A DNA stretch of 64,000 nt from NCBI RefSeq assembly GCF_034298135.1, contig NZ_CP139575.1:558001-622000 (forward strand), given 5' to 3'. The first letter of the stretch is position 1. Each line of letters begins with the position of its first letter. The position numbers were made by a program, and so were the translations under genes. A model generated the notes under the pieces. It made no database searches and was not told the origin of the DNA. It saw only the letters and a program-made list of their open reading frames with translations. Shown here piece after piece: positions 1-64,000 of the stretch. The stretch is from Lactobacillus acidophilus (GTDB lineage Bacteria > Bacillota > Bacilli > Lactobacillales > Lactobacillaceae).

Positions 1-921
1 TATATTTCCAACATGGTTTGGCCAATGTTTGCCATTGGATACTTGTTTAATATTCTAGAACGTGGTAGTGCAAGTTATGATCGTGTGGAAAAATTATTGA
101 ATGAAAAGCCGTTAATTACTGATAAACATGCTGATCAAAGTATTAAAGTAGCAGATTTACAAGGGGATTTGCACTATGATATCAAGTCATTTGCTTATCC
201 TGATGAAAAAGACATTTCAGTTCTTAAGAATATTGATTTTACTTTAAAACCAGGTCAAACTTTGGGCTTAGTTGGTCGAGTTGGCGCCGGTAAGACAACA
301 ATTATTCAATTACTTTTAAGAGAATTTGATCAGTATGAGGGCAAAATCACTTTAAATGGTAAAGATATTAGAACAATTCCTTTGAAAGTTTTGCTTAGTC
401 AAATCTCATATGTACCACAGAATAATTTCTTGTTTTCAACTAGTATTGAAAATAATATTGCTTTTTCATCCGAAAATGCAGGAAAAAATGATATTGCGTC
501 TGCAGCTAAGAAAAGTGATTTGCATGATGATGTGTTACAAATGCCTAATGGCTATCAAACTCTGGTAGGAGAAAATGGTATTTCGCTGTCTGGTGGACAA
601 AGACAAAGAATGTCTATTGCACGAGCACTTTTGAAAGATAGTCAAATATTAATTTTAGATGATGCTTTATCAGCTGTTGATGCTAAAACTGAAACAGAAA
701 TTTTGACAGCATTAAGAAAAGAACGAAAAAATAAGACTACTATGATAGCGGCACATCGATTAACTTCAGTGATGGATGCCGATTTGATTTTAGTATTAAA
801 AGACGGTCAAATAGTTGAACGTGGCAATCATCAACAATTACTTGATGAAGATGGCTGGTATGCAGAAATGTGGCGTCGACAAGAACTACAAGCCAAGGTA
901 GGTGAAGATACAGATGAATAA
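1..921 (+). CDS. ABC exporter subunit (membrane + ATPase), 5' truncated by window edge
   Basis: The reading frame is open from the first base, so the gene starts before the window; only the end of the membrane domain and the nucleotide-binding domain are seen. Walker A (GRVGAGKTT) lies near 274-300, the signature LSGGQ near 586-600 and Walker B (LILDD) near 652-666. The residue after the Walker B aspartate is Asp, not the catalytic Glu, the hallmark of the degenerate site in heterodimeric exporters such as LmrCD, BmrCD and TM287/288. The next gene overlaps the 3' end by 8 bases and is the natural partner. Substrate cannot be told from sequence; multidrug or lipid-like compounds are typical for the family. 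Confidence 0.9.
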   Translation, partial: YISNMVWPMFAIGYLFNILERGSASYDRVEKLLNEKPLITDKHADQSIKVADLQGDLHYDIKSFAYPDEKDISVLKNIDFTLKPGQTLGLVGRVGAGKTTIIQLLLREFDQYEGKITLNGKDIRTIPLKVLLSQISYVPQNNFLFSTSIENNIAFSSENAGKNDIASAAKKSDLHDDVLQMPNGYQTLVGENGISLSGGQRQRMSIARALLKDSQILILDDALSAVDAKTETEILTALRKERKNKTTMIAAHRLTSVMDADLILVLKDGQIVERGNHQQLLDEDGWYAEMWRRQELQAKVGEDTDE

Positions 922-2716
922 TGAACAACACGAATCGGTATGGTCAAAGGCTATTCCTTTTAAAGAACAGATTAATATCTTTAAAAGGTTAATAGGCTTT
1001 GTAAAGCAATTTAAAGTTGACATGATTATTGCATTAATTGGTGCATTTATTGTTAGTGTAATCAATATTCTCTTGCCAAGAGGTTTACAGTATTTCTTGG
1101 ATCATTTTCTGTTGCATCAAAATACGACTGTACAAATTATTTTATTTGTTGGATTTCTTTATGCAATTGGTTCAATTCTTAAGGCAATAATTCAATTTAC
1201 TTATCAGTACTTTTTTGCTTTAGGATCTGAAAAAACGCTAGAAAGTGTACGACAGGCACTTTATAGAAAATTACATAAGTTAGGGATGCGTTATTTCGAT
1301 CAATCTCCTGCAGGCTCAATAGTTTCAAGAGTAACTAATGACACGATGACTTTAAGTAGCTTCTTAACTGTTTTATCTACGGTAGTGATAGGTGCTTTTT
1401 CGGTAGTTACTGCATTAATTGCTATGTTTACAACGAATGTGATTGCTGGTTGGATTGTTTTAGCATTTATTCCAGTCATGATTTTTGTAGTATGGTTATA
1501 CTCACAAAAAAGTTCGCGACTTTACCGTAATTATCGTGAACGCTTAAGTAGAATTAATGCTAATTTAAATGAATCAATTGAAGGTGTTTCAATTATTCAA
1601 CAGTTTAACCAAGAGAATAGAATGACTAATCGCTTTGAAGGGGAAAATGGTGGGTTGATGAATACACGTTTCAATATGATTCGGGTAAATTCATTACTTT
1701 TGTCACCTCTAACTAGTCTACTTTATTCCCTTGCTCTGGCTTTTGCATTAATGTATTTTGGTTTTCCATTGAGAGAAACTTTTGTGCCTGCTGGTGCAAT
1801 TTACGCATTTTCTCAATATATTTCACAATTGTTTAATCCGATTTCTACCATGATGGACCAGATGACTTTCTTTCAAGATGGTATTGTGGCAGGTAAGCGA
1901 ATTTTTAGAATTTTTAGAATTTTGGATAGTCAGCAATATGAGCCTAAACAAAATGCTCAAGAGGGCCTTACTATTAGTCAAGGCAAGATTGAATTTAAAC
2001 ATGTAAGCTTCTCATATGACGGTAAAAACGAGATTCTGCACGATATTTCATTTGTAGTAAATCCTGGTGAAACATTAGGAATTGTTGGACATACTGGTTC
2101 AGGTAAAAGCTCAATAATTAATGTAATAATGCGTTTTTACGAATTTGGTAAAGGTGAAATACTAATTGATGATGTAGATATTAGAAAATATCCTAAAAAT
2201 GAATTGCGTAAAAAGCTGGGCTTGGTTTTGCAAGAACCTTTTATGTTTTATGGTGATATTGCTTCGAATATTCGTTTATATAATGATGAAATTACTGATA
2301 AGCAGATTGAAGAAGCGGCTAAAGCTGTTCAAGCAAATAAGTTTATTGAAAAGATGCCGGACAAATATCATGCTAAAGTAATTGAAGGCGGTGAAGAATT
2401 AAGTCAAGGTCAACGACAATTGATTTCATTTGCAAGAACCTTGGTAACAGATCCTAAAGTTTTAGTATTAGATGAAGCAACTGCCAATGTTGATACGGAA
2501 ACTGAGACATTAATACAACAAGGTCTTAAACGTTTGCGTAAGGGTAGGACTACCTTGGCTATTGCCCATCGATTATCAACAATTGCTGATGCAGATCAGA
2601 TTATTGTTTTAGATAAAGGACGTATTATTGAACGCGGTAACCATGAAGAATTGTTAGCTAAGAAAGGTTACTATTACAATTTATATACTTTGCAGAATAA
2701 TGAAAATAAGAATTAA
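914..2716 (+). CDS. ABC exporter subunit (membrane + ATPase), heterodimer partner
   Basis: Full-length half-transporter of 600 residues: six-helix type 1 exporter membrane domain (about 1-330) followed by an ATPase domain with Walker A GHTGSGKS at 392-399, a variant signature LSQGQ at 496-500 and Walker B VLVLDEA with an intact catalytic Glu. The altered signature here and the Glu-to-Asp change in the upstream partner would sit in the same composite site, as in known heterodimers. I chose ATG 914, 8 bases inside the previous gene and preceded by AGGTAGG, over GTG 902. A terminator follows at once, closing a two-gene operon. Drug or lipid export is inferred; the substrate is unknown. Confidence 0.92.
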   Translation: MNNEQHESVWSKAIPFKEQINIFKRLIGFVKQFKVDMIIALIGAFIVSVINILLPRGLQYFLDHFLLHQNTTVQIILFVGFLYAIGSILKAIIQFTYQYFFALGSEKTLESVRQALYRKLHKLGMRYFDQSPAGSIVSRVTNDTMTLSSFLTVLSTVVIGAFSVVTALIAMFTTNVIAGWIVLAFIPVMIFVVWLYSQKSSRLYRNYRERLSRINANLNESIEGVSIIQQFNQENRMTNRFEGENGGLMNTRFNMIRVNSLLLSPLTSLLYSLALAFALMYFGFPLRETFVPAGAIYAFSQYISQLFNPISTMMDQMTFFQDGIVAGKRIFRIFRILDSQQYEPKQNAQEGLTISQGKIEFKHVSFSYDGKNEILHDISFVVNPGETLGIVGHTGSGKSSIINVIMRFYEFGKGEILIDDVDIRKYPKNELRKKLGLVLQEPFMFYGDIASNIRLYNDEITDKQIEEAAKAVQANKFIEKMPDKYHAKVIEGGEELSQGQRQLISFARTLVTDPKVLVLDEATANVDTETETLIQQGLKRLRKGRTTLAIAHRLSTIADADQIIVLDKGRIIERGNHEELLAKKGYYYNLYTLQNNENKN

Positions 2717-2719
2717 TAA

Positions 2720-2755
2720 AGGGTGTTGAGAATAACTCAACATTCCTTTTTTGTT
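2720..2755 (+). terminator. Rho-independent terminator after the ABC exporter operon
   Basis: TGTTGAG pairs with CTCAACA around a short AATAA loop, followed by CCTTTTTTGTT. It sits 4 bases after the stop of the second ABC gene. Confidence 0.8.
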
Positions 2756-2760
2756 ATAAT
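2752..2760 (+). promoter_or_regulatory. extended -10 promoter element for pepO
   Basis: TGTTATAAT gives a perfect TATAAT with an upstream TG, starting inside the U-run of the preceding terminator. No good -35 is visible at 16-18 bases, so recognition would rest on the extended -10. Confidence 0.5.
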
Positions 2761-2802
2761 AGATTAAAAGTATTAAATAATTATTATCATAAGGAGAAAA
2801 AT

Positions 2803-4746
2803 ATGAGAAGATATTTTGCTGTTCGTGGCGGTGCAGGAGATGTCGCTGAACCGGATGTCAATGCTAAACCTCAAGATAATTTATATTTAGCAGTTAATTC
2901 AGAATGGTTATCCAAAGCTGAGATTCCAGCAGATAGAATATCTACCGGAGTAAACTCTGAGTTAGATATCAAGATTGAAAAGCGAATGATGAAAGACTTT
3001 GCTGATATTGCTTCTGGTAAAGAAAAAATGCCCGATATTAAAGATTTTGATAAGGCAATTGCTTTGTACAAGATTGCTAAAAACTTTGAGAAGAGGGATG
3101 CAGAAGAAGCTAATCCAATTCAAAAGGATTTACAAAAACTTTTATCATTGGGTAGCTTTGTAGAGTTGGTAAAACAGGCTAAAGATTTATTTATGGGACC
3201 CTATGTCTTTCCATTTGTATTTGACGTCGATGCCGATATGAAGAATACTGATGTGAATGCTCTATACTTTGGTGGTCCTAGTACATTTTTACCGGATACA
3301 ACTACTTACAAAACAGATGATGCTAAGAAGTTGCTAGATGTATTGCAAGACCAGAGCATTAACTTGTTGATGATGGCAGGAATTGGTAAGACTGAAGCAA
3401 GGATGTATGTTGATAATGCTTTGGCATTTGATGCAAAAATTGCTAAGGTTGTTAAATCAACTGAAGAATGGGCTGACTACGCTGCTATTTATAATCCGGT
3501 TTCATATGACGAATTTATTTCTAAATTTAAGTCATTTAAGATGGATGAATTCTTAGGTAAAATTTTACCTGAAAAGCCAGAGAGTGTAATTGTGATGGAG
3601 CCGCGTTTTCTTGATTATGCAGAAGAATTGATTAATGCAGATAACTTTGCTGAAATTAAGGGCTGGTTGTTAGTTAAATATATTAATAGCGTAGCTAAAT
3701 ACTTATCACAGAAGTTTCGTGAAGCATCATTCCCATTTGCTCATGCAATTAGTGGTATTCCTGAACTTCCTTCACAAATTAAACAAGCATACCGTGTTGC
3801 CAATGGTGCATTCGATGAAGTAGTCGGTATTTTTTATGGTAAGAAATACTTTGGCGAAAAGGCAAAACACGATGTTGAAGATATGATTCATAATATGCTT
3901 AAAGTATATGAAGAACGTATCGGCAGCAATGATTGGCTTTCAGAAGACACCAAGAAGCAAGCTATCATTAAGTTGAAAGCTTTAGTTCTTAAGATCGGTT
4001 ATCCAGAAAAGATTGAAAAGATTTTCGATTTACTTCAAGTTGATTCAGAAAAGAGCCTTTATGAAAATGAAGCTGCTATGGATAAAGTTCGTACCAAATA
4101 TATGCTTGATAAATTAACCAAACCGGTTGATCGTTCGGTATGGCTGATGCCAGGTAATTTGAATAATGCTTGTTATGATCCACAAAGAAATGATTTAACT
4201 TTCCCAGCGGGTATTTTGCAAGCGCCATTTTATGATATTAATCAATCTCGTGGTGCTAACTACGGTGGTATTGGTGCCACTATCGGTCACGAAGTTTCTC
4301 ATGCTTTTGATAATGAGGGCGCTAAGTTCGACGAACACGGTAATATGAATAACTGGTGGACGAAGGAAGATTTCGAAGAATTTAATAAGCGCGTTGGTAA
4401 GATGGTTGATATCTTTGACGGTCTTCAATATGGCCCAGCTAAGATTAATGGTAAACAAGTTGTTTCTGAAAATATTGCCGACTTAGCAGGTCTTGCTTGT
4501 GCTGTCCAAACCGGTAAAAATGATGGTGTTGACTTAAAAGATTTGTTTGAAAATTATGCGAGAAGCTGGATGGAAAAGCAACGTCCAGAAGCAATTAAAA
4601 CTGAGGTTCAAACAGATGTTCATGCGCCACAGCCAACTAGGGTTAATATCCCTGTTCAATGTCAGGATGAATTCTATGAGGCCTTTGGTGTTAAAGATAC
4701 AGATGGTATGTGGCTTGACCCGAAAGATAGAATTACAATTTGGTAA
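2803..4746 (+). CDS. pepO: neutral endopeptidase PepO (M13 family zinc metallopeptidase)
   Basis: Cytoplasmic oligopeptidase of the lactobacillar proteolytic system; it cuts peptides taken up from protein breakdown. The 647-residue length fits M13 peptidases. The zinc site is clear: HEVSH at 496-500 and ENIAD at 556-560 supplying the third ligand. There is no signal peptide or membrane anchor, unlike mammalian neprilysin, in line with an intracellular enzyme. The start has AAGGAG 7 bases upstream. The gene is monocistronic, bounded by terminators on both sides. Confidence 0.95.
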   Translation: MRRYFAVRGGAGDVAEPDVNAKPQDNLYLAVNSEWLSKAEIPADRISTGVNSELDIKIEKRMMKDFADIASGKEKMPDIKDFDKAIALYKIAKNFEKRDAEEANPIQKDLQKLLSLGSFVELVKQAKDLFMGPYVFPFVFDVDADMKNTDVNALYFGGPSTFLPDTTTYKTDDAKKLLDVLQDQSINLLMMAGIGKTEARMYVDNALAFDAKIAKVVKSTEEWADYAAIYNPVSYDEFISKFKSFKMDEFLGKILPEKPESVIVMEPRFLDYAEELINADNFAEIKGWLLVKYINSVAKYLSQKFREASFPFAHAISGIPELPSQIKQAYRVANGAFDEVVGIFYGKKYFGEKAKHDVEDMIHNMLKVYEERIGSNDWLSEDTKKQAIIKLKALVLKIGYPEKIEKIFDLLQVDSEKSLYENEAAMDKVRTKYMLDKLTKPVDRSVWLMPGNLNNACYDPQRNDLTFPAGILQAPFYDINQSRGANYGGIGATIGHEVSHAFDNEGAKFDEHGNMNNWWTKEDFEEFNKRVGKMVDIFDGLQYGPAKINGKQVVSENIADLAGLACAVQTGKNDGVDLKDLFENYARSWMEKQRPEAIKTEVQTDVHAPQPTRVNIPVQCQDEFYEAFGVKDTDGMWLDPKDRITIW

Positions 4747-4749
4747 AAA

Positions 4750-4785
4750 AATAATGCTAGAGAAAATTTTCTCTAGCATTATTTT
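4750..4785. terminator. bidirectional terminator between pepO and cfa
   Basis: A perfect 17-base inverted repeat (4750-4766 with 4767-4783) carries A and T runs at both ends, so it can stop pepO from the left and the convergent cfa gene from the right. Confidence 0.85.
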
Positions 4786-4793
4786 AGTTAATT

Positions 4794-5975
<1,182 letters not shown>

Positions 5976-6041
5976 TTATCTTTCCTCCAATAATTATCAA
6001 ACCTAATAATTTATTTTAACACTAAAAATTATTTCTAAATA

Positions 6042-6075
6042 AAAATACTTAACCACTTTTAGGTTAAGTATTTTA
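6042..6075 (-). terminator. terminator for the plsC-type gene
   Basis: AATACTTAACC pairs with GGTTAAGTATT across a short A/T loop. Read on the minus strand the stem ends in a T run just past the plsC stop codon. Confidence 0.75.
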
Positions 6076-6076
6076 G

Positions 6077-6691
6077 TTATTTAGCAATGTAATGGAAATT
6101 AGGATCTAATTCCTTGTCTAATTTATCCCAAGCATCTTCTAATTGTTGATAAATAATTTCTTCATTTTCATGAGTTAATTTAGTTTTTCGATCAATAGTA
6201 ATTGGATTACCGAAGTTAACCTCTAATGGCTTTCTTTTAAGAAGCCCTTTGAAGGATAGCGGACCTTGATAGACAACAGGAACCATTGGCTTTTGAGCCA
6301 TTTTAGAGATTAATAGTGCACCGCCCTTTAATTCAGATGAATGTCTTGTTCCAGATGGAAAAATAATTAAAGAAAGTTTTCCCGCTCTTAATCCTTTAAC
6401 TGGAATTTTTAAGGCAGATGGTCCGGGATTTTGACGATCAACTGGAAAAGCATGTGCATGGTTTAAAATAAAACGTAAAACTGGATTTTTAAATAATTCA
6501 ATTTTAGCCATAAACATAAATTCCATGGGACTCGCACCTAATGCAAATAGAATAGGTTCCCACCAAGTTCTGTGTGGTGCCACTAGAATATAATTACCTT
6601 TAGGTAATCGATTTTTATGATGAATGTGTAAGTGTCCATTTAATATCCAAACGATAAAGCGGGCGATGGGGCGAATAATTTTATAAAACAT
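6077..6691 (-). CDS. plsC: 1-acyl-sn-glycerol-3-phosphate acyltransferase family protein (PlsC-type)
   Basis: Likely acylates lysophosphatidic acid to phosphatidic acid at the membrane surface. An upstream extension of the frame exists, but ATG 6691 has GGAGGTAAAA directly before it, giving 204 residues, normal for the family. Motif I is HRTWWE, that is H-X4-E rather than the usual H-X4-D; motif III is FPSGTR rather than FPEGTR; a PVVYQGP segment matches motif IV. A hydrophobic stretch near the N terminus (IARFIVWIL) anchors it. It is divergent from the methyltransferase gene, with a 63-base gap. Assignment to the family is firm; acyl acceptor is inferred. Confidence 0.85.
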   Translation of the reverse strand: MFYKIIRPIARFIVWILNGHLHIHHKNRLPKGNYILVAPHRTWWEPILFALGASPMEFMFMAKIELFKNPVLRFILNHAHAFPVDRQNPGPSALKIPVKGLRAGKLSLIIFPSGTRHSSELKGGALLISKMAQKPMVPVVYQGPLSFKGLLKRKPLEVNFGNPITIDRKTKLTHENEEIIYQQLEDAWDKLDKELDPNFHYIAK

Positions 6692-6754
6692 TTTTACCTC
6701 CAATTGTTGTAAGCTATTATAAAAATATAAAGACGAGAAAGGCAAATAATTTTT

Positions 6755-7786
6755 ATGGTTGAGCTTAAAGATAATGAACGAATTGATTATATGTACAGTG
6801 ACGATTTGCGGATTATCCAAGATAAAACCGCCTTTAGTTTCTCTATGGATACCTTACTTTTAGCATATTGGGCTAAGGATGTAATTCGTGATCGAGATAA
6901 AGTGGCAGATTTATGCGCAGGAAATTGTGCTGCTACAATATACATGGCTTATTTTAATCGGGCACATTATGATGCAATTGAAATTCAAGATGAAATATAT
7001 TCTCAAGCTAAGCGTTCGGTAGAATTGAATGATATGGAGAATAGAATTTCAGTTTATAAGGATAATGTGCTTAATGCATCTAAGCATTTGCGTAAGGATA
7101 GCTATGATGTTGTCACGGTTAATCCACCATATTTTAAAGCGCCAGAAGGCCATGAAGTTAATCCTGATCCAAAAAAAGCAATTGCTCGCCATGAATTGTT
7201 AATTAATTTAGAACAAATTATTGAAGTGGCTAGTGGGCTTTTAAAGATGAAGGGGAAAATGTTTATGGTTCATAGACCTGAGCGTTTAGCTGAAATTTGC
7301 TATTACTGCATGAGGCACGACTTAAGTATAAAATTAGTTCAACCTTTTGTATCACATAGGGATGAAGATGCAAATTTAATTATTGTTGAAGCTGTAAAGC
7401 ATACCGGAACTGATGGAACTGAATTAAAAGATGCGATTGAAGTTCATGATCAGAGTGGTGAATTTAGGCCATTAATTCAAAGAATTGTCCGTGAAACTGA
7501 TGAAGATCGTAAAAAGCATGCTGCGCGCGGGCTATATTATTTCTATGTCTTACTTTGCAATGATGGTAGCTTTTATGGCGGCTTTACCAATGACTTGGAA
7601 CATCGCTTAAAGATGCATAATGATGGTAAAGGTGCTAAATATACTAAATCGCGGCGACCAGTAAAAATGATTTATCATGAAAAATTTGATGATAAACGAT
7701 TGGCTCTTAAACGAGAATATTGGTTTAAACATCATTCTCGCGCTTGGAAAGAGAAATTTTTGCGTGAGCATAATATAAGTTTTTAG
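6755..7786 (+). CDS. tRNA1(Val) adenine-N6 methyltransferase-like protein fused to a GIY-YIG nuclease domain
   Basis: Residues about 1-235 form a Rossmann methyltransferase with a SAM loop (DLCAGNCAA) and the N6-adenine catalytic motif NPPY at 123-126, as in TrmN6/YabB enzymes that methylate A37 of tRNA-Val. Residues about 260-340 are a GIY-YIG domain: YFYVLL, then YGG, a downstream Arg in LEHRL and a Glu in KREYW. In Bacillus subtilis the two parts are the separate neighbours yabB and yazA; here one frame joins them. The start [10 protein letters not shown] matches the family's N terminus. The function of the nuclease half is unknown. Confidence 0.85.
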
Positions 7787-7788
7787 TC

Positions 7789-7817
7789 TTGCAAGTTAAA
7801 AATATTTTTTGTAGAAT
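7789..7817 (+). promoter_or_regulatory. sigma-A promoter of rpsB-tsf
   Basis: TTGCAA (7789-7794), 17 bases, TAGAAT (7812-7817). It overlaps the 3' edge of the upstream gene and drives a leader of about 125 bases. Confidence 0.75.
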
Positions 7818-7823
7818 AGTCAA

Positions 7824-7949
7824 GTATGCTATAAATGCGTATAAAAATCAAAACACATCAAGAGCGATCATCATCGTGGTGCCCTAGGTAGTGGTTAGAT
7901 GATGAAATGAACGCTTGAGAGGATTTAAAACCATAGGAGGAATATAAAT
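7824..7949 (+). promoter_or_regulatory. structured rpsB leader RNA, candidate S2 autoregulatory element
   Basis: Within the long 5' UTR, TCATCATC (7868-7875) pairs perfectly with GATGATGA (7898-7905), enclosed by AGCG (7863-7866) with CGCT (7912-7915). The loop holds GTGGTGCCCTAGGTAGTGG, including a CCTAGG palindrome. The SD TAGGAGG is just downstream. Autogenous control of rpsB by S2 is known in other bacteria; the role here is inferred from position and structure. Confidence 0.55.
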
Positions 7950-8726
7950 ATGGCAGACGTTGTTACAATGAAGCAATTGCTTGAAGCTGGTGTACACTTT
8001 GGTCACCAAACTAGAAGATGGAACCCAAAGATGGCTCCTTACATTTTTACTCAAAGAAATGGTATCTACATCATTGACTTACAAAAGACTATCAAGATGT
8101 TAGATGATGCTTACAACTTTATGAAGGCTGTTGCTGAAGACGGTGGCGTTTTCTTGTTTGTAGGTACTAAGAAGCAAGCTCAAGATTCAATTGCTGAAGA
8201 AGCAACTCGTGCAGGTCAATACTACGTAAACCAACGTTGGTTAGGTGGTACTTTGACTAACTGGACTACTATTCAAAGTCGTGTTAGAAGATTAAAGCAA
8301 TTAAAGGAAATGTCAGAAGACGGTACTTTTGATGTATTACCAAAGAAGGAAGTTGCTCTTTTAACTAAGGAAATGGACAAGCTTGAAAGATTCTTAGGCG
8401 GTATCGAAGACATGCCAAGAATTCCAGATGTATTGTTCGTAGTAGATCCTAAGAAGGAAAAGATCGCTGTTCACGAAGCTAACATTTTGGGTATCCCAGT
8501 TGTAGCTATGGTTGATACTAACACTGATCCAGATCCTATTGACGTTGTTATTCCATCAAATGACGATGCTATCCGTGCTATTCGCTTAATTGCTGGTGCT
8601 ATGGCAGATGCTATTATTGAAGGTAAGCAAGGTCAAGACGACGAAGAAACTCTTGAAGTTGACTTTAAGGAAAATGCTGATGGTTCAGAAGAAATCGTTA
8701 GCGCTGAAGAAAACCCAGAAGACTAG
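7950..8726 (+). CDS. rpsB: 30S ribosomal protein S2
   Basis: Binds late to the small subunit between head and body and is needed for S1 and mRNA binding. The 258-residue sequence shows the family's N terminus ([19 protein letters not shown]), the segment [11 protein letters not shown] and the C-terminal acidic tail typical of lactobacilli. It is preceded by a structured leader and a strong SD (AGGAGG), and forms an operon with tsf 39 bases downstream, the usual pairing in bacteria. Confidence 0.99.
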
Positions 8727-8765
8727 TTTGTTTTTTACTGTTAGTTCTGTAGGAGGACTTTATTA

Positions 8766-9791
8766 ATGGCACAAATTACTGCTAAGATGGTTAAGGAATT
8801 GCGTGAACGTACCGGTGCTGGCGTTATGGATGCTAAGAAGGCATTGGTAGAAGTTGACGGTGACATGGACAAGGCAGTTGAATTCCTTCGTGAAAAAGGT
8901 ATGGCAAAGGCTGCTAAAAAGGCTGACCGTGTTGCTGCTGAAGGTTTAACTGGCGTTTACGTTGCTGACAACGTAGCCGCTGTAACTGAAATTAACTCAG
9001 AAACTGACTTCGTTTCTCAAAACGATAAATTTGTTAAGTTAGTAAAAGATGTTACTAAGACTATCGCTGAAGGAAAGCCTGCTAACATTGAAGAGGCTGA
9101 CGAATTAAAGATGGACGATGGTTCGACTTTAGACCAAGCATTTGTAAACGCAACTGCTACAATTGGTGAAAAGATTGTTTTACGTCGTTTCGCTTTAGAA
9201 GAAAAGACTGATGATCAAGAATTTGGTGCTTACCAACACAATGGTGGTCAAATTGGCGTTATCACTGTCTTAGAAGGTGCTGATGCTGCAACTGCTAAGC
9301 ACTTAGCAATGCATATTGCTGCTATGAATCCTAAGGTTATCTCACCAGATGAATTAGATGATGAATTCATTACTGAACAATTGGCTTTGATGAACCACAA
9401 GATCGACCAAGATAACGAAAGCCGTGAATTGGTACACAAGAAGCCATTACCACATCTTGTTTATGGTTCAGAAAAGCAATTAACTGATGATGTTCTAGCT
9501 AAGGCTAAGGAAGACATCAAGGCTGAACTTAAAGAAGAAGGTAAGCCAGAAAAGATCTGGGACAGAATTATTCCTGGTAAGATGCAACGTTTCATTGATG
9601 ATAACACTCAAGTTGATAAGCAATTTGCAGTTTTATCACAAGACTACATTATGGATGACAGTAAGACTGTTGGCGAATTTTTGAAGGAAAAGGGCGCTAA
9701 ATTAGTTGCTTTCCAACGTTTTGAAGTAGGCGAAGGTATCGAAAAGAAGCAAGAAGACTTTGCTGCTGAAGTTCGCGAACAAATGAAGTAG
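8766..9791 (+). CDS. tsf: translation elongation factor Ts
   Basis: Guanine nucleotide exchange factor for EF-Tu. The 341-residue protein begins with the UBA-like domain ([18 protein letters not shown]) and carries the TDFV segment (ETDFVSQND) that contacts EF-Tu. It is somewhat longer than the Escherichia coli protein, as in other lactobacilli. GTAGGAGG lies upstream at a good distance. It is the last gene of the rpsB-tsf operon, with a terminator after it. Confidence 0.99.
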
Positions 9792-9812
9792 TTTTTACTA
9801 TTATTTAAGAAA

Positions 9813-9843
9813 GGAGGAGTACGTTTTGTGCTCCTCTTTTTTT
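9813..9843 (+). terminator. terminator of rpsB-tsf
   Basis: GAGGAGTAC (9814-9822) pairs with GTGCTCCTC (9828-9836) with one G-U pair, loop GTTTT, then seven T. Classic intrinsic terminator 25 bases after tsf. Confidence 0.85.
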
Positions 9844-9903
9844 GTAAAATTTATTTTTTATGGTTAGAAAATATGTATTAAGTGTAGAATACAGCGGACT
9901 ACA

Positions 9904-9933
9904 TTGACCTAATATTTTTTAACATGGTAGAAT
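9904..9933 (+). promoter_or_regulatory. promoter of the pyrH operon
   Basis: TTGACC (9904-9909), 18 bases, TAGAAT (9928-9933) with an upstream TG, placed 26 bases before the pyrH start. Confidence 0.7.
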
Positions 9934-9959
9934 AATTAAAGCTATTAGAGGAGGTCATT

Positions 9960-10685
9960 ATGAGTCAAGTTAAATATAATCGTATCATTTTAAAAATATC
10001 CGGTGAAGCTTTAGCAGGCGACAAAGGCAATGGAATTAATCCAACTGTTATTGGACACCTTGCTAATGAAATTAAGTCAGTTCATGATTTAGGCGTAGAA
10101 ATTGGTATTGTCTGCGGTGGCGGTAACATGTGGCGTGGTGAAACTGGTGCTAAGCTAGGTATGGAACGTGCACAAGCTGACTATATGGGAATGCTTGCAA
10201 CTATCATGAATGGGTTAGCATTACAAGATGGTTTAGAAAAAGTGGGCGTTCCGACTAGAATGCAAACTTCAATTGAAATGCGTCAAATTGCTGAACCATA
10301 TATTAGAAGAAGAGCTTTACGTCATCTTGAAAAAGGTCGCGTAGTAATCTTCGGTGGTGGTACTGGTAACCCATATTTCTCAACAGATACTACTGCTGCA
10401 CTTCGTGCTGCTGAAATTGGTGCCGATGTAATTTTGATGGCTAAAAATGGTGTTGATGGAATTTACTCAGCAGATCCTAAGACAGATCCTTCTGCAACTA
10501 AGTTTGCCGAATTAACTCAACTTGATTTAATTTCTAAAGACTTAAAAGTAATGGATAGAACTGCAAGTTCACTTTCTATGGATACTGAAATTCCGTTGAT
10601 TGTATTTAATGTTAATACCCCGGGTAACATTAAGAAAGTTGTTATGGGTGAAAATATTGGTACTGTTATTAGAGGTGACAAATAA
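9960..10685 (+). CDS. pyrH: UMP kinase
   Basis: Phosphorylates UMP to UDP in pyrimidine nucleotide synthesis; hexameric enzyme of the amino acid kinase fold, not related to eukaryotic UMP kinases. The 241-residue sequence has the phosphate-binding start ([12 protein letters not shown]), GGGNMWRG and [25 protein letters not shown] precedes the ATG. The stop overlaps the frr start by one base, so the two are translationally coupled in the conserved pyrH-frr pair. Confidence 0.98.
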
Positions 10686-11242
10686 TGAATAACGAAACAA
10701 TAAAAAAAGCACAAGATAATATGGGTAAATCTATTAAGGTTTATCAAAAGAAATTAGCTTCAGTTCGTGCAGGTGTTGCTAACGCTGCACTTCTTGATAA
10801 TGTACAAGTAGAATACTATGGTGCACCAACACCATTGACTCAAATGTCAAGTGTTACTATTCCTGAACCACGTGTATTACTTATTACTCCATATGATCAA
10901 AACAGTTTGGATGATATTGAACATGCACTTTTGGCATCTAACCTTGGTTTAACTCCAGCTAACGATGGTAAAGTAATTAGATTGGTAATTCCACAGCTTA
11001 CCAGTGAAAGAAGAGAAGAGATTGCCAAGGAAGTTGGTAAGTACGCTGAAGAAGCTAAAATTGCAGTTAGAAATGTTCGTCGTGAAGCCATGGATTCTTT
11101 GAAGAAAGAAGAAAAGAATGGTGATATTACCGAAGATGAACAGCGCAATTTAGAAAAGCAAGTTCAAAAAGTAACTGATGATGCTACTAAGAAGATCGAT
11201 CAGCTTGCTGATGAAAAGCGCAAGGAAATCACTCAAGGTTAA
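10685..11242 (+). CDS. frr: ribosome recycling factor
   Basis: Splits post-termination ribosomes together with EF-G. The 185-residue length and the segments [23 protein letters not shown] and the charged C-terminal helix (EKRKEITQG) are typical. It starts on the last base of the pyrH stop codon (TAATG arrangement) and is followed after 2 bases by uppS. Confidence 0.98.
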
Positions 11243-11244
11243 AT

Positions 11245-11979
11245 ATGAGTAAAAAAGACAATGAATTAAATCATTTAGCCATTATCATGGATGGTAATGG
11301 TCGTTGGGCTAAAAAGAGACATAAACCAAGATTTGTTGGTCACCGTGAAGGTATGGATAACGTTGAACGAATTACTTTAGCTGCTAACCAACTAGGAATT
11401 AAAGTCTTGACTCTATATGCATTTTCAACTGAAAATTGGGCTCGTCCTAAAGAGGAGGTTGCATATTTAATGAATCTTCCCGTACGTTTTTTTGATAAAT
11501 ATATGCCAACTTTAATGGAAAATAATGTTAAAGTTAACATTATGGGGTATTTAGATGAATTACCGGAAAAAACGTATAAAATTGTTCAACGTGCTATGTC
11601 TGAAACGGTAAATAATACTGGTTTAATTCTTAATTTTGCTTTTAATTATGGTTCTAGACGAGAAATAACTTCTGCTGTAAAAGAATTGGGTGGAATGATT
11701 GAATCTGGATCTTTAAAGAGTGAAGAGATCACAGAAAGTATGATTTCAGATCATTTGATGACTGGGAATTTTGGAAAATATCGAGATCCTGACTTATTAA
11801 TTAGAACTTCTGGTGAACAAAGAATTTCTAATTTCTTGCTTTGGCAATTAGCATATTCAGAACTTGCTTTTAGCGAAAAAAATTGGCCAGATTTTGATAA
11901 AGATGATTTGAAAGAATTTGTAGATGAATATAAGCACCGTAATCGGCGCTTCGGTAAAGTAGACGAATCGGATAGTTAA
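11245..11979 (+). CDS. uppS: isoprenyl transferase (undecaprenyl diphosphate synthase)
   Basis: Builds the C55 undecaprenyl diphosphate carrier for peptidoglycan and teichoic acid precursors from farnesyl and isopentenyl diphosphates. The 244-residue protein carries the cis-prenyltransferase motifs MDGNGRWA with the catalytic Asp, STENW and [15 protein letters not shown]. It lies in the conserved frr-uppS-cdsA-rseP run with 1-2 base gaps, so it is co-transcribed with its neighbours. Confidence 0.98.
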
Positions 11980-11980
11980 T

Positions 11981-12796
11981 ATGAAACAACGTGTAATTAC
12001 GGCAGTTATTGCCTTAATCTTATTTATTCCAATTGTGCTTGCAGGCGGCCTTTGGATGGATTGGTTGACTGTATTATTTGCTGCAGTCGGCATTAGTGAA
12101 ATCTTTTTGATGAAAAAGCAAATTTTAGTATCATTTGATTTCTTACTAGCTTTGCTTGCAACTTTAACTTGGACAGTACCAGATTCATTTTTTAAAGTAT
12201 TTCCTTCAAACATTACTAAATTAGGTGTGTTTTATGGAATTATCATGTTATTTTTAACTTGGACGGTGCTATCCAAAAATAAAACCACTTTTGATGATGT
12301 AGGTGTTTATATTTTAGCAGCACTTTATATTGGAATTGGTTTTCACTACATGGCTGCAATTAGAGCATATCCTCAAAATGGTTTAGCTCTTCTTGGTTAT
12401 GTATTTGTGGTTGTATGGTCAACTGATATTGGTGCCTATATGATTGGTCGTAAGATCGGTAAGCATAAGTTATGGCCAGTAATCAGTCCTAATAAAACTT
12501 GGGAAGGCTCAATTGGTGCAGTTATTTGTGCATTAATTTGTAGTGCTATTTACTTAGCAATTTTGAGTAGCTTCAATATTACTTTTGGTGTTTCAGAATT
12601 ATCAATGGTTGTATTGGCATTCTTCCTTTCAATCGTAGGACAAATGGGTGATCTTGTTGAATCAGCATACAAACGTTTTTATGGCGTTAAAGATTCTGGT
12701 AAGATTTTGCCAGGACATGGTGGTATCCTAGACCGCTTTGATAGTATGTTGTTTGTATTACCCGTAGTAGCCGCTATTCTAGGTATTGTTCATTAG
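11981..12796 (+). CDS. cdsA: phosphatidate cytidylyltransferase
   Basis: Membrane enzyme making CDP-diacylglycerol from phosphatidic acid and CTP, the branch point for phosphatidylglycerol and cardiolipin. The 271-residue protein has several membrane helices and the C-terminal family signature with GQMGDLVESAYKR and KILPGHGGILDRFDS. It starts 2 bases after the uppS stop; the cardiolipin synthase gene much further along uses the product pathway. Confidence 0.97.
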   Translation: MKQRVITAVIALILFIPIVLAGGLWMDWLTVLFAAVGISEIFLMKKQILVSFDFLLALLATLTWTVPDSFFKVFPSNITKLGVFYGIIMLFLTWTVLSKNKTTFDDVGVYILAALYIGIGFHYMAAIRAYPQNGLALLGYVFVVVWSTDIGAYMIGRKIGKHKLWPVISPNKTWEGSIGAVICALICSAIYLAILSSFNITFGVSELSMVVLAFFLSIVGQMGDLVESAYKRFYGVKDSGKILPGHGGILDRFDSMLFVLPVVAAILGIVH

Positions 12797-12807
12797 GAGA
12801 TTTTTTA

Positions 12808-14064
12808 TTGAAGGGTATACTAATCTTTTTAGTTGTCTTTGGCTTACTTGTTTTTGTTCATGAATTTGGACACTTCATTGTAGCTAAAAAGTCAGGAATT
12901 CTTGTGCGAGAATTCTCAATTGGTATGGGCCCAAAACTATTCCAAATTAGACGAAATCCCACCACTTATACCATTCGTTGGTTACCACTTGGTGGGTATG
13001 TTCGTTTAGCGGGCTCTGATGATGAAAGTAAATTAGATCCGGGTATGACTGTAGTCTTACAGTTAAATGATAAAAATGAAGTGATTAGAATTGATGCTTC
13101 TGAATCAGATATTCCGATCGAGGGGATTCCCGTTCAAGTCACTAAAGCTGATTTAGTGGATGATTTAATAATCGAAGGTTATGAGAATGGCGATGAAAAT
13201 GATCCAGTAACTTATCATGTAAATCATGATGCTACCATTATTGAAAAAAATGGTACTGAATTAATTATCGCTCCACGTGATACGCAATTTAATCAGGCTA
13301 ATGTCTGGCAAAAACTTGCAACTAATTTTGCAGGACCTTTTATGAATATTGTCTTAGGATTTGTAGTGTTCTTAATTTGGACTTTTACAGTTCCAGGTCC
13401 TGCAACTACAACTGTAGGCTCTGTCCAAACAGATTCGCCAGCGCGTAGTGCTAAGATCGAATCTGGTGATAGAATAGTTGCAATAAATGATCAAAACATC
13501 ACTAATTTTGATCAAGTATCAGAAAAAATAAATCAAAGTAAGGGTAAGAGCTTACGTTTTAAATTGGAAAAGAATGGTTCTACTAGAACTATTTCTGTTA
13601 AGCCAAAAGCACATAAAGTGCAAAATCAGACTGTCTATCAAGTCGGTATTGTTGCTAAAAGTAACGAAAATGCAGGCGTAAAATTGAAGAGAGGCTGGGA
13701 CACAGCAGTTTCTACTACTGGTTTAATTTTTAATGCCGTAGGTAATTTATTTAGTCATTTCAGTTTAAATAAGTTATCAGGTCCAGTGGGAATTTATTCT
13801 CAAACTTCTCAAGTTTCTCAGATGGGCTTTACTTATGTATTAGCATTCTTGGGGATGATTTCAATTAATCTGGGAATTGTAAATTTAATTCCTATTCCAG
13901 GATTAGACGGTGGTAAGCTTTTATTGAACTTGATCGAATTAATTCGCGGTAAGGCAATCTCTGAAGAACACGAAGCGATTGTTGAATTAATTGGCTTTGG
14001 TTTATTATTAGTATTAATTATTGCAGTTACAGGTAACGATATTTATCGCTATTTTATTAAATAA
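12808..14064 (+). CDS. rseP: RIP metalloprotease RseP (site-2 protease family)
   Basis: Intramembrane zinc protease that cleaves membrane-bound anti-sigma factors and leftover signal peptides (RasP/Eep type). HEFGH at 18-22 in the first helix and the NPG/LDG-type segment (PIPGLDGGKLL) near the C terminus form the active site; a PDZ domain sits between (about residues 200-270). The start is TTG 12808 after AGGAGA. The 418-residue length is normal. It continues the uppS-cdsA operon. Confidence 0.96.
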   Translation: MKGILIFLVVFGLLVFVHEFGHFIVAKKSGILVREFSIGMGPKLFQIRRNPTTYTIRWLPLGGYVRLAGSDDESKLDPGMTVVLQLNDKNEVIRIDASESDIPIEGIPVQVTKADLVDDLIIEGYENGDENDPVTYHVNHDATIIEKNGTELIIAPRDTQFNQANVWQKLATNFAGPFMNIVLGFVVFLIWTFTVPGPATTTVGSVQTDSPARSAKIESGDRIVAINDQNITNFDQVSEKINQSKGKSLRFKLEKNGSTRTISVKPKAHKVQNQTVYQVGIVAKSNENAGVKLKRGWDTAVSTTGLIFNAVGNLFSHFSLNKLSGPVGIYSQTSQVSQMGFTYVLAFLGMISINLGIVNLIPIPGLDGGKLLLNLIELIRGKAISEEHEAIVELIGFGLLLVLIIAVTGNDIYRYFIK

Positions 14065-14105
14065 TATATTTTAGTTTTATTTTTACTTTAGGAGAAAGAA
14101 AGTAA

Positions 14106-15803
14106 ATGCGTCAATCAAAATTTTTCATGCCAACTTTAAAGGAAGCACCATCAGATGCTGTAGCTGAAAGTCACAAGTTGATGATAAGAGGTGGATACAT
14201 TCGTCAGGTTACTGCCGGTGTATATGCATATCTTCCATTAGGCTACCGCGTTTTGCGTAAGGCTGAGTCAATTATTGAACAAGAAATGGATAATATTAAT
14301 GTTCCTGAAATGATGATGCCTCATTTATTGCCAGCAACTTTATGGCAAGAATCAGGTCGTTACCAAAAGTATGGTGCGGAAATGTTTAAGTTAAAGGATC
14401 GCCATGGTCGTGAAAGTCTACTTGGACCTACTCATGAAGAAACCTTTACTGAAATTATTGCTAAAAATCTTAAGAGTTATAAGCAAATGCCACTTGCTTT
14501 ATACCAAATTCAAACTAAATTCCGTGATGAAAACCGTCCTCGTTTTGGTCTTCTTCGTGGACGTGAATTTGTAATGCTTGATGGTTATAGTTTTGCAGCA
14601 ACACGTGAACAACTTGATCAACAATTTGATGATCAAAAGAGTGCTTATAAGCGTATCTTTAAACGCGCTGGTGTAACCGTTCACCCGGTAATTGCTGACT
14701 CTGGTACAATGGGTGGTAAGAATTCAACTGAGTTCCAAGCTCCAGCAGCAATTGGTGAAGACACTATTGCTACTAATGAAAAAGGTACTTATGCTGCAAA
14801 TCTTGAAATGGCTAAAAGTATTGATACCTTTAAGCAAGAGCCAGAAGAAGCAAAAGAACTTACTAAGGTTGCAACACCAGCTTGTGACACTATTAAGAAA
14901 TTAGCAGAATTTCTTGATGTTCCAGCAACTAGAATTGTTAAGAGTATTCTTTATATTGCTGATGATCAAAAAGTTTTGGTATTAATTCGTGGTGACAAGC
15001 AAATTAACGAAGTTAAATTAGGTCACGTTTTGGATGCTGATGATATTCATGAAGCAAATACTGAAGATTTAAAGGAAATCACGGGTAGTGAAAAGGGTGG
15101 CGTTGGTCCTGTAAATGCTGACTGGGCAGATAAGATCATTGCTGACGAAACTGTTAAGGGTCTTTACAATGTTGTTGTAGGTGCTGGTGAAACTGATTAT
15201 CAATTCAAGAATGCAAACTTAGATCGTGATTTTAAGGTAGATGAGTTTGCTGACATTAGAACTGCTAATGAGGGCGAACCTGACCCAGTTGATCATTTAC
15301 CACTTAAGTTCACTACTTCAATTGAAGTTGGGCATATCTTTAAGTTAGGTACTTACTACACTAAGACTATGGGTGCTGATTTCTTAGATCAAAACGGTAA
15401 GGCACAACCTGTAATTATGGGTTCGTATGGTATTGGTGTAACTAGAATGCTTTCAGCTGTTGTGGAACAACACTTAACTGATCGTGGTGTTGCATGGCCA
15501 AAGGAAATTGCACCATTTGAAATTCATATCGTTCAAATGAAGATGAATAAAGAAGATCAAACTGAGTTAGCTGAAAAACTTGAAAAGAAATTCAGTGAAA
15601 AGTATGATGTTTTATATGATGATCGTAAAGAACGTGCTGGTGTTAAGTTCGCAGATGCCGACTTAGTAGGTGCACCGGTGAGAATTACGATTGGTAAAAA
15701 GGCTGCTGATGGCATTGTTGAAGTTAAGAGACCAACAGATGAAAAAGCAGTTGAAATGTCAATTGATGAATTAGATAAGTTTGTAAATCAAGAGTTAGGA
15801 TAA
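14106..15803 (+). CDS. proS: prolyl-tRNA synthetase
   Basis: Class II synthetase charging tRNA-Pro. The 565-residue bacterial-type enzyme has class II motif 1 near the start, motif 2 (FRDENRPRFGLLRGREF), an inserted editing domain (about 225-380) that removes misloaded alanine, motif 3 (GSYGIGVTRMLSA) and the anticodon-binding domain. TAGGAGAAAG precedes the ATG. It sits between rseP and polC as in other lactobacilli. Confidence 0.98.
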   Translation: MRQSKFFMPTLKEAPSDAVAESHKLMIRGGYIRQVTAGVYAYLPLGYRVLRKAESIIEQEMDNINVPEMMMPHLLPATLWQESGRYQKYGAEMFKLKDRHGRESLLGPTHEETFTEIIAKNLKSYKQMPLALYQIQTKFRDENRPRFGLLRGREFVMLDGYSFAATREQLDQQFDDQKSAYKRIFKRAGVTVHPVIADSGTMGGKNSTEFQAPAAIGEDTIATNEKGTYAANLEMAKSIDTFKQEPEEAKELTKVATPACDTIKKLAEFLDVPATRIVKSILYIADDQKVLVLIRGDKQINEVKLGHVLDADDIHEANTEDLKEITGSEKGGVGPVNADWADKIIADETVKGLYNVVVGAGETDYQFKNANLDRDFKVDEFADIRTANEGEPDPVDHLPLKFTTSIEVGHIFKLGTYYTKTMGADFLDQNGKAQPVIMGSYGIGVTRMLSAVVEQHLTDRGVAWPKEIAPFEIHIVQMKMNKEDQTELAEKLEKKFSEKYDVLYDDRKERAGVKFADADLVGAPVRITIGKKAADGIVEVKRPTDEKAVEMSIDELDKFVNQELG

Positions 15804-15808
15804 TTTTT

Positions 15809-18800
15809 GTGACAAATAAAAACGATCTTTTCTTAAAATTGCTCAAACAGGTTCGCTTTCCTGATACTTTTGAAGATAATGACCTTCTTCAAAAAGGAAA
15901 GATTGAAAACGTGGATGTTTACGCTAAAGAACATAGGTGGGATATCCACGTTTTTTTTGATACTCCATTAAGATACGATACCTATGTTGCATTAAGAAAA
16001 GCTATAGAAGAAACCTTTGCTTCATTTGTAAATGTTAATTTTTTTGTAAGTACAGCTGATGGTTTAGATCAGTATTTGCCAGATTATTGGAAATATGCTG
16101 TTCAAAATTCTGATCGATTACAGCCAATGGCGCGTGAATTTCTAGCTGATCAAAAGCCTAAAAAGGTCGATGGTCGATGGATCATTCAAATTGATAATAA
16201 TATTATTGATGGAATGATCGAACAAAGCACACTAGATGGGTTAGCTGAAGAAATGAGAAACTATGGTTTCTTTAATTTGAAGTTTATTACTCAATTAGAT
16301 CAAACCAGCTTACAAAATAGTATGCAAAGCTTGCAAGAATTACATCAAGAACATGAGAAAAACATGCAAGAGCAGTATGAAAATACTCCTGATAAACCCA
16401 AACCCCAACCGCAAGCTAAGCAATATCCAACTAAGCGTACCAGTTATGGTAAACGCAAGTTAGATGAGAATGCCCCAATTACTCAAATTAAAGAAGTAGA
16501 AGATGGCACTCGTAATGTAGTTATTGAAGGTAATATTTTTAATATTGAAAGTCGTGAGCTAAAATCTGGTGCAGTAATCTTTACTGGTGAAATCACTGAT
16601 TATAGTGACTCAATTGCTTTTAAGAAATTTGTTTCTGATAAAGAACAAATTGAACAAATGTCAGCAATTAAACCAGGTACTTGGGCTAAAATGCAAGGTT
16701 CTGCTGCAGATGATCAATGGGAACATGATGTAGTTTTCACTATTAGTAGTTTTGAAACAGTAGAACATATTGGTCGAACTGAAAAATATGATGGTGAAAA
16801 AAAGCGTGTAGAATTACACCTTCATACTAATATGAGTCAACTGGATGCAACTAATACGCCTACTGATTTCATTAAAACTGCTAAAAAATTTGGTCAAAAA
16901 GCAATTGCGGTCACCGATCATGGGGATGTTCAATCTTTCCCAGAAGCTTATAGCACAGGAAAATCAACTGATATGAAGATCCTGTATGGTGTTGAAGCTA
17001 ATATGATTGATGATCATGCACTATTAGTACTGAATCCAGCTCCAATGACTTATGAAGATCGCGAATTTGTTATCTTCGATGTTGAAACTACAGGTCTTTC
17101 ATCTGTATATGACACAATTATTGAAATTGGTGCTGTAAAGATGAAAAACGGAGAAGTGATCGAGAGATTCGATAAGTTTATTAATCCGCACCATCCATTA
17201 AGTGAACAAACAATAAACTTAACTTCAATTACCGATGAAATGGTTAGTGCTGCTGATGATGAAGCTATTGTTATTAAGCAATTCCAGGATTTTTATGGTG
17301 ATCGGCCTCTTTGTGGACATAACGTTCAATTCGATGTGGGGTTTGTTAATGCTGCTTTAAGAAGAAACGGATTTAGTGAAATTACTCAGCCAGTAGTTGA
17401 TACACTTGAAGTATCACGTTTACTTCACCCAGAGCAAAACCGTCATACTTTGGATTCATTGGCTAAAAAATATAATGTTTCTTTGGAGCATCACCACCGT
17501 GCTAATCAAGATGCTGAGGCAACAGGATACTTAATGTACAAGTTACTCGATGCCTTTAATGAAAAATATCATGAAGATAATTTAAATAACTTGAATAATT
17601 ATGCTGCACATGGTGAGGTATATAAGAGAGCGCGCCCTTCTCACATGACAGTTTTAGCTAAAAATCAAGCAGGTTTAAAAAATCTATATAAACTAGTGTC
17701 TATTGCAAGTACTAAGGACTTTTATAGAATTCCAAGAACACCAAAATCAGATTTAGCGCGTTTACATGAAGGGCTATTTTATGGCTCTGGTTGCTGGCAA
17801 GGCGACGTATTTATTGCCATGATGCAAAAAGGATATGATGAAGCTCGTGAAAAAGCTAGATTCTATGACTTTTTAGAAGTACAGCCACCTAAGAATTATT
17901 CTCAATTAATTGAGGATGGTTTAATTAAGGATGAAGAACAATTAGAAGAGATTATTAGTAATATTTATAAATTAGGGAAAGAACTTAATAAGCCTGTCGT
18001 TGCTACGGGGGATGCCCACTATGTTGAACCACATGATGCAATTTACAGAACTATTTTAATTTCTGCTCAGCGCTCTAATCCTAATAGAAATAAGCCTCAG
18101 CCTGATCTGCATTTTTATTCTACGCAAGAAATGCTGGATGCTTTTAGTTTTCTAGGTGAAGATATAGCTAAAGAAATTGTTATTGAAAATACTAATAAGA
18201 TAGCAGATGAAATTTCTGAAATTCAGCCAATTAAGGAAGGATTGTACCCACCTCATATTGAACATGCTGATGAAGAAATGAAAAAATTGACTTATGATAA
18301 GGCATATGAACTTTATGGCAATCCATTACCTAAAATTGTTAAGGATCGAATTGATCTAGAGTTAAATTCAATTATTTCTAATGGTTATGCAGTTATTTAT
18401 TTAATTTCACAACGTTTAGTAGCCAAGTCAAATAAAGATGGTTATTTAGTAGGTTCTCGTGGATCTGTTGGTTCTAGTTTGGTTGCTACAATGTCGGGGA
18501 TTACTGAGGTTAATCCACTTGCTCCGCATTATCGGTGTCCTAATTGTAAATATTCTCAATTCTTTGAAAATGGGGAATATGGTTCTGGTTTTGACTTGCC
18601 AGATAAAGATTGTCCAGAATGTGGTACGCCCTTAGTAAAAGATGGACAAGATATTCCATTTGCTACATTCTTAGGGTTCCATGGTGATAAGGTTCCAGAT
18701 ATTGATTTGAACTTCTCGGGAGATTACCAGCCAGTAGCTCATAACTTCATTAGAGTTATGTTTGGGCCAGATAACTCATATCGTGCTGGTACTATTGCTA

Positions 18801-20122
18801 CTGTTGCAGATAAGACTGCTTATGGTTATGCTAAGCATTTTGATGAAGAACGTGATCTAAAATTAAGAAATGCTGAATTGGATCGTTTAGCTAGTGGTGT
18901 TCGTGGTGTTAAAAGAACCACGGGTCAACACCCAGCGGGAATTGTTGTTGTTCCAGATGATATGGATATTTATGATTTCACTCCTGTGTCATATCCAGCC
19001 GATGATGTGAACGCTGCTTGGTTGATTACTCACTATGATTTCCACTCAATTCACGATAATATTTTGAAATTTGATATTCTGGGACACGATGATCCTACGA
19101 TGATTCGTCACTTACAAGATTTATCCGGAATTGATCCATTGACTATTCCACCTGATGATCCGGGAGTTATGTCACTTTTTTCTGGAACAAAAGCATTGGG
19201 AGTTACGCCGGAACAAATTGGTTCTAAAACTGGTACTTTAGGTGTTCCAGAGTTTGGTACCAGATTCGTTAGAGGGATGCTTGAAGAAACTAAACCAACT
19301 ACATTTTCTGAATTATTACAGATTTCTGGGTTATCTCATGGTACTGATGTCTGGTTAGGGAACGCAGAAGATTTGATTAACAACGGAACATGTGATTTAA
19401 AAGATGTAATTGGTTGTCGTGACAACATCATGATGGACTTGATTCACTGGGGTGTTAAACCTGAGGTTGCATTTTCAACAATGGAATCTGTTCGTCATGG
19501 ACGCGGGATTAGCGATGAAAATATGGCTATTCTTCAGAAAAATAAGAATATTCCTGATTGGTATATTGATTCTTGTTTGAAGATCAAGTACATGTTTCCT
19601 AAGGCACACGCTACAGCATATATTTTGATGGCTTTAAGAATTGCTTGGTTTAAAGTATATTATCCTGAAATTTATTACACAGCTTATTTCTCAGTTCGTG
19701 CTGATTTGTTTGATTTAGTTGCAATGAGTCATGGTAAAAATACTGTTAAAGCTGCAATGAAAGCAATCCAAGATAAAGGAAATGACGTTTCAGCTAAAGA
19801 TAAAAGTTTATTGACTGTGTTAGAAATTGCTAATGAATGTCTTGAACGTGGTATAAAAATTAAAATGGTTGATATTGATCAATCTGAAGCAACCGACTTT
19901 AAAATTTTGGATAAGCATACTATTTTAGCCCCATTCAATGCAGTTCCTGGTTTAGGTGATAACGCCGCTAAGCAAATTGTTGCTGCACGTGCAGAAAAGA
20001 AATTCTTATCCAAAGAAGATTTAGCTAAACGTGGTAAAGTTTCTCAAACAATTATGAATTACTTTGAAGACAATGGCGTATTAGACGGTATGCCAGATGA
20101 AAACCAATTGTCACTATTTTAG
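15809..20122 (+). CDS. polC: DNA polymerase III subunit alpha, PolC type
   Basis: Main replicative polymerase of low-GC Gram-positives. The 1437-residue chain has an N-terminal domain, OB fold, a PHP domain with HLHTN at 337-341, a proofreading exonuclease inserted in it (FDVETTG with Asp424 and Glu426), a zinc motif starting CPNC at 910-913 and the catalytic segment DIDLNFSG at 964-971. The start is GTG 15809, 5 bases after proS, so it probably shares that operon's transcript. A promoter for the next operon begins 2 bases past its stop. Confidence 0.98.
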   Translation: MTNKNDLFLKLLKQVRFPDTFEDNDLLQKGKIENVDVYAKEHRWDIHVFFDTPLRYDTYVALRKAIEETFASFVNVNFFVSTADGLDQYLPDYWKYAVQNSDRLQPMAREFLADQKPKKVDGRWIIQIDNNIIDGMIEQSTLDGLAEEMRNYGFFNLKFITQLDQTSLQNSMQSLQELHQEHEKNMQEQYENTPDKPKPQPQAKQYPTKRTSYGKRKLDENAPITQIKEVEDGTRNVVIEGNIFNIESRELKSGAVIFTGEITDYSDSIAFKKFVSDKEQIEQMSAIKPGTWAKMQGSAADDQWEHDVVFTISSFETVEHIGRTEKYDGEKKRVELHLHTNMSQLDATNTPTDFIKTAKKFGQKAIAVTDHGDVQSFPEAYSTGKSTDMKILYGVEANMIDDHALLVLNPAPMTYEDREFVIFDVETTGLSSVYDTIIEIGAVKMKNGEVIERFDKFINPHHPLSEQTINLTSITDEMVSAADDEAIVIKQFQDFYGDRPLCGHNVQFDVGFVNAALRRNGFSEITQPVVDTLEVSRLLHPEQNRHTLDSLAKKYNVSLEHHHRANQDAEATGYLMYKLLDAFNEKYHEDNLNNLNNYAAHGEVYKRARPSHMTVLAKNQAGLKNLYKLVSIASTKDFYRIPRTPKSDLARLHEGLFYGSGCWQGDVFIAMMQKGYDEAREKARFYDFLEVQPPKNYSQLIEDGLIKDEEQLEEIISNIYKLGKELNKPVVATGDAHYVEPHDAIYRTILISAQRSNPNRNKPQPDLHFYSTQEMLDAFSFLGEDIAKEIVIENTNKIADEISEIQPIKEGLYPPHIEHADEEMKKLTYDKAYELYGNPLPKIVKDRIDLELNSIISNGYAVIYLISQRLVAKSNKDGYLVGSRGSVGSSLVATMSGITEVNPLAPHYRCPNCKYSQFFENGEYGSGFDLPDKDCPECGTPLVKDGQDIPFATFLGFHGDKVPDIDLNFSGDYQPVAHNFIRVMFGPDNSYRAGTIATVADKTAYGYAKHFDEERDLKLRNAELDRLASGVRGVKRTTGQHPAGIVVVPDDMDIYDFTPVSYPADDVNAAWLITHYDFHSIHDNILKFDILGHDDPTMIRHLQDLSGIDPLTIPPDDPGVMSLFSGTKALGVTPEQIGSKTGTLGVPEFGTRFVRGMLEETKPTTFSELLQISGLSHGTDVWLGNAEDLINNGTCDLKDVIGCRDNIMMDLIHWGVKPEVAFSTMESVRHGRGISDENMAILQKNKNIPDWYIDSCLKIKYMFPKAHATAYILMALRIAWFKVYYPEIYYTAYFSVRADLFDLVAMSHGKNTVKAAMKAIQDKGNDVSAKDKSLLTVLEIANECLERGIKIKMVDIDQSEATDFKILDKHTILAPFNAVPGLGDNAAKQIVAARAEKKFLSKEDLAKRGKVSQTIMNYFEDNGVLDGMPDENQLSLF

Positions 20123-20123
20123 T

Positions 20124-20153
20124 TTTACAATTATACGTAAAGTATGATATACT
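20124..20153 (+). promoter_or_regulatory. promoter of the rimP-nusA-infB operon
   Basis: TTTACA (20124-20129), 18 bases, TATACT (20148-20153) with an extended TG. It lies between the polC stop and a strong terminator, so transcripts from it must pass that hairpin to reach rimP. Confidence 0.75.
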
Positions 20154-20180
20154 AACAAAGAAGTTCGAATAGGTAAATTC

Positions 20181-20208
20181 GAGTGAGCAGAAATGCTCAC
20201 TCTTTTTA
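20181..20208 (+). terminator. intrinsic terminator/attenuator in the rimP leader
   Basis: GAGTGAGCA and TGCTCACTC form a perfect 9-pair stem with a GAAA tetraloop followed by TTTTTATT. It ends polC read-through and lies about 20 bases after the predicted start of the rimP-nusA transcript, so it could attenuate that operon. Confidence 0.8.
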
Positions 20209-20224
20209 TTACGGAGGAAATTTT

Positions 20225-20701
20225 TTGTCTAAAGTTGTAAATCTTGTTCGTCCAGTTGTCGAATCAATTATTGATGAACATGGCGACATGTTAGTCAATA
20301 TGGAATATATTAAAGAAAAAAGTCAGAATTATTTACGTATTTATGTTGATCGTGAACCAAATGGTATTGATATTGATGAAATTGCAGTTTTAAGTGAACT
20401 GATTTCTGAAAAGTTAGATACACTTGATCCAGATCCACTTCCTGACCCATATGTTTTAGAATTATCGTCTCCAGGTGCAGAACGTCCAATTAAAACTAAA
20501 GCAGACTGGGAAAAAGCACTGAACGATTATATTCATGTTGGTCTTTATCAAAAGATAGAAGATAAAAAGATGTACGAAGGTACACTTAAATCTTATAATG
20601 ATGATGAGATTATATTAGAAGTAAAAGATAAGACAAGACGAAAAACATTAACTGTTCCCCGTAAGTTAATTGCAAATATTCGTTTTGCAATTGAGTTTTA
20701 G
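20225..20701 (+). CDS. rimP: ribosome maturation factor RimP
   Basis: Assists 30S maturation. The frame extends upstream into the terminator hairpin, but the supported start is TTG 20225 with GGAGG 7 bases before it, giving 158 residues, the usual length. Family features seen are ENxxLRIYVD-type text ([14 protein letters not shown]) and [13 protein letters not shown]. It heads the rimP-nusA-ylxR-ylxQ-infB operon, conserved across Firmicutes. Confidence 0.95.
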
Positions 20702-20720
20702 AAAGGCTGATCAAAAACTT

Positions 20721-21890
20721 ATGTCTAAAGAAATGCTAGAAGCGTTCGCTACATTGGAAAAGAACAAGGGCATTGAACAAGATGTTATTGTTGATGCAAT
20801 TAAGGCCGCTTTGGTAGCTGCATACAAGAAAAATTATAATCAAGCACAAAACGTTGAAGTTGATTTTGATGAGAGAAAAGGCAATTTTAAAGTTATGGCA
20901 GTTAAGACTGTTGTTGATGAAGTTCAAGATGATCGCCTTGAAGTTAGCTTAAAAGATGCTTTGGCAATCAACCGTGCTTATGAAGTAGGCGATGAAATTC
21001 GTTTTGAAGTTACTCCAAAGAATTTTGGTCGTATTGCTGCTCAAACTGCAAAGCAAGTAATTATGCAACGTCTTCGTGAAGCTGAAAGAAATCATATTAT
21101 TGATGAATATTCTCAATACGAAGATGAACTTGTCACTGGTACAGTTGAAAGACGCGACAATCGTTTTGTCTATGTGAAGATTGGTAACGTTGAAGCAGTA
21201 ATGCCTCATCGTGATCAAATGCCAAATGAAGTTTATAACCCACAAGATCAAATTCGTGTGCTTGTAACTCATGTTGGCTCAGATTCTAAGGGAGCACAAA
21301 TCACTGTTTCAAGAACTGCACCAGATATGGTAAAGCGCTTGTTTGAACAAGAAGTTCCTGAAATTTACGATGGAACTGTTGAAATTGTTTCAATCGCGCG
21401 CGAAGCTGGTGACCGTACAAAGATGGCAGTTAAGTCAAATGACCCTAATATTGACCCTGTTGGTACTTGCGTTGGTCAAAAGGGTGCACGTGTACAAAAT
21501 GTAGTTAATGAACTTGGTGGAGAAAATATTGATATTGTAAAATATGAAGAAGATCCATCTGACTATATTGCTAATGCATTGAATCCTGCTGAAGTAATTG
21601 CTGTTCAATTTGGCGAAGACGAGGAGGAAAAGAGTGCGTTAGTTATTGTCCCAGATTACCAATTATCACTTGCTATTGGTAAAAAAGGACAAAACGTACG
21701 TCTTGCAGCTCGTTTAACAGGCTATAAAATTGATATTCGACCAGAGTCTGAAGTAGAATTTGTTGATGAAAAGTCAACTGATTCTGTAAGTAAAGAAGAT
21801 ACAGATTCTTCTGAAGATGTTGTATCTACTGAAGAATCAACTGCTGATGTAACTACTGAAGAAAAAAGCGAAGATAACACTGAAGAATAG
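20721..21890 (+). CDS. nusA: transcription termination/antitermination factor NusA
   Basis: Binds RNA polymerase and nascent RNA to promote pausing, intrinsic termination and antitermination. The supported start is ATG 20721 (SKEMLEAFATLEKNKGI), giving 389 residues: N-terminal polymerase-binding domain, S1 domain (around 135-200) and two KH domains with GTCVGQKGARVQ and AIGKKGQNVRLAARLTG. The C terminus is a Ser/Asp/Glu-rich tail in place of the acidic repeats of proteobacteria. Downstream of a leader with a strong terminator, a layout that allows autoregulation. Confidence 0.97.
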   Translation: MSKEMLEAFATLEKNKGIEQDVIVDAIKAALVAAYKKNYNQAQNVEVDFDERKGNFKVMAVKTVVDEVQDDRLEVSLKDALAINRAYEVGDEIRFEVTPKNFGRIAAQTAKQVIMQRLREAERNHIIDEYSQYEDELVTGTVERRDNRFVYVKIGNVEAVMPHRDQMPNEVYNPQDQIRVLVTHVGSDSKGAQITVSRTAPDMVKRLFEQEVPEIYDGTVEIVSIAREAGDRTKMAVKSNDPNIDPVGTCVGQKGARVQNVVNELGGENIDIVKYEEDPSDYIANALNPAEVIAVQFGEDEEEKSALVIVPDYQLSLAIGKKGQNVRLAARLTGYKIDIRPESEVEFVDEKSTDSVSKEDTDSSEDVVSTEESTADVTTEEKSEDNTEE

Positions 21891-21898
21891 GTGATTTT

Positions 21899-22195
21899 TT
21901 GAAAAAAAGAAAAATCCCAATGCGGAAGGATTTATTAACCGATACAATGCAACCAAAAAAAGAATTGGTACGTATTGTAATTGATAAGGAAAAAAATGTA
22001 TCCGTTGATCCTACTGGTAAAAAAGCTGGTCGCGGTGCATATGTCTCTCTTGATCCAACAAAGATTAAAGTGGCAAAAGAAAAGCATATTTTGGATCGTA
22101 GCTTAGGTGCAAAGGTTCCAGACGGCTTTTATGATGAGCTTTATTCATATGTTGATCATCAAAAAGCAAGAAAAGAATTATTTGGTGATAAATAA
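21899..22195 (+). CDS. ylxR: YlxR family RNA-binding protein (RnpM)
   Basis: Small basic nucleic-acid-binding protein of 98 residues from the nusA-infB operon, with the family's MRKDL, KKELVRIV and GRGAYVS segments. The Bacillus homologue has been linked to RNase P modulation; that role is taken from the family. The start is TTG 21899 with AGGTGAT upstream. It lies 8 bases after nusA. Confidence 0.92.
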   Translation: MKKRKIPMRKDLLTDTMQPKKELVRIVIDKEKNVSVDPTGKKAGRGAYVSLDPTKIKVAKEKHILDRSLGAKVPDGFYDELYSYVDHQKARKELFGDK

Positions 22196-22197
22196 TA

Positions 22198-22509
22198 TTG
22201 CAGAATAGACAAAAAGCAATTAATTTATTAGGTTTAGCTAAGCGAGCTGGTAAGTTAACAACTGGTACAGAAACTGTAATTGGTGAGCTTAATAAAGGAA
22301 AAATAAAAGCGGTCATTATGGCAAGTGATATACATGATAATACTGCCGAAAAAGTTGATCGTGTTGCCAGAAGAAATAATATTCCTATAATAAATTTGTT
22401 TACTGCCGATGAACTTTCAAAGGCAATCGGCAAAAAACGAAAAGTTTTAGGATTAACTGATGCTGGTTTTACTAAGGCATTAGTTAAGAAAATAAATGAA
22501 GGAGTGTGA
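22198..22509 (+). CDS. ylxQ: YlxQ, L7Ae-family RNA-binding protein
   Basis: 103-residue L7Ae/L30e fold protein expected to bind kink-turn RNA; exact function in lactobacilli is unknown. The segments [15 protein letters not shown] and [11 protein letters not shown] are typical. TTG start at 22198, 2 bases after ylxR. Its 3' end overlaps the region of the infB SD, so translation is likely coupled. Confidence 0.9.
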
Positions 22510-22513
22510 TTGG

Positions 22514-25147
22514 ATGGCAAAAAAAAGAATTTATGAAGTCGCAAAAGAAGTCGGCGTTGATAATAAAGTTGTAGTCCAAAAAGCAAAGGATTTGGGCTTT
22601 GATGTGAAGAATCATATGTCGTCAATAGATGATTCACAAGTTGCGAAGCTAAAGAGTAGTTTCCAGAACTCCGCTCCTGCTGAAAAAAAAGCAGAAAAGT
22701 CAGCCACTAAGAATAATAAAATTAAGATTTCAGTTTCTTCAATTCGAAAAAATGAAAAGAAACCAGAGGAAAATAATACTCCTAAGAAATCAAATAGAAG
22801 ACGTAATAATAAACGTCGTTCTAGTGATCGAGCTCGGGATAATAAAGAACGTGATGCAAAATCTAATACAGGTAGACCAAAAGCAGCAGCTTTGCTTCAA
22901 CAATTTAAGCAAAAGCAACGTGCAGAAGAAGGTCAGCTTAATAGAGAAGCTCAAAAAGCAAAGAAAGAATATCATGAGCATTTGAAGCATCCTAAAAAAG
23001 AGCAGTCAGAAAAAGATAATAAGAAAACAGTAAAAGAAAGTAATAACAAAAAAGTAGAGCAACAAGTGGAAAAGAAAGTAATCGGACCAAAAATCTTAAA
23101 ACCATCACCAGCCCGTTTAAAGAAAAATCAACCTGCAGATAATAAGGAAAAAGTTACTACTCCTAGAGTAACTATTCCTGAAGCACCAAAGGAAGAAAAA
23201 CGTGGTAACGGTCGTGGCAGAAATATGGGTAAGCCAGGACGCAAAGGAAAGAATCAATTTGTTAATGGACATAGTGAACGTTCAGACCGTTCAGAGAGAA
23301 AACGTCGTAAAAATAAGAAACATCAACAGGAACAGCAAAAGCCTAGAAAACAAATTACCAAACGTAAGGAACGTCCATTACCAGATATATTAGTATATGA
23401 AGAAGGTATGAACGCTCAAGATATCGGTAAATTGATTCACCGAGAACCAGCTGAAATTGTTAAGAAATTATTCATGCTTGGTGTTATGACTAATCAAAAC
23501 CAATCATTGGATAAAGATACTATTGAACTTTTAGCTGCTGAATATGGTATTGATGCTAAGCAAAAAGTTCATGAAGATATTTCTGATATTGATACTCTTT
23601 ACGACAAGAGAATGGAAGCTTCAAAGAAGTCTAAAAACCAAATTAAGCGCCCACCTGTAGTTACTATTATGGGTCACGTTGACCATGGTAAAACGACTTT
23701 GTTGGACCGTCTTCGTCATACTCACGTTTCAGCTCATGAAGCTGGTGGCATTACTCAAAGAATCGGTGCTTACCAAGTTAGACTTGACGATCGTTTGATT
23801 ACATTCTTAGATACTCCAGGACATGCTGCCTTTTCTAATATGCGTGCACGTGGTGCTGAAATTACTGATATTGTTGTATTGGTTGTAGCTGCGGATGATG
23901 GTGTAATGCCTCAGACTGTTGAAGCTATTGACCACGCTAAGAGTGCTAATGTTCCAATCATTGTTGCTATTAACAAGATGGACAAGCCAGGTGCTAACCC
24001 ACAACACGTAACTGAAGAATTAATGAAGTATAATTTAATTCCTGAAGATTACGGTGGTGACACAATTTTCGTTAACATTTCAGCTAAGACAGGTCAAAAT
24101 GTAGATGATTTATTGCAAATGATCTTACTTCAAGCTGACGTGATGGAACTTAAGGCTAACCCAGATGAAATGGCAATCGGTACTGTAATTGAAGCACGTT
24201 TGTCACGTGGTCGTGGTCCAGTTGCCGACGTTTTGATCCAACAAGGTACACTTAATATTGGTGATCCGATTGTTGTAGGTGATACTTTTGGTCGTGTACG
24301 TACTATGACTAACGATCGTGGTCGCCAAGTTAAGAAGGCTACACCATCAGAGCCTGTTGAAATTACTGGTTTGAATGATGTGCCTGAATCTGCTGACAAG
24401 TTAGTTGAATTTAAGGACGAAAAGACTGCAAGAAGTGTTGGTGAAGCTAGAGCTCAACAATCATTGCAAAAGTCTCGTGAAAATGTTCAACATGTAACTC
24501 TTGATAACCTCTTCGATACTATGAAGAAGGAAAACATGAAGGAAGTTGACATTGTTCTTAAGGCAGATGTTCAAGGTTCAGTAGAAGCATTGCAACAATC
24601 ACTTGAAAAGATTGAAGTTGAAGGTGTTCGTGTAAACATTATCCACTCAGGTGTAGGTGCAATTAATGAATCAGATGTAACTTTAGCTGGTGCATCTAAT
24701 GCCTTTATTATTGGATTTAATGTTCGTCCAACTGCTACTGCAAAAAGTCAAGCAGAAACTGACGGTGTAGATATTCGTTTATACAGTATCATTTACAAGG
24801 CTATTGATGATGTTACCGCTGCCATGAAGGGTATGCTTGAACCTACTTATGAAGAAAAGGTTATTGGTAATCTTACTGTTCGTGAAACTTGGAAGGTTTC
24901 AAAGGTTGGTACAATTGCCGGATCATTTGTTGATAAAGGTATAGTCAAGAATGATTCTAAAATTAGAGTTATTCGTGACGGTATTGTTAAGTATGACGGT
25001 GAAATTGCCTCACTTAAGAGATTCAAGGATGACGTTAAAGAAGTTAAACAAGGTAATGACTGCGGTTTAACTATTAAGGATTACAACGATATTAAAGTCG
25101 GCGACGAATTCGAAGTATACGAAATGCAACAAGTTGAACCTAAGTAA
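22514..25147 (+). CDS. infB: translation initiation factor IF-2
   Basis: GTPase that places initiator tRNA on the ribosome. The chosen ATG 22514 has GGAG 10 bases upstream (an in-frame ATG 18 bases earlier lacks one), giving 877 residues. A Lys/Arg/Glu-rich N-terminal extension (about 45-300) precedes the G domain, with G1 GHVDHGKT at 387-394, DTPGHAAF and NKMDKPG. Domains II-IV end in [11 protein letters not shown]. The low-complexity N terminus is common in lactobacilli. Confidence 0.98.
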
Positions 25148-25166
25148 TATTTTTTAGGAGGAAAAC

Positions 25167-25532
25167 ATGAAGCATAGAGTTGGTCGCGTTGAAGGTGAAA
25201 TCCTTCGCGAATTAACAAAAATTTTACGTAAAGATATTCGTGATCCACGTTTGAGCGAAGTAACTATTACTGCGGTTGAATGTACGAATGATCTTTCATA
25301 TGCAACTATTTACTATAGTTTGTTAACTGAAGATGCTGAAAAAGAAAAAGAAGTTCAGGAAGGTTTAGATAAGGCAAAAGGAATGATGAGACATTTGCTT
25401 GGACAAACTTTAACTGTTTACAAAGTTCCTGAACTTATCTTTAAGCGTGATAATTCAGTAAAATATGGTAGTAAAATTGACCGTTTAATTGCAGAAGTCA
25501 AAAAACAAGATGCTGAACGGGCAAGTAAATAA
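25167..25532 (+). CDS. rbfA: ribosome-binding factor A
   Basis: 121-residue KH-like protein that helps process and mature the 30S subunit. Family segments RVEGEILRELTKILRKDIRDPRL, YATIYYS and PELIFKRDNS are present. TTAGGAGG lies upstream. It closes the nusA-infB operon and is followed directly by a terminator. Confidence 0.97.
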   Translation: MKHRVGRVEGEILRELTKILRKDIRDPRLSEVTITAVECTNDLSYATIYYSLLTEDAEKEKEVQEGLDKAKGMMRHLLGQTLTVYKVPELIFKRDNSVKYGSKIDRLIAEVKKQDAERASK

Positions 25533-25533
25533 G

Positions 25534-25560
25534 AAAAGCGCCGTCAAGGCGCTTTTTTCT
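25534..25560 (+). terminator. terminator of the rimP-rbfA operon
   Basis: AAGCGCC (25536-25542) pairs with GGCGCTT (25548-25554), loop GTCAA, followed by a T run. Confidence 0.85.
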
Positions 25561-25582
25561 TTAGTTTAAGATAGGATTTTAT

Positions 25583-26476
25583 ATGTTAAATGGAATTATA
25601 GTAATTGATAAAGATAAAGGGATGACTAGTGCAGACGTTGTCTATCATTTGCGTCGTGCATTACATATTAGAAAAATTGGACACGCAGGAACTTTGGATC
25701 CTGAAGTTACAGGTGTTTTGCCAATTGCAATTGGTCAGGCAACCAAGTTAATTGAGTTGATGCATACTCGTCCTAAAAAGTATCAAGGAACAGGTTTATT
25801 TGGATATGCGACAGATTCTTATGATATTGATGGTAAAGTTTTAAAAGAAAAAAGATTGGTAATGCCATTTACTGTAGAAGAAATTCAGAGAGGAATGAAT
25901 ACTTTTAAAGGTAAAATCGAGCAAGTCCCACCAATTTATTCTGCTGTAAAAGTAAACGGAAAACACCTTTATGAGTATGCACGTGAAGGAATTAAAGTGG
26001 AACGTCCAAAACGTCAAGTAGAGATTTTTCAATATGATTTGTTAAATGATCCTAGTTTTGATAAAGAAAAAGGTCAAGAAAGCTTCGATTTTGAAATAAC
26101 TTGTAGCAAAGGGACGTATGTTAGATCATTAGTTAATGATTTAGGCGAAAAGCTAGATGAGCCAGCAGTTATGACATACTTGCGACGAGTGGCAAGTTCT
26201 GGATTTGATATTTCACAAGCTGTAAAATTAAGTGAAATTGAAGCAAATCCTGAAAAGGCTAGTGAATTGATTCAACCGATTGATGCCTTTTTTAAAGATT
26301 ATGAAACTATTGATTTACCTGAAGGTAAATGGCTTAAAGTAAAAAATGGTGCTGGCATTTCTTTGGAAACAAATGCAAAAAAAGTGGCATTACGGTACAA
26401 TGAAAAAGTTAAAGCGATTTATGAGAAAAAAGGAAAGATTTATCGTCCCAGCTTAATGCTGCTTCAAAATGAATAA
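25583..26476 (+). CDS. truB: tRNA pseudouridine(55) synthase TruB
   Basis: Makes the invariant pseudouridine 55 in the T loop of tRNAs. The catalytic Asp39 sits in [14 protein letters not shown] (34-47); the segments [11 protein letters not shown] and [15 protein letters not shown] follow. The length of 297 residues is normal. It pairs with ribF 20 bases downstream, the common Firmicute arrangement. Confidence 0.97.
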
Positions 26477-26496
26477 TCGAAACGAAGGAATTAGTT

Positions 26497-27426
26497 GTGA
26501 AAATCATTCATCTAACTTATCCAGTAAAGGAAAATATTTTAAATTCAAAAGTAGTTTTGGCTTTAGGTTTTTTTGATGGAGTTCATTTAGGACATCAACG
26601 CTTAATTACTCGAGCTAGGGAAATTGCTAATCAAAAAAATTTACCTGTAATTGTAATGACTTTTGATCGTCATCCTAAGGAAATATATGCGGATAAAAAG
26701 AATTTTAAATACTTAGAAACCTTAGATGAAAAGGCAGATAAAATGGCTAAATTAGGTGTTGATTATTTAGCTGTTATGCCATTTACAAAGGATTTTAGTC
26801 AAATAAGCGCGCAGAAGTTTGTTGACAACGTAATTGTTAAATTGAATGCTGACACTGTGGTTGCAGGATTTGATTATACATATGGTCCTAAAAATATAGC
26901 TAATATGGACAATCTGCCTAATTTTGCTAAAGGAAGATTTAACATTGTAGTTATGCCTAAGCAAGTTTTTGATGGGAAAAAAATTGGTTCTACTGAGATA
27001 CGTCAAGCTATCAAAGATGGGAAAATGGAATTAGCGTATGAATTAATGGGTCATCATTATGTAATGAGTGGCATAGTAGGGCATGGTAAAAGAAATGGTC
27101 ATAAACTTGGTTTTCCAACAGCTAATTTAGAGTGGGCTAACCATAAGGTTATTCCTAAAATAGGTGTTTATGCAACAAAAACTAAAGTTAATGGCAAATG
27201 GCATGAATCAATGACCAGTGTTGGTTATAATGTTACAATTGGTCAAAATAAACGTATTTATATCGAATCTAATATTTTTGACTTTGATGAAGATATTTAT
27301 GGTAAACCCATTGAAATTAAATGGTATAAGTATACTCGTGGAGAAATAAAGTTTGCTGGTTTAGATGAACTAAGAGAGCAACTTGAAAAGGATCAAGATG
27401 AAATTAAAGCATATTTTGCTAAATAA
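26497..27426 (+). CDS. ribF: bifunctional riboflavin kinase / FAD synthetase
   Basis: Converts riboflavin to FMN and FMN to FAD. The N-terminal adenylyltransferase domain shows LGFFDGVHLGHQRL and the IGSTEIRQAIKDG segment; the C-terminal kinase domain begins around GHGKRNGHKLGFPTANL and includes YESN-type text (IYIESNIFDF). Start GTG 26497. 309 residues, normal for the family. Confidence 0.96.
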   Translation: MKIIHLTYPVKENILNSKVVLALGFFDGVHLGHQRLITRAREIANQKNLPVIVMTFDRHPKEIYADKKNFKYLETLDEKADKMAKLGVDYLAVMPFTKDFSQISAQKFVDNVIVKLNADTVVAGFDYTYGPKNIANMDNLPNFAKGRFNIVVMPKQVFDGKKIGSTEIRQAIKDGKMELAYELMGHHYVMSGIVGHGKRNGHKLGFPTANLEWANHKVIPKIGVYATKTKVNGKWHESMTSVGYNVTIGQNKRIYIESNIFDFDEDIYGKPIEIKWYKYTRGEIKFAGLDELREQLEKDQDEIKAYFAK

Positions 27427-27428
27427 AG

Positions 27429-27457
27429 TTGAAAAATGATTTTATTCGTGATAATCT
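27429..27457 (+). promoter_or_regulatory. promoter of the ABC-F leader
   Basis: TTGAAA (27429-27434), 17 bases, TAATCT (27452-27457) with an extended TG. It would start RNA near 27464, giving a leader of about 210 bases. Confidence 0.6.
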
Positions 27458-27463
27458 TTTCTT

Positions 27464-27661
27464 AATCAATTGAAATTTACTGAAGAAAGAGGGATCGCCG
27501 TTGCGTCTGTAATCTTGCAAATGAAGCATAGTTGAACAATGTACTTTTTGGTAGATGGTGAGATTATGCACTTTTGGCAAGATTGACATAGACGGGATGC
27601 CTCTTTTTTGCGCATAAAAGTAGGGAGTCTATGCTTGTTAAAAGTGTGAACTCCCTTTTTT
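27464..27661 (+). promoter_or_regulatory. attenuator leader of the ABC-F gene, with two terminators and an antiterminator
   Basis: Terminator 1 is a long hairpin: AAAGAGG (27486-27492) with CCTCTTT (27600-27606), and inside it AATCTTGC (27511-27518) with GCAAGATT (27577-27584), ending in TTTTTT. Terminator 2 pairs GGGAGT (27623-27628) with ACTCCC (27650-27655), then TTTTTT. CATAGAC (27587-27593) can instead pair perfectly with GTCTATG (27627-27633), breaking both. A three-codon ORF lies within the first stem. This layout suggests induction by stalled ribosomes; the mechanism is inferred. Confidence 0.65.
27501..27512 (+). CDS. putative three-codon leader ORF (Met-Arg-Leu)
   Basis: TTG CGT CTG TAA at 27501-27512, with AAAGAGGGA 8 bases upstream acting as a good SD. 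It lies in the 5' strand of terminator 1, so a ribosome held here would open that stem. No coding-statistics test is possible at this length; support is the SD spacing and its place in the attenuator. Confidence 0.4.
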   Translation: MRL

Positions 27662-27676
27662 ACGTGAGGTGATTTC

Positions 27677-29188
27677 ATGAGCAATATTAAGATATCTAAT
27701 CTTTCATTTAGATATGAAGATGCTAGCGAAAATATTTTTAATGACTTGAATTTGAATTTGGATAGTAGCTGGAAGTTGGGCTTAGTAGGTAGAAACGGTA
27801 GAGGTAAGACTACATTTTTAAATTTACTAAGAAAGAAACTAAAAGGGATAGGTAAAATTGAAAGTAACTTGGATTTTTCATATTTTCCAATTACTATAAA
27901 AGATCTAAAAAATATTACTTTGTATGAATTACAAGAGCAGGTTAGCTTTGAACAATGGGAACTTGAGCGAGAAATGAATTTGTTAGCTGCAAATCCAGAT
28001 TTACTTTGGCAACCATTTAATACCTTGAGCGGTGGGGAACAAACTAAGATACTACTAGCTTTATCTTTTACTGATAGGGATGCATTTCCATTAATTGATG
28101 AGCCAACTAACCATTTGGATGAAGCCAGTCGTTTGCAAGTCGCACAATATTTGAAGAAGCATGATAAAGGCTATATCGTGGTAAGTCATGACCGTGATTT
28201 TTTGAATCAAGTGACAAACCATATTTTGGCGATTGAAAATACTGAGATTCATTTGTATCAAGGTAATTATGCCAGTTATGAGGATACGAAAAATAAAAGG
28301 GATCAATTTAACCGCGATAAAAATGAAAAGCTAAAAAAGGAAGTTAGACGTTTGAATGAAAGCCAATTACGTTTAAAGAACTTTTCTAGTAAGTCTGAAA
28401 ATAAGAAGAATGCCAAAGCACATCATAATGAAATTCATGCGGATATTGATAAAGGCTTTTTAAGCCATAAGTCAGCTAAAATTATGAAAAGATCTAAAAG
28501 TTTATCTAAAAGAATGGATAAAAACATTGAGGCTAAAAAAGGTTTGATGACTAACATCGAAGATACACCTGATCTAACGATGAATTTTCAGCCAAATTAT
28601 CATCATACCTTACTTGAAACGCAACAATTATCTTTGAAAATAGAAGATAAACCTCTCTTTAAAGATTTAAACATGGTTGTTAAAAATCAAGGCATTGTAT
28701 CTTTGGAGGGTAAAAATGGTACTGGTAAATCCACTTTTCTCAAATTAGTATTGGATCAAACAATTGACGTTTCATATCAAGGTAAATTAATTTTAACGAA
28801 TGGTTTGCAAATATCATATTTGCCACAAGATTTTACTGAATATACTGGTACATTAAAAGAATTCGCTGCAAAGCAAAAGATCTCCTATGAAGAACTGCTC
28901 AATAATTTAAATAAAATGGGTTTTCCAAGAGAAAGCTTTAATACTAAAATTGAAGAAATGAGTATGGGTCAACAAAAACGTGTCGCTTTAGCTAAGTCAT
29001 TAGTAGAACCTGCTGATTTATATTTGTGGGATGAGCCTGCAAATTACCTAGATGTGTTTAATCAAGACCAATTGATTAATTTGTTAAAGCAAGTTCAACC
29101 AGCGATGATTTTAGTTGAACATGATGAATACTTTATTGAACGAGTAGCTAATCAAAGAATTACTTTAAACTTGAAGAAAAAAGTTTAA
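27677..29188 (+). CDS. Lsa-type ABC-F ribosomal protection protein
   Basis: Two ATPase domains and no membrane segment, 503 residues. NBD1: Walker A GRNGRGKTT at 38-46, signature LSGGEQTK, Walker B LIDEPTNHLD. A charged linker follows, then NBD2 with GKNGTGKST, MSMGQQKR and LWDEPANYLD. Text such as FEQWELERE and EHDEYFIERV closely matches the Lsa family, which removes lincosamides, streptogramin A and pleuromutilins from the ribosome. I infer the same role, though a housekeeping ABC-F role cannot be excluded. The SD GAGGTGA lies just past terminator 2 of the leader. Confidence 0.85.
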   Translation: MSNIKISNLSFRYEDASENIFNDLNLNLDSSWKLGLVGRNGRGKTTFLNLLRKKLKGIGKIESNLDFSYFPITIKDLKNITLYELQEQVSFEQWELEREMNLLAANPDLLWQPFNTLSGGEQTKILLALSFTDRDAFPLIDEPTNHLDEASRLQVAQYLKKHDKGYIVVSHDRDFLNQVTNHILAIENTEIHLYQGNYASYEDTKNKRDQFNRDKNEKLKKEVRRLNESQLRLKNFSSKSENKKNAKAHHNEIHADIDKGFLSHKSAKIMKRSKSLSKRMDKNIEAKKGLMTNIEDTPDLTMNFQPNYHHTLLETQQLSLKIEDKPLFKDLNMVVKNQGIVSLEGKNGTGKSTFLKLVLDQTIDVSYQGKLILTNGLQISYLPQDFTEYTGTLKEFAAKQKISYEELLNNLNKMGFPRESFNTKIEEMSMGQQKRVALAKSLVEPADLYLWDEPANYLDVFNQDQLINLLKQVQPAMILVEHDEYFIERVANQRITLNLKKKV

Positions 29189-29194
29189 AATAAA

Positions 29195-29221
29195 TTAGCA
29201 CTCAGGTTGCATTATTGCTAA
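29195..29221 (+). promoter_or_regulatory. CIRCE-like operator 1 (degenerate)
   Basis: TTAGCACTC, 9 bases, TATTGCTAA: left arm exact, right arm 7 of 9 to the CIRCE consensus bound by HrcA. It overlaps the -35 of the hrcA promoter. Confidence 0.7.
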
Positions 29222-29234
29222 TTTCTAGTATAAT
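29207..29234 (+). promoter_or_regulatory. promoter of hrcA-grpE-dnaK-dnaJ
   Basis: TTGCAT (29207-29212), 16 bases, TATAAT (29229-29234). It sits between the two CIRCE elements. Confidence 0.65.
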
Positions 29235-29242
29235 ATAATCTG

Positions 29243-29269
29243 TTAGCACCTGATAGATGTGAGTGCTAA
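29243..29269 (+). promoter_or_regulatory. CIRCE operator 2
   Basis: TTAGCACCT, 9 bases, GAGTGCTAA: right arm exact and left arm 8 of 9 to consensus, with the standard 9-base spacer, 18 bases before hrcA. HrcA represses here and releases on heat stress. Confidence 0.92.
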
Positions 29270-29287
29270 AAGTGAGGGCGATATATA

Positions 29288-30337
29288 ATGTTGACCGAAC
29301 GTCAAGAACTTATTTTAAAAACGATAATTATGGACTTCACACAGACACATGAACCAGTTGGTTCTAAGACAGTGATGAATCAGTTGCCAATCAAAGTATC
29401 AAGTGCGACTATTCGCAATGAAATGGCAGTTCTAGAAGATCAGGGGCTAATTGAAAAAACTCACTCTTCTAGTGGCCGTATTCCTTCAAGTGAAGGATAT
29501 CGCTATTATCTTGATAACTTGGTTGAGCCGCTTAAATTACCGGAGTCCGTTTATAATACAATTGGAAGTCAACTAGATCGACCTTTTCATCAGGTAAACG
29601 AAATTGTCCAAGAAGCGGCAAGAATTTTATCAGATTTAACCAATTATACTGCATTTGCTGAAGGACCTGAGAAACGTGACGTTAAAGTTACAGGCTTTAG
29701 AATTGTTCCATTATCCTCAAGACAGGTAATGGCAATTCTGGTCACAAGTGATGGCAATGTTCAGAACCAGGTTTATGCTTTACCTCATAATATTTATGGG
29801 GAAGAAATTGAAAAAGCTGTTCATATGATTAATGATCAGTTAGTTGGTAAGAGTTTAAACGAAATAAATGTTTCTTTACTTAGTGAACTTGCTAAAAGTG
29901 AGCTAGGCGGAGAACATGTGACTGAGCTGCTTAGTTTAGTTGAAGACGTTTTAAAAGATGCTGCGAGTGAGCAGATGTATGTTGATGGACAAATAAATCT
30001 ATTAAATAATACATCTGAGCATAATGTGAAGGATATTCGTTCACTTTATGAATTGATCGATCATGATAATTTGTTTTCTAATTTGATGGATAGTAAAGCA
30101 GATTCCAAAGATAAAAATTATCCAATTAAAGTTAAATTAGGATCAGAATTACCAAATGATTTATTAAAAAATTACAGTTTGCTGACTGCTGAATATAATG
30201 TTGGTTCTCATGGTAAAGGGACAATTGCTTTATTAGGTCCAACTAACATGCCATATTCGCAGATGATCGGACTTCTAGAATATTTCAGAAATGAATTAGC
30301 TAAGAAGTTACTTGATTATTACGGCAAATTTCAATAG
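29288..30337 (+). CDS. hrcA: heat-inducible transcription repressor HrcA
   Basis: Represses class I heat-shock genes through CIRCE and is kept active by GroEL. The 349-residue protein has the N-terminal winged helix ([30 protein letters not shown]) and the GAF-like dimerisation part. It is the first gene of the operon and lies directly under two CIRCE elements, so it controls itself and the DnaK system. Confidence 0.97.
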
Positions 30338-30349
30338 AGGAGGTTAGCC

Positions 30350-30934
30350 GTGAGTAAAGAAGAGTTTCCAAGTGAAAAAAATTTGGATAAAGAAGAAAAC
30401 ACTTCTAAGCCTAAAAAAGCAGTGAAAAAAGAAGCGGCTAAAGGCGAAGAAACAAAAAAGAATAATGAAAATCAGAAGTTAGCTAAAGAAATAGCTGATT
30501 TAAAAGAAAAAAATAAAGACTTAGAAGATAAGTATTTGCGTAGTGAAGCGGAAATTCAAAATATGCAAAACCGTTATACCAAAGAACGTGCGCAACTTAT
30601 CAAATATGAATCTCAAAGCTTAGCTAAAGATGTTTTGCCTGCAATGGACAATTTGGAAAGAGCGTTAAGTGTAGAAGCCGATGATGATGTATCTAAACAA
30701 TTGAAAAAGGGTGTTCAAATGACCCTTGATGCACTTGTTAAAGCAATGAAAGATCACGGTGTTGTTGAGATTGAGGCTGATGGCGTTAAATTTGATCCGA
30801 CATTACATCAAGCTGTGCAAACCGTAGCAGCTGAAAATGATGATCAAAAAGATCACGTCGTTCAAGTTTTACAAAAAGGATATCAATATAAGGATCGTAC
30901 ACTAAGACCAGCAATGGTTGTAGTTGCACAATAG
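30350..30934 (+). CDS. grpE: nucleotide exchange factor GrpE
   Basis: Releases ADP from DnaK. The 194-residue protein has an acidic, Lys-rich N terminus, a long coiled coil (about 40-90) and the C-terminal beta domain with [16 protein letters not shown] text ([14 protein letters not shown]). GTG start at 30350 after GAGGAGG. Second gene of the hrcA operon. Confidence 0.97.
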
Positions 30935-30949
30935 GGAGGAAATTTATAA

Positions 30950-32794
30950 ATGTCAAAAGTTATTGGTATTGACCTCGGAACTACTAACTCAGCAGTTGCA
31001 GTTCTTGAAGGTAAAGAACCTAAGATTATTACTAATCCAGAAGGTAATCGTACTACTCCATCTGTAGTTGCATTTAAAGATGGTGAAATTCAAGTTGGTG
31101 AAGTAGCAAAGCGTCAAGCTATTACTAACCCTAACACTATTGTTTCAATTAAGCGTCACATGGGTGAAGCTGATTACAAGGTTAAGGTTGGCGACAAGAG
31201 CTATACACCACAAGAAATTTCTGCATTTATTTTGCAATACATTAAGAAGTTTTCAGAAGATTACTTAGGTGAAGAAGTTAAAGACGCAGTTATTACTGTT
31301 CCTGCTTACTTCAACGATGCTCAACGTCAAGCTACTAAAGATGCTGGTAAGATCGCTGGTTTAAATGTTCAAAGAATTATCAACGAACCAACTGCTTCAG
31401 CATTGGCTTACGGCTTGGACAAAGATGATGACGACGAAAAGGTTTTAGTATATGACCTTGGTGGTGGTACTTTCGACGTTTCCGTTCTTCAATTAGGTGA
31501 CGGTGTCTTCCAAGTATTGTCAACTAACGGTGATACTCACCTTGGTGGTGACGACTTTGATAACCGTATTATGGATTGGCTTATTAAGAACTTTAAGGAT
31601 GAAAATGGCGTTGACTTATCTAAGGATAAGATGGCTATGCAACGCTTAAAGGATGCATCAGAAAAAGCTAAGAAAGACTTGTCAGGTGTATCATCAACTC
31701 ACATTTCACTTCCATTTATTTCTGCAGGTGAAAGTGGTCCACTTCACCTTGAAGCTGATTTGACTCGTGCTAAGTTTGATGAATTAACTAATGACTTGGT
31801 AGAAAAGACTAAGATTCCATTTGACAATGCATTAAAGGACGCAGGCCTTACTGTTAACGATATTGATAAGGTTATCTTAAACGGTGGTTCAACTCGTATT
31901 CCCGCTGTACAAAAGGCAGTTAAGGAATGGGCTGGCAAGGAACCTGACCACTCAATTAATCCTGATGAAGCTGTAGCATTAGGTGCAGCTATTCAAGGTG
32001 GTGTTATCTCAGGTGACGTTAAAGACATTGTTTTACTTGATGTTACTCCATTATCACTTGGTATTGAAACTATGGGTGGTGTGTTCACCAAATTAATTGA
32101 CAGAAACACTACTATTCCAACTTCAAAGAGTCAAATCTTCTCAACTGCTGCAGATAATCAACCAGCTGTAGATGTTCATGTATTACAAGGTGAACGTCCA
32201 ATGGCTGCAGATGATAAGACACTTGGTCGATTTGAATTAACTGATATTCCACCTGCACCACGTGGCGTTCCTCAAATTCAAGTTACCTTTGATATCGATA
32301 AGAATGGTATCGTAAATGTATCTGCTAAGGATATGGGTACTGGTAAGGAACAAAAGATTACCATTAAGAGTTCATCTGGTTTATCAGATGAAGAAATCAA
32401 GCGTATGCAAAAAGACGCTGAAGAACACGCTGAAGAAGACAAGAAACGTAAAGATGAAGCAGATCTCAGAAATGAAGTTGATCAATTGATCTTTACAACT
32501 GAAAAGACTTTGAAGGAAACTAAGGGTAAGGTATCTGACGAAGATACTAAGAAGGTTCAAGAAGCTCTTGATGACTTGAAGAAAGCTCAAAAAGATAATA
32601 ACTTGGACGAAATGAAAGAAAAGAAAGATGCTTTATCAAAAGCTGCTCAAGATTTAGCTGTTAAGCTTTACCAACAAAATGGTGGTGCTCAAGGTGCAGC
32701 TGGTCAAGCAGGTCCTCAAGGCGGCAACCCAAATGATGGTAACAATGGTGGTGCCCAAGATGGTGAATTCCATAAGGTAGATCCTAACAAGTAA
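30950..32794 (+). CDS. dnaK: molecular chaperone DnaK (Hsp70)
   Basis: ATP-driven chaperone working with DnaJ and GrpE. The 614-residue sequence has the actin-like ATPase domain ([28 protein letters not shown]), linker [17 protein letters not shown], substrate domain and a helical lid ending in a Gly/Asn/Gln-rich tail. GGGAGG precedes the ATG. A terminator separates it from dnaJ, so dnaJ may be made at a lower level. Confidence 0.99.
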
Positions 32795-32817
32795 TGGGTT
32801 TATAATTAAACAAAAAG

Positions 32818-32853
32818 AGAAAAGAACTACCCATTGAGTAGTTCTTTTCTTTT
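32818..32853 (+). terminator. terminator between dnaK and dnaJ
   Basis: A perfect 13-pair stem (32818-32830 with 32838-32850), loop CCATTGA, then TTT. Partial read-through would set the dnaJ level. Confidence 0.75.
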
Positions 32854-32877
32854 GAAAACGATAAGGAGTTCAATTGC

Positions 32878-34032
32878 ATGGCACAAGAAGATTACTACAA
32901 AGTACTTGGCGTAGATCGTGACGCCAGTGATCAAGAAATTAGTAAAGCATATCGTAAGTTAGCGAAAAAATATCACCCAGACTTGAATCATGAACCTGGT
33001 GCAGAAGAAAAATACAAGCAAGTAAACGAAGCTTATGAAGTTTTACACGATAAGCAAAAGCGTGCACAGTATGATCAATTTGGCTCTGCTGGTGTCAATG
33101 GTCAAGGTGGCTTTGGTGGTGCAGGTCAAGGATTCGGGGGAGCTGGGTTTGATACCTCTGGTTTTGGCGACTTTGGTGACATTTTTGGTGATATCTTTGG
33201 TCAAGGTGCTCGTCAGCAAAGGGTAGATCCAACGCAACCACAACGTGGTCAAGATTTGGATTATACATTGACTATTGACTTTATGGATGCAATTAATGGT
33301 AAAAAGACGCAAGTTAGCTATACTCGTGATGAAACTTGTGAAACCTGTGGCGGTAATGGTTGTGAAAAAGGTACTCATCCTATTACATGTGATAAATGTC
33401 ATGGTACTGGTGTAATGACTGTTACCCAACAATCAATGCTAGGTATGATTCGTCGCCAAACCACTTGTGACAAGTGTAATGGACGTGGTGTAATTATTGA
33501 ACATCCATGTAAGACTTGCGGTGGTAAAGGTACCGTTGAACGCAAGAATACCATTGAAGTTGATATTCCAGCGGGTATTGACAATGGTCAACAACTTCGT
33601 TATCAAGGTCAAGGTGAAGCTGGACGTAATGGTGGCCCATACGGTGATTTGTATATTAGCTATCGCATTAAGCCTTCTAAGGACTTTGAACGTCGTGGCC
33701 AAAATATTTATACAGAAGTACCAATTTCATTTGCTCAAGCTACTTTAGGTGATGAGATTACTGTTAAAACAGTTCACGGGGATGCAAAATTAACTATTCC
33801 AGCAGGTACGCAACCTAACAAGAAATTTACTCTTCGTGGTCAAGGTGTACCTTATCTTCGCGGCAATGGTAATGGTGATCAAATTACTACAGTTAATATT
33901 GTTATTCCAAAACATATTAATGATAAGCAGAAAGAAGACTTAACTAACTTTGTTCATGATGGTGGCGGAAATATTACCCCACAAGAAAAAGGATTTTTCG
34001 AAAGACTTAAAGACAAACTTAGTGGTGAATAG
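32878..34032 (+). CDS. dnaJ: chaperone protein DnaJ (Hsp40)
   Basis: Co-chaperone that loads substrates on DnaK and stimulates its ATPase. The 384-residue type I protein has the J domain with HPD (YHPDLN), a Gly/Phe-rich linker (about 75-115), four CxxCxGxG zinc repeats (about 150-220) and the C-terminal beta domains. AAGGAG precedes the ATG 32878. Last gene of the heat-shock group. Confidence 0.98.
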
Positions 34033-34043
34033 TATTTATAATG

Positions 34044-34091
34044 AAAGGCACTAATGTTACGTAATTTTCGCAACATTGGTGCCTTTTTTAG
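34044..34091 (+). terminator. terminator after dnaJ
   Basis: A 15-pair stem with one G-U pair (34044-34058 with 34072-34086) followed by a T run. Confidence 0.85.
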
Positions 34092-34167
34092 TAAAGCCAG
34101 TACTTTAGTACCGGTGTAGTATAGACTTTGCTATAATAATAAAGATAGTAAAGGGTGAGAAAAATTT

Positions 34168-36006
34168 ATGGATATAAAAAAATTAAAAGATTATCAAAAT
34201 CACATTCGTAACTTTTCAATTGTTGCCCATATTGACCATGGTAAGTCAACAATTGCTGACCGAATCTTAGAGTTAACAGATACAGTATCTGAAAGACAAT
34301 TAAAAAATCAAATGCTTGATGATATGCCACTTGAAAGACAACGTGGTATTACCATCAAGATGAACTCGGTTGAAGTTAAGTATCATGCCAAAAATGGCGA
34401 AGATTATATTTTCCACTTAATTGATACACCAGGACACGTAGACTTTTCATATGAAGTATCACGCTCCTTAGCTGCATGTGAAGGTGCATTATTGGTGGTT
34501 GATGCTTCACAAGGTGTTCAAGCACAAACTTTAGCTAATACTTACTTAGCCATTGATGACGATTTGGAAATTGTACCAGTAATCAATAAAATTGATTTAC
34601 CTTCTGCTGATCCAGAAAATGCTAAAGAAGAAATCGAGGAAATGTTAGGTCTTGACGCTTCAGACGCTGTTGAAGTATCTGGGAAAACAGGTCAAGGAAT
34701 ACCTGAATTATTGGAAAAGATAGTAACTGACATTCCTGCACCATCAGGTGATATTGAAGCGCCACTTAAAGCACTTATTTTCGATTCAAAATATGATGAT
34801 TATCGTGGGGTTGTTTTATCAGTTAGAATTGAAGATGGTACAGTTAAGCCCGGTGATAAGATTCAAATTATGAATACTGGCAAGGAATATGAAGTTACTG
34901 AAGTTGGTGTTTCAAGTCCTCATCCAGTAAAGAAAGATATTTTAATCGCTGGTGATGTAGGATATATTACTGCCAACATTAAATCAGTTCGTGAAACTCG
35001 TGTAGGTGATACAATCACTGATGCTGGGCACCCAACTGCTGAACCACTTCCAGGTTACCGTCAAATTCCACCAATGGTATACTCTGGTATGTATCCAGTA
35101 GATAATCGTGATTACGATGATTTAAAAGAAGCTTTACAAAAGTTGCAATTAAATGATGCTGCTTTGGAATTTGAACCAGAAACTTCTACTGCTTTAGGAT
35201 TTGGTTTCCGTTGTGGTTTCCTTGGCTTACTTCATATGGACGTAGTTCAAGAAAGATTGGAGCAAGAGTTTGACCTTGATTTAATCATGACCGCACCAAG
35301 TGTTGACTATCATGCAATAATGAATGATGGTACGACTAAGGTGATTGATAATCCATCTGATTTACCAGATGCTGGTGAATATAAAGAAGTGCAAGAACCT
35401 TACGTTAAGGCAGAAATTATGGTTCCTAATGATTATGTTGGTCCTGTAATGGAACTTTGCCAACGTAAACGCGGCGAATTTGTTACAATGGATTATTTAG
35501 ATAAATATCGTGTTAATGTTATTTACAACATGCCTTTAGCTGAGATTATTTTTGACTTTTTCGATGATTTAAAATCATCAACTAAGGGCTATGCCTCACT
35601 TGACTATGAGATTACTGGTTATCGTGCAACTGACTTAGTCAAGATTGATATTTTGCTTAATAAGGAACCGATTGATGCTCTTAGCTTTATTGCACACAGA
35701 AGTGAAGCGCAAGATCGTGCTCGTCAAATGACCTCAATGCTTAAGAAGTTGATTCCTAGACAAAACTTTGAGGTAGATATTCAAGGTGCAATCGGTGCTA
35801 AGATTATTTCACGTGCTACGATTAAGCCATATCGTAAGGATGTTACTTGGAAAATCCATACTGGTGATCCTGATCGTCGTGCCAAATTGCTTGAAAAGCA
35901 GAAGCGCGGTAAGAAGAGAATGAAGGCTGTTGGACGTGTAGAAGTACCTCAAGATGCATTTATGGCTGTTCTTAAGATGAATGATGATGATATAAAAGGT
36001 AAATAA
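34168..36006 (+). CDS. lepA: elongation factor 4 (LepA)
   Basis: Ribosome-bound GTPase related to EF-G, linked to translation quality and 30S assembly. The 612-residue protein has G1 AHIDHGKST, the switch with [16 protein letters not shown] and NKIDLPS, then domains III-V and the LepA-specific C-terminal domain ([22 protein letters not shown]). A TATAAT at 34132-34137 probably serves it; no clear -35 is seen. Confidence 0.98.
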
Positions 36007-36022
36007 TACTTAGGTAATACTA

Positions 36023-36052
36023 AAGTAATGCAAAAATTGCATTGCTTTTTTA
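36023..36052 (+). terminator. terminator after lepA
   Basis: AAGTAATGC (36023-36031) pairs with GCATTGCTT (36039-36047), one G-U pair, followed by TTTT. Confidence 0.75.
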
Positions 36053-36071
36053 TTTTTACAGAAAATCTACA

Positions 36072-36096
36072 GTAAAACTGATAAATAAAGTTTTAC
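36072..36096 (+). promoter_or_regulatory. inverted repeat upstream of srtA, candidate operator
   Basis: GTAAAACT (36072-36079) and AGTTTTAC (36089-36096) are exact inverted arms 9 bases apart, covering the place where the -35 would be relative to TATAAT at 36109-36114. No T run follows, so a protein-binding site is more likely than a terminator. Confidence 0.45.
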
Positions 36097-36178
36097 GGTT
36101 TAACATGCTATAATAAAAAAGCGATAAGTTACATTGTTTTAGTTTGTAAAGGGATATAAAAAATAAAAGGAAAGAAAA

Positions 36179-36868
36179 ATGGCAAAGAATAAACAAAAGA
36201 GTAGTGTTACTACGATTTTAGTTAGAATTGTTGCGGTTCTTTTGTTAGTTATAGGTTTGGTCCTTATATTTAATAAACAAATTAGTAATCAAATGATCAA
36301 GCATAATCAACAGTCAGCTTTGACAACACTAACTAAAAAACAAGTTGAAGCAAATCAAAAGAAAAAAGGTATGTATGACTTTAGTAAGGTGAAGTCGATG
36401 AATATGGGGCAAGCTGCACGATCACAGGTTAAGAAAACTTCTGGAGCAATTGGTGCACTTGCAGTGCCTGATGTAAATATGTATTTGCCAATCATGCTTG
36501 GTTTATCAGATGATGCAATGTCTACGGGCGGCGGAACCATGCGGGCAGATCAAGTAATGGGGAAGGGGAATTATCCACTTGCAGGCCATTATATGACTGC
36601 TAAGGGTATTCTTTTTTCACCACTTGAAGATGTAAAAAAGGGACAAAGAATCTATTTAACTAATTTAAAGAAAATCTATATTTATCGTATTTACATGAAA
36701 AAGATTGTAGATCCATCTGCAGTTTGGTTAGTTAATAATACTAAGAAAAATATTGTAACTTTAATTACTTGTGCGGACGGTGGTACTAATCGCTGGGCTA
36801 TTCGGGGTAATTTGATTAAAACTGAAAAAGCAACAGATGAAAATTTGAAGGTTTTCAAATTAAAGTAA
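36179..36868 (+). CDS. srtA: class A sortase
   Basis: Membrane transpeptidase that cuts LPXTG proteins between Thr and Gly and links them to peptidoglycan. Of 229 residues, an N-terminal helix (about 12-31) anchors it outside the membrane. The catalytic His137 (LAGHYM), Cys198 (TLITC) and Arg209 (AIRGN) are all present. It is a single-gene unit. The LPQTG adhesin at the far end of this window is a likely substrate if that gene is expressed in full. Confidence 0.95.
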   Translation: MAKNKQKSSVTTILVRIVAVLLLVIGLVLIFNKQISNQMIKHNQQSALTTLTKKQVEANQKKKGMYDFSKVKSMNMGQAARSQVKKTSGAIGALAVPDVNMYLPIMLGLSDDAMSTGGGTMRADQVMGKGNYPLAGHYMTAKGILFSPLEDVKKGQRIYLTNLKKIYIYRIYMKKIVDPSAVWLVNNTKKNIVTLITCADGGTNRWAIRGNLIKTEKATDENLKVFKLK

Positions 36869-36930
36869 AAACGTAGATCTTTTATGAAGTTAATATTTGC
36901 GTTAAAATTATAGATAGAATTTTTCAATAA

Positions 36931-36955
36931 AGACACTCATTATGAGTGCCTTTTA
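36931..36955 (+). terminator. terminator after srtA
   Basis: ACTCAT and ATGAGT form a compact hairpin extended by flanking pairs, then CCTTTTAG. Modest strength. Confidence 0.6.
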
Positions 36956-36989
36956 GTTTTTATCAAAGAACGCAGGGTGTTTTAAAAGA

Positions 36990-39263
36990 ATGAAATGGCA
37001 AAAAAGAATCACTAAAGAATTAGATTCTGATTTAGTAGATAAGTATCAGCTTAGCTCGCTTTCGGCACAATTATTTGCTTTACGTGATATTAATACAGAT
37101 GAGAAGCTGGATTTTTGGTTTAACGCAACAGAAGAAAATTTGGCTAATCCATTATTGATGCATGACATGGAAAAGGCGGTAGAACGTATTAATCAAGCAA
37201 TTGATAATGGTGAAAAAATTACGATATATGGTGATTATGATGCTGATGGAATTACAGCTACTGCCATTATGACTGAAACACTAAGCATTTTAGGAGCAGA
37301 TGTACATTATTTTATTCCAGATCGTTTTAAAGACGGCTATGGACCTAATATTGAACGATATAAGGAAATAGTAGCTGATGGTACTAAGTTAATTATTACT
37401 GTAGATAACGGTGTAACAGGAATCGATGAAGTTAAATATGCCAAAGAAAATGGTGTAGATACAATTATTACGGACCACCATACTTTTCAGGAAAAAGTTC
37501 CAGATTCATATGCTGTTGTTCATTGTAATTATCCTGGTCAGAAATATCCTTTTGATGATTATTGTGGTGCTGGAGTTGCCTATACTATTTGCCGTGAATT
37601 AATGCAAGATACTATGCCAGAATTACTTGATTTAGCGATGATTGGTACTCTCGGCGATATGGTTAAAGTTACAGGCGAAGGTCATATCATCGTTAAACGT
37701 GGTCTTGAGATTCTTAATCAAACCACTAGACCAGGGTTACAAGCATTAATAAAAAATGCAGGTTTAACTTTGGGTTCGATTAATGAAACTGATGTCGGTT
37801 TTAATATTTGTCCACGATTGAATGCCGTAGGCCGCTTAGCTAATGCAAATTTGGCGGTTGAACTTTTATTAAGTGACGATGATATTGCAGCCCAAAAGAT
37901 AGCTGATCAAATTGAAGAATTAAACAATCAGCGAAAAGAATTAACTACAGACGTATATGAAAAATGTATGTCAATTATCCGTGAAAATAGTTGGCAAAAA
38001 CAAAATACGCTTGTATTGTATGATCCTGAGTTTCATGAAGGTGTATTAGGATTAGTTGCTAATAAAATAGTTGAAAAAACACATAAACCTACGATTGTTT
38101 TGACTAAGAATGATGTGGGGGAAGTTAAAGGATCCGGACGTGCATTCAATGGTTTTAATTTATTTAATGCACTTAATCCATTGAAAGATGAATTATTTAC
38201 TAAATTTGGCGGGCATGATTTTGCTTGTGGATTATCTATGCAAGAAAATAAAATTGACACTTTGCGTCAAAAACTGGAATCTAGTTATCAAGTAAATGGG
38301 GAGTCAGAAAGTAAAGGATACGATTTGGAGCTTCCTTTAAACGACTTAACTCCACAAACTTTAGCACAAATTAATCAGGTGGGCCCCTTTGGCACCGGTG
38401 ATCCTCAACCAATTTTTAGTATTTCTGATCCAACAATTACACAATTTTATAAAATTGGTAAAGATAAAAATCATGTTAAGTTAACTGCTTCTAAAAAGGG
38501 TGGAAGTTTAGCAATAGTTGGTTTTAATAAAGACTTTTTGAATAATAATTTGCTGCCATTTATCTCTAAGATCTTCATCCAATTGACGCTAAATACTTAT
38601 CGAAAACAAATATCATTACAGGGAATTATCGAAGGAATAGAGTTTGCTTCACCCAAATTAGCAGTACCTACACCGGTTATTGATTTACGAAATGAAAAAT
38701 TTGTAATGGGTTTTGCAGATCGTTATTTACTTTTTGACAAGAAAAATATTCCAATTGTTAAAAATAGACTGCAAATTAGTGATGATAAAATTAGTCTTGT
38801 AAAGGATTATGATCAGTCTGGAGAAACAGTAGCTTTACTTGATGTACCTCGTAATCAAATAGAGCTAAATGAAGCACTTGAAAAAAATTATCAGCAGATT
38901 TATTTGCGTTTTTTGTTAGATCAATTGCCAGTCGAACATATTCCGGCTAAAGGTTATTTCGGCAGAGTATTGAAGTATATTTATGCTCATCCTACATTAA
39001 AGCCAGATGATTATCGTACCGTAGCCCCATATTTAGGGTTAGATTATGATAGTGTATTATTTATATTGCGTGTTTTCTTTGAATTAGGCTTTGTTAAACT
39101 GCATGATGGAAAATTGATTGGGGAGGAAAACCCTAAGAAGCAACCACTGACATCTTCAAAATATTTAATGGCGACTGAATCACAAATTAAATTTGTAGAT
39201 CAATTAAGAAATATGCCAACACAAAAATTAATTACATATGTTAATAATCATTCAAATAATTAG
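36990..39263 (+). CDS. recJ: single-stranded-DNA-specific exonuclease RecJ
   Basis: 5'-3' exonuclease for recombination and mismatch repair. The 757-residue protein has the DHH phosphoesterase motifs GDYDADGITATAIM and TDHHTF, the DHHA1 motif with GGH (KFGGHDFACGLSM), an OB fold and a longer C-terminal extension as in Firmicute RecJ. It is followed by apt, as in many Firmicutes. Confidence 0.96.
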   Translation: MKWQKRITKELDSDLVDKYQLSSLSAQLFALRDINTDEKLDFWFNATEENLANPLLMHDMEKAVERINQAIDNGEKITIYGDYDADGITATAIMTETLSILGADVHYFIPDRFKDGYGPNIERYKEIVADGTKLIITVDNGVTGIDEVKYAKENGVDTIITDHHTFQEKVPDSYAVVHCNYPGQKYPFDDYCGAGVAYTICRELMQDTMPELLDLAMIGTLGDMVKVTGEGHIIVKRGLEILNQTTRPGLQALIKNAGLTLGSINETDVGFNICPRLNAVGRLANANLAVELLLSDDDIAAQKIADQIEELNNQRKELTTDVYEKCMSIIRENSWQKQNTLVLYDPEFHEGVLGLVANKIVEKTHKPTIVLTKNDVGEVKGSGRAFNGFNLFNALNPLKDELFTKFGGHDFACGLSMQENKIDTLRQKLESSYQVNGESESKGYDLELPLNDLTPQTLAQINQVGPFGTGDPQPIFSISDPTITQFYKIGKDKNHVKLTASKKGGSLAIVGFNKDFLNNNLLPFISKIFIQLTLNTYRKQISLQGIIEGIEFASPKLAVPTPVIDLRNEKFVMGFADRYLLFDKKNIPIVKNRLQISDDKISLVKDYDQSGETVALLDVPRNQIELNEALEKNYQQIYLRFLLDQLPVEHIPAKGYFGRVLKYIYAHPTLKPDDYRTVAPYLGLDYDSVLFILRVFFELGFVKLHDGKLIGEENPKKQPLTSSKYLMATESQIKFVDQLRNMPTQKLITYVNNHSNN

Positions 39264-39367
39264 ATAAGTATCAAGATTTCAGTGCTTTTATACTTGAAAT
39301 TTGTTAAAATATATAAGTCAATAGTGTTTGAAAACAAACGCACAAATTTTTGGAGGTTTTTCTTCTT

Positions 39368-39895
39368 ATGGCAATTGATTTTAGTAAGTATATTGCAAGT
39401 GTTCAGGACTTTCCTAATAAGGGGATAGTTTTCCGTGATATTACACCTATTTTGCAAAATGGCGAATTATATCGTGCAGCCACACATGAATTAGCTGAAT
39501 ACGCAAAGAGTAGAAATGCAGATGTAATTGTCGGTCCTGAAGCACGTGGCTTTATTGTAGGCTGTCCAGTAGCAACTGAATTGGGTTTGGGCTTTGTTCC
39601 AGCTAGAAAACCACATAAGTTGCCACGAGAAGTTGAACGTGCTTCATACGATTTGGAATATGGGTCCAACAGTTTGGAAATGCATAAAGATGCAATCAAG
39701 CCAGGACAACGAGTAGTTCTTTGTGATGATTTAATGGCTACTGCGGGTACTTTAAGAGCTTCTAAAGAATTAATTGAAAATCTTGGAGGCAAACTTGTTG
39801 GTGCTGCATTCTATATTGAATTGCCAGATTTAAAAGGTAGAGAAAAATTACCAGACGTTGATATTTACTCACTTGTTAAGTATCACGGTGCTTAA
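39368..39895 (+). CDS. apt: adenine phosphoribosyltransferase
   Basis: Purine salvage: adenine plus PRPP to AMP. ATG 39368 has GGAGG 12 bases upstream and gives 175 residues, the family length. The PRPP loop [13 protein letters not shown] and the segments [14 protein letters not shown] and PEARGF are clear. A long perfect terminator follows. Confidence 0.97.
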
Positions 39896-39905
39896 ATAGT
39901 AAACG

Positions 39906-39942
39906 AAAAGCCTTGGTGCATAAGCATCAAGGCTTTTTTATT
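39906..39942 (+). terminator. terminator after apt
   Basis: A 14-pair stem (39906-39919 with 39924-39937, one G-U), loop ATAA, then T run. Confidence 0.9.
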
Positions 39943-39967
39943 TTTAAAATGTAAAAAGCGGGTTAAT

Positions 39968-40414
39968 ATGGAAATAAAGTTATATGAAAAACAATATTTT
40001 GATCAATTGTGTGTAGTAATGGATATGGCGCGAATGCAAGAGTTAAAAAGTGAAAACTTAGAACCAGTTTTTGTGGCGTTGAAGGAAGCACCCTATTTAG
40101 AATATTTTTTATCTTGTAAAATTTATGTAGCTATAAAAAAAGGACGATTAGTAGGATTTATAGGTTTTAAGCCTGGTAAAATAGAGTTTATTTACATTGA
40201 TCCTAATGAACAAAATAAAGGAATTGCTACTAAATTAATGGAAAAAGTAATAACCGAGTTGCAGCGTCCGATACGGTTAGAAGTATTTACAAACAATGAG
40301 CAGGCCAAGGCTTTGTATGAAAAATTTGGCTTCCAAACCATTGAAACTATAATTGAAAATTGGTCAGATGAATATCCGGTTAAGTTTTCGCAAGATACGA
40401 TGGAGTTGAGGTAG
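39968..40414 (+). CDS. GNAT family N-acetyltransferase
   Basis: 148-residue single-domain GNAT. The acetyl-CoA loop is NKGIATKLM in the middle (motif A), preceded by the beta strand IEFIYIDP and followed by ALYEKFGFQTI (motif B). The substrate is not predictable. It may be co-transcribed with the small membrane protein gene 2 bases downstream. Confidence 0.85.
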   Translation: MEIKLYEKQYFDQLCVVMDMARMQELKSENLEPVFVALKEAPYLEYFLSCKIYVAIKKGRLVGFIGFKPGKIEFIYIDPNEQNKGIATKLMEKVITELQRPIRLEVFTNNEQAKALYEKFGFQTIETIIENWSDEYPVKFSQDTMELR

Positions 40415-40416
40415 AT

Positions 40417-40689
40417 ATGTTTTGGATAAAGCAAATTAGTAAAGCAATTATAATTTGGATACTATTAATAATGGTTTATTTTGCTTTGAATTTGTGGTTG
40501 GATTTAAGCAATACGGGTATTTCAAATTTTTTTGGAGTCAAGATAATAACTAGTCATAGTGCAGGTTATTCTATAGTGATGAAATCCATTTTTCCTAATT
40601 GGATTATTAGTATGTTTTGTTTTGTGATTGCATATATTGGTGTAGGCTGGTTTACAAAACAAAAAATAATTAGGGGCTATCATAAATAA
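40417..40689 (+). CDS. small membrane protein of unknown function
   Basis: 90 residues with two hydrophobic segments (about 8-28 and 60-80) and a basic C terminus, so a two-helix hairpin in the membrane is expected. ATG starts 2 bases after the GNAT stop, whose end supplies GGAGTTGAGG as SD. I do not recognise a family with confidence. Confidence 0.65.
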   Translation: MFWIKQISKAIIIWILLIMVYFALNLWLDLSNTGISNFFGVKIITSHSAGYSIVMKSIFPNWIISMFCFVIAYIGVGWFTKQKIIRGYHK

Positions 40690-40694
40690 AAAAC

Positions 40695-40723
40695 ATGACA
40701 AAATAAACGATTCATGATATATT
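40695..40723 (+). promoter_or_regulatory. promoter of the structured small transcription unit
   Basis: ATGACA (40695-40700), 17 bases, TATATT (40718-40723) with an extended TG. Predicted RNA start near 40730. Confidence 0.65.
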
Positions 40724-40731
40724 ATGTGTAT

Positions 40732-40749
40732 AAAGTAAGCGCTTACTTT
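40732..40749 (+). promoter_or_regulatory. perfect 18-base palindrome, LacI/CcpA-type operator candidate
   Basis: AAAGTAAGC joined to GCTTACTTT, centred on CG with AAGCGCTT at the core, as favoured by LacI-family regulators; two mismatches to the cre consensus of CcpA. It covers the predicted start of transcription, an ideal place for repression. Confidence 0.6.
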
Positions 40750-40790
40750 AAAAATAAAAGATATTTTAGTGCAAGAAATGGGGTGTTTCG

Positions 40791-40895
40791 GTGGCACAAA
40801 ATAATACTGTTATTGGTTCAGATTCTATCTATGAAATTATAAAAAAAGCCACATATCGAAACACTGATCAAGAGGAGCAGATTAATATGCGTTAG
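40791..40895 (+). CDS. putative 34-residue small ORF inside the structured transcript
   Basis: GTG start at 40791, TAG at 40893-40895; the peptide begins MAQNNTVIGSDSIYEIIKKA and is polar with one short amphipathic stretch. A GGGGTG about 7 bases upstream may act as SD. The start codon lies in a helix that would hide it. It may be a real small protein, a regulatory ORF, or chance; I cannot separate these. Confidence 0.35.
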   Translation: MAQNNTVIGSDSIYEIIKKATYRNTDQEEQINMR

Positions 40896-40921
40896 GCACT
40901 TGATCTGTGTTTAGATCAAGG

Positions 40922-40951
40922 ACGAAGACTATGTTTTGGTCTTCGTTTTTG
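40922..40951 (+). terminator. terminator of the structured unit
   Basis: ACGAAGAC (40922-40929) pairs with GTCTTCGT (40939-40946), followed by TTTT. Confidence 0.85.
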
Positions 40952-40984
40952 ATTATTATTTTTAATGATATATCTTAATATATA

Positions 40985-41013
40985 TTGCGTGAACATATAA
41001 AGATCGCTATACT
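40985..41013 (+). promoter_or_regulatory. promoter of citG
   Basis: TTGCGT (40985-40990), 17 bases, TATACT (41008-41013). About 45 bases of leader precede a terminator. Confidence 0.65.
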
Positions 41014-41059
41014 AAAAGTAGTAGCGCTGGTAGCGCGAAATCAACAGAAATTATAAAAA

Positions 41060-41098
41060 TCCCCTTAAAGGAAAATTCCTTTAGGGGTATTTCTTTTT
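41060..41098 (+). terminator. terminator/attenuator in the citG leader
   Basis: CCCCTTAAAGGAA (41061-41073) pairs with TTCCTTTAGGGG (41076-41087) with one bulged base, followed by a T-rich run. It lies between the promoter at 40985 and citG, so it either attenuates citG or ends a very short RNA. Upstream, GTAGCGC occurs twice 9 bases apart. Confidence 0.75.
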
Positions 41099-41110
41099 TA
41101 CGAGGTAATT

Positions 41111-41926
41111 ATGACTCAAATTGTAACTAATGCAATCAAAGCACTTCTGTATGAAGTTGTAACCCTCCCTAAGCCCGGTTTAGTTGATCCAAGTGATATT
41201 GGACCACACCCTGATATGGACGTTTATATGTTTATTAACAGTAGTTTAAGTTTAAGAGAATATTTTAATAAAGCTGAAGAAATTGGTATAACTTATGAGA
41301 CAGATTTAAAAAAAGTATTTGAGCAACTTAGAATTCAAGGTCGTATAGCTGAAAAAATAATGTTTCATACCACTAGTGGAGTTAATACTCATAAAGGTGC
41401 AATATTTTCATTAGGCATATTTGTTTGTGCCGAAAGTTATGCCCGCTTTAATAACGTTGATACCTTTTCTGTTATTAGAAAAATGTGTCAGGGATTAGTG
41501 AAAAATGATTTACAAAAAAATAATCAAAATCTGACAGCTGGTGAACAGCAATTTATTCAATATGGACAAGGTGGTGCCCGTCAAGTTGCACAAGAAGGGT
41601 ATCCTATTATAGAGAAAATTGCTTTACCTTTTTTAAAAAATAGACAAGGTACTACTAATCAAAGATTGCTTGATACACTAATGAAGATTGCTACAGTTAT
41701 TGAAGATTCCAATCTTATTAAGAGAGCAGGAAACATTGAAGTGATTAACTGGCTTCATCAATCAGCTGAAAAGTACTTAAGATTAGGTGGTGCGGAAACT
41801 AAAACGGGGCTAGCTTATTTAGATGAGTTAAATAAAGTATTTAAAGAAAATAATTACAGTTTGGGTGGTTGTGCTGATTTACTGATTGTTACGATATTTA
41901 TGGCATTAGAAAAGGGATACTTATAA
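41111..41926 (+). CDS. citG: triphosphoribosyl-dephospho-CoA synthase
   Basis: Makes the precursor of the prosthetic group of citrate lyase ACP from ATP and dephospho-CoA. The 271-residue protein shows the family's EVVTLPKPGLVDPSDIGPH, DMDVYMFINSS and GVNTHKGAIFSLG segments. The usual cit neighbours (citCDEF) are absent; citX is 8.6 kb away in the window. MdcB of malonate decarboxylase is a paralogue and cannot be fully excluded. The SD ACGAGGT follows the leader terminator. Confidence 0.88.
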   Translation: MTQIVTNAIKALLYEVVTLPKPGLVDPSDIGPHPDMDVYMFINSSLSLREYFNKAEEIGITYETDLKKVFEQLRIQGRIAEKIMFHTTSGVNTHKGAIFSLGIFVCAESYARFNNVDTFSVIRKMCQGLVKNDLQKNNQNLTAGEQQFIQYGQGGARQVAQEGYPIIEKIALPFLKNRQGTTNQRLLDTLMKIATVIEDSNLIKRAGNIEVINWLHQSAEKYLRLGGAETKTGLAYLDELNKVFKENNYSLGGCADLLIVTIFMALEKGYL

Positions 41927-41928
41927 TA

Positions 41929-41970
41929 AAAAGGCACTTAGCTTTCTTTAAGATGAACTAAGTGCCTTTT
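41929..41970. terminator. bidirectional terminator between citG and mupG
   Basis: Exact 13-base arms (41929-41941 with 41958-41970) with A/T runs on both sides, serving the convergent genes. Confidence 0.85.
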
Positions 41971-41971
41971 A

Positions 41972-43063
41972 CTATTTAGATGTTAATTTGAATTTAGACC
42001 AAGGCTTAATAAAATCGAGTAAGAACAGTTCCTCTGAGGCTATACTACCAACTTTATTTTTACGAGGATCTTGATGTGGTTTCAAAACAATTTGAAGTTC
42101 ATTTTTATAAATGCCGAAATTATCGTTACCAATTAAAATGTCACCACGCTGGAAATTTTCGGTATTATTGTGTGGTTTATTTGGCACATCTTTATAAGTT
42201 ACGCGTGGTATAGTTGAACGAATAACCATTTCATTCATATCGCCACGACGAAAATGTTGAGTTTTTTCAACGATCTTTTTTTCAATAGAATTAACATCTG
42301 CAACATAATCAACATGTAACTGTAATTGATATCGATTTACATTTGCTACAGCTTTTAATTCATGTTCACTAGCGTAAGCATTACCGATAATAACGTCATC
42401 AATTAATGCTGATGCGAAAAGATGTTTTGCTTGAATATCAATTGGTAAATTACGATCTTGTTCAAGAGTAGGTAGTCCGTCTTCAACGTCCCATGGACCA
42501 ATTTTACCAACTTGACTAGAAATAAATGCAGCAGTATGAATATTGAATTTTTTAAATCTTTTACTGCATTCTACAAAAAAATTATATGGTAAAGCAGTTC
42601 CACGTTGAGGATAAAAATTATGACAGCCATAAATAAAAGGTGTATTAGCTTGGTAAGAAATAATATTGTTTAGATAGTCAACATTATTACTCATATTTAA
42701 TTCAATGATTAAGCCATAGGGATTGTATGAAAGTAAGGCTTCAGTTGCACCATCAAATGATTGATCCAATCGAATACCAGCAGCACCTATTTCAGCGAAA
42801 AATGAAAGATCCGAATAATCAATATCTAATTTATCAAAGATTTGTGGCGCAACATCTAAAAATGTTTGATAACCAAGTTGATTGCCATATTCAATAATCT
42901 TTTTATATTTAGCTTTTGTTTCTTCAGGACTACCTTGAACTTCAAGCATACTCATAAAAATACGAGAGAAACCATATTTATGTCCTAATTCTAAATATTT
43001 AGCATTATCTTCAAACTTACTGTGGTCTGGATAAATTGAAAGGCCTAAAGATCTCATTGTCAT
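41972..43063 (-). CDS. mupG: MupG-family 6-phospho-N-acetylmuramidase (DUF871)
   Basis: TIM-barrel protein of 363 residues of the DUF871 family, whose Staphylococcus aureus member MupG cleaves GlcNAc-MurNAc 6-phosphate during cell wall recycling. Seen: SLGLSIYPDHS at the N terminus, acidic motifs DVAPQIFDKL and GIRLDQSFDG, and NFYPQRGTALPY. GCGAGG precedes the ATG. Two dre-like sites overlap its promoter, in keeping with amino-sugar control. No murR, murQ or PTS partner is in the window. Confidence 0.85.
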   Translation of the reverse strand: MTMRSLGLSIYPDHSKFEDNAKYLELGHKYGFSRIFMSMLEVQGSPEETKAKYKKIIEYGNQLGYQTFLDVAPQIFDKLDIDYSDLSFFAEIGAAGIRLDQSFDGATEALLSYNPYGLIIELNMSNNVDYLNNIISYQANTPFIYGCHNFYPQRGTALPYNFFVECSKRFKKFNIHTAAFISSQVGKIGPWDVEDGLPTLEQDRNLPIDIQAKHLFASALIDDVIIGNAYASEHELKAVANVNRYQLQLHVDYVADVNSIEKKIVEKTQHFRRGDMNEMVIRSTIPRVTYKDVPNKPHNNTENFQRGDILIGNDNFGIYKNELQIVLKPHQDPRKNKVGSIASEELFLLDFIKPWSKFKLTSK

Positions 43064-43083
43064 AAAAATACCTCGCTTTATAT

Positions 43084-43099
43084 ATCTGTCTATACCAAT
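43084..43099 (-). promoter_or_regulatory. GntR (NagR/DasR-type) dre-like operator B of mupG
   Basis: Minus strand ATTGGTATAGACAGAT closely resembles the dre sites of GntR/HutC regulators of N-acetylglucosamine use. It covers the predicted start of mupG transcription. Confidence 0.55.
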
Positions 43100-43126
43100 T
43101 ATATCTAATTTTTGTATAAAGGTCTA
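43098..43126 (-). promoter_or_regulatory. promoter of mupG
   Basis: On the minus strand TAGACC (43121-43126), 17 bases, TATAAT (43098-43103). Both boxes touch dre-like sites. Confidence 0.6.
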
Positions 43127-43134
43127 GTCCAAAA
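43119..43134 (-). promoter_or_regulatory. dre-like operator A of mupG
   Basis: TGGACTAGACC on the minus strand matches the GGTCTAGACC core with about two changes and overlaps the -35. Confidence 0.45.
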
Positions 43135-43136
43135 TT

Positions 43137-43163
43137 AAAAGGGAATGAATTTATTCATTCCCT
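43137..43163 (-). terminator. terminator of metA-cysK
   Basis: AAGGGAATGAA and TTCATTCCCTT form an 11-pair stem, loop of 4, with a T run on the minus strand just past cysK. Confidence 0.85.
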
Positions 43164-43177
43164 TAATTAGTTTTATC

Positions 43178-44107
43178 TTAATCATTAAAAAGTGCGGTTG
43201 AAAGGTAACGATCGCCACCATCTGGAATAACAGTTACAACAGTGTGACCTTTTCCTAATTTTTTAGCTAATTCAATTGCCCCATGAACGTTAGCACCAGC
43301 AGAAATACCAGGTAAGAAGCCTTCTTTTTTTGCGGTTTTACGAGCAGTATTCATAGCTTCGTCAGTTGAAACTTCAATGACACCATCATAAATATTTTTA
43401 TCTAGATTGCTTGGAATAAAACCAGCAGAAATACCTTGGATGCCATGTTTACCAGCTTTTCTATCTTTTAGTAATGGAGATTCACTTGGCTCTAATGCGT
43501 AAACTTTGGTATTAGGATTTTCTTTTTTTAAAGCACGACCGATACCTGACAATGTACCTCCAGTACCAACACCAGCTACAAAGGCGTCAATAGCTTTACC
43601 AATACCGTTCATTGCAGCGATAATTTCAGGCCCCGTGGTTAATTCATGGATGTTAGGATTTTCAGGATTATCAAATTGCATTGGCATGAAATAGCCTTTT
43701 TCTTTAACTAACTCCTCGGCTTTAGCAATAGAGCCCTTCATTCCGTCAGAACCAGGAGTTAAAATTAGTTCAGCTCCATAACCTTTCATAAGCTTGCGAC
43801 GTTCAACACTCATTGTTTCGGGCATTATAATAATAATATGATACCCTTTAGCAGCAGCTACCATTGCTAGACCAATGCCAGTATTACCCGAGGTAGGTTC
43901 TACAATAGTGCCACCTTTCTTTAATTTGCCATCACGTTCAGCTTTTTCAATCATTGCCAGAGCAATACGATCTTTAACTGAACCAGCAGGGTTTTCGAAT
44001 TCTAATTTGACATAAACATCTGCTGCATCTTCTGGTACAACACGATTTAACTTTAATAATGGTGTGTTACCAACTAATTCTGTTACTGAATTGAAAATTG
44101 TACTCAT
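43178..44107 (-). CDS. cysK: cysteine synthase A (O-acetylserine sulfhydrylase)
   Basis: PLP enzyme joining sulfide to O-acetylserine to give cysteine. 309 residues with the PLP-lysine segment [11 protein letters not shown], the substrate loop PTSGNTGIG and [13 protein letters not shown]. It follows the MetA-family gene by 12 bases, so the two form one sulfur-assimilation operon. Confidence 0.96.
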
Positions 44108-44119
44108 TTTTTACCTCGA

Positions 44120-44908
44120 TTAATTTAAAACTAATTTATTATCTTTAACCTTTTTAAGCCAGTTATTGAAAAATATTTTTTGTGTATCTTGCCATTGAAA
44201 TGATGGATTAGACATCGAATAATTTATTGGCTTTTTATAATGTCGCTCAGGATGAGCGTTTATTTCGCGATTATATTCATCTCTCAAACTATCTTTACCA
44301 TATTCGATATGTGAAAAGATAAAATTACGTTCGGGATTATCTTTCGCAGATACCATAAAAAGATGACTATTATCATCAACTGCATTAATTGCTAGTCGTT
44401 CATCTTGCATGATCTGCTTTTTATCCATTTCTGCATAACGAGCATGAGGAGCCATAAAACCTTGACTAAGTCCACTTAATAGGGGATGCGGTTCCGTGAT
44501 TAAGTGAGGAAAAACACCAAAGATTTTCTCTGCTAAAATTTTCTTTTTAATACCATAAAAGTAATTCAAAGCAGCCATGGCACCCCAGCAAAAATATAAT
44601 TGCTGAATCTTGTGATTATCTAAGGCTTGAAGCAAATATCGGATTTCCTCAATATAAGTAATTTTTGAAAAATCAATTTGGTCAATTGGTGCACCTGTAA
44701 TGATAAATCCGTCAAATTCACTCACTCGGTTAATATCCAGAGGTTCTGAAGTCATATTTACTTCGGGTGGAATAGGACGATTTTGATAATGCATACGTGG
44801 ATAAAAGAACGTTAGATCTGCATTAGGCAAGACTTTGATAAAATGACTTTGTGTATCGAGTTTATCATGCATTAAATTAAGGATACCTATTTTAACTTTG
44901 TTAGCCAA
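44120..44908 (-). CDS. metA: MetA-family O-acyltransferase, possible serine acetyltransferase
   Basis: 262 residues of the MetA (homoserine O-succinyl/acetyltransferase) fold: catalytic Cys107 in FCWGAMAAL and the His-x-Glu pair in FSHIEYGKDSL. The start is TTG 44908 behind GGAGG. The enzyme is shorter than Escherichia coli MetA. Because it is coupled to cysK and no cysE is in view, it may supply O-acetylserine; a Lactobacillus casei enzyme annotated as MetA was, as I recall, shown to acetylate serine. Homoserine acetylation is the other option. Confidence 0.85.
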   Translation of the reverse strand: MANKVKIGILNLMHDKLDTQSHFIKVLPNADLTFFYPRMHYQNRPIPPEVNMTSEPLDINRVSEFDGFIITGAPIDQIDFSKITYIEEIRYLLQALDNHKIQQLYFCWGAMAALNYFYGIKKKILAEKIFGVFPHLITEPHPLLSGLSQGFMAPHARYAEMDKKQIMQDERLAINAVDDNSHLFMVSAKDNPERNFIFSHIEYGKDSLRDEYNREINAHPERHYKKPINYSMSNPSFQWQDTQKIFFNNWLKKVKDNKLVLN

Positions 44909-44943
44909 GATTTTACCTCCTTACTTATTAATAGTTGGGTTAA

Positions 44944-44971
44944 TTATACAGCTTATTAAAAATAAGTAAAG
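44944..44971 (-). promoter_or_regulatory. promoter of metA-cysK
   Basis: Minus strand TTTACT (44966-44971), 16 bases, TATAAT (44944-44949), 35 bases before the TTG start. Confidence 0.6.
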
Positions 44972-44990
44972 GAAAAACACTTAAAGAAAA

Positions 44991-45016
44991 AACTGACAAA
45001 ATATTTTGTCAGTTTG
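44991..45016 (-). terminator. terminator of cls
   Basis: A perfect 26-base palindrome with an extended T run on the minus strand, about 10 bases past the cls stop. Confidence 0.85.
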
Positions 45017-45026
45017 AAATATATTA

Positions 45027-46517
45027 TTAAAAAATAGGTGAAAGTAGTCTAGAGAAGTATTGCTTGAACTTCAACCAAGATGATTGTTGGGCGAAATATT
45101 CATTAGTTAAAAGAGTACATTGATCAAGATCTTTTTCAAAAATGTCTTTAAGTTGCTTAGCTAATGCTGAATTGTAGTTAAATGAATTTACCTCAAAATT
45201 CAGAGTATAGCTACGAAAATCTTGATTGGCAGAGCCCACAGAAGAAATACTTGAACCGCTAACCATAGTTTTAGCATGAATAAAACCATCATTATATTTA
45301 TAGACTTTAACACCATGTGCAACTAAGTATTTAGCATAATATTCTGTTGCCCGATAAACAAATGGATGATCTGGCATGCAAGGAATCATAATTCTAACGT
45401 CAACACCACTGTTAGCAGCAATGATTAGTGATTCTAGAATAGCATCTTCTGGGATTAGATATGGGGTTTGGATATAAACGTATTCTTTAGCACCGGCAAT
45501 TATTCCTTCATATCCTCGCCTAATACCATAATGTTGATTATCGGGTCCAGAAGATACAATTTGCATGGCTACATTATCGATAGAACTGAGGTCTTTTCGT
45601 TTAATTGTAAATGATTTAAGTTCACTGAGTTTAAATTGTTCAAGGTTGGTTCTTCTAGTAGAAGTATTCCAATCCATTGCAAAGCGAACTTCCATTAAAA
45701 TTGGAGATTGTCCTATTACTCGCAAATGGGTATCTCGCCAATGACCAAACTTCTTAGATTGGTTAACGTATTGATCACCAATATTAAACCCACCTATGTA
45801 GCCTATTTTGTGATCGATAATAACTAATTTACGGTGAAGGTGGTAGTTAAGTCGTGGTGTAGTAAACCAGTGTTTTTTTGAAGTTGAAATAAAGGGCTGT
45901 GCTTCACCACCAAGTTCTCTTAAATGATCAAAAAAGGCTGGTTTTGTACCACGTGAACCAGAAACATCATAAATTATTCTAACTTTAGCTCCGTTGCTAG
46001 CAGCTTCTTCAAGAGCTGCTAATACACGGTTTCCCAGATGATCTGCATAAAAAGTATAGAATTCTAGACTAACAGATTCTTTAGCATTTCTTATGTCTTC
46101 AATCATCTGATCGAAAAGCTCTGGACCATCAGTATAAACTTTAACTTTATTGTCAAAAGTCAAAATAGCATCATCGTTATTTAAGTTTAGTTCAGTTAAC
46201 ATTCTAGCTCGAGGAACACGTTCTTTTTGAGGAAGAAGATCATGTTCTTCAAGCATTTTCTTTTGTTGCCTTAAGTAATGATTTCGCGTTTTTCTTTGCT
46301 CTTCTTGAATGGCAAAAATTTCATCGTGTGATAGTTGACGTCCAAAGAAAAGATAAAGAATAAAACCAATACCGGGTAAGATCGTCAAGACAAGCATCCA
46401 TGCCCAAGTCGCAACAACGCTACGTCGACTTCTAAATACGGTCCATACTGCCAAAGCAATATTGATCACCCATAGCACTTCTAAAATTCGCCTAATAATA
46501 TCCCAAGTTAAGATCAT
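45027..46517 (-). CDS. cls: cardiolipin synthase
   Basis: Joins two phosphatidylglycerols into cardiolipin and glycerol. 496 residues: two N-terminal membrane helices (about 10-28 and 38-57), then two phospholipase D HKD motifs, HRKLVIIDHKIGYIGG and HAKTMVSGSSISSVGSAN. Length and layout match bacterial ClsA. It stands alone between terminators. Confidence 0.96.
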   Translation of the reverse strand: MILTWDIIRRILEVLWVINIALAVWTVFRSRRSVVATWAWMLVLTILPGIGFILYLFFGRQLSHDEIFAIQEEQRKTRNHYLRQQKKMLEEHDLLPQKERVPRARMLTELNLNNDDAILTFDNKVKVYTDGPELFDQMIEDIRNAKESVSLEFYTFYADHLGNRVLAALEEAASNGAKVRIIYDVSGSRGTKPAFFDHLRELGGEAQPFISTSKKHWFTTPRLNYHLHRKLVIIDHKIGYIGGFNIGDQYVNQSKKFGHWRDTHLRVIGQSPILMEVRFAMDWNTSTRRTNLEQFKLSELKSFTIKRKDLSSIDNVAMQIVSSGPDNQHYGIRRGYEGIIAGAKEYVYIQTPYLIPEDAILESLIIAANSGVDVRIMIPCMPDHPFVYRATEYYAKYLVAHGVKVYKYNDGFIHAKTMVSGSSISSVGSANQDFRSYTLNFEVNSFNYNSALAKQLKDIFEKDLDQCTLLTNEYFAQQSSWLKFKQYFSRLLSPIF

Positions 46518-46650
46518 AAAACATTACTCCTATACATTTCATTACTTGTAATTTTAGCAGATCTTTGATATGAAATGGCTCAAATTTGATTGTTATTTGG
46601 TAAAATAGAAGTATGAAAATAGCAGATATTATTATACGGGGGTAGGAACT

Positions 46651-47154
46651 ATGTTAAAAAAGAAAATAATCTATCTTGCAGGAGTAGCATTGTTCACAGC
46701 TGGATTAGGGGTAGCAGCCAATACTCATATAACAGAAGCTGCTGTTGCTAATCCTATTAAGCAAGGAAAAAAATTAAGTTTGACTAGAAGTACATACGTC
46801 TATAATAAAGATGGTGTTAGAGTTGGACGCTTAAAGAAAGGGAATCTTTGCAAAGTTTATATCATTAAAGTGATTAATGGGAATAGTTATGTTAAGGTTG
46901 GCAAGAATAGATTTGTAAAACAAGAGGCATTTTTACCATATGTAAAATCTACGGCTAAGGTAGAGAATCAAATTAAAAAATCTTCATTTGTTTATGATGA
47001 AAATGGTGAAAAAATACCAGGCAAATTTGTCAAGCGTGGGGAAAAAGTAAACTATTTAGGTCATAAAGAAATTAATGAAAAGCCATTTATCAAAATTGGT
47101 GATGGCGAATATGTTAAAGCTTTTAATGTTTTAACTATTATGATTAATAACTAA
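46651..47154 (+). CDS. secreted SLAP-domain surface protein
   Basis: 167 residues: a signal peptide (basic start, hydrophobic core, cut near THITEA-A at about 30) and two SLAP-like repeats, the clearer being the second (SFVYDENGEKIPG ... FIKIGDGEYVKAFNV). SLAP domains hold proteins to the cell wall in lactobacilli. GGGGGTAGGA precedes the ATG. It has no other domain, so it may be purely structural. Confidence 0.8.
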   Translation: MLKKKIIYLAGVALFTAGLGVAANTHITEAAVANPIKQGKKLSLTRSTYVYNKDGVRVGRLKKGNLCKVYIIKVINGNSYVKVGKNRFVKQEAFLPYVKSTAKVENQIKKSSFVYDENGEKIPGKFVKRGEKVNYLGHKEINEKPFIKIGDGEYVKAFNVLTIMINN

Positions 47155-47166
47155 CGCAGAATAAAA

Positions 47167-47200
47167 AAATAAAGTGGTGAATTTTCACCACTTTATTTTT
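47167..47200. terminator. bidirectional terminator
   Basis: Exact 15-base arms (47167-47181 and 47184-47198) with a two-base loop, between convergent genes; the right arm runs up to the ATPase stop codon. Confidence 0.85.
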
Positions 47201-49471
47201 ATCTATTTTTCATTACTGGCTGATAGACTAAATCGATTAATATAGCTGCAATTACTGCAACAATTATTGTGATTAATAAGTTTTGCCAGCTGATTTGGAC
47301 CATAGCTAAACCGCAAAGAGCAAGGATAAAGGTTAATGCTACATCGGCAATTTGGACAATACCGACCATCTTTGATGGATAATCTTGCCAGAAATATTTA
47401 CGAGTTCTAGTGATTAAGACGATTAACATTGCGCTAAGCACTAGGTAAACATAAACCATTGTTGAAATTGTACCATGACTCCAACCGTGAGTATTTAGGT
47501 ACCAAATAAAGATGAATCCGATAATTGTCCAACCTGCAGCTAATGAAAAGGCGATCTTAGCTAATTTTGCCATGTTCCAGTTTTCAGGCTTGTAAGTAAT
47601 ATGAGTTCTATCAGTACCGATCATCATGGTTACCATATTATTCATGATTGTGTAAATAACCATTGCGTTTAATGCCATTGGAATATAGTTGAAGAATAAG
47701 TAACCAAAGGTTAGCAACATAGTTAATTCAGCAGTTCTGGCAAGTTTGGTTAATGACCAAGTAGTCATTCTTTGGTAAACGCGGTGACCAGCATCTAAAA
47801 TTTTAACAATTGAACCTAAGCCATCATCTAAAAGTACCATCTTACCAGAACGTTTAGCAACGTCTGCTGCATTTGAAACTGCAATACCAACTTCAGCTTG
47901 CTTTAAAGCAGGAGAATCGTTAACACCATCACCGGTCATTCCCACAATATAGCCTTTTTGCTGGAAAAATTTTACCATATTAAGTTTGTCTTCTGGTAAA
48001 ACATCAGCAATACCTGCTAGGTCATCAATATCAGTATTTTCGTTAAAATCGTGAATTGAAATAACTTGACCATTTAAGCCAACTTCTTCAGCAACAGCTG
48101 CAGCAGTTCTTTGGTTATCACCAGTTAACATAATTGGACGAACGCCACGCTTTTTGAGGTCTGCTAAAGCTGCCTTAGAATCTTTTCTTACCTTATCTTG
48201 CAAGATAAAGACGCCAGCTAACTTGTCATCAATTAAAACAGCAACGGATCGACCAGCTTTGAAATTGATACCTTCAATTTTTTCATTGGCATTTTTATCA
48301 ATTAAAGATAATTGCTTAAAAGAACCAAGTTTAACATTATGACCATCAATAATAGACATTGAATATCCCGTATCAGAGGTAAATGGAGTAAATTTCTCTG
48401 CCGTCATTATAGGAATGTTGTTTTCTGTTAGATATTCATCTATTGCGGTATCAATAATTCCTGCATTTCGCTTATCTGTAGCGCTACCAGCTAAAGCTAA
48501 AACTTCTTTATCTGGTAAACTACTTAGGTCAGTCCAACTCGTAACAGCGGTTTTATTTTCTGTAATTGTTCCTGTTTTATCAAGTAGCAATAAATTCAAA
48601 TTAGCTGCATCTTGGATACCAGTTAAATCAGAAGTTAAAACCCCTTCTTTACTCAAGCGAGTTGCTTCAAATGAGTTGGATAAAGCAAAAGTTGATGGCA
48701 TTGCAACCGGAATAGAGGCAATAAACATCATCGCAAGGAATGGTAACATGTTAATGAAAGTATCAAAGTTGCCTCCCTTAAAGAATGAGGCAATGATGAT
48801 AACTAATGTAAGTACACCATCAAGTAGGCAAAGATAGTAAATAATCTTGGTTAATAATTGTTGTAAGTGGCCTGGAGCAGCAGAATTATTAATCAAGTTG
48901 ATAGTTTTACCACTTCTTGAATTTTTGCCTGTTGCAGTAACAATTGCTAGGCCATCACCTTCAACAATTGTAGTACCAGCATAGGCAGCATCACCTACAT
49001 TTTTTTAACTGGTTTTGATTCACCGGTGATTGAACTTTCATCGCAGGCAATACTGCCGTCAACTAGTTCAACGTCAGCGGCTAAAACATCTCCACGTTGT
49101 AATGAAATTAAGTCACCTTTAACTAATTGTTTAGAATCAATTTTGATCCAGTTTCCATCTCTTTTTACCGCAACCGTTGGTGTCAATTGGTGTGAAATAG
49201 TATCTAAAACGCGACGTGATTGCTTTTTCTTAGATGCCCCGTTAAATGCTGCAAATAAGAGCATTAACAAAACAAATAGAGATTGAACCCATTTACCTAA
49301 GATACATTCAAGAATTAACGCTCCTTCAAGAATCCAAGCAGACAAGTTCCATAGCTTAGATAAGAATTCCTTAAAGAAATTATATTCAGGTTCAGGTACT
49401 TCATTTAACCCATCTTCTTTAAGTCGCTTATCGGCTTCGGCTTGAGTTAAGCCTTCAAATTTTCCAGTCAT
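47199..49471 (-). pseudogene. proton-type P-type ATPase (class IIIA), broken by one frameshift
   Basis: Two frames form one gene of about 757 residues. The first part (158 residues) carries the N terminus, first helices and TGES; the second has DKTGTITENK with the phosphorylated Asp, TGDGVNDSPALKQAEVGIAV and the last six helices. The frame breaks at 49000-49006, a run of seven T (A on the coding strand); eight would restore KPVKK-NVGDAAYAG. So one base is missing. It could be true inactivation, phase variation, slippage or an assembly error. The gene is divergent from a LysR regulator. Confidence 0.85.
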
Positions 49472-49598
49472 TTTTCTCCCTCCAAATCTTCTTTAACTAA
49501 ATTAGCATATAAATTGCTTAGATTAAAATACTAAAATAAAATATATGATATTAATTTTTTTAATATCACTGCTCATGAAAATAAAAAGGATATATTTG

Positions 49599-50449
49599 AT
49601 GAATATTAAACAATTACATTATTTCTTAGTGGTAGCTGAAGAAAAGCAAATTACTGCTGCTGCTAAAAGATTATATATTGCTCAGCCGCCACTTAGTTAT
49701 CAATTAAAACAATTAGAAAAAGAATTAGGTGCTCAATTATTTAAAAGAACAGCTCATGGAATAGAATTGACCGATGCAGGTCAAACTTTGCAAAGTTATG
49801 CGAGCGAAATTTTATCTTTAGCTCAAAATGCTAAAAATCAAGTCCATAAAACTATTTCTGGTGAATTGGGGACTGTTGCAATGGGGATTGTATCTTCTTC
49901 AACGGGTTATATGCCAATTGCTGCTTTTAAGGAATTAACGCAATTTTATCCAGAAATTAACTTTGATATTTATGAAGATAATACTTTCGGTGTCTTAGAT
50001 AAATTAGAAAAAAGACAATTGATATGGGAATAGTTAGGACACCATATAATAGAACAGGCTTAAATGCTAAAACTTTAACTACCGAAAAAATGATGGCAGT
50101 GACTAATGATATTACTTTATTACATAAAAAAGAGCTACGAATAGAGGATTTAAAAGACCAACCATTGATTATATACCGGCGCTTCGAAGAGATGTTTAAT
50201 CAAACATTTGCTCATCATGGTATTAAGCCATTTTATGCTATGAAATGTGACGATTCTCGTACAGCAATTACTTGGGCTAAGCAAAATATGGGTTTGGCAC
50301 TCGTACCAGAATCTATTGCGACAACCTATGCTAAAAATAAAATGATTGCTGTTAAACATGTTAATTGGATAACACATTTGCAGTTAGTTTGGCGCAAAGA
50401 TCAAATTGTTACACCATTAATGAAAAAGATTATTAGCCTAGTAAAATAA
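49599..50449 (+). pseudogene. LysR-family transcription regulator, broken by one frameshift
   Basis: ATG 49599 (MNIKQLHYFLVVAEE) with AAGGA 8 bases upstream; the HTH runs to about residue 60 (ITAAAKRLYIAQPPLSYQLKQLEKELG). The frame ends early at 50033, while the effector domain goes on in another frame from about 50024 (MGIVRTPYN to the end). One missing base near 50019-50022 (TTGGATATG to TTGATATG) explains it; the repaired protein would be about 283 residues. It is divergent from the P-type ATPase, the likely target. Confidence 0.85.
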
Positions 50450-50481
50450 TGTAGTATAAAATAATCTAATTGGTGAGAATA

Positions 50482-51024
50482 ATGAATATTTTTAATAAAG
50501 GAAATAAACAGGATATTGCTCAGGTTTTAAATGCAAAGGATTATCGAGTCGCTTTGCAAAAAGCAATTTTTAACAAGTACCCGGATCAAACACTAGTTGA
50601 TATTAATTTAAATATTCCTGGACCAATAAAAAATAATCAATATTTAAAAAATATATTTGATAAGGGAATAAGTGAACTAGAGAATAGTTGGCAAAAATCA
50701 GGTTATAAATATAAATTAGTTAAAGCATTAAATGAAGATAGTGGATGCGAAAAATTTTATGTTTTAAGTTTACCTGCAATCCAAGTTAAAAGATCAACCA
50801 TTGATTTTGAAGACTATACTCCATTAGGTCGTTTATTTGATGCTGATGTATTGGTGAAAGATCATAATACCGCAATCTCACGTAAAGACTTAGGCCAAAA
50901 TGTACGTAAATGCTTTTTATGTTCTCGTCGGGCTAAAGAGTGTGCACGTTCTAGACGTCATTCAGTAAAGGAAATGCAAGATTTTATTTCTAATTTATAT
51001 ATTAAATACATTGAAAATGCTTAA
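50482..51024 (+). CDS. citX: citrate lyase holo-[acyl-carrier protein] synthase
   Basis: Attaches the phosphoribosyl-dephospho-CoA group to the ACP of citrate lyase. 180 residues with the family motifs GRLFDADV and NVRKCFLCSRRAKECARSRRH (Cys-rich end, as in CitX). ATG 50482 follows GGTGAG closely. No citCDEF or citG neighbour; citG lies 8.6 kb upstream. Present without its target enzyme in this window. Confidence 0.88.
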   Translation: MNIFNKGNKQDIAQVLNAKDYRVALQKAIFNKYPDQTLVDINLNIPGPIKNNQYLKNIFDKGISELENSWQKSGYKYKLVKALNEDSGCEKFYVLSLPAIQVKRSTIDFEDYTPLGRLFDADVLVKDHNTAISRKDLGQNVRKCFLCSRRAKECARSRRHSVKEMQDFISNLYIKYIENA

Positions 51025-51093
51025 CTAAATTTCTTTAAATGATCTAAAATAATAATGAATAATTTATAGACATTTATAGTGACTGGAAAAAAT

Positions 51094-52260
51094 ATGAAAT
51101 TAGAAAAAAATCAAGACAATTTGAATAAAATTGCTTCACTAATTGAATATGCTTTTTTAAAAAATGAAGATCTAACACATGATATTAATTTTAAGAGTCG
51201 ATATAATCATAGTATAGGTTATGGATGTTTTAATCAGACTAAGTTAACTAGTTATATCATGGTTAATCAGTTTAAAAGCGAGGTCTTTGGAAATCATGTT
51301 CCAATGGCAGGAATAGGTTATGTGGCATCGTATCCGGAATATCGTGGGCAAGGTCATATTTCTAAATTAATGAAAGAAATACTGCAAGCTTTACATGAAC
51401 AAGATGTTCCATTTGCTAATTTGGCTCCTTTTTCTGAGAGTTTTTATCGTCATTATGGTTTTAGCAATAGCATTTATCAAACCGAATATCGCTTTTCAGG
51501 TAAAGCTTTAAAAAGTTTTAAATTACCCAGAAGTGGACAGATTGTACGAAGTAATTGGAACAATTTACTTGTGCAGAATGGTGTAATTCAGTTATATGAA
51601 CGTCAACTTCATACAGATGATGAACGAAATACTGTTATTCGTGAAGACTGGTGGTGGAATAGACTAAATACTTATTATCAAAATAGAAATATTGCCGTTT
51701 ATTTTGATAGTGATGAAAGACCAATTAGCTATTTAATTTATCGTCTTCAAGGGGATGTATTCTTAGCTGACGAGCTATATTCAATTACACCACAAGGTTA
51801 TTTGGCATTACTTGGTTTCATGGGTTCACACGTTGGGACAAGCAAAGAATTTCGGATGATTTTGCCAGAAGATTCTATTCTTGCAGAGTTATTCCCAGAG
51901 CAAAATTTATTAGATATTCGATTGCGCCCATATATGATGAGTAGAATCATCGATTTTGAACGAATACTTACATATATGAAACCACTTAAAGATGGTACTT
52001 TTAATATTGAAGTTATTAATGATGATCAATGTCCCTGGAATATTGGTGTATGGCAAATAGTTAATAAAGATGGACATGTCACTTGTAAACATATGGAAGA
52101 TGGTTTAGTTGATTATTCTGGTTCAATTACTGCTTGGACACAAGTTCTTTTAGGTAGACTAACTATGGCCGATGCTGTTAAACTGGGATTAATTACAGAT
52201 TATCGAGTTAAAAAATTAGACTTTAAAAAAGGCAAAGTATCATTTTATGATTATTTCTAG
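51094..52260 (+). CDS. Eis-like GNAT acetyltransferase with SCP2-type C-terminal domain
   Basis: 388 residues in the three-part Eis layout: N-terminal GNAT with the acetyl-CoA loop YRGQGHISKLM, a second GNAT-like fold, and an SCP2-like end (about 290-388). The SFSESFYRHYGF-type text (PFSESFYRHYGF) is typical. Eis proteins acetylate aminoglycosides and other amines; the substrate here is unknown. ATG 51094 is preferred over an in-frame GTG at 51079 that has no SD. It seems to head a three-gene operon. Confidence 0.82.
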   Translation: MKLEKNQDNLNKIASLIEYAFLKNEDLTHDINFKSRYNHSIGYGCFNQTKLTSYIMVNQFKSEVFGNHVPMAGIGYVASYPEYRGQGHISKLMKEILQALHEQDVPFANLAPFSESFYRHYGFSNSIYQTEYRFSGKALKSFKLPRSGQIVRSNWNNLLVQNGVIQLYERQLHTDDERNTVIREDWWWNRLNTYYQNRNIAVYFDSDERPISYLIYRLQGDVFLADELYSITPQGYLALLGFMGSHVGTSKEFRMILPEDSILAELFPEQNLLDIRLRPYMMSRIIDFERILTYMKPLKDGTFNIEVINDDQCPWNIGVWQIVNKDGHVTCKHMEDGLVDYSGSITAWTQVLLGRLTMADAVKLGLITDYRVKKLDFKKGKVSFYDYF

Positions 52261-52280
52261 ATTTAAAGAAGGTAGTAAAA

Positions 52281-52442
52281 ATGAGTAAACAAAGTAAAAT
52301 TAACTTATTAAAGTTCTTGGGTATTATTGTTAGTGGCATTAACGTAATAATTTCAATGTTAATTATGATTAACAAATATCAGATTAGAAAAGATAAGAAG
52401 AAGTTAGTCAACGAAGGTCATGCACCTTTAAGTGAGGACTAA
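52281..52442 (+). CDS. small single-helix membrane protein (53 residues)
   Basis: ATG 52281 with AGAAGG 8 bases before it. A hydrophobic helix (about 11-32, FLGIIVSGINVIISMLIMI) is followed by a highly charged tail. The next gene starts one base after its stop. Function unknown; position suggests co-expression with both neighbours. Confidence 0.65.
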   Translation: MSKQSKINLLKFLGIIVSGINVIISMLIMINKYQIRKDKKKLVNEGHAPLSED

Positions 52443-52443
52443 T

Positions 52444-53052
52444 ATGGAGCAATTAAAGATTGCGTATTTTAATCAATTAGGGAGAAAAGAGCTAGATCAA
52501 GCCAAAATTAAGTTTGAGCAGATATATCCTAATATTAAGGTAAAGTTAATTAGTACAGGTCATGATCAGGCTTTTGAAAAATTAGCAAGTGGTGATGTCG
52601 ATCTAGTAATTAACGATTTTCGTGGTGAAGAAAATGGCTTTATAAAAAAAGATCTTACTGAAGTTGGAGTCATGGCAATTGTCCCAAGAGGTAGTTATCC
52701 AAGCGGCATTCAAATGATCGATAAGTCTGATCTATCTAATCTGACTTGTTTTATTGTGGCTAAGCCGGAAGAAGAGGTGGCTGAGCTTCATTTGTTGAAA
52801 GATATTTATACAATTAAAAGCCCGTTTATTGCATCTAATTCAGTTGAAGAGGCTGCTTTATTAGTAGCTTCCGGTTCTGGTTATTTTTTAATTAATGAAA
52901 TTGCAGCTAACTTGATCAAAAATGATTCGTTACAATGTTTATTTTTATTAGACGAAGATGGGAAAATTATGCGACAAACTATTATGGCATATTATGTTAA
53001 AGATACGTCATGTAATAATAAATTTGTCGAGATGTTAAAATCAGAATATTAA
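52444..53052 (+). CDS. stand-alone LysR-type effector-binding domain protein
   Basis: 202 residues that resemble the periplasmic-binding-like sensor domain of LysR regulators (LKIAYFNQLGRKELDQAKIKF at the start, then GDVDLVIND and the late VASGSGYFLINE segment), but there is no helix-turn-helix before it: the upstream space is filled by the 53-residue gene. It may bind a small molecule and act by protein contact, or be a remnant. ATG 52444 follows GAGG. Confidence 0.65.
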   Translation: MEQLKIAYFNQLGRKELDQAKIKFEQIYPNIKVKLISTGHDQAFEKLASGDVDLVINDFRGEENGFIKKDLTEVGVMAIVPRGSYPSGIQMIDKSDLSNLTCFIVAKPEEEVAELHLLKDIYTIKSPFIASNSVEEAALLVASGSGYFLINEIAANLIKNDSLQCLFLLDEDGKIMRQTIMAYYVKDTSCNNKFVEMLKSEY

Positions 53053-53056
53053 TTTT

Positions 53057-53086
53057 AACAAGTGATATAGAAATCACTTGTTTTTA
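53057..53086 (+). terminator. terminator of the Eis-like operon
   Basis: AACAAGTGAT (53057-53066) pairs with ATCACTTGTT (53073-53082), then TTT. Confidence 0.8.
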
Positions 53087-53150
53087 TATAGCAAAATACT
53101 GTAAAATTAATAATGAAAACGGATACAGTTTTATTCTGGAGATGATTTTT

Positions 53151-53690
53151 ATGCTTAGAAAAAATATATTGCCTTTGACATCAATGGTACTTGTTTCAGG
53201 GTTGAGTGGAGTGGCTATGCATGTTGAACCTGTAAATGCCTCAACATATGGTAATGGCGCGGTGGTTACTGTGCCTAAAAAGATGCAAGGAACATGGTAT
53301 TCCTATGATCGTGATGCACATAGTGGTAAAAAAATCACCTTTGGTGCGCATACTGTAAATGGTAAAGTCATTTACTCACAAGATAAAAATATAATTAGTG
53401 ATTACTTTAACGGAAAAATTCAAAATCAAAGAAAATTTGATCAAGTTACCAAAAATTGGATGTCCGGTAAAACAACTAAGATGAAGGATGATACTTTCTA
53501 TGAGATTAATCCATGGATTACTTTTGAAAAATGGAATCTTTATAGAGTAGCTCCTCAAACAATTAATGGTCAAAAACATAATATTTTAGTTTATACAAGT
53601 AGGTATGATGGCGGAAATTACTATAGAAGTAAAAAATTAGCCAAGCAGATGAAGAATTATAAATTTGAAAAAATTAATTATACGATGTAA
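53151..53690 (+). CDS. secreted protein of unknown function
   Basis: 179 residues with a signal peptide (LRKNILPLTSMVLVSGLSG, cut near NAS-TYG). The mature part is rich in Lys, Tyr and Trp, starts with VPKKMQGTWYSYD and looks like a small beta-rich domain. No anchor motif. GGAG lies 9 bases before ATG 53151. I cannot name a family. Confidence 0.7.
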   Translation: MLRKNILPLTSMVLVSGLSGVAMHVEPVNASTYGNGAVVTVPKKMQGTWYSYDRDAHSGKKITFGAHTVNGKVIYSQDKNIISDYFNGKIQNQRKFDQVTKNWMSGKTTKMKDDTFYEINPWITFEKWNLYRVAPQTINGQKHNILVYTSRYDGGNYYRSKKLAKQMKNYKFEKINYTM

Positions 53691-53720
53691 TAAGCATCCC
53701 CACTGGGGATGCTTATTTTT
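53691..53720 (+). terminator. terminator after the secreted protein gene
   Basis: TAAGCATCCCC and GGGGATGCTTA form an 11-pair stem with a three-base loop and a T run. Confidence 0.9.
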
Positions 53721-53793
53721 AATTCAAATTTTTCTGTACTTTATTTTGCTGGTGGTTCATTATGTTTAGTAAAAAGAATAGTGAGGAAATAAA

Positions 53794-54462
53794 ATGAATT
53801 TAGAAACTGCACCTATTTTACGTTTATACAAATTAGAAATTGATTCTAAAAATCGAGAGAAATATCTTCAAGTAGGCAAAGATAATATGCTTACTTCTAT
53901 TGAAAATGAGCCTGGAACTGTATTTATGGAAACTGGTCATGAAGATGAAGCCGGAAGTATAAATTACGTTTTTGAGTGTTATCCAGATATGGCGAAATAT
54001 AATATTCATGTTAATTCACCTCAATATAAAGCATTTGCAAAGACTGCTGCTAATATATTGACTAATCGAGTCATGGTTGAGTTACAACCTGAATTTATTT
54101 TTACTAATAAAGAAAAAATGGCGGTAACTGAACCAGTTGCTTATGTAGCATATTTAACAGAAATTGGCGTTGGTCTTGGAAAGGGTGATGAATTTGCTAA
54201 TGGCGTGTTAAAAGAAATGAAAACAGCTGTTGCACAAGAAGAGGACATTTTAGCAATGATCGCTGGAACAGTTGAGGATCAGCCTAATGAGTGGCTTTCT
54301 TTAGAGGTATATCGTAGCGAAGAAGCTTATCAAAAGCACGTGGAAACTAGCTATTTCAAGAAGTATCTTAAAGCTACAAAATACTGTGTTGAAAGTAAAG
54401 GCTTGCATAAAATTAAACCAGATATACTTGTTAGCCAAGGAAAAATGTCGTATAAGCTATAA
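53794..54462 (+). CDS. protein with two antibiotic biosynthesis monooxygenase (ABM) domains
   Basis: 222 residues as two ferredoxin-like ABM domains in tandem: residues about 6-95 (ILRLYKLEIDSKNREKYLQ ... YPDMAKYNIHVNSPQYKAF) and about 112-205 (AYVAYLTEIGVGLGKGDEF ... VYRSEEAYQKHVETSYFKKY). Single-domain relatives are quinol monooxygenases or heme/aldehyde-active enzymes; usual ABM proteins are dimers of one domain, so the tandem mimics a dimer. Reaction unknown. Confidence 0.8.
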   Translation: MNLETAPILRLYKLEIDSKNREKYLQVGKDNMLTSIENEPGTVFMETGHEDEAGSINYVFECYPDMAKYNIHVNSPQYKAFAKTAANILTNRVMVELQPEFIFTNKEKMAVTEPVAYVAYLTEIGVGLGKGDEFANGVLKEMKTAVAQEEDILAMIAGTVEDQPNEWLSLEVYRSEEAYQKHVETSYFKKYLKATKYCVESKGLHKIKPDILVSQGKMSYKL

Positions 54463-54531
54463 TTGTTATACGGATACTTCTTCAATGATGTGTTACAATA
54501 ATCGTGTTTGTCATTGGAGGGGAATGTAAAA

Positions 54532-56037
54532 GTGTTAAAAAAGTTAACGGTATCGTTAATTTCCTTAAGTTTGTCATCAGTCTTTTTTGTGAATCAGCAT
54601 CCTGTTTTAGCGTGCAGTTTACAACAATATCAAACTAAGATTGTTGCAAATAATAATTACGGGATATATCAATCATTAACTAGGAAAGGACCTGTTAGAC
54701 AAATGGGAGTAACAGGTACCTTTAAATATAGTCATTTTCAAGCTAGCTCAGTTAAAAAAATTAAGCATAATACGTACTGGTATGTTTTAATTAATGGTCA
54801 TAAAGCAGGGTGGGTTAATCAATCAGCTTTTGCTCGAAATAAAATATCAGTTGCTAAAAGAGTAAGTTTAGTTAAAAATCCGTATTACGATTTTAATGTG
54901 AAAGATGCGATTAATTACGTAACCGATTCTTCTGGTAGTGTGGTAGATCTAGATAAAGTTCATGTATCGCAAAATACAGTTTCATCTGCTAAAGCTGGGA
55001 TACATAATATAACTTATACTTATGGTAAAGGAAAAGCTCATAGTTTAATTAGAGTTAGAAATGATCAATATGAAGGAATTGTTAATGCTAATAAGAAACC
55101 ACAAATGGGCAAGAGTGGGGTAACTTGGTTTAAGCATTTTAAGACTTCAGGTAATTGGGGAAAAGGTTCAAGTTATGCTCCTGAAACTAAACCACATGTT
55201 TTAAAAAATGGAAACTTTAAGCTGAAAACGGTATTCTATCAGCCTGCTACGTTAAGTCAAGGTGATTCCAAATTAGGTGTAGTAGGACCATTACCGGAAG
55301 GGCTAGCTGTTTCTGATGGACGAATGTATGCAACAATGTATGATCGACCGACTCGCACACATGCGCACATTGTTAGTTATCAATTAAATCAAATTCCTAA
55401 TCGTTATGTGATGCAAAAATTGCCGTGGCTTCCTTGGCCAGAATTTGCTCGACTTTCAGCTACAATTAAAGTTAGTCCACTAATAAAATTAGGGCATGGT
55501 CAAGCAATAAGTACAAGTAAGAAATATATCTATGTTATTGCAAATAATCACCTACTAAGAAATAATCCGGAATCTGAAGAAATTATGCAGATTAGCAAGA
55601 ATGACTTACAAATTAAAAAAATCTGGACTTTTAAAATATGGGATCAAAAATCGGAGTATGGTCGTTATGTACATAATGCAGTTTTCTTAAATGATCATAA
55701 ATTTATTGCTGTTTATCATAGTTCAACAATGAATCGTTTTGAGTACTGGGAAGTGACCCGTCATGGTAATAGTTGGTATCCTAAAGAAATAGGTGCTACT
55801 AAAGGTGAGTTTATGCGCAACAATTCTCCAGTTCAAGGAATAGCTTATGATAAACATAAAAAACAAATTTATTTAGCATTTAATGATTATTTATTTAAGT
55901 TGAATCGAAAAGGTCGCGTAATAGAAAATGGTCATTTTAATACTGGCCGTGAATTTGAAGGTATATGTGTAGATAATAAGACCTTCTATGCTGAATTGGC
56001 TCAGCGACCTGAATTGTTAAAACAAAAATTGAAATAA
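54532..56037 (+). CDS. large secreted protein with GW-like, Ig-like and propeller-like regions
   Basis: 501 residues from GTG 54532 behind GGAGG. Signal peptide about 1-28; an SH3/GW-like module (about 30-100, with the GW dipeptide in GHKAGWVNQSAF); an Ig-like module (about 110-180, SAKAGIHNITYTYGKGKA); then a long part with repeated strand-turn text (EGLAVSDGRMYATMYD, GHGQAISTSKKYIYVIA, VQGIAYDKHKKQIYLAF) that suggests a beta-propeller. GW modules bind teichoic acid, so it probably sits on the cell surface. No LPXTG. Target unknown. Confidence 0.7.
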   Translation: MLKKLTVSLISLSLSSVFFVNQHPVLACSLQQYQTKIVANNNYGIYQSLTRKGPVRQMGVTGTFKYSHFQASSVKKIKHNTYWYVLINGHKAGWVNQSAFARNKISVAKRVSLVKNPYYDFNVKDAINYVTDSSGSVVDLDKVHVSQNTVSSAKAGIHNITYTYGKGKAHSLIRVRNDQYEGIVNANKKPQMGKSGVTWFKHFKTSGNWGKGSSYAPETKPHVLKNGNFKLKTVFYQPATLSQGDSKLGVVGPLPEGLAVSDGRMYATMYDRPTRTHAHIVSYQLNQIPNRYVMQKLPWLPWPEFARLSATIKVSPLIKLGHGQAISTSKKYIYVIANNHLLRNNPESEEIMQISKNDLQIKKIWTFKIWDQKSEYGRYVHNAVFLNDHKFIAVYHSSTMNRFEYWEVTRHGNSWYPKEIGATKGEFMRNNSPVQGIAYDKHKKQIYLAFNDYLFKLNRKGRVIENGHFNTGREFEGICVDNKTFYAELAQRPELLKQKLK

Positions 56038-56097
56038 TACTGACATAGCTGTCTATATTCAGTAAAATATAGTTAGAGTCAAGTCTAATGCATACCA

Positions 56098-56128
56098 AAA
56101 AAGAGTCACTTTGTAGTGACTCTTTTTA
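56098..56128. terminator. bidirectional terminator
   Basis: AAAAAGAGTCACT and AGTGACTCTTTTT form a 13-pair stem with loop TTGT; it serves the convergent genes and overlaps the brnQ stop region. Confidence 0.85.
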
Positions 56129-57487
56129 GTCTTCAACTGCAGTGAAACTTGCTCTTTTAGCAAAGTGAATAATTATTCCAATAAATAATCCGCCTAAGCT
56201 GAAGGTTACCCAACTAAAGCCAAGATCAAACATAGGTAAATAACGTTGAGCGTATGAAAGAATATTTTGAATTATAGAAGTAGAACGCAATACATCTGGC
56301 AATGCATTAATCATATCGAATAAAGCGGGAATCAAAGTTAAAGCAGTCGTTATTTTATAAACAACTGGATCATTTTTAAATATTGGTGAAAGAATACCTA
56401 AAATAACTAATGAAATTGCTAAAGGATAAAGGAGCATTAAAACAGGAGTAGACCAACTGATGATCATATCCAAGCCCATATTAGCAATAATAAATGAAAG
56501 AAGACAGTTGATTGCTAAGAAAGTTTTGTAAGAGATCTTAGGAAAACGCTTATGAAAGTCTTGTGCAAATGCGACAACTAATCCCATTGCTGTGGTAATA
56601 CAAGTAATTGTAGTTAAAGCAGCAATTAATGCATCCCCAACAGTACCTAAATAATAATGAGAAATTTGTGCTAAAGCAGTACCACCGTTTGAACTTAATT
56701 TGAAATCATGTAAACTTGTAGCACCAAGCCAGATTAAGCCAATATAAATAATAGCAATACCTAAGATACCAAACAGGCCACTTTTAATAGTAGTAATTGC
56801 TACTTCTTTTTCGTTTTTAAAACCGAGATTACGAATAGCGGTAATAACTGTAATACCAAATGCAAGTGCTGCTAAACAATCCATTGTGTTATAACCTTCT
56901 AAAAAGCCATTTGTGAAGGCGTTGTTGGTATAAGCTGCTGTAAGTGGCGCATCTTTTGCAGCACCCATAGGGTTTAAAAATGCTAAAAAGAAAATTAAGA
57001 ACAATAAAAGTAAGAATATGGGATTCAGTATTTTTCCAATTAAATCAGTTACTTTTGCTTCGGTTGCTGAAAGGAAAAATACGATTCCAAAGAAAATGGC
57101 AGAAAAAATGAGTAAACCAATTTTATTCATATTATTTGGTAAAAGTGGTGCTATACCAATAGTATAAGGAACTGTTGCTGTTCTTGGCGTTGCAAACAAT
57201 GGTCCTAGGGTAGCATGAATTAGGATTAGGAAAACTAAGGCGTATTTCTTACTAATAGGTTTAGCCAATTCAAAAATTCCGTGAGAACGGGTGATACTAA
57301 TAGCAATAAGTGCCATCAATGGTAATAAACTACTAGAAATTAAGAAGCCACTACTCGCTGAAAGCCAATTTTTACCGGCTAATTGCCCTAAGTGAACAGG
57401 GAAAATTAAGTTACCGGCTCCAAAAAGCATACCGAATATTAAAGATGCAATAATTATAGTTTTGCGAAAAGAATTAGATTTATTCAT
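56126..57487 (-). CDS. brnQ: branched-chain amino acid transport system carrier BrnQ
   Basis: Cation-coupled importer of leucine, isoleucine and valine with about 12 helices. The frame reaches into the leader, but ATG 57487 (MNKSNSFRK) has GAAAGGG upstream and gives 453 residues, the family length. The start LIFGMLFGAGNLIFPVHLGQLAG is diagnostic. A T-box leader upstream senses uncharged tRNA, so uptake rises on amino acid shortage. Confidence 0.95.
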   Translation of the reverse strand: MNKSNSFRKTIIIASLIFGMLFGAGNLIFPVHLGQLAGKNWLSASSGFLISSSLLPLMALIAISITRSHGIFELAKPISKKYALVFLILIHATLGPLFATPRTATVPYTIGIAPLLPNNMNKIGLLIFSAIFFGIVFFLSATEAKVTDLIGKILNPIFLLLLFLIFFLAFLNPMGAAKDAPLTAAYTNNAFTNGFLEGYNTMDCLAALAFGITVITAIRNLGFKNEKEVAITTIKSGLFGILGIAIIYIGLIWLGATSLHDFKLSSNGGTALAQISHYYLGTVGDALIAALTTITCITTAMGLVVAFAQDFHKRFPKISYKTFLAINCLLSFIIANMGLDMIISWSTPVLMLLYPLAISLVILGILSPIFKNDPVVYKITTALTLIPALFDMINALPDVLRSTSIIQNILSYAQRYLPMFDLGFSWVTFSLGGLFIGIIIHFAKRASFTAVED

Positions 57488-57511
57488 TTTTCTTACCCTT
57501 TCTATATTTGT

Positions 57512-57799
57512 CACCATGAAAAAAGACGTCCCATAAGCATATTGCTTAAAGGACGCCTTTTTGCGTGTTACCACCTTTTTTTACATTATTATTGCTAATA
57601 ATGCCTTACGCGTACATGAAAAAATCAGATACGTTGGTGCAGTAACGGGCACTCCCGACTAAAACTTCTTGTGGTCGCCTTAGTCACTCATAGATTACTT
57701 TCAATTGTCTTAATTTATACCTGCTTTCACTATCTCAGGCTCGCTGAATAAATCGAAGACAATCTACTCTTCTATTCATAGTGTGTAAAAATCTTGTTG
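57512..57799 (-). promoter_or_regulatory. T-box riboswitch of brnQ
   Basis: On the minus strand: stem I (TAGATT with AATCTA, GTCTT with AAGAC), a distal loop with AGCGAGCC, the T-box bulge AAGGTGGTAACACGC (around 57563-57577) and a terminator at 57518-57562 (GGCGTCC with GGACGTC, one wobble) ending in TTTTTT. The specifier loop between AAGAC and AATCTA reads AATTGAAAGT; ATT (57703-57705, Ile) is the best codon candidate. Matches brnQ function. Confidence 0.85.
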
Positions 57800-57805
57800 T
57801 TTAGT

Positions 57806-57834
57806 AATATACATGAATGTTTGACATTCGTCAA
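57806..57834 (-). promoter_or_regulatory. promoter of the T-box-brnQ transcript
   Basis: Minus strand TTGACG (57829-57834), 17 bases, TATATT (57806-57811). The spacer holds GAATGT-TTG-ACATTC (plus strand), an exact inverted repeat. Confidence 0.75.
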
Positions 57835-57845
57835 TAATAAATAAT

Positions 57846-59171
57846 TTATTTGAATAAATCGTTAAATGCTTCACTCATAGTTGGGTGAGTATAAATTTGA
57901 TCACGCAGTATATTAGCGGGAATTTTAGCTTTCATTGCCATAGAAATTTGATTAATTAACTCATAAGATTCAATTCCATATAATGTGGCACCCAAAATTT
58001 GATTAGTGGTTGGATCAACTAGTGCTTTAAATAGACCACGAGTATCTTTAGCTACGCGCGCTTTGGGAATAGCAGCTACAGGAAGTTTCTTAAGTTCATA
58101 ATTTATTTCTTGTTTTTTAGCCTGTTTTTCGTTTAGGCCAACTTGAGAAAGTGCAGGAGTAATGAAGACACTATAAGGAATATTGATCCGGTCACTGATT
58201 ACACGTTTTCCATCACCAAATAGTTGGTCTTTAATAATGCGGTAGTCATCAAGAGAAATATAGGTGAATTGAGGACCACCTTTTACATCGCCGATAGCCC
58301 ATACATTTTGTGCAGTAGTCATTAAGTGATCATTTACTTTAATTGCACCATTATCAGTAAGCTCAATATTAGTATTTTCTAAACCAAGATTTTGGGTATT
58401 TGGTTTTCTACCAGTGGCAGCTAAAATTCGATCAGATTTAATTGATAAGTTTTGACCATCTTTTTCGTAAAAAACAGTGTCATCTTCAACACGATTAATT
58501 TTTACACCAAGTTCAAATTTAATACCAGTATTTTCTAGATCTTGTTTGATCATTTCACTAATATCGTTATCTTCACGTGGCAAAAAATCTCTATGATTAT
58601 CTAAAACAGTTACTTTTGTACCATAGTTAGCAAACATGCTGGCAAATTCTAAGCCAATATAACCACTGCCAATAATAGTAAGTTTTTTAGGCATTTCGGT
58701 TTGGTCCATTGCCTCAGTAGAATTAATAACTTTGTTACTTTCTATTAAACCAGGGATAGGGGCGTAATTTGGAATAGCTCCAGTATTGATAAAAATGCGT
58801 TTACCACTGTATTTCTCTTTTGTACCATCATTTTTAGTAACTTCGATTTCATGATCACTTAAAAACTTAGCCGTACCATCTAAAACAGTAACAGTCTTTT
58901 CATCAGCAAGCATATGATAATTAGCATTACGTAAAAAAGAGGTCATTTCATTTTTACTGTTAATTGCGTCCGTAAATTCTATACCATTAGCAGCTTCAAT
59001 GATTAAACGTTTTGATGGTAAGCACGCAATGTTAATACAAGTACCACCATACATTTGATTAGATTTTTCGATTACCAATACTTCCTCATTTTTACTGGCT
59101 AAAAATTTAGCTAAAGTTTTACCACCCTTGCCAAAGCCAATAATGATATTTTTTATTTCTTTTGTATCCAT
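57846..59171 (-). CDS. RclA-like pyridine nucleotide-disulfide oxidoreductase
   Basis: 441-residue flavoprotein. The FAD motif IIIGFGKGGKTLA is near the start, redox cysteines Cys45 and Cys50 in GGTCINIACLPSK, NAD(P) motif IIGSGYIGLEFAS and the C-terminal active-site HPTMSE. It lacks the extra features of glutathione or lipoamide systems; relatives include RclA and hypothiocyanite reductases that defend against oxidants made by the host. The specific oxidant is inferred. AGAGGATG precedes ATG 59171. Confidence 0.82.
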   Translation of the reverse strand: MDTKEIKNIIIGFGKGGKTLAKFLASKNEEVLVIEKSNQMYGGTCINIACLPSKRLIIEAANGIEFTDAINSKNEMTSFLRNANYHMLADEKTVTVLDGTAKFLSDHEIEVTKNDGTKEKYSGKRIFINTGAIPNYAPIPGLIESNKVINSTEAMDQTEMPKKLTIIGSGYIGLEFASMFANYGTKVTVLDNHRDFLPREDNDISEMIKQDLENTGIKFELGVKINRVEDDTVFYEKDGQNLSIKSDRILAATGRKPNTQNLGLENTNIELTDNGAIKVNDHLMTTAQNVWAIGDVKGGPQFTYISLDDYRIIKDQLFGDGKRVISDRINIPYSVFITPALSQVGLNEKQAKKQEINYELKKLPVAAIPKARVAKDTRGLFKALVDPTTNQILGATLYGIESYELINQISMAMKAKIPANILRDQIYTHPTMSEAFNDLFK

Positions 59172-59216
59172 TTTGTCATCCTCTTACAAAAAGTAATTAA
59201 CGTGTTATTAATGTCT

Positions 59217-59244
59217 ATTTTAATCCAAAAAATTAAATTGTCAT
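59217..59244 (-). promoter_or_regulatory. promoter of the RclA-like gene
   Basis: Minus strand ATGACA (59239-59244), 16 bases, TAAAAT (59217-59222). Moderate match. Confidence 0.45.
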
Positions 59245-59314
59245 TATTTTTGCCTAATCATAGTGGTATACTATTCACAAATAAAATAACATAATGACAA
59301 AAAGAGGGATTGAT

Positions 59315-62300
59315 ATGGAAAAGTTGAAGAATGGGATAAACGGTCAAATACATGAGAAAAATAGATTTGGTTTTAGAAAATTATCTGTAGGTTTGACAAC
59401 AGTTTTTTTAGGATCAATTTTCTTTCTGGCTGGTGGACAAGCTGTCCACGCTGATGTAATCGCTGCCGATGATATACAAGTAAATACGGAGAAGTCTATA
59501 AGTGAACAATCAGCGCCATCTGGGCAAATTCAAGGACAAAGTGATGTTGCTTCTAATGTTGTGTCAAAAAATAACACGGATGATAATCATGGTGGAGACC
59601 AAAATAAGTCAGAAGAAAATTCTAGTACTGTTATTAAAAGTGAAAATAATTTGACAAATAAATCAGGAACTGCTCCTGAGCAGAATAAAAGATTACTTGA
59701 AGCAAGTGTAGTTTCTGCTAACATTCAAAAATCTCCAGATTCTAATCAGACTGATCAAATTAGTTCTAAAATTACGGCTACAACATCAAATGGTGAGGCT
59801 GTAAAATCAGATGGAACTACTCAACTTGAAGAACAAAATAATCCAATTCAAGTTAATGTAAATGTTAATGGTGAGAATATGTCAGCATTTAATAATTCAA
59901 CTTTTGATATTAATTTTGGCGATACTGGTGATTCTGCAGTAGATAATAAAAGTTGGACTATGCAAGGCTTCAATAAAGGTGAAAGTAGGTTTATCGATAA
60001 GGACAATCATTATCAATTAACTTACAACGGCGAAGAAGATTTTACAGTTAAGGTTATTGATGCTTTACAAGAAGCTAGCGGTGCAGGATTTAACCAGAAT
60101 TTTAACCTTGTTGGTACAAAAGCTAGTGGCAAAACTATTCTTCCTGTAACTGTTAAGTACAATGGCAAAGTTTTATCAGAAGATAATTTTACTGCTGATA
60201 TTGTACCAGTTGATAAAACAGTAAAGCATAATGAAATAGCTCATATTTTTAATCATGGGATAACTGATGATTTATCTAATTTTGTCCCTCAAAATCAAAC
60301 TGATAGTGATGGCTTTGAATATAACAATAAAAATAGTAAAAAATTACAATATATTGTTGAGTGGAATTGGGGAGAAATAAATCCACTTGAAAATGTGAGT
60401 TACCAACAAGTCTTTAGTAATGGACAAATATTTCTTCCAGATACCATTAAAGTATTTAGAGTTTATAAAGGTCAATTGACGGATAAAGATGGTAATAGAA
60501 AACTTGATTTAAGTGAAAATGGTATTATGGAAAGTATGATAGTACAACTGGACTTTACGCTAATGAAGATACAGCATTTGAAACTTATTTAAAGGATCAT
60601 ATGTATAATGCTGCTAATCAACAAGTTTCCTATAATGATTTTGTAAATGCCAGCAAACAAAATCAGCCAATTCCTGTAGTAAATACAATTAAATTCAATG
60701 AAAATGGTAAATTTGGCGATGGCTCAAATGACTGGAGTAAAAATGGCGGGACTAACGGAGAAAACAACAATAATACCGTTATACATAATCCACATAGTAC
60801 ATTTTTGATTCAAATGGATACACTTCTTCCAACCAATATTCCTACAAATTGGACTAAACCAGGCAACGGTCCATCTTCTACTATTACTATCCCAAATAAT
60901 CCTCATGCAGTAGTTACTTCTGATTCCACAACTGGTAATACATCAACTTATATTGGCTTCAATAATGGTGGTAGCGGATTTATAAACAATACAAAATTTA
61001 CTGCTGATTTATATTTTGCTGATGTCACTAAACATGAGAGTATAAAAGATTTAGGTGGACAAAATAATATTCCTTTAACAGTTAAGGGTGTAAATGAAGA
61101 GAGTGCAACGCTAAGCACACTAATAAGATTTAATAATATTGAGAGCTTTATTAAGAATTTAAATAAGAGTGGATACGCTTTTGTTGGTGCTTCTACTGGA
61201 AAGCACGTTTCTGGTAAGTATACTAATTCAACTTTATATTCTTCTAAAAATTATGAAGATAATAAATATGGTAATTATGATTGGGAAGGTAAGGAATTTA
61301 CACTAAATTTTGTAAAATTAAGTTCTCAAAATAAGAGTGTTAGCGATTCAGTTAAATATATTTATGAAAATGGACCTAAGAAGGGACAAGAAGTTGAATC
61401 TGAATATGCTAAACCTAGTTCTCAATCTTTGACGTTTAATCAAACTCAGATAGTGGACGATAACGGCAATGTCGTATATCCTTCAACATGGCTTGCTGAA
61501 AATAATAATGGTAAATTCGATGTAATCAATATTCCAACTAATGTTAATGGTAATACGAAATATAGTATTGATTATGATAATATCACTTTGAATAATGAAA
61601 AGTTGTCGGCATTAGACAAAAGTGTAAGTGTTGACCGAAAGAAAAATATAATCACTATTACAATTGATAAAGACACAATTCCAGAAAAAACACGTTTTGA
61701 TTTAGTTATTCCATATAAATTAATTGAAAATATTCGTGTTCATTATATTGATGAAGATATAAAAGGTGGTAGTGAAATTAACCATGCTTTAAATATTAAA
61801 GTAGACGATTCTAAATTGCATACTTTTTATAGTGGTGATCCTGAAACTACAACTGCCAATTTGACTCATGATACTATTAACTATCTTGAAACGCTAAATT
61901 ATATTTTAGATATTGATGCTACAAATGGTGGAAAAGCTTATACATCTATACCTAATTATGATTCAAGTAAGTTGAACTTTAATGATCAAGTTAACAAGTA
62001 TACCAGTGATAAGTTGACATTTGATGATGACGAAAATCCTAATGATTATTATGTTTACTTGTATCACAAGATAAAGGAAGATAAGATACGTGTTCAACAG
62101 AAACAAATTGAAGAAGTGATTCATTATGTTGATGAAGATGATGCTTATGATAAACAAGGGAATTTAAAAGATTTAGCTACGCCGTATATTTCTGATACTT
62201 TAACATTTAGTAGGGATGCAAATGTAGATCAAGTGACTGGTAAAACAGTCAGTTGGAATAATTGGTCAATTGGAACTTTTGATTCACATAAGAATGCAAG

Positions 62301-62972
62301 TATTTCCAATTATACAATTGACCTTGAGTCAAAGATTTTTAGTCAAAAACTAAATGGTAAAGCTACACATTTGGCTGACATTACTTCAGATCAAGTTAGT
62401 GCAATAAATGCATTTGCAAATAAAGATGCCCAAAAAGAAATTGATGCTTTGCCTAAAGGTAAGTCACTTATTGAAATAGTAATTCCATATAAGCATAATG
62501 CTCAAAAGCCTGAACCTCCAAAAAATCCAGGAGATACACCATCAACTCCTACGAATGTACCTGATACTCCGCCAGCACCAAGTAATCCAGTAATTCCTTC
62601 AACGTCAACTCCTTCTGATAATCCAATAACTCCTAATATTCCATCTGTTTCTAATTCTAAGAAAACAAATAATAAGACAACTGATCTAAGTTAAAAGTTG
62701 TAAAAACTAATTCTATTTCGGATAATGATGCTAATTCAAAAGAGCCTAAGGGGGCTATTAGCACTAGCAGTAATAACCTCTCTAGAGCAGAGAAGATTAG
62801 TTCAAATAGTTATGCATTAGTTCATTCTACGAATCAAATCGTAAAATCAACGAAAAAACAAAATATTTTACCGCAAACTGGTGAAAGTAAATCAGAATTA
62901 GGTATTATTGGTTTAGGTCTTGCTTTAGTTGGTACACTAGTTGGGTTAGTTTACAGAAAACGTAAGGAATAG
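59315..62972 (+). pseudogene. YSIRK-type LPQTG surface adhesin, broken by two frameshifts
   Basis: One gene in three frames, about 1219 residues if repaired. Start ATG 59315 (GAGGGA upstream) with a YSIRK-like signal (FGFRKLSVGL, then a hydrophobic core cut near VHA-D). Break 1 is near 60522 (one base lost in GGTTATTATGG); break 2 near 62691 (TTT to TT). The middle has MucBP-like repeats (IRVHYIDED; IEEVIHYVDED) and a Pro-rich wall region. The third frame (62685-62972) holds LPQTGE, a helix and a KRKE tail. As it stands the first frame ends unanchored at 60592. Mucus or host-surface binding is inferred. Confidence 0.85.
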
Positions 62973-62991
62973 AAGAAATCAAGATATATAC

Positions 62992-63029
62992 AAAATAAGA
63001 CTATCAATTGGTTTTGATAGTCTTATTTT
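62992..63029. terminator. bidirectional terminator
   Basis: Exact 16-base arms (62992-63007 and 63014-63029) around a six-base loop with A/T runs at both ends, between convergent genes. Confidence 0.88.
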
Positions 63030-63045
63030 CATATTATTAGTATTT

Positions 63046-63660
63046 TTAATATGGCCAGTTCTTTAAACGATCTTCTTTTGTTATTTTTCTAATGACACGT
63101 CCTGGAACCCCCACAACAAGTGAGTTATCAGGAACATCTCTAGTAACTACAGCGCCAGCTCCAATTACGCATCCATTGCCAATAGTCACACCAGCACAAA
63201 TTGTTACGTTTCCAGCTAGCCAACAATTATCACCAATTGTAATAGGAGCACCATATTCATAATCGCCTACAGTGCCATTTTCTAATACGCGAGAATTGCG
63301 TTGACTGGGAAGTAGCGGATGAAGTGGAGTAAGAATATTAACGTTAGGTCCACACATAACATTATCACCGATTTTTACAGGGCAAGTGTCTAAAATAGTT
63401 AGATTAAAGTTAGCATAAAAGTTCTTACCTAGAGTAGTAAAACGACCATAATCTACATTAATAGGACCTTGTAAATAAATACCTTCTTGATGATCGGGAA
63501 ATAGGCGGTTAATAATTGCTTTTCGTTCTTCTTTATCAGTGTCTGCTAGTAAATTATAGTCACGACAAAGTCGGTGAGCCAATCTAGAAATTTGATGTAA
63601 TTCTGGTGTTCCTGGACGATAAGGCTTTCCAGCAAGCATATTTTTAGTATTTTCTTCCAT
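63046..63660 (-). CDS. sugar O-acetyltransferase (maltose/galactoside acetyltransferase family)
   Basis: 204 residues from ATG 63660 (MEENTKNMLAGKPYRPG) with GAGG 10 bases upstream; a longer in-frame reading lacks an SD. The Mac-type N-terminal domain precedes left-handed helix hexapeptide repeats (IGDNVMCGP, IGDNCWLAGNVTICAGVTIGNG, VIGAGAVVTRDVPDN). It uses acetyl-CoA to acetylate sugars; natural substrate unknown. Confidence 0.9.
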   Translation of the reverse strand: MEENTKNMLAGKPYRPGTPELHQISRLAHRLCRDYNLLADTDKEERKAIINRLFPDHQEGIYLQGPINVDYGRFTTLGKNFYANFNLTILDTCPVKIGDNVMCGPNVNILTPLHPLLPSQRNSRVLENGTVGDYEYGAPITIGDNCWLAGNVTICAGVTIGNGCVIGAGAVVTRDVPDNSLVVGVPGRVIRKITKEDRLKNWPY

Positions 63661-63785
63661 AAGTAAAATCCTCATTGATAAAAAAATATATTTCACATTA
63701 ACTTTATGCTTACTAAAATTGATAGTCAATAGATATTCTCTAAGACTATACTTGTATTAAGGATAATTTTTGAAAGGAAAAAGTA

Positions 63786-64000
63786 ATGGAAATAAAACAT
63801 GGAAGAAACTCCTTCTTTGATGGGGGATTATTATCATTAATTGGTTGTACTATTTTAGGTACTTTAGTCACTGTATTCACATTAGGAATTTGTTATCCTT
63901 GGGCAATCTGTATGATGTATGGCTGGAGAATTAACCATACTGTGATTGAGGGAAGAAGATTAGAGTTTTTTGGTAGTGCTTGGAGTTTATTTGGAAATTG
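63786..64000 (+). CDS. DUF898 (YjgN-like) membrane protein, 3' truncated by window edge
   Basis: The first 71 codons are seen: FFDGGLLSLIGCTILGTLVT starts a membrane helix, followed by GICYPWAICMMYGW and NHTVIEGRRLEFFGSAWSLFGN, which matches the DUF898 pattern. GAAAGG lies upstream of ATG 63786. Function unknown. Confidence 0.75.
   Translation, partial: MEIKHGRNSFFDGGLLSLIGCTILGTLVTVFTLGICYPWAICMMYGWRINHTVIEGRRLEFFGSAWSLFGN

Follow-up and report, generated by a model that had tools for sequence, protein, structure and literature searches.

The leader upstream of an ABC-F gene in Lactobacillus acidophilus is, in our assessment, highly likely to be a transcription attenuator that is controlled by the ribosome and has two check points. 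It lies between the ribF gene (26497-27426) and the ABC-F gene (27677-29188) of the analysed window, a stretch of 64,000 nucleotides from a 1.98-Mb genome. Two tandem intrinsic terminators, a three-codon open reading frame (uORF1) embedded in the 5' arm of the first one, and an antiterminator overlapping the second can be distinguished. The original prediction had named the two terminators and the helix CATAGAC (27587-27593) with GTCTATG (27627-27633), and all of them were located at these positions; the general anatomy, comprising two terminators in tandem, a short ORF within the strand needed by terminator 1, and an Lsa-like ABC-F gene downstream, is supported by the sequence and by comparison. 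In kind, the proposed regulation is very probably correct. The sequences and folding simulations suggest a division of labour in which terminator 1 is overcome by the ribosome, and the antiterminator acts on terminator 2 only.

The ABC-F gene is on the forward strand and encodes a protein of 503 aa of the ribosomal-protection type, which is most like Lsa(A) according to NCBIfam and PDB matches. The protein scores 452.6 bits against the NCBIfam model NF000355 (ribosomal-protection-like ABC-F, curated cut-off 380). The best-scoring family is NF000167 (Lsa), but the score of 616.7 bits is below its curated cut-off of 750; the closest solved structure is Lsa(A) (PDB 7nhk, E 4.3e-147). Thus, the gene, predicted as Lsa-type, can be called Lsa-like, whereas these scores do not support its assignment to Lsa proper. 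Named relatives of the protein were found in Lactobacillus kitasatonis (79% identity), L. agrestimuris, L. kefiranofaciens, and L. xujianguonis. The Shine-Dalgarno sequence of the gene, GAGGTG (27666-27671, forward strand), is unpaired in the predicted fold. The hrcA and grpE genes come next; their names, like that of ribF, were assigned by reading the translations. Before hrcA (29195-29269), TTAGCACTC and then TTAGCAC-n11-GAGTGCTAA are located, which we take to resemble CIRCE operators. Elsewhere in the window, a T-box leader occupies positions 57546-57788 of the minus strand (112.9 bits).

The leader probably has its own promoter, TTGAAA ... TGATAATCT (27429-27457, forward strand), as suggested by a recurring -10-like element: the extended -10-like motif TGnTAnnnT, judged by eye, recurs at the promoter position in 44 leaders of the genus. 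From the sequence, the transcript is expected to start near 27460-27468. At this presumed start, the sequence ATCAATTGAAATT (27465-27477) lies just 3' of the extended -10-like motif; of the 44 genus leaders, 30 contain CAATTGAAAT after the motif, in the 75 nt preceding uORF1.

ABC-F homologues (E <= 1e-90) were detected in 204 of the 397 Lactobacillaceae genomes searched. The genus yielded 50 leads; one truncated locus, three loci without the element, and three duplicates were dropped, giving 43 leaders. Thirty of these formed the covariation alignment (the 13 others were near-duplicates or hard to align), and 25 were used to build R1, an RNA model spanning uORF1 to terminator 1. The three loci without a recognisable leader (L029, L031, and L039) contain close ABC-F homologues with 68-70% identity, which may be constitutive or otherwise controlled. 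Beyond the automatic loci, 60 family leaders were hand-picked for spread among the matches listed; five family loci were without a located gene start.

The leader is predicted to fold with an energy of -73.8 kcal/mol, compared to -44.6 +/- 4.0 kcal/mol for 200 dinucleotide shuffles, none of which reached this value (z = -7.4). A long stem, P1 (27485-27609, forward strand), forms terminator 1 and would also serve as the anti-antiterminator; the fold energy of this element is -50.8 kcal/mol (z = -7.4). The 5' arm of P1 spans 27485-27518, the 3' arm spans 27577-27607, and the T-run of terminator 1 is located at 27604-27609. P1 encloses an inner hairpin GCATAGTT/GATTATGC (27526-27569, forward strand), the 3' arm of which contains the start codon of a second mini-ORF, uORF2; 95.4% of its cells are paired in the 30 genus leaders, with little covariation. 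Terminator 2 (27622-27661, forward strand) consists of AGGGAGT (27622-27628) pairing with ACTCCCT (27650-27656), followed by a T-run extending to 27661.

Covariation had been predicted in three helices, and it was found for terminator 2: 98.8% of the cells are paired in the 30 genus leaders, with 23 double-sided changes versus 7.4 +/- 2.7 in shuffles, a value reached by none of 500 shuffles. The 7-bp helix CATAGAC/GTCTATG did not show it, being matched by 263 of 500 shuffles, and P1 taken in its entirety covaries weakly (76.0% of cells paired versus 75.3% in shuffles, reached by 57 of 500; the covariation score was reached by 18 of 500 shuffles, and the number of further pair types by 477 of 500). 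The inner part of P1 is 88.7% paired, and the outer part is affected by length changes in the alignment. Alignment-free pairing of the uORF1 region with its own downstream region gave a mean of -31.2 kcal/mol versus -20.8 kcal/mol with foreign regions, a lenient comparison in which relatives are included; the own partner was among the best 5% in 64 of 108 leaders. A simple terminator scan of positions 26000-30000 listed neither terminator and found one candidate versus 1.8 expected from shuffles. This can be explained, in our reading, by interrupted stems and by the limit of the scan, which accepts only loops of 3-8 nt.

The sensor is most likely uORF1 (TTG CGT CTG TAA, fMet-Arg-Leu-stop; 27501-27512, forward strand), located in the 5' arm of terminator 1 and distinguished by the conservation of codon 2 and of the stop. 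Its Shine-Dalgarno sequence, GAAAGAGGG (27485-27493, forward strand), is at the same time the outer 5' arm of terminator 1. With a duplex energy of -6.3, uORF1 ranks second among the mini-ORFs of the window, after one situated inside ribF (-6.4). The original prediction had placed a short ORF on the strand of terminator 1; such an ORF is indeed present and conserved, but the prediction had not named it. The leaders of relatives contain a constant block, GAAAGAAGG-n(6-7)-TTG-CGT-CTT-TAA, which is a Shine-Dalgarno sequence with a three-codon ORF encoding M-R-L-stop or M-R-F-stop. The peptides encoded by 43 distinct genus leaders are MRL (18), MRF (16), MRN (3), MRSLIF (2), and MRI, MLL, MRYLILQ, and MR (one each). 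Arginine is thus the second residue in 42 of them, with M-L-L as the exception; the start codon is TTG in 40 leaders, ATG in two, and GTG in one, and the stop codon is always TAA.

Similar features can be noted throughout the family, where the counts come from related sequences and do not represent independent events. A mini-ORF with a Shine-Dalgarno energy of -5 or lower is present in 95 of 114 distinct family leaders versus 14-30 of 114 in each of ten shuffles. When the ORF was picked by Shine-Dalgarno strength alone, lysine or arginine was second in 70 of 95 cases versus 35 of 224 in shuffles, and 13 others had histidine, which corresponds to uORF2. With a position filter, set after uORF2 was seen to compete, uORF1 was called in 108 of the 114 leaders (six had no call) and had arginine or lysine at codon 2 in 93 of these 108, the residue itself playing no part in the picking of the ORF. 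The codons used are CGT (44), AAG (21), AGA (15), AAA (11), and CGC (2). TTG is the start codon in 95 of the 108 calls, and 82 of the 108 ORFs have three codons. A call was obtained for 19 of the 22 sampled genera, 17 of which include at least one leader with an M-[R/K] uORF. Since arginine is encoded by CGT, CGC, and AGA and is exchanged for lysine, the peptide or its charge, and not the RNA alone, seems to be under selection.

These conserved positions also bear on the idea that the leader is a riboswitch that binds a ligand or a protein independently of the ribosome. Such a large structured 5' element would suit a riboswitch; however, the Shine-Dalgarno sequence, the start, the basic codon 2, and the stop of uORF1 rank among its best conserved positions, and no match to Rfam 15 was found at the gathering score. 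Up to E = 5, there were two matches to the leader (E 1.1 and 2), both far under the gathering scores. We regard a riboswitch as extremely improbable.

The exclusive helix is longer than originally noted: CATAGAC/GTCTATG is followed, after a 5-nt bulge, by CACTTTTGGCAAG (27569-27581) pairing with CTTGTTAAAAGTG (27634-27646), which gives 20 bp in total. The 5' arm of this antiterminator (27569-27593, comprising 27569-27581 and 27587-27593; forward strand) was delimited by its energy relative to shuffles and by covariation, and the 3' arm (27627-27646, forward strand), which terminator 2 also uses in its 5' half, by the pairing probability in simulation. The energy of the helix is -25.5 kcal/mol versus -13.0 +/- 2.8 kcal/mol for 2000 shuffled stretch pairs, none of which reached it (the strongest was -24.6). 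In the 30 genus leaders, 95.9% of the cells of the 13-bp core are paired, with 12 double-sided changes versus 2.7 +/- 1.4 in shuffles (0 of 500 reached this number). As for the 7-bp helix, 72.2% of its cells are paired, compared to 72.0% in shuffled columns and 23-46% with slid partners; some pairing is kept without covariation. It was rejected as the conserved antiterminator, since it does not covary beyond shuffles and the 13 bp that had been missed are better conserved.

The original prediction that one antiterminator cancels both terminators did not hold, because the 3' arm of the antiterminator is transcribed after the T-run of terminator 1. Therefore, only the ribosome can spare terminator 1. 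The effect of a ribosome on uORF1 was modelled by blocking its footprint in folding simulations. In the fold of the window, a footprint from -15 to +16 abolished the pairing of the outer stem in terminator 1 (0.86 without the block, 0 with it); a narrower footprint (-12 to +12) left 0.03-0.05 in the outer stem, with the inner P1 stem still at 0.54-0.60. With uORF1 covered, the pairing of terminator 1 dropped to less than 0.3 in 55 of the 61 leaders chosen, the remaining six showing 0.37-0.56; when a loop stretch of the same size was covered as a control, terminator 1 stayed in place in all 61. In a wider automatic set, terminator 1 was lost in 62 of 80 leaders. To some extent, this loss follows from the design of the test, as uORF1 sits within the arm of terminator 1. 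The ORFs at 27539 (MYFLVDGEIMHFWQD) and 27566 were rejected as sensors of terminator 1, since blocking them keeps the outer stem at 0.86.

When uORF1 is blocked in the simulation, the 3' arm of P1 loses its pairing, and the pairing probability of the antiterminator rises to 0.92-0.995 at transcript ends 27646-27654, versus 0 when uORF1 is free. Among the 30 genus leaders, covering uORF1 allows the antiterminator to form in 28, compared to two with uORF1 free; the exceptions are L026 and L049, which form it even when free, and L021 and L048, which fail to form it when blocked. In the equilibrium fold with uORF1 blocked, terminator 2 (0.95) wins over the antiterminator (0.03) as soon as the 3' arm of the terminator has been fully synthesised. 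The model therefore needs co-transcriptional kinetics, that is, the order of synthesis.

The elements of the leader and their conservation are supported by sequence and comparison, and the folding simulations point to their mutual exclusion. We infer from them that uORF1 is translated, that drugs stall the ribosome there, that termination actually takes place, and which drugs are the inducers. The following sequence of events can be proposed. Without a drug, ribosomes would complete uORF1 (M-R-L-stop) and depart, the arms of P1 would pair, and the polymerase would be released at terminator 1. A polymerase slipping past it would still make terminator 2, the 5' arm of the antiterminator being tied up in P1. 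Drugs that cause ribosomes to stall at initiation or soon after it, with lincosamides, pleuromutilins, and streptogramin A being expected, would hold the ribosome on uORF1. The stalled ribosome would cover the 5' arm of P1, and therefore terminator 1 could not form. The freed region 27569-27593 would pair with 27627-27646 as soon as the latter is transcribed, ahead of the complete terminator 2, and the ABC-F gene would be read. Leuconostoc belongs to the same family as Lactobacillus. In Leuconostoc pseudomesenteroides, the level of lsaA RNA is reported to increase with clindamycin and with quinupristin-dalfopristin (PMC7996808), which fits a drug-responsive leader.

The second mini-ORF, uORF2 (ATG CAC TTT TGG CAA GAT TGA, encoding MHFWQD; 27566-27586, forward strand), reads M-H-F-stop in many relatives, and in the genus the 5' arm of the antiterminator begins within its ATG/GTG-CAC-TTT. 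An NTG start is present in all 30 genus leaders, and a Shine-Dalgarno energy of -4 or lower in 26 of the 30, versus a mean of 2.4 (maximum 6) in shuffled loops; the window has one of the four weaker sites (-3.4). The position of the stop codon of uORF2 varies among the genus leaders. The simple model does not account for stalling at uORF2, where the ribosome would sit on the antiterminator arm. Since such a ribosome would block the antiterminator, uORF2 should oppose induction. A speculative and on the whole unlikely extension is a two-input gate, in which an occupied uORF1 spares terminator 1, and an empty uORF2, which leaves the 5' arm of the antiterminator free, spares terminator 2 as well. 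The role of uORF2 would then be to curb leaky read-through or to shut the gene off at high drug levels, resulting in a band-pass antibiotic response.

A search with R1 found matches (E <= 0.001) in 39 of 75 genus genomes; R1 is mostly a sequence profile, as RNAalifold assigned only 9 pairs to it. The search gave 57 rows, seven of which are antisense images of listed sites and 50 are sense sites. By coordinates, 46 of these 50 are located just upstream of an ABC-F match, two broken copies (G004 and G025:C76) included; the other four are found at a contig end, before an interrupted ABC-F gene, in a relic, and as a weak match. No other gene class was found behind the R1 sites in the 75 genus genomes, and the idea that this leader also controls other genes was rejected. 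The relic (L174, 1700-1990, genome G038) is located between ribF and hrcA, where the ABC-F gene is gone; thus, the leader can outlive its gene.

The same data bear on whether the terminators could be unregulated and merely end the transcription of the upstream ribF operon. According to a motif test, a ribF-like gene precedes 17 of 43 genus leaders, including that of the window, but the other 26 have no ribF-like motif upstream, and a terminator serving ribF only was rejected on this ground. In addition, the element accompanies the ABC-F gene, second copies in one genome included, and such a function would leave uORF1 and the antiterminator without a role. This explanation is very improbable.

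The terminators were counted by an automatic criterion. Among 44 genus leaders, 37 have both, four have terminator 2 only, and three have terminator 1 only, where at least two of the calls of both (L053 and L055) are doubtful, with the T-tract inside the loop. Among 56 leaders of other genera, 27 have terminator 1 only, 15 have terminator 2 only, 13 have both, and one has none, some of these calls being similarly doubtful. Fourteen leaders with a missing or apparently wrong uORF1 call were set aside, two of which contain MRI and MKN candidates with weaker Shine-Dalgarno sequences. Tandem terminators are a habit of the genus, surrounded by one-terminator forms of both sorts.

This distribution is relevant to a simpler scheme, in which terminator 2 alone regulates the gene, as SL-3 does in vmlR, and terminator 1 is a weakly terminating by-product of the long anti-antiterminator stem, which ends in U residues by chance. 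In favour of this scheme, a hairpin of over 100 nt such as terminator 1 can be expected to form slowly, and terminator 2 is the sole terminator in four of the 44 leaders of the genus and in 15 of the 56 from other genera. However, both terminators are kept in 37 of 44 genus leaders by the same criterion, and terminator 1 is the only one in 30 of 100 classified leaders (three in the genus and 27 in other genera), where it would act alone. We see regulation by terminator 2 alone as a minor, though not negligible, possibility. An attenuator with two check points, which we prefer, has a difficulty of its own: among 31 tested leaders with terminator 1, of which 27 are without terminator 2, an antiterminator-like helix that joins the regions on either side of terminator 1 is kept and is somewhat better than for foreign pairs (-22.7 versus -17.4; 15 of the 31 leaders have their own partner among the best 10%), and in leaders without terminator 2 this helix sits outside the model.

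The retention of that helix could point to a translation attenuator or an mRNA-stability switch, in which the helix exchange acts mainly on the ABC-F mRNA after transcription; cplR and vmlR are described as joining transcription and translation control (PMC10201436, PMC9226507). On the other hand, both terminators end in T-runs, and the absence of pairing at the Shine-Dalgarno sequence of the ABC-F gene in the predicted fold also argues against it. Such control is improbable as the main mode of action, and attenuation of transcription at two check points is the reading that we retain.

The leader looks to be of the known vmlR/cplR kind, and what looks new is the two-terminator, two-step layout, common in the genus. 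The string "Lactobac" is absent from the main texts on vmlR (PMC9226507), cplR (PMC10201436), and uORF4u, and a literature search, covering mostly titles and abstracts, found no description of an ABC-F leader in Lactobacillaceae or of tandem terminators of this type. ABC-F leaders controlled by uORFs would thereby be extended to a broad set of bacteria from food and the gut. The forms with terminator 1 only, with terminator 2 only, and with both make up a natural series on the gain and loss of attenuator check points. Why uORFs responding to lincosamides and pleuromutilins have preferred sequences, while stalling by these drugs is thought to depend little on context, is presented as an open question in PMC10201436, and the basic second residue, encoded by different codons, is a peptide-level signal for it. 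Inducible resistance that is silent without a drug would be relevant when the safety of starter and probiotic strains is assessed.

Control of attenuation by ribosomes on very small uORFs is established for vmlR (PMC9226507), cplR, vmlR2, and lsaA (PMC10201436), are5sc (PMC12421871), msrD (PMC10314930), and hflXr (PMC6310831); the comparison made here draws on selected sections of these papers. As in the MsrDL and HflXr systems, a stalled ribosome would prevent the formation of an intrinsic terminator (PMC10314930, PMC6310831). The macrolide leaders, which include MsrDL with MYLIFM and MefAL, ErmDL, and HflXr with the R/K-x-R/K motif, are described as arresting peptide-specifically (PMC10314930, PMC6310831), whereas uORF1 resembles neither MYLIFM nor R/K-x-R/K; the latter motif is absent from all 108 uORF1 peptides. 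Streptomyces are5sc shares with the Lactobacillus leaders the tripeptide uORFs (MLV and MRS), the TTG start (of MLV), and an overlapping pair of uORFs, but it belongs to unrelated bacteria, and the cited text reports translation for the MLV uORF only (PMC12421871). An are5sc-like arrangement can be noted in four family leaders (L064, L065, L070, and L072), where GTG-CGT-TGA and TTG-AGA-AAC-TAA overlap on one Shine-Dalgarno sequence. Among the systems compared here, enterococcal lsaA represents the closest protein family with a reported uORF; the uORF consensus given for it, MAGN (PMC10201436), differs from M-R-L when the peptides alone are compared, and MAGN was found at uORF1 in none of the 43 genus leaders, that of the window being M-R-L.

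Clostridial cplR is similar in having a uORF of three codons with arginine second (MR[I/M]) and in attenuating transcription; unlike in the Lactobacillus leader, its terminator hairpin also hides the Shine-Dalgarno sequence of the gene, and one terminator is described (PMC10201436). Three features of the vmlR/cplR type were found in the leader studied here: a very short uORF with its own Shine-Dalgarno sequence near the 5' end, the location of this uORF inside the anti-antiterminator hairpin (P1 arm 27485-27518), and a 20-bp antiterminator that overlaps both this hairpin and an intrinsic terminator, contains a covarying core, and switches in simulation. The vmlR leader of Bacillus subtilis consists of the uORF MIN, the anti-antiterminator SL-1, an antiterminator, and the terminator SL-3 (PMC9226507). 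The likeness lies in the three-codon uORF within the anti-antiterminator hairpin, in the overlap of the antiterminator with the downstream terminator, and in the control of an ABC-F gene, which in the case of vmlR acts against lincosamides, pleuromutilins, and streptogramin A (PMC9226507). The differences from vmlR as described are the uORF itself, which is M-R-L with a TTG start instead of MIN, and M-[R/K]-x in most of the family; the second mini-ORF on the antiterminator arm, together with the absence of a predicted hairpin sequestering the Shine-Dalgarno sequence; and the anti-antiterminator stem, which in Lactobacillus itself ends as an intrinsic terminator and so provides two check points.
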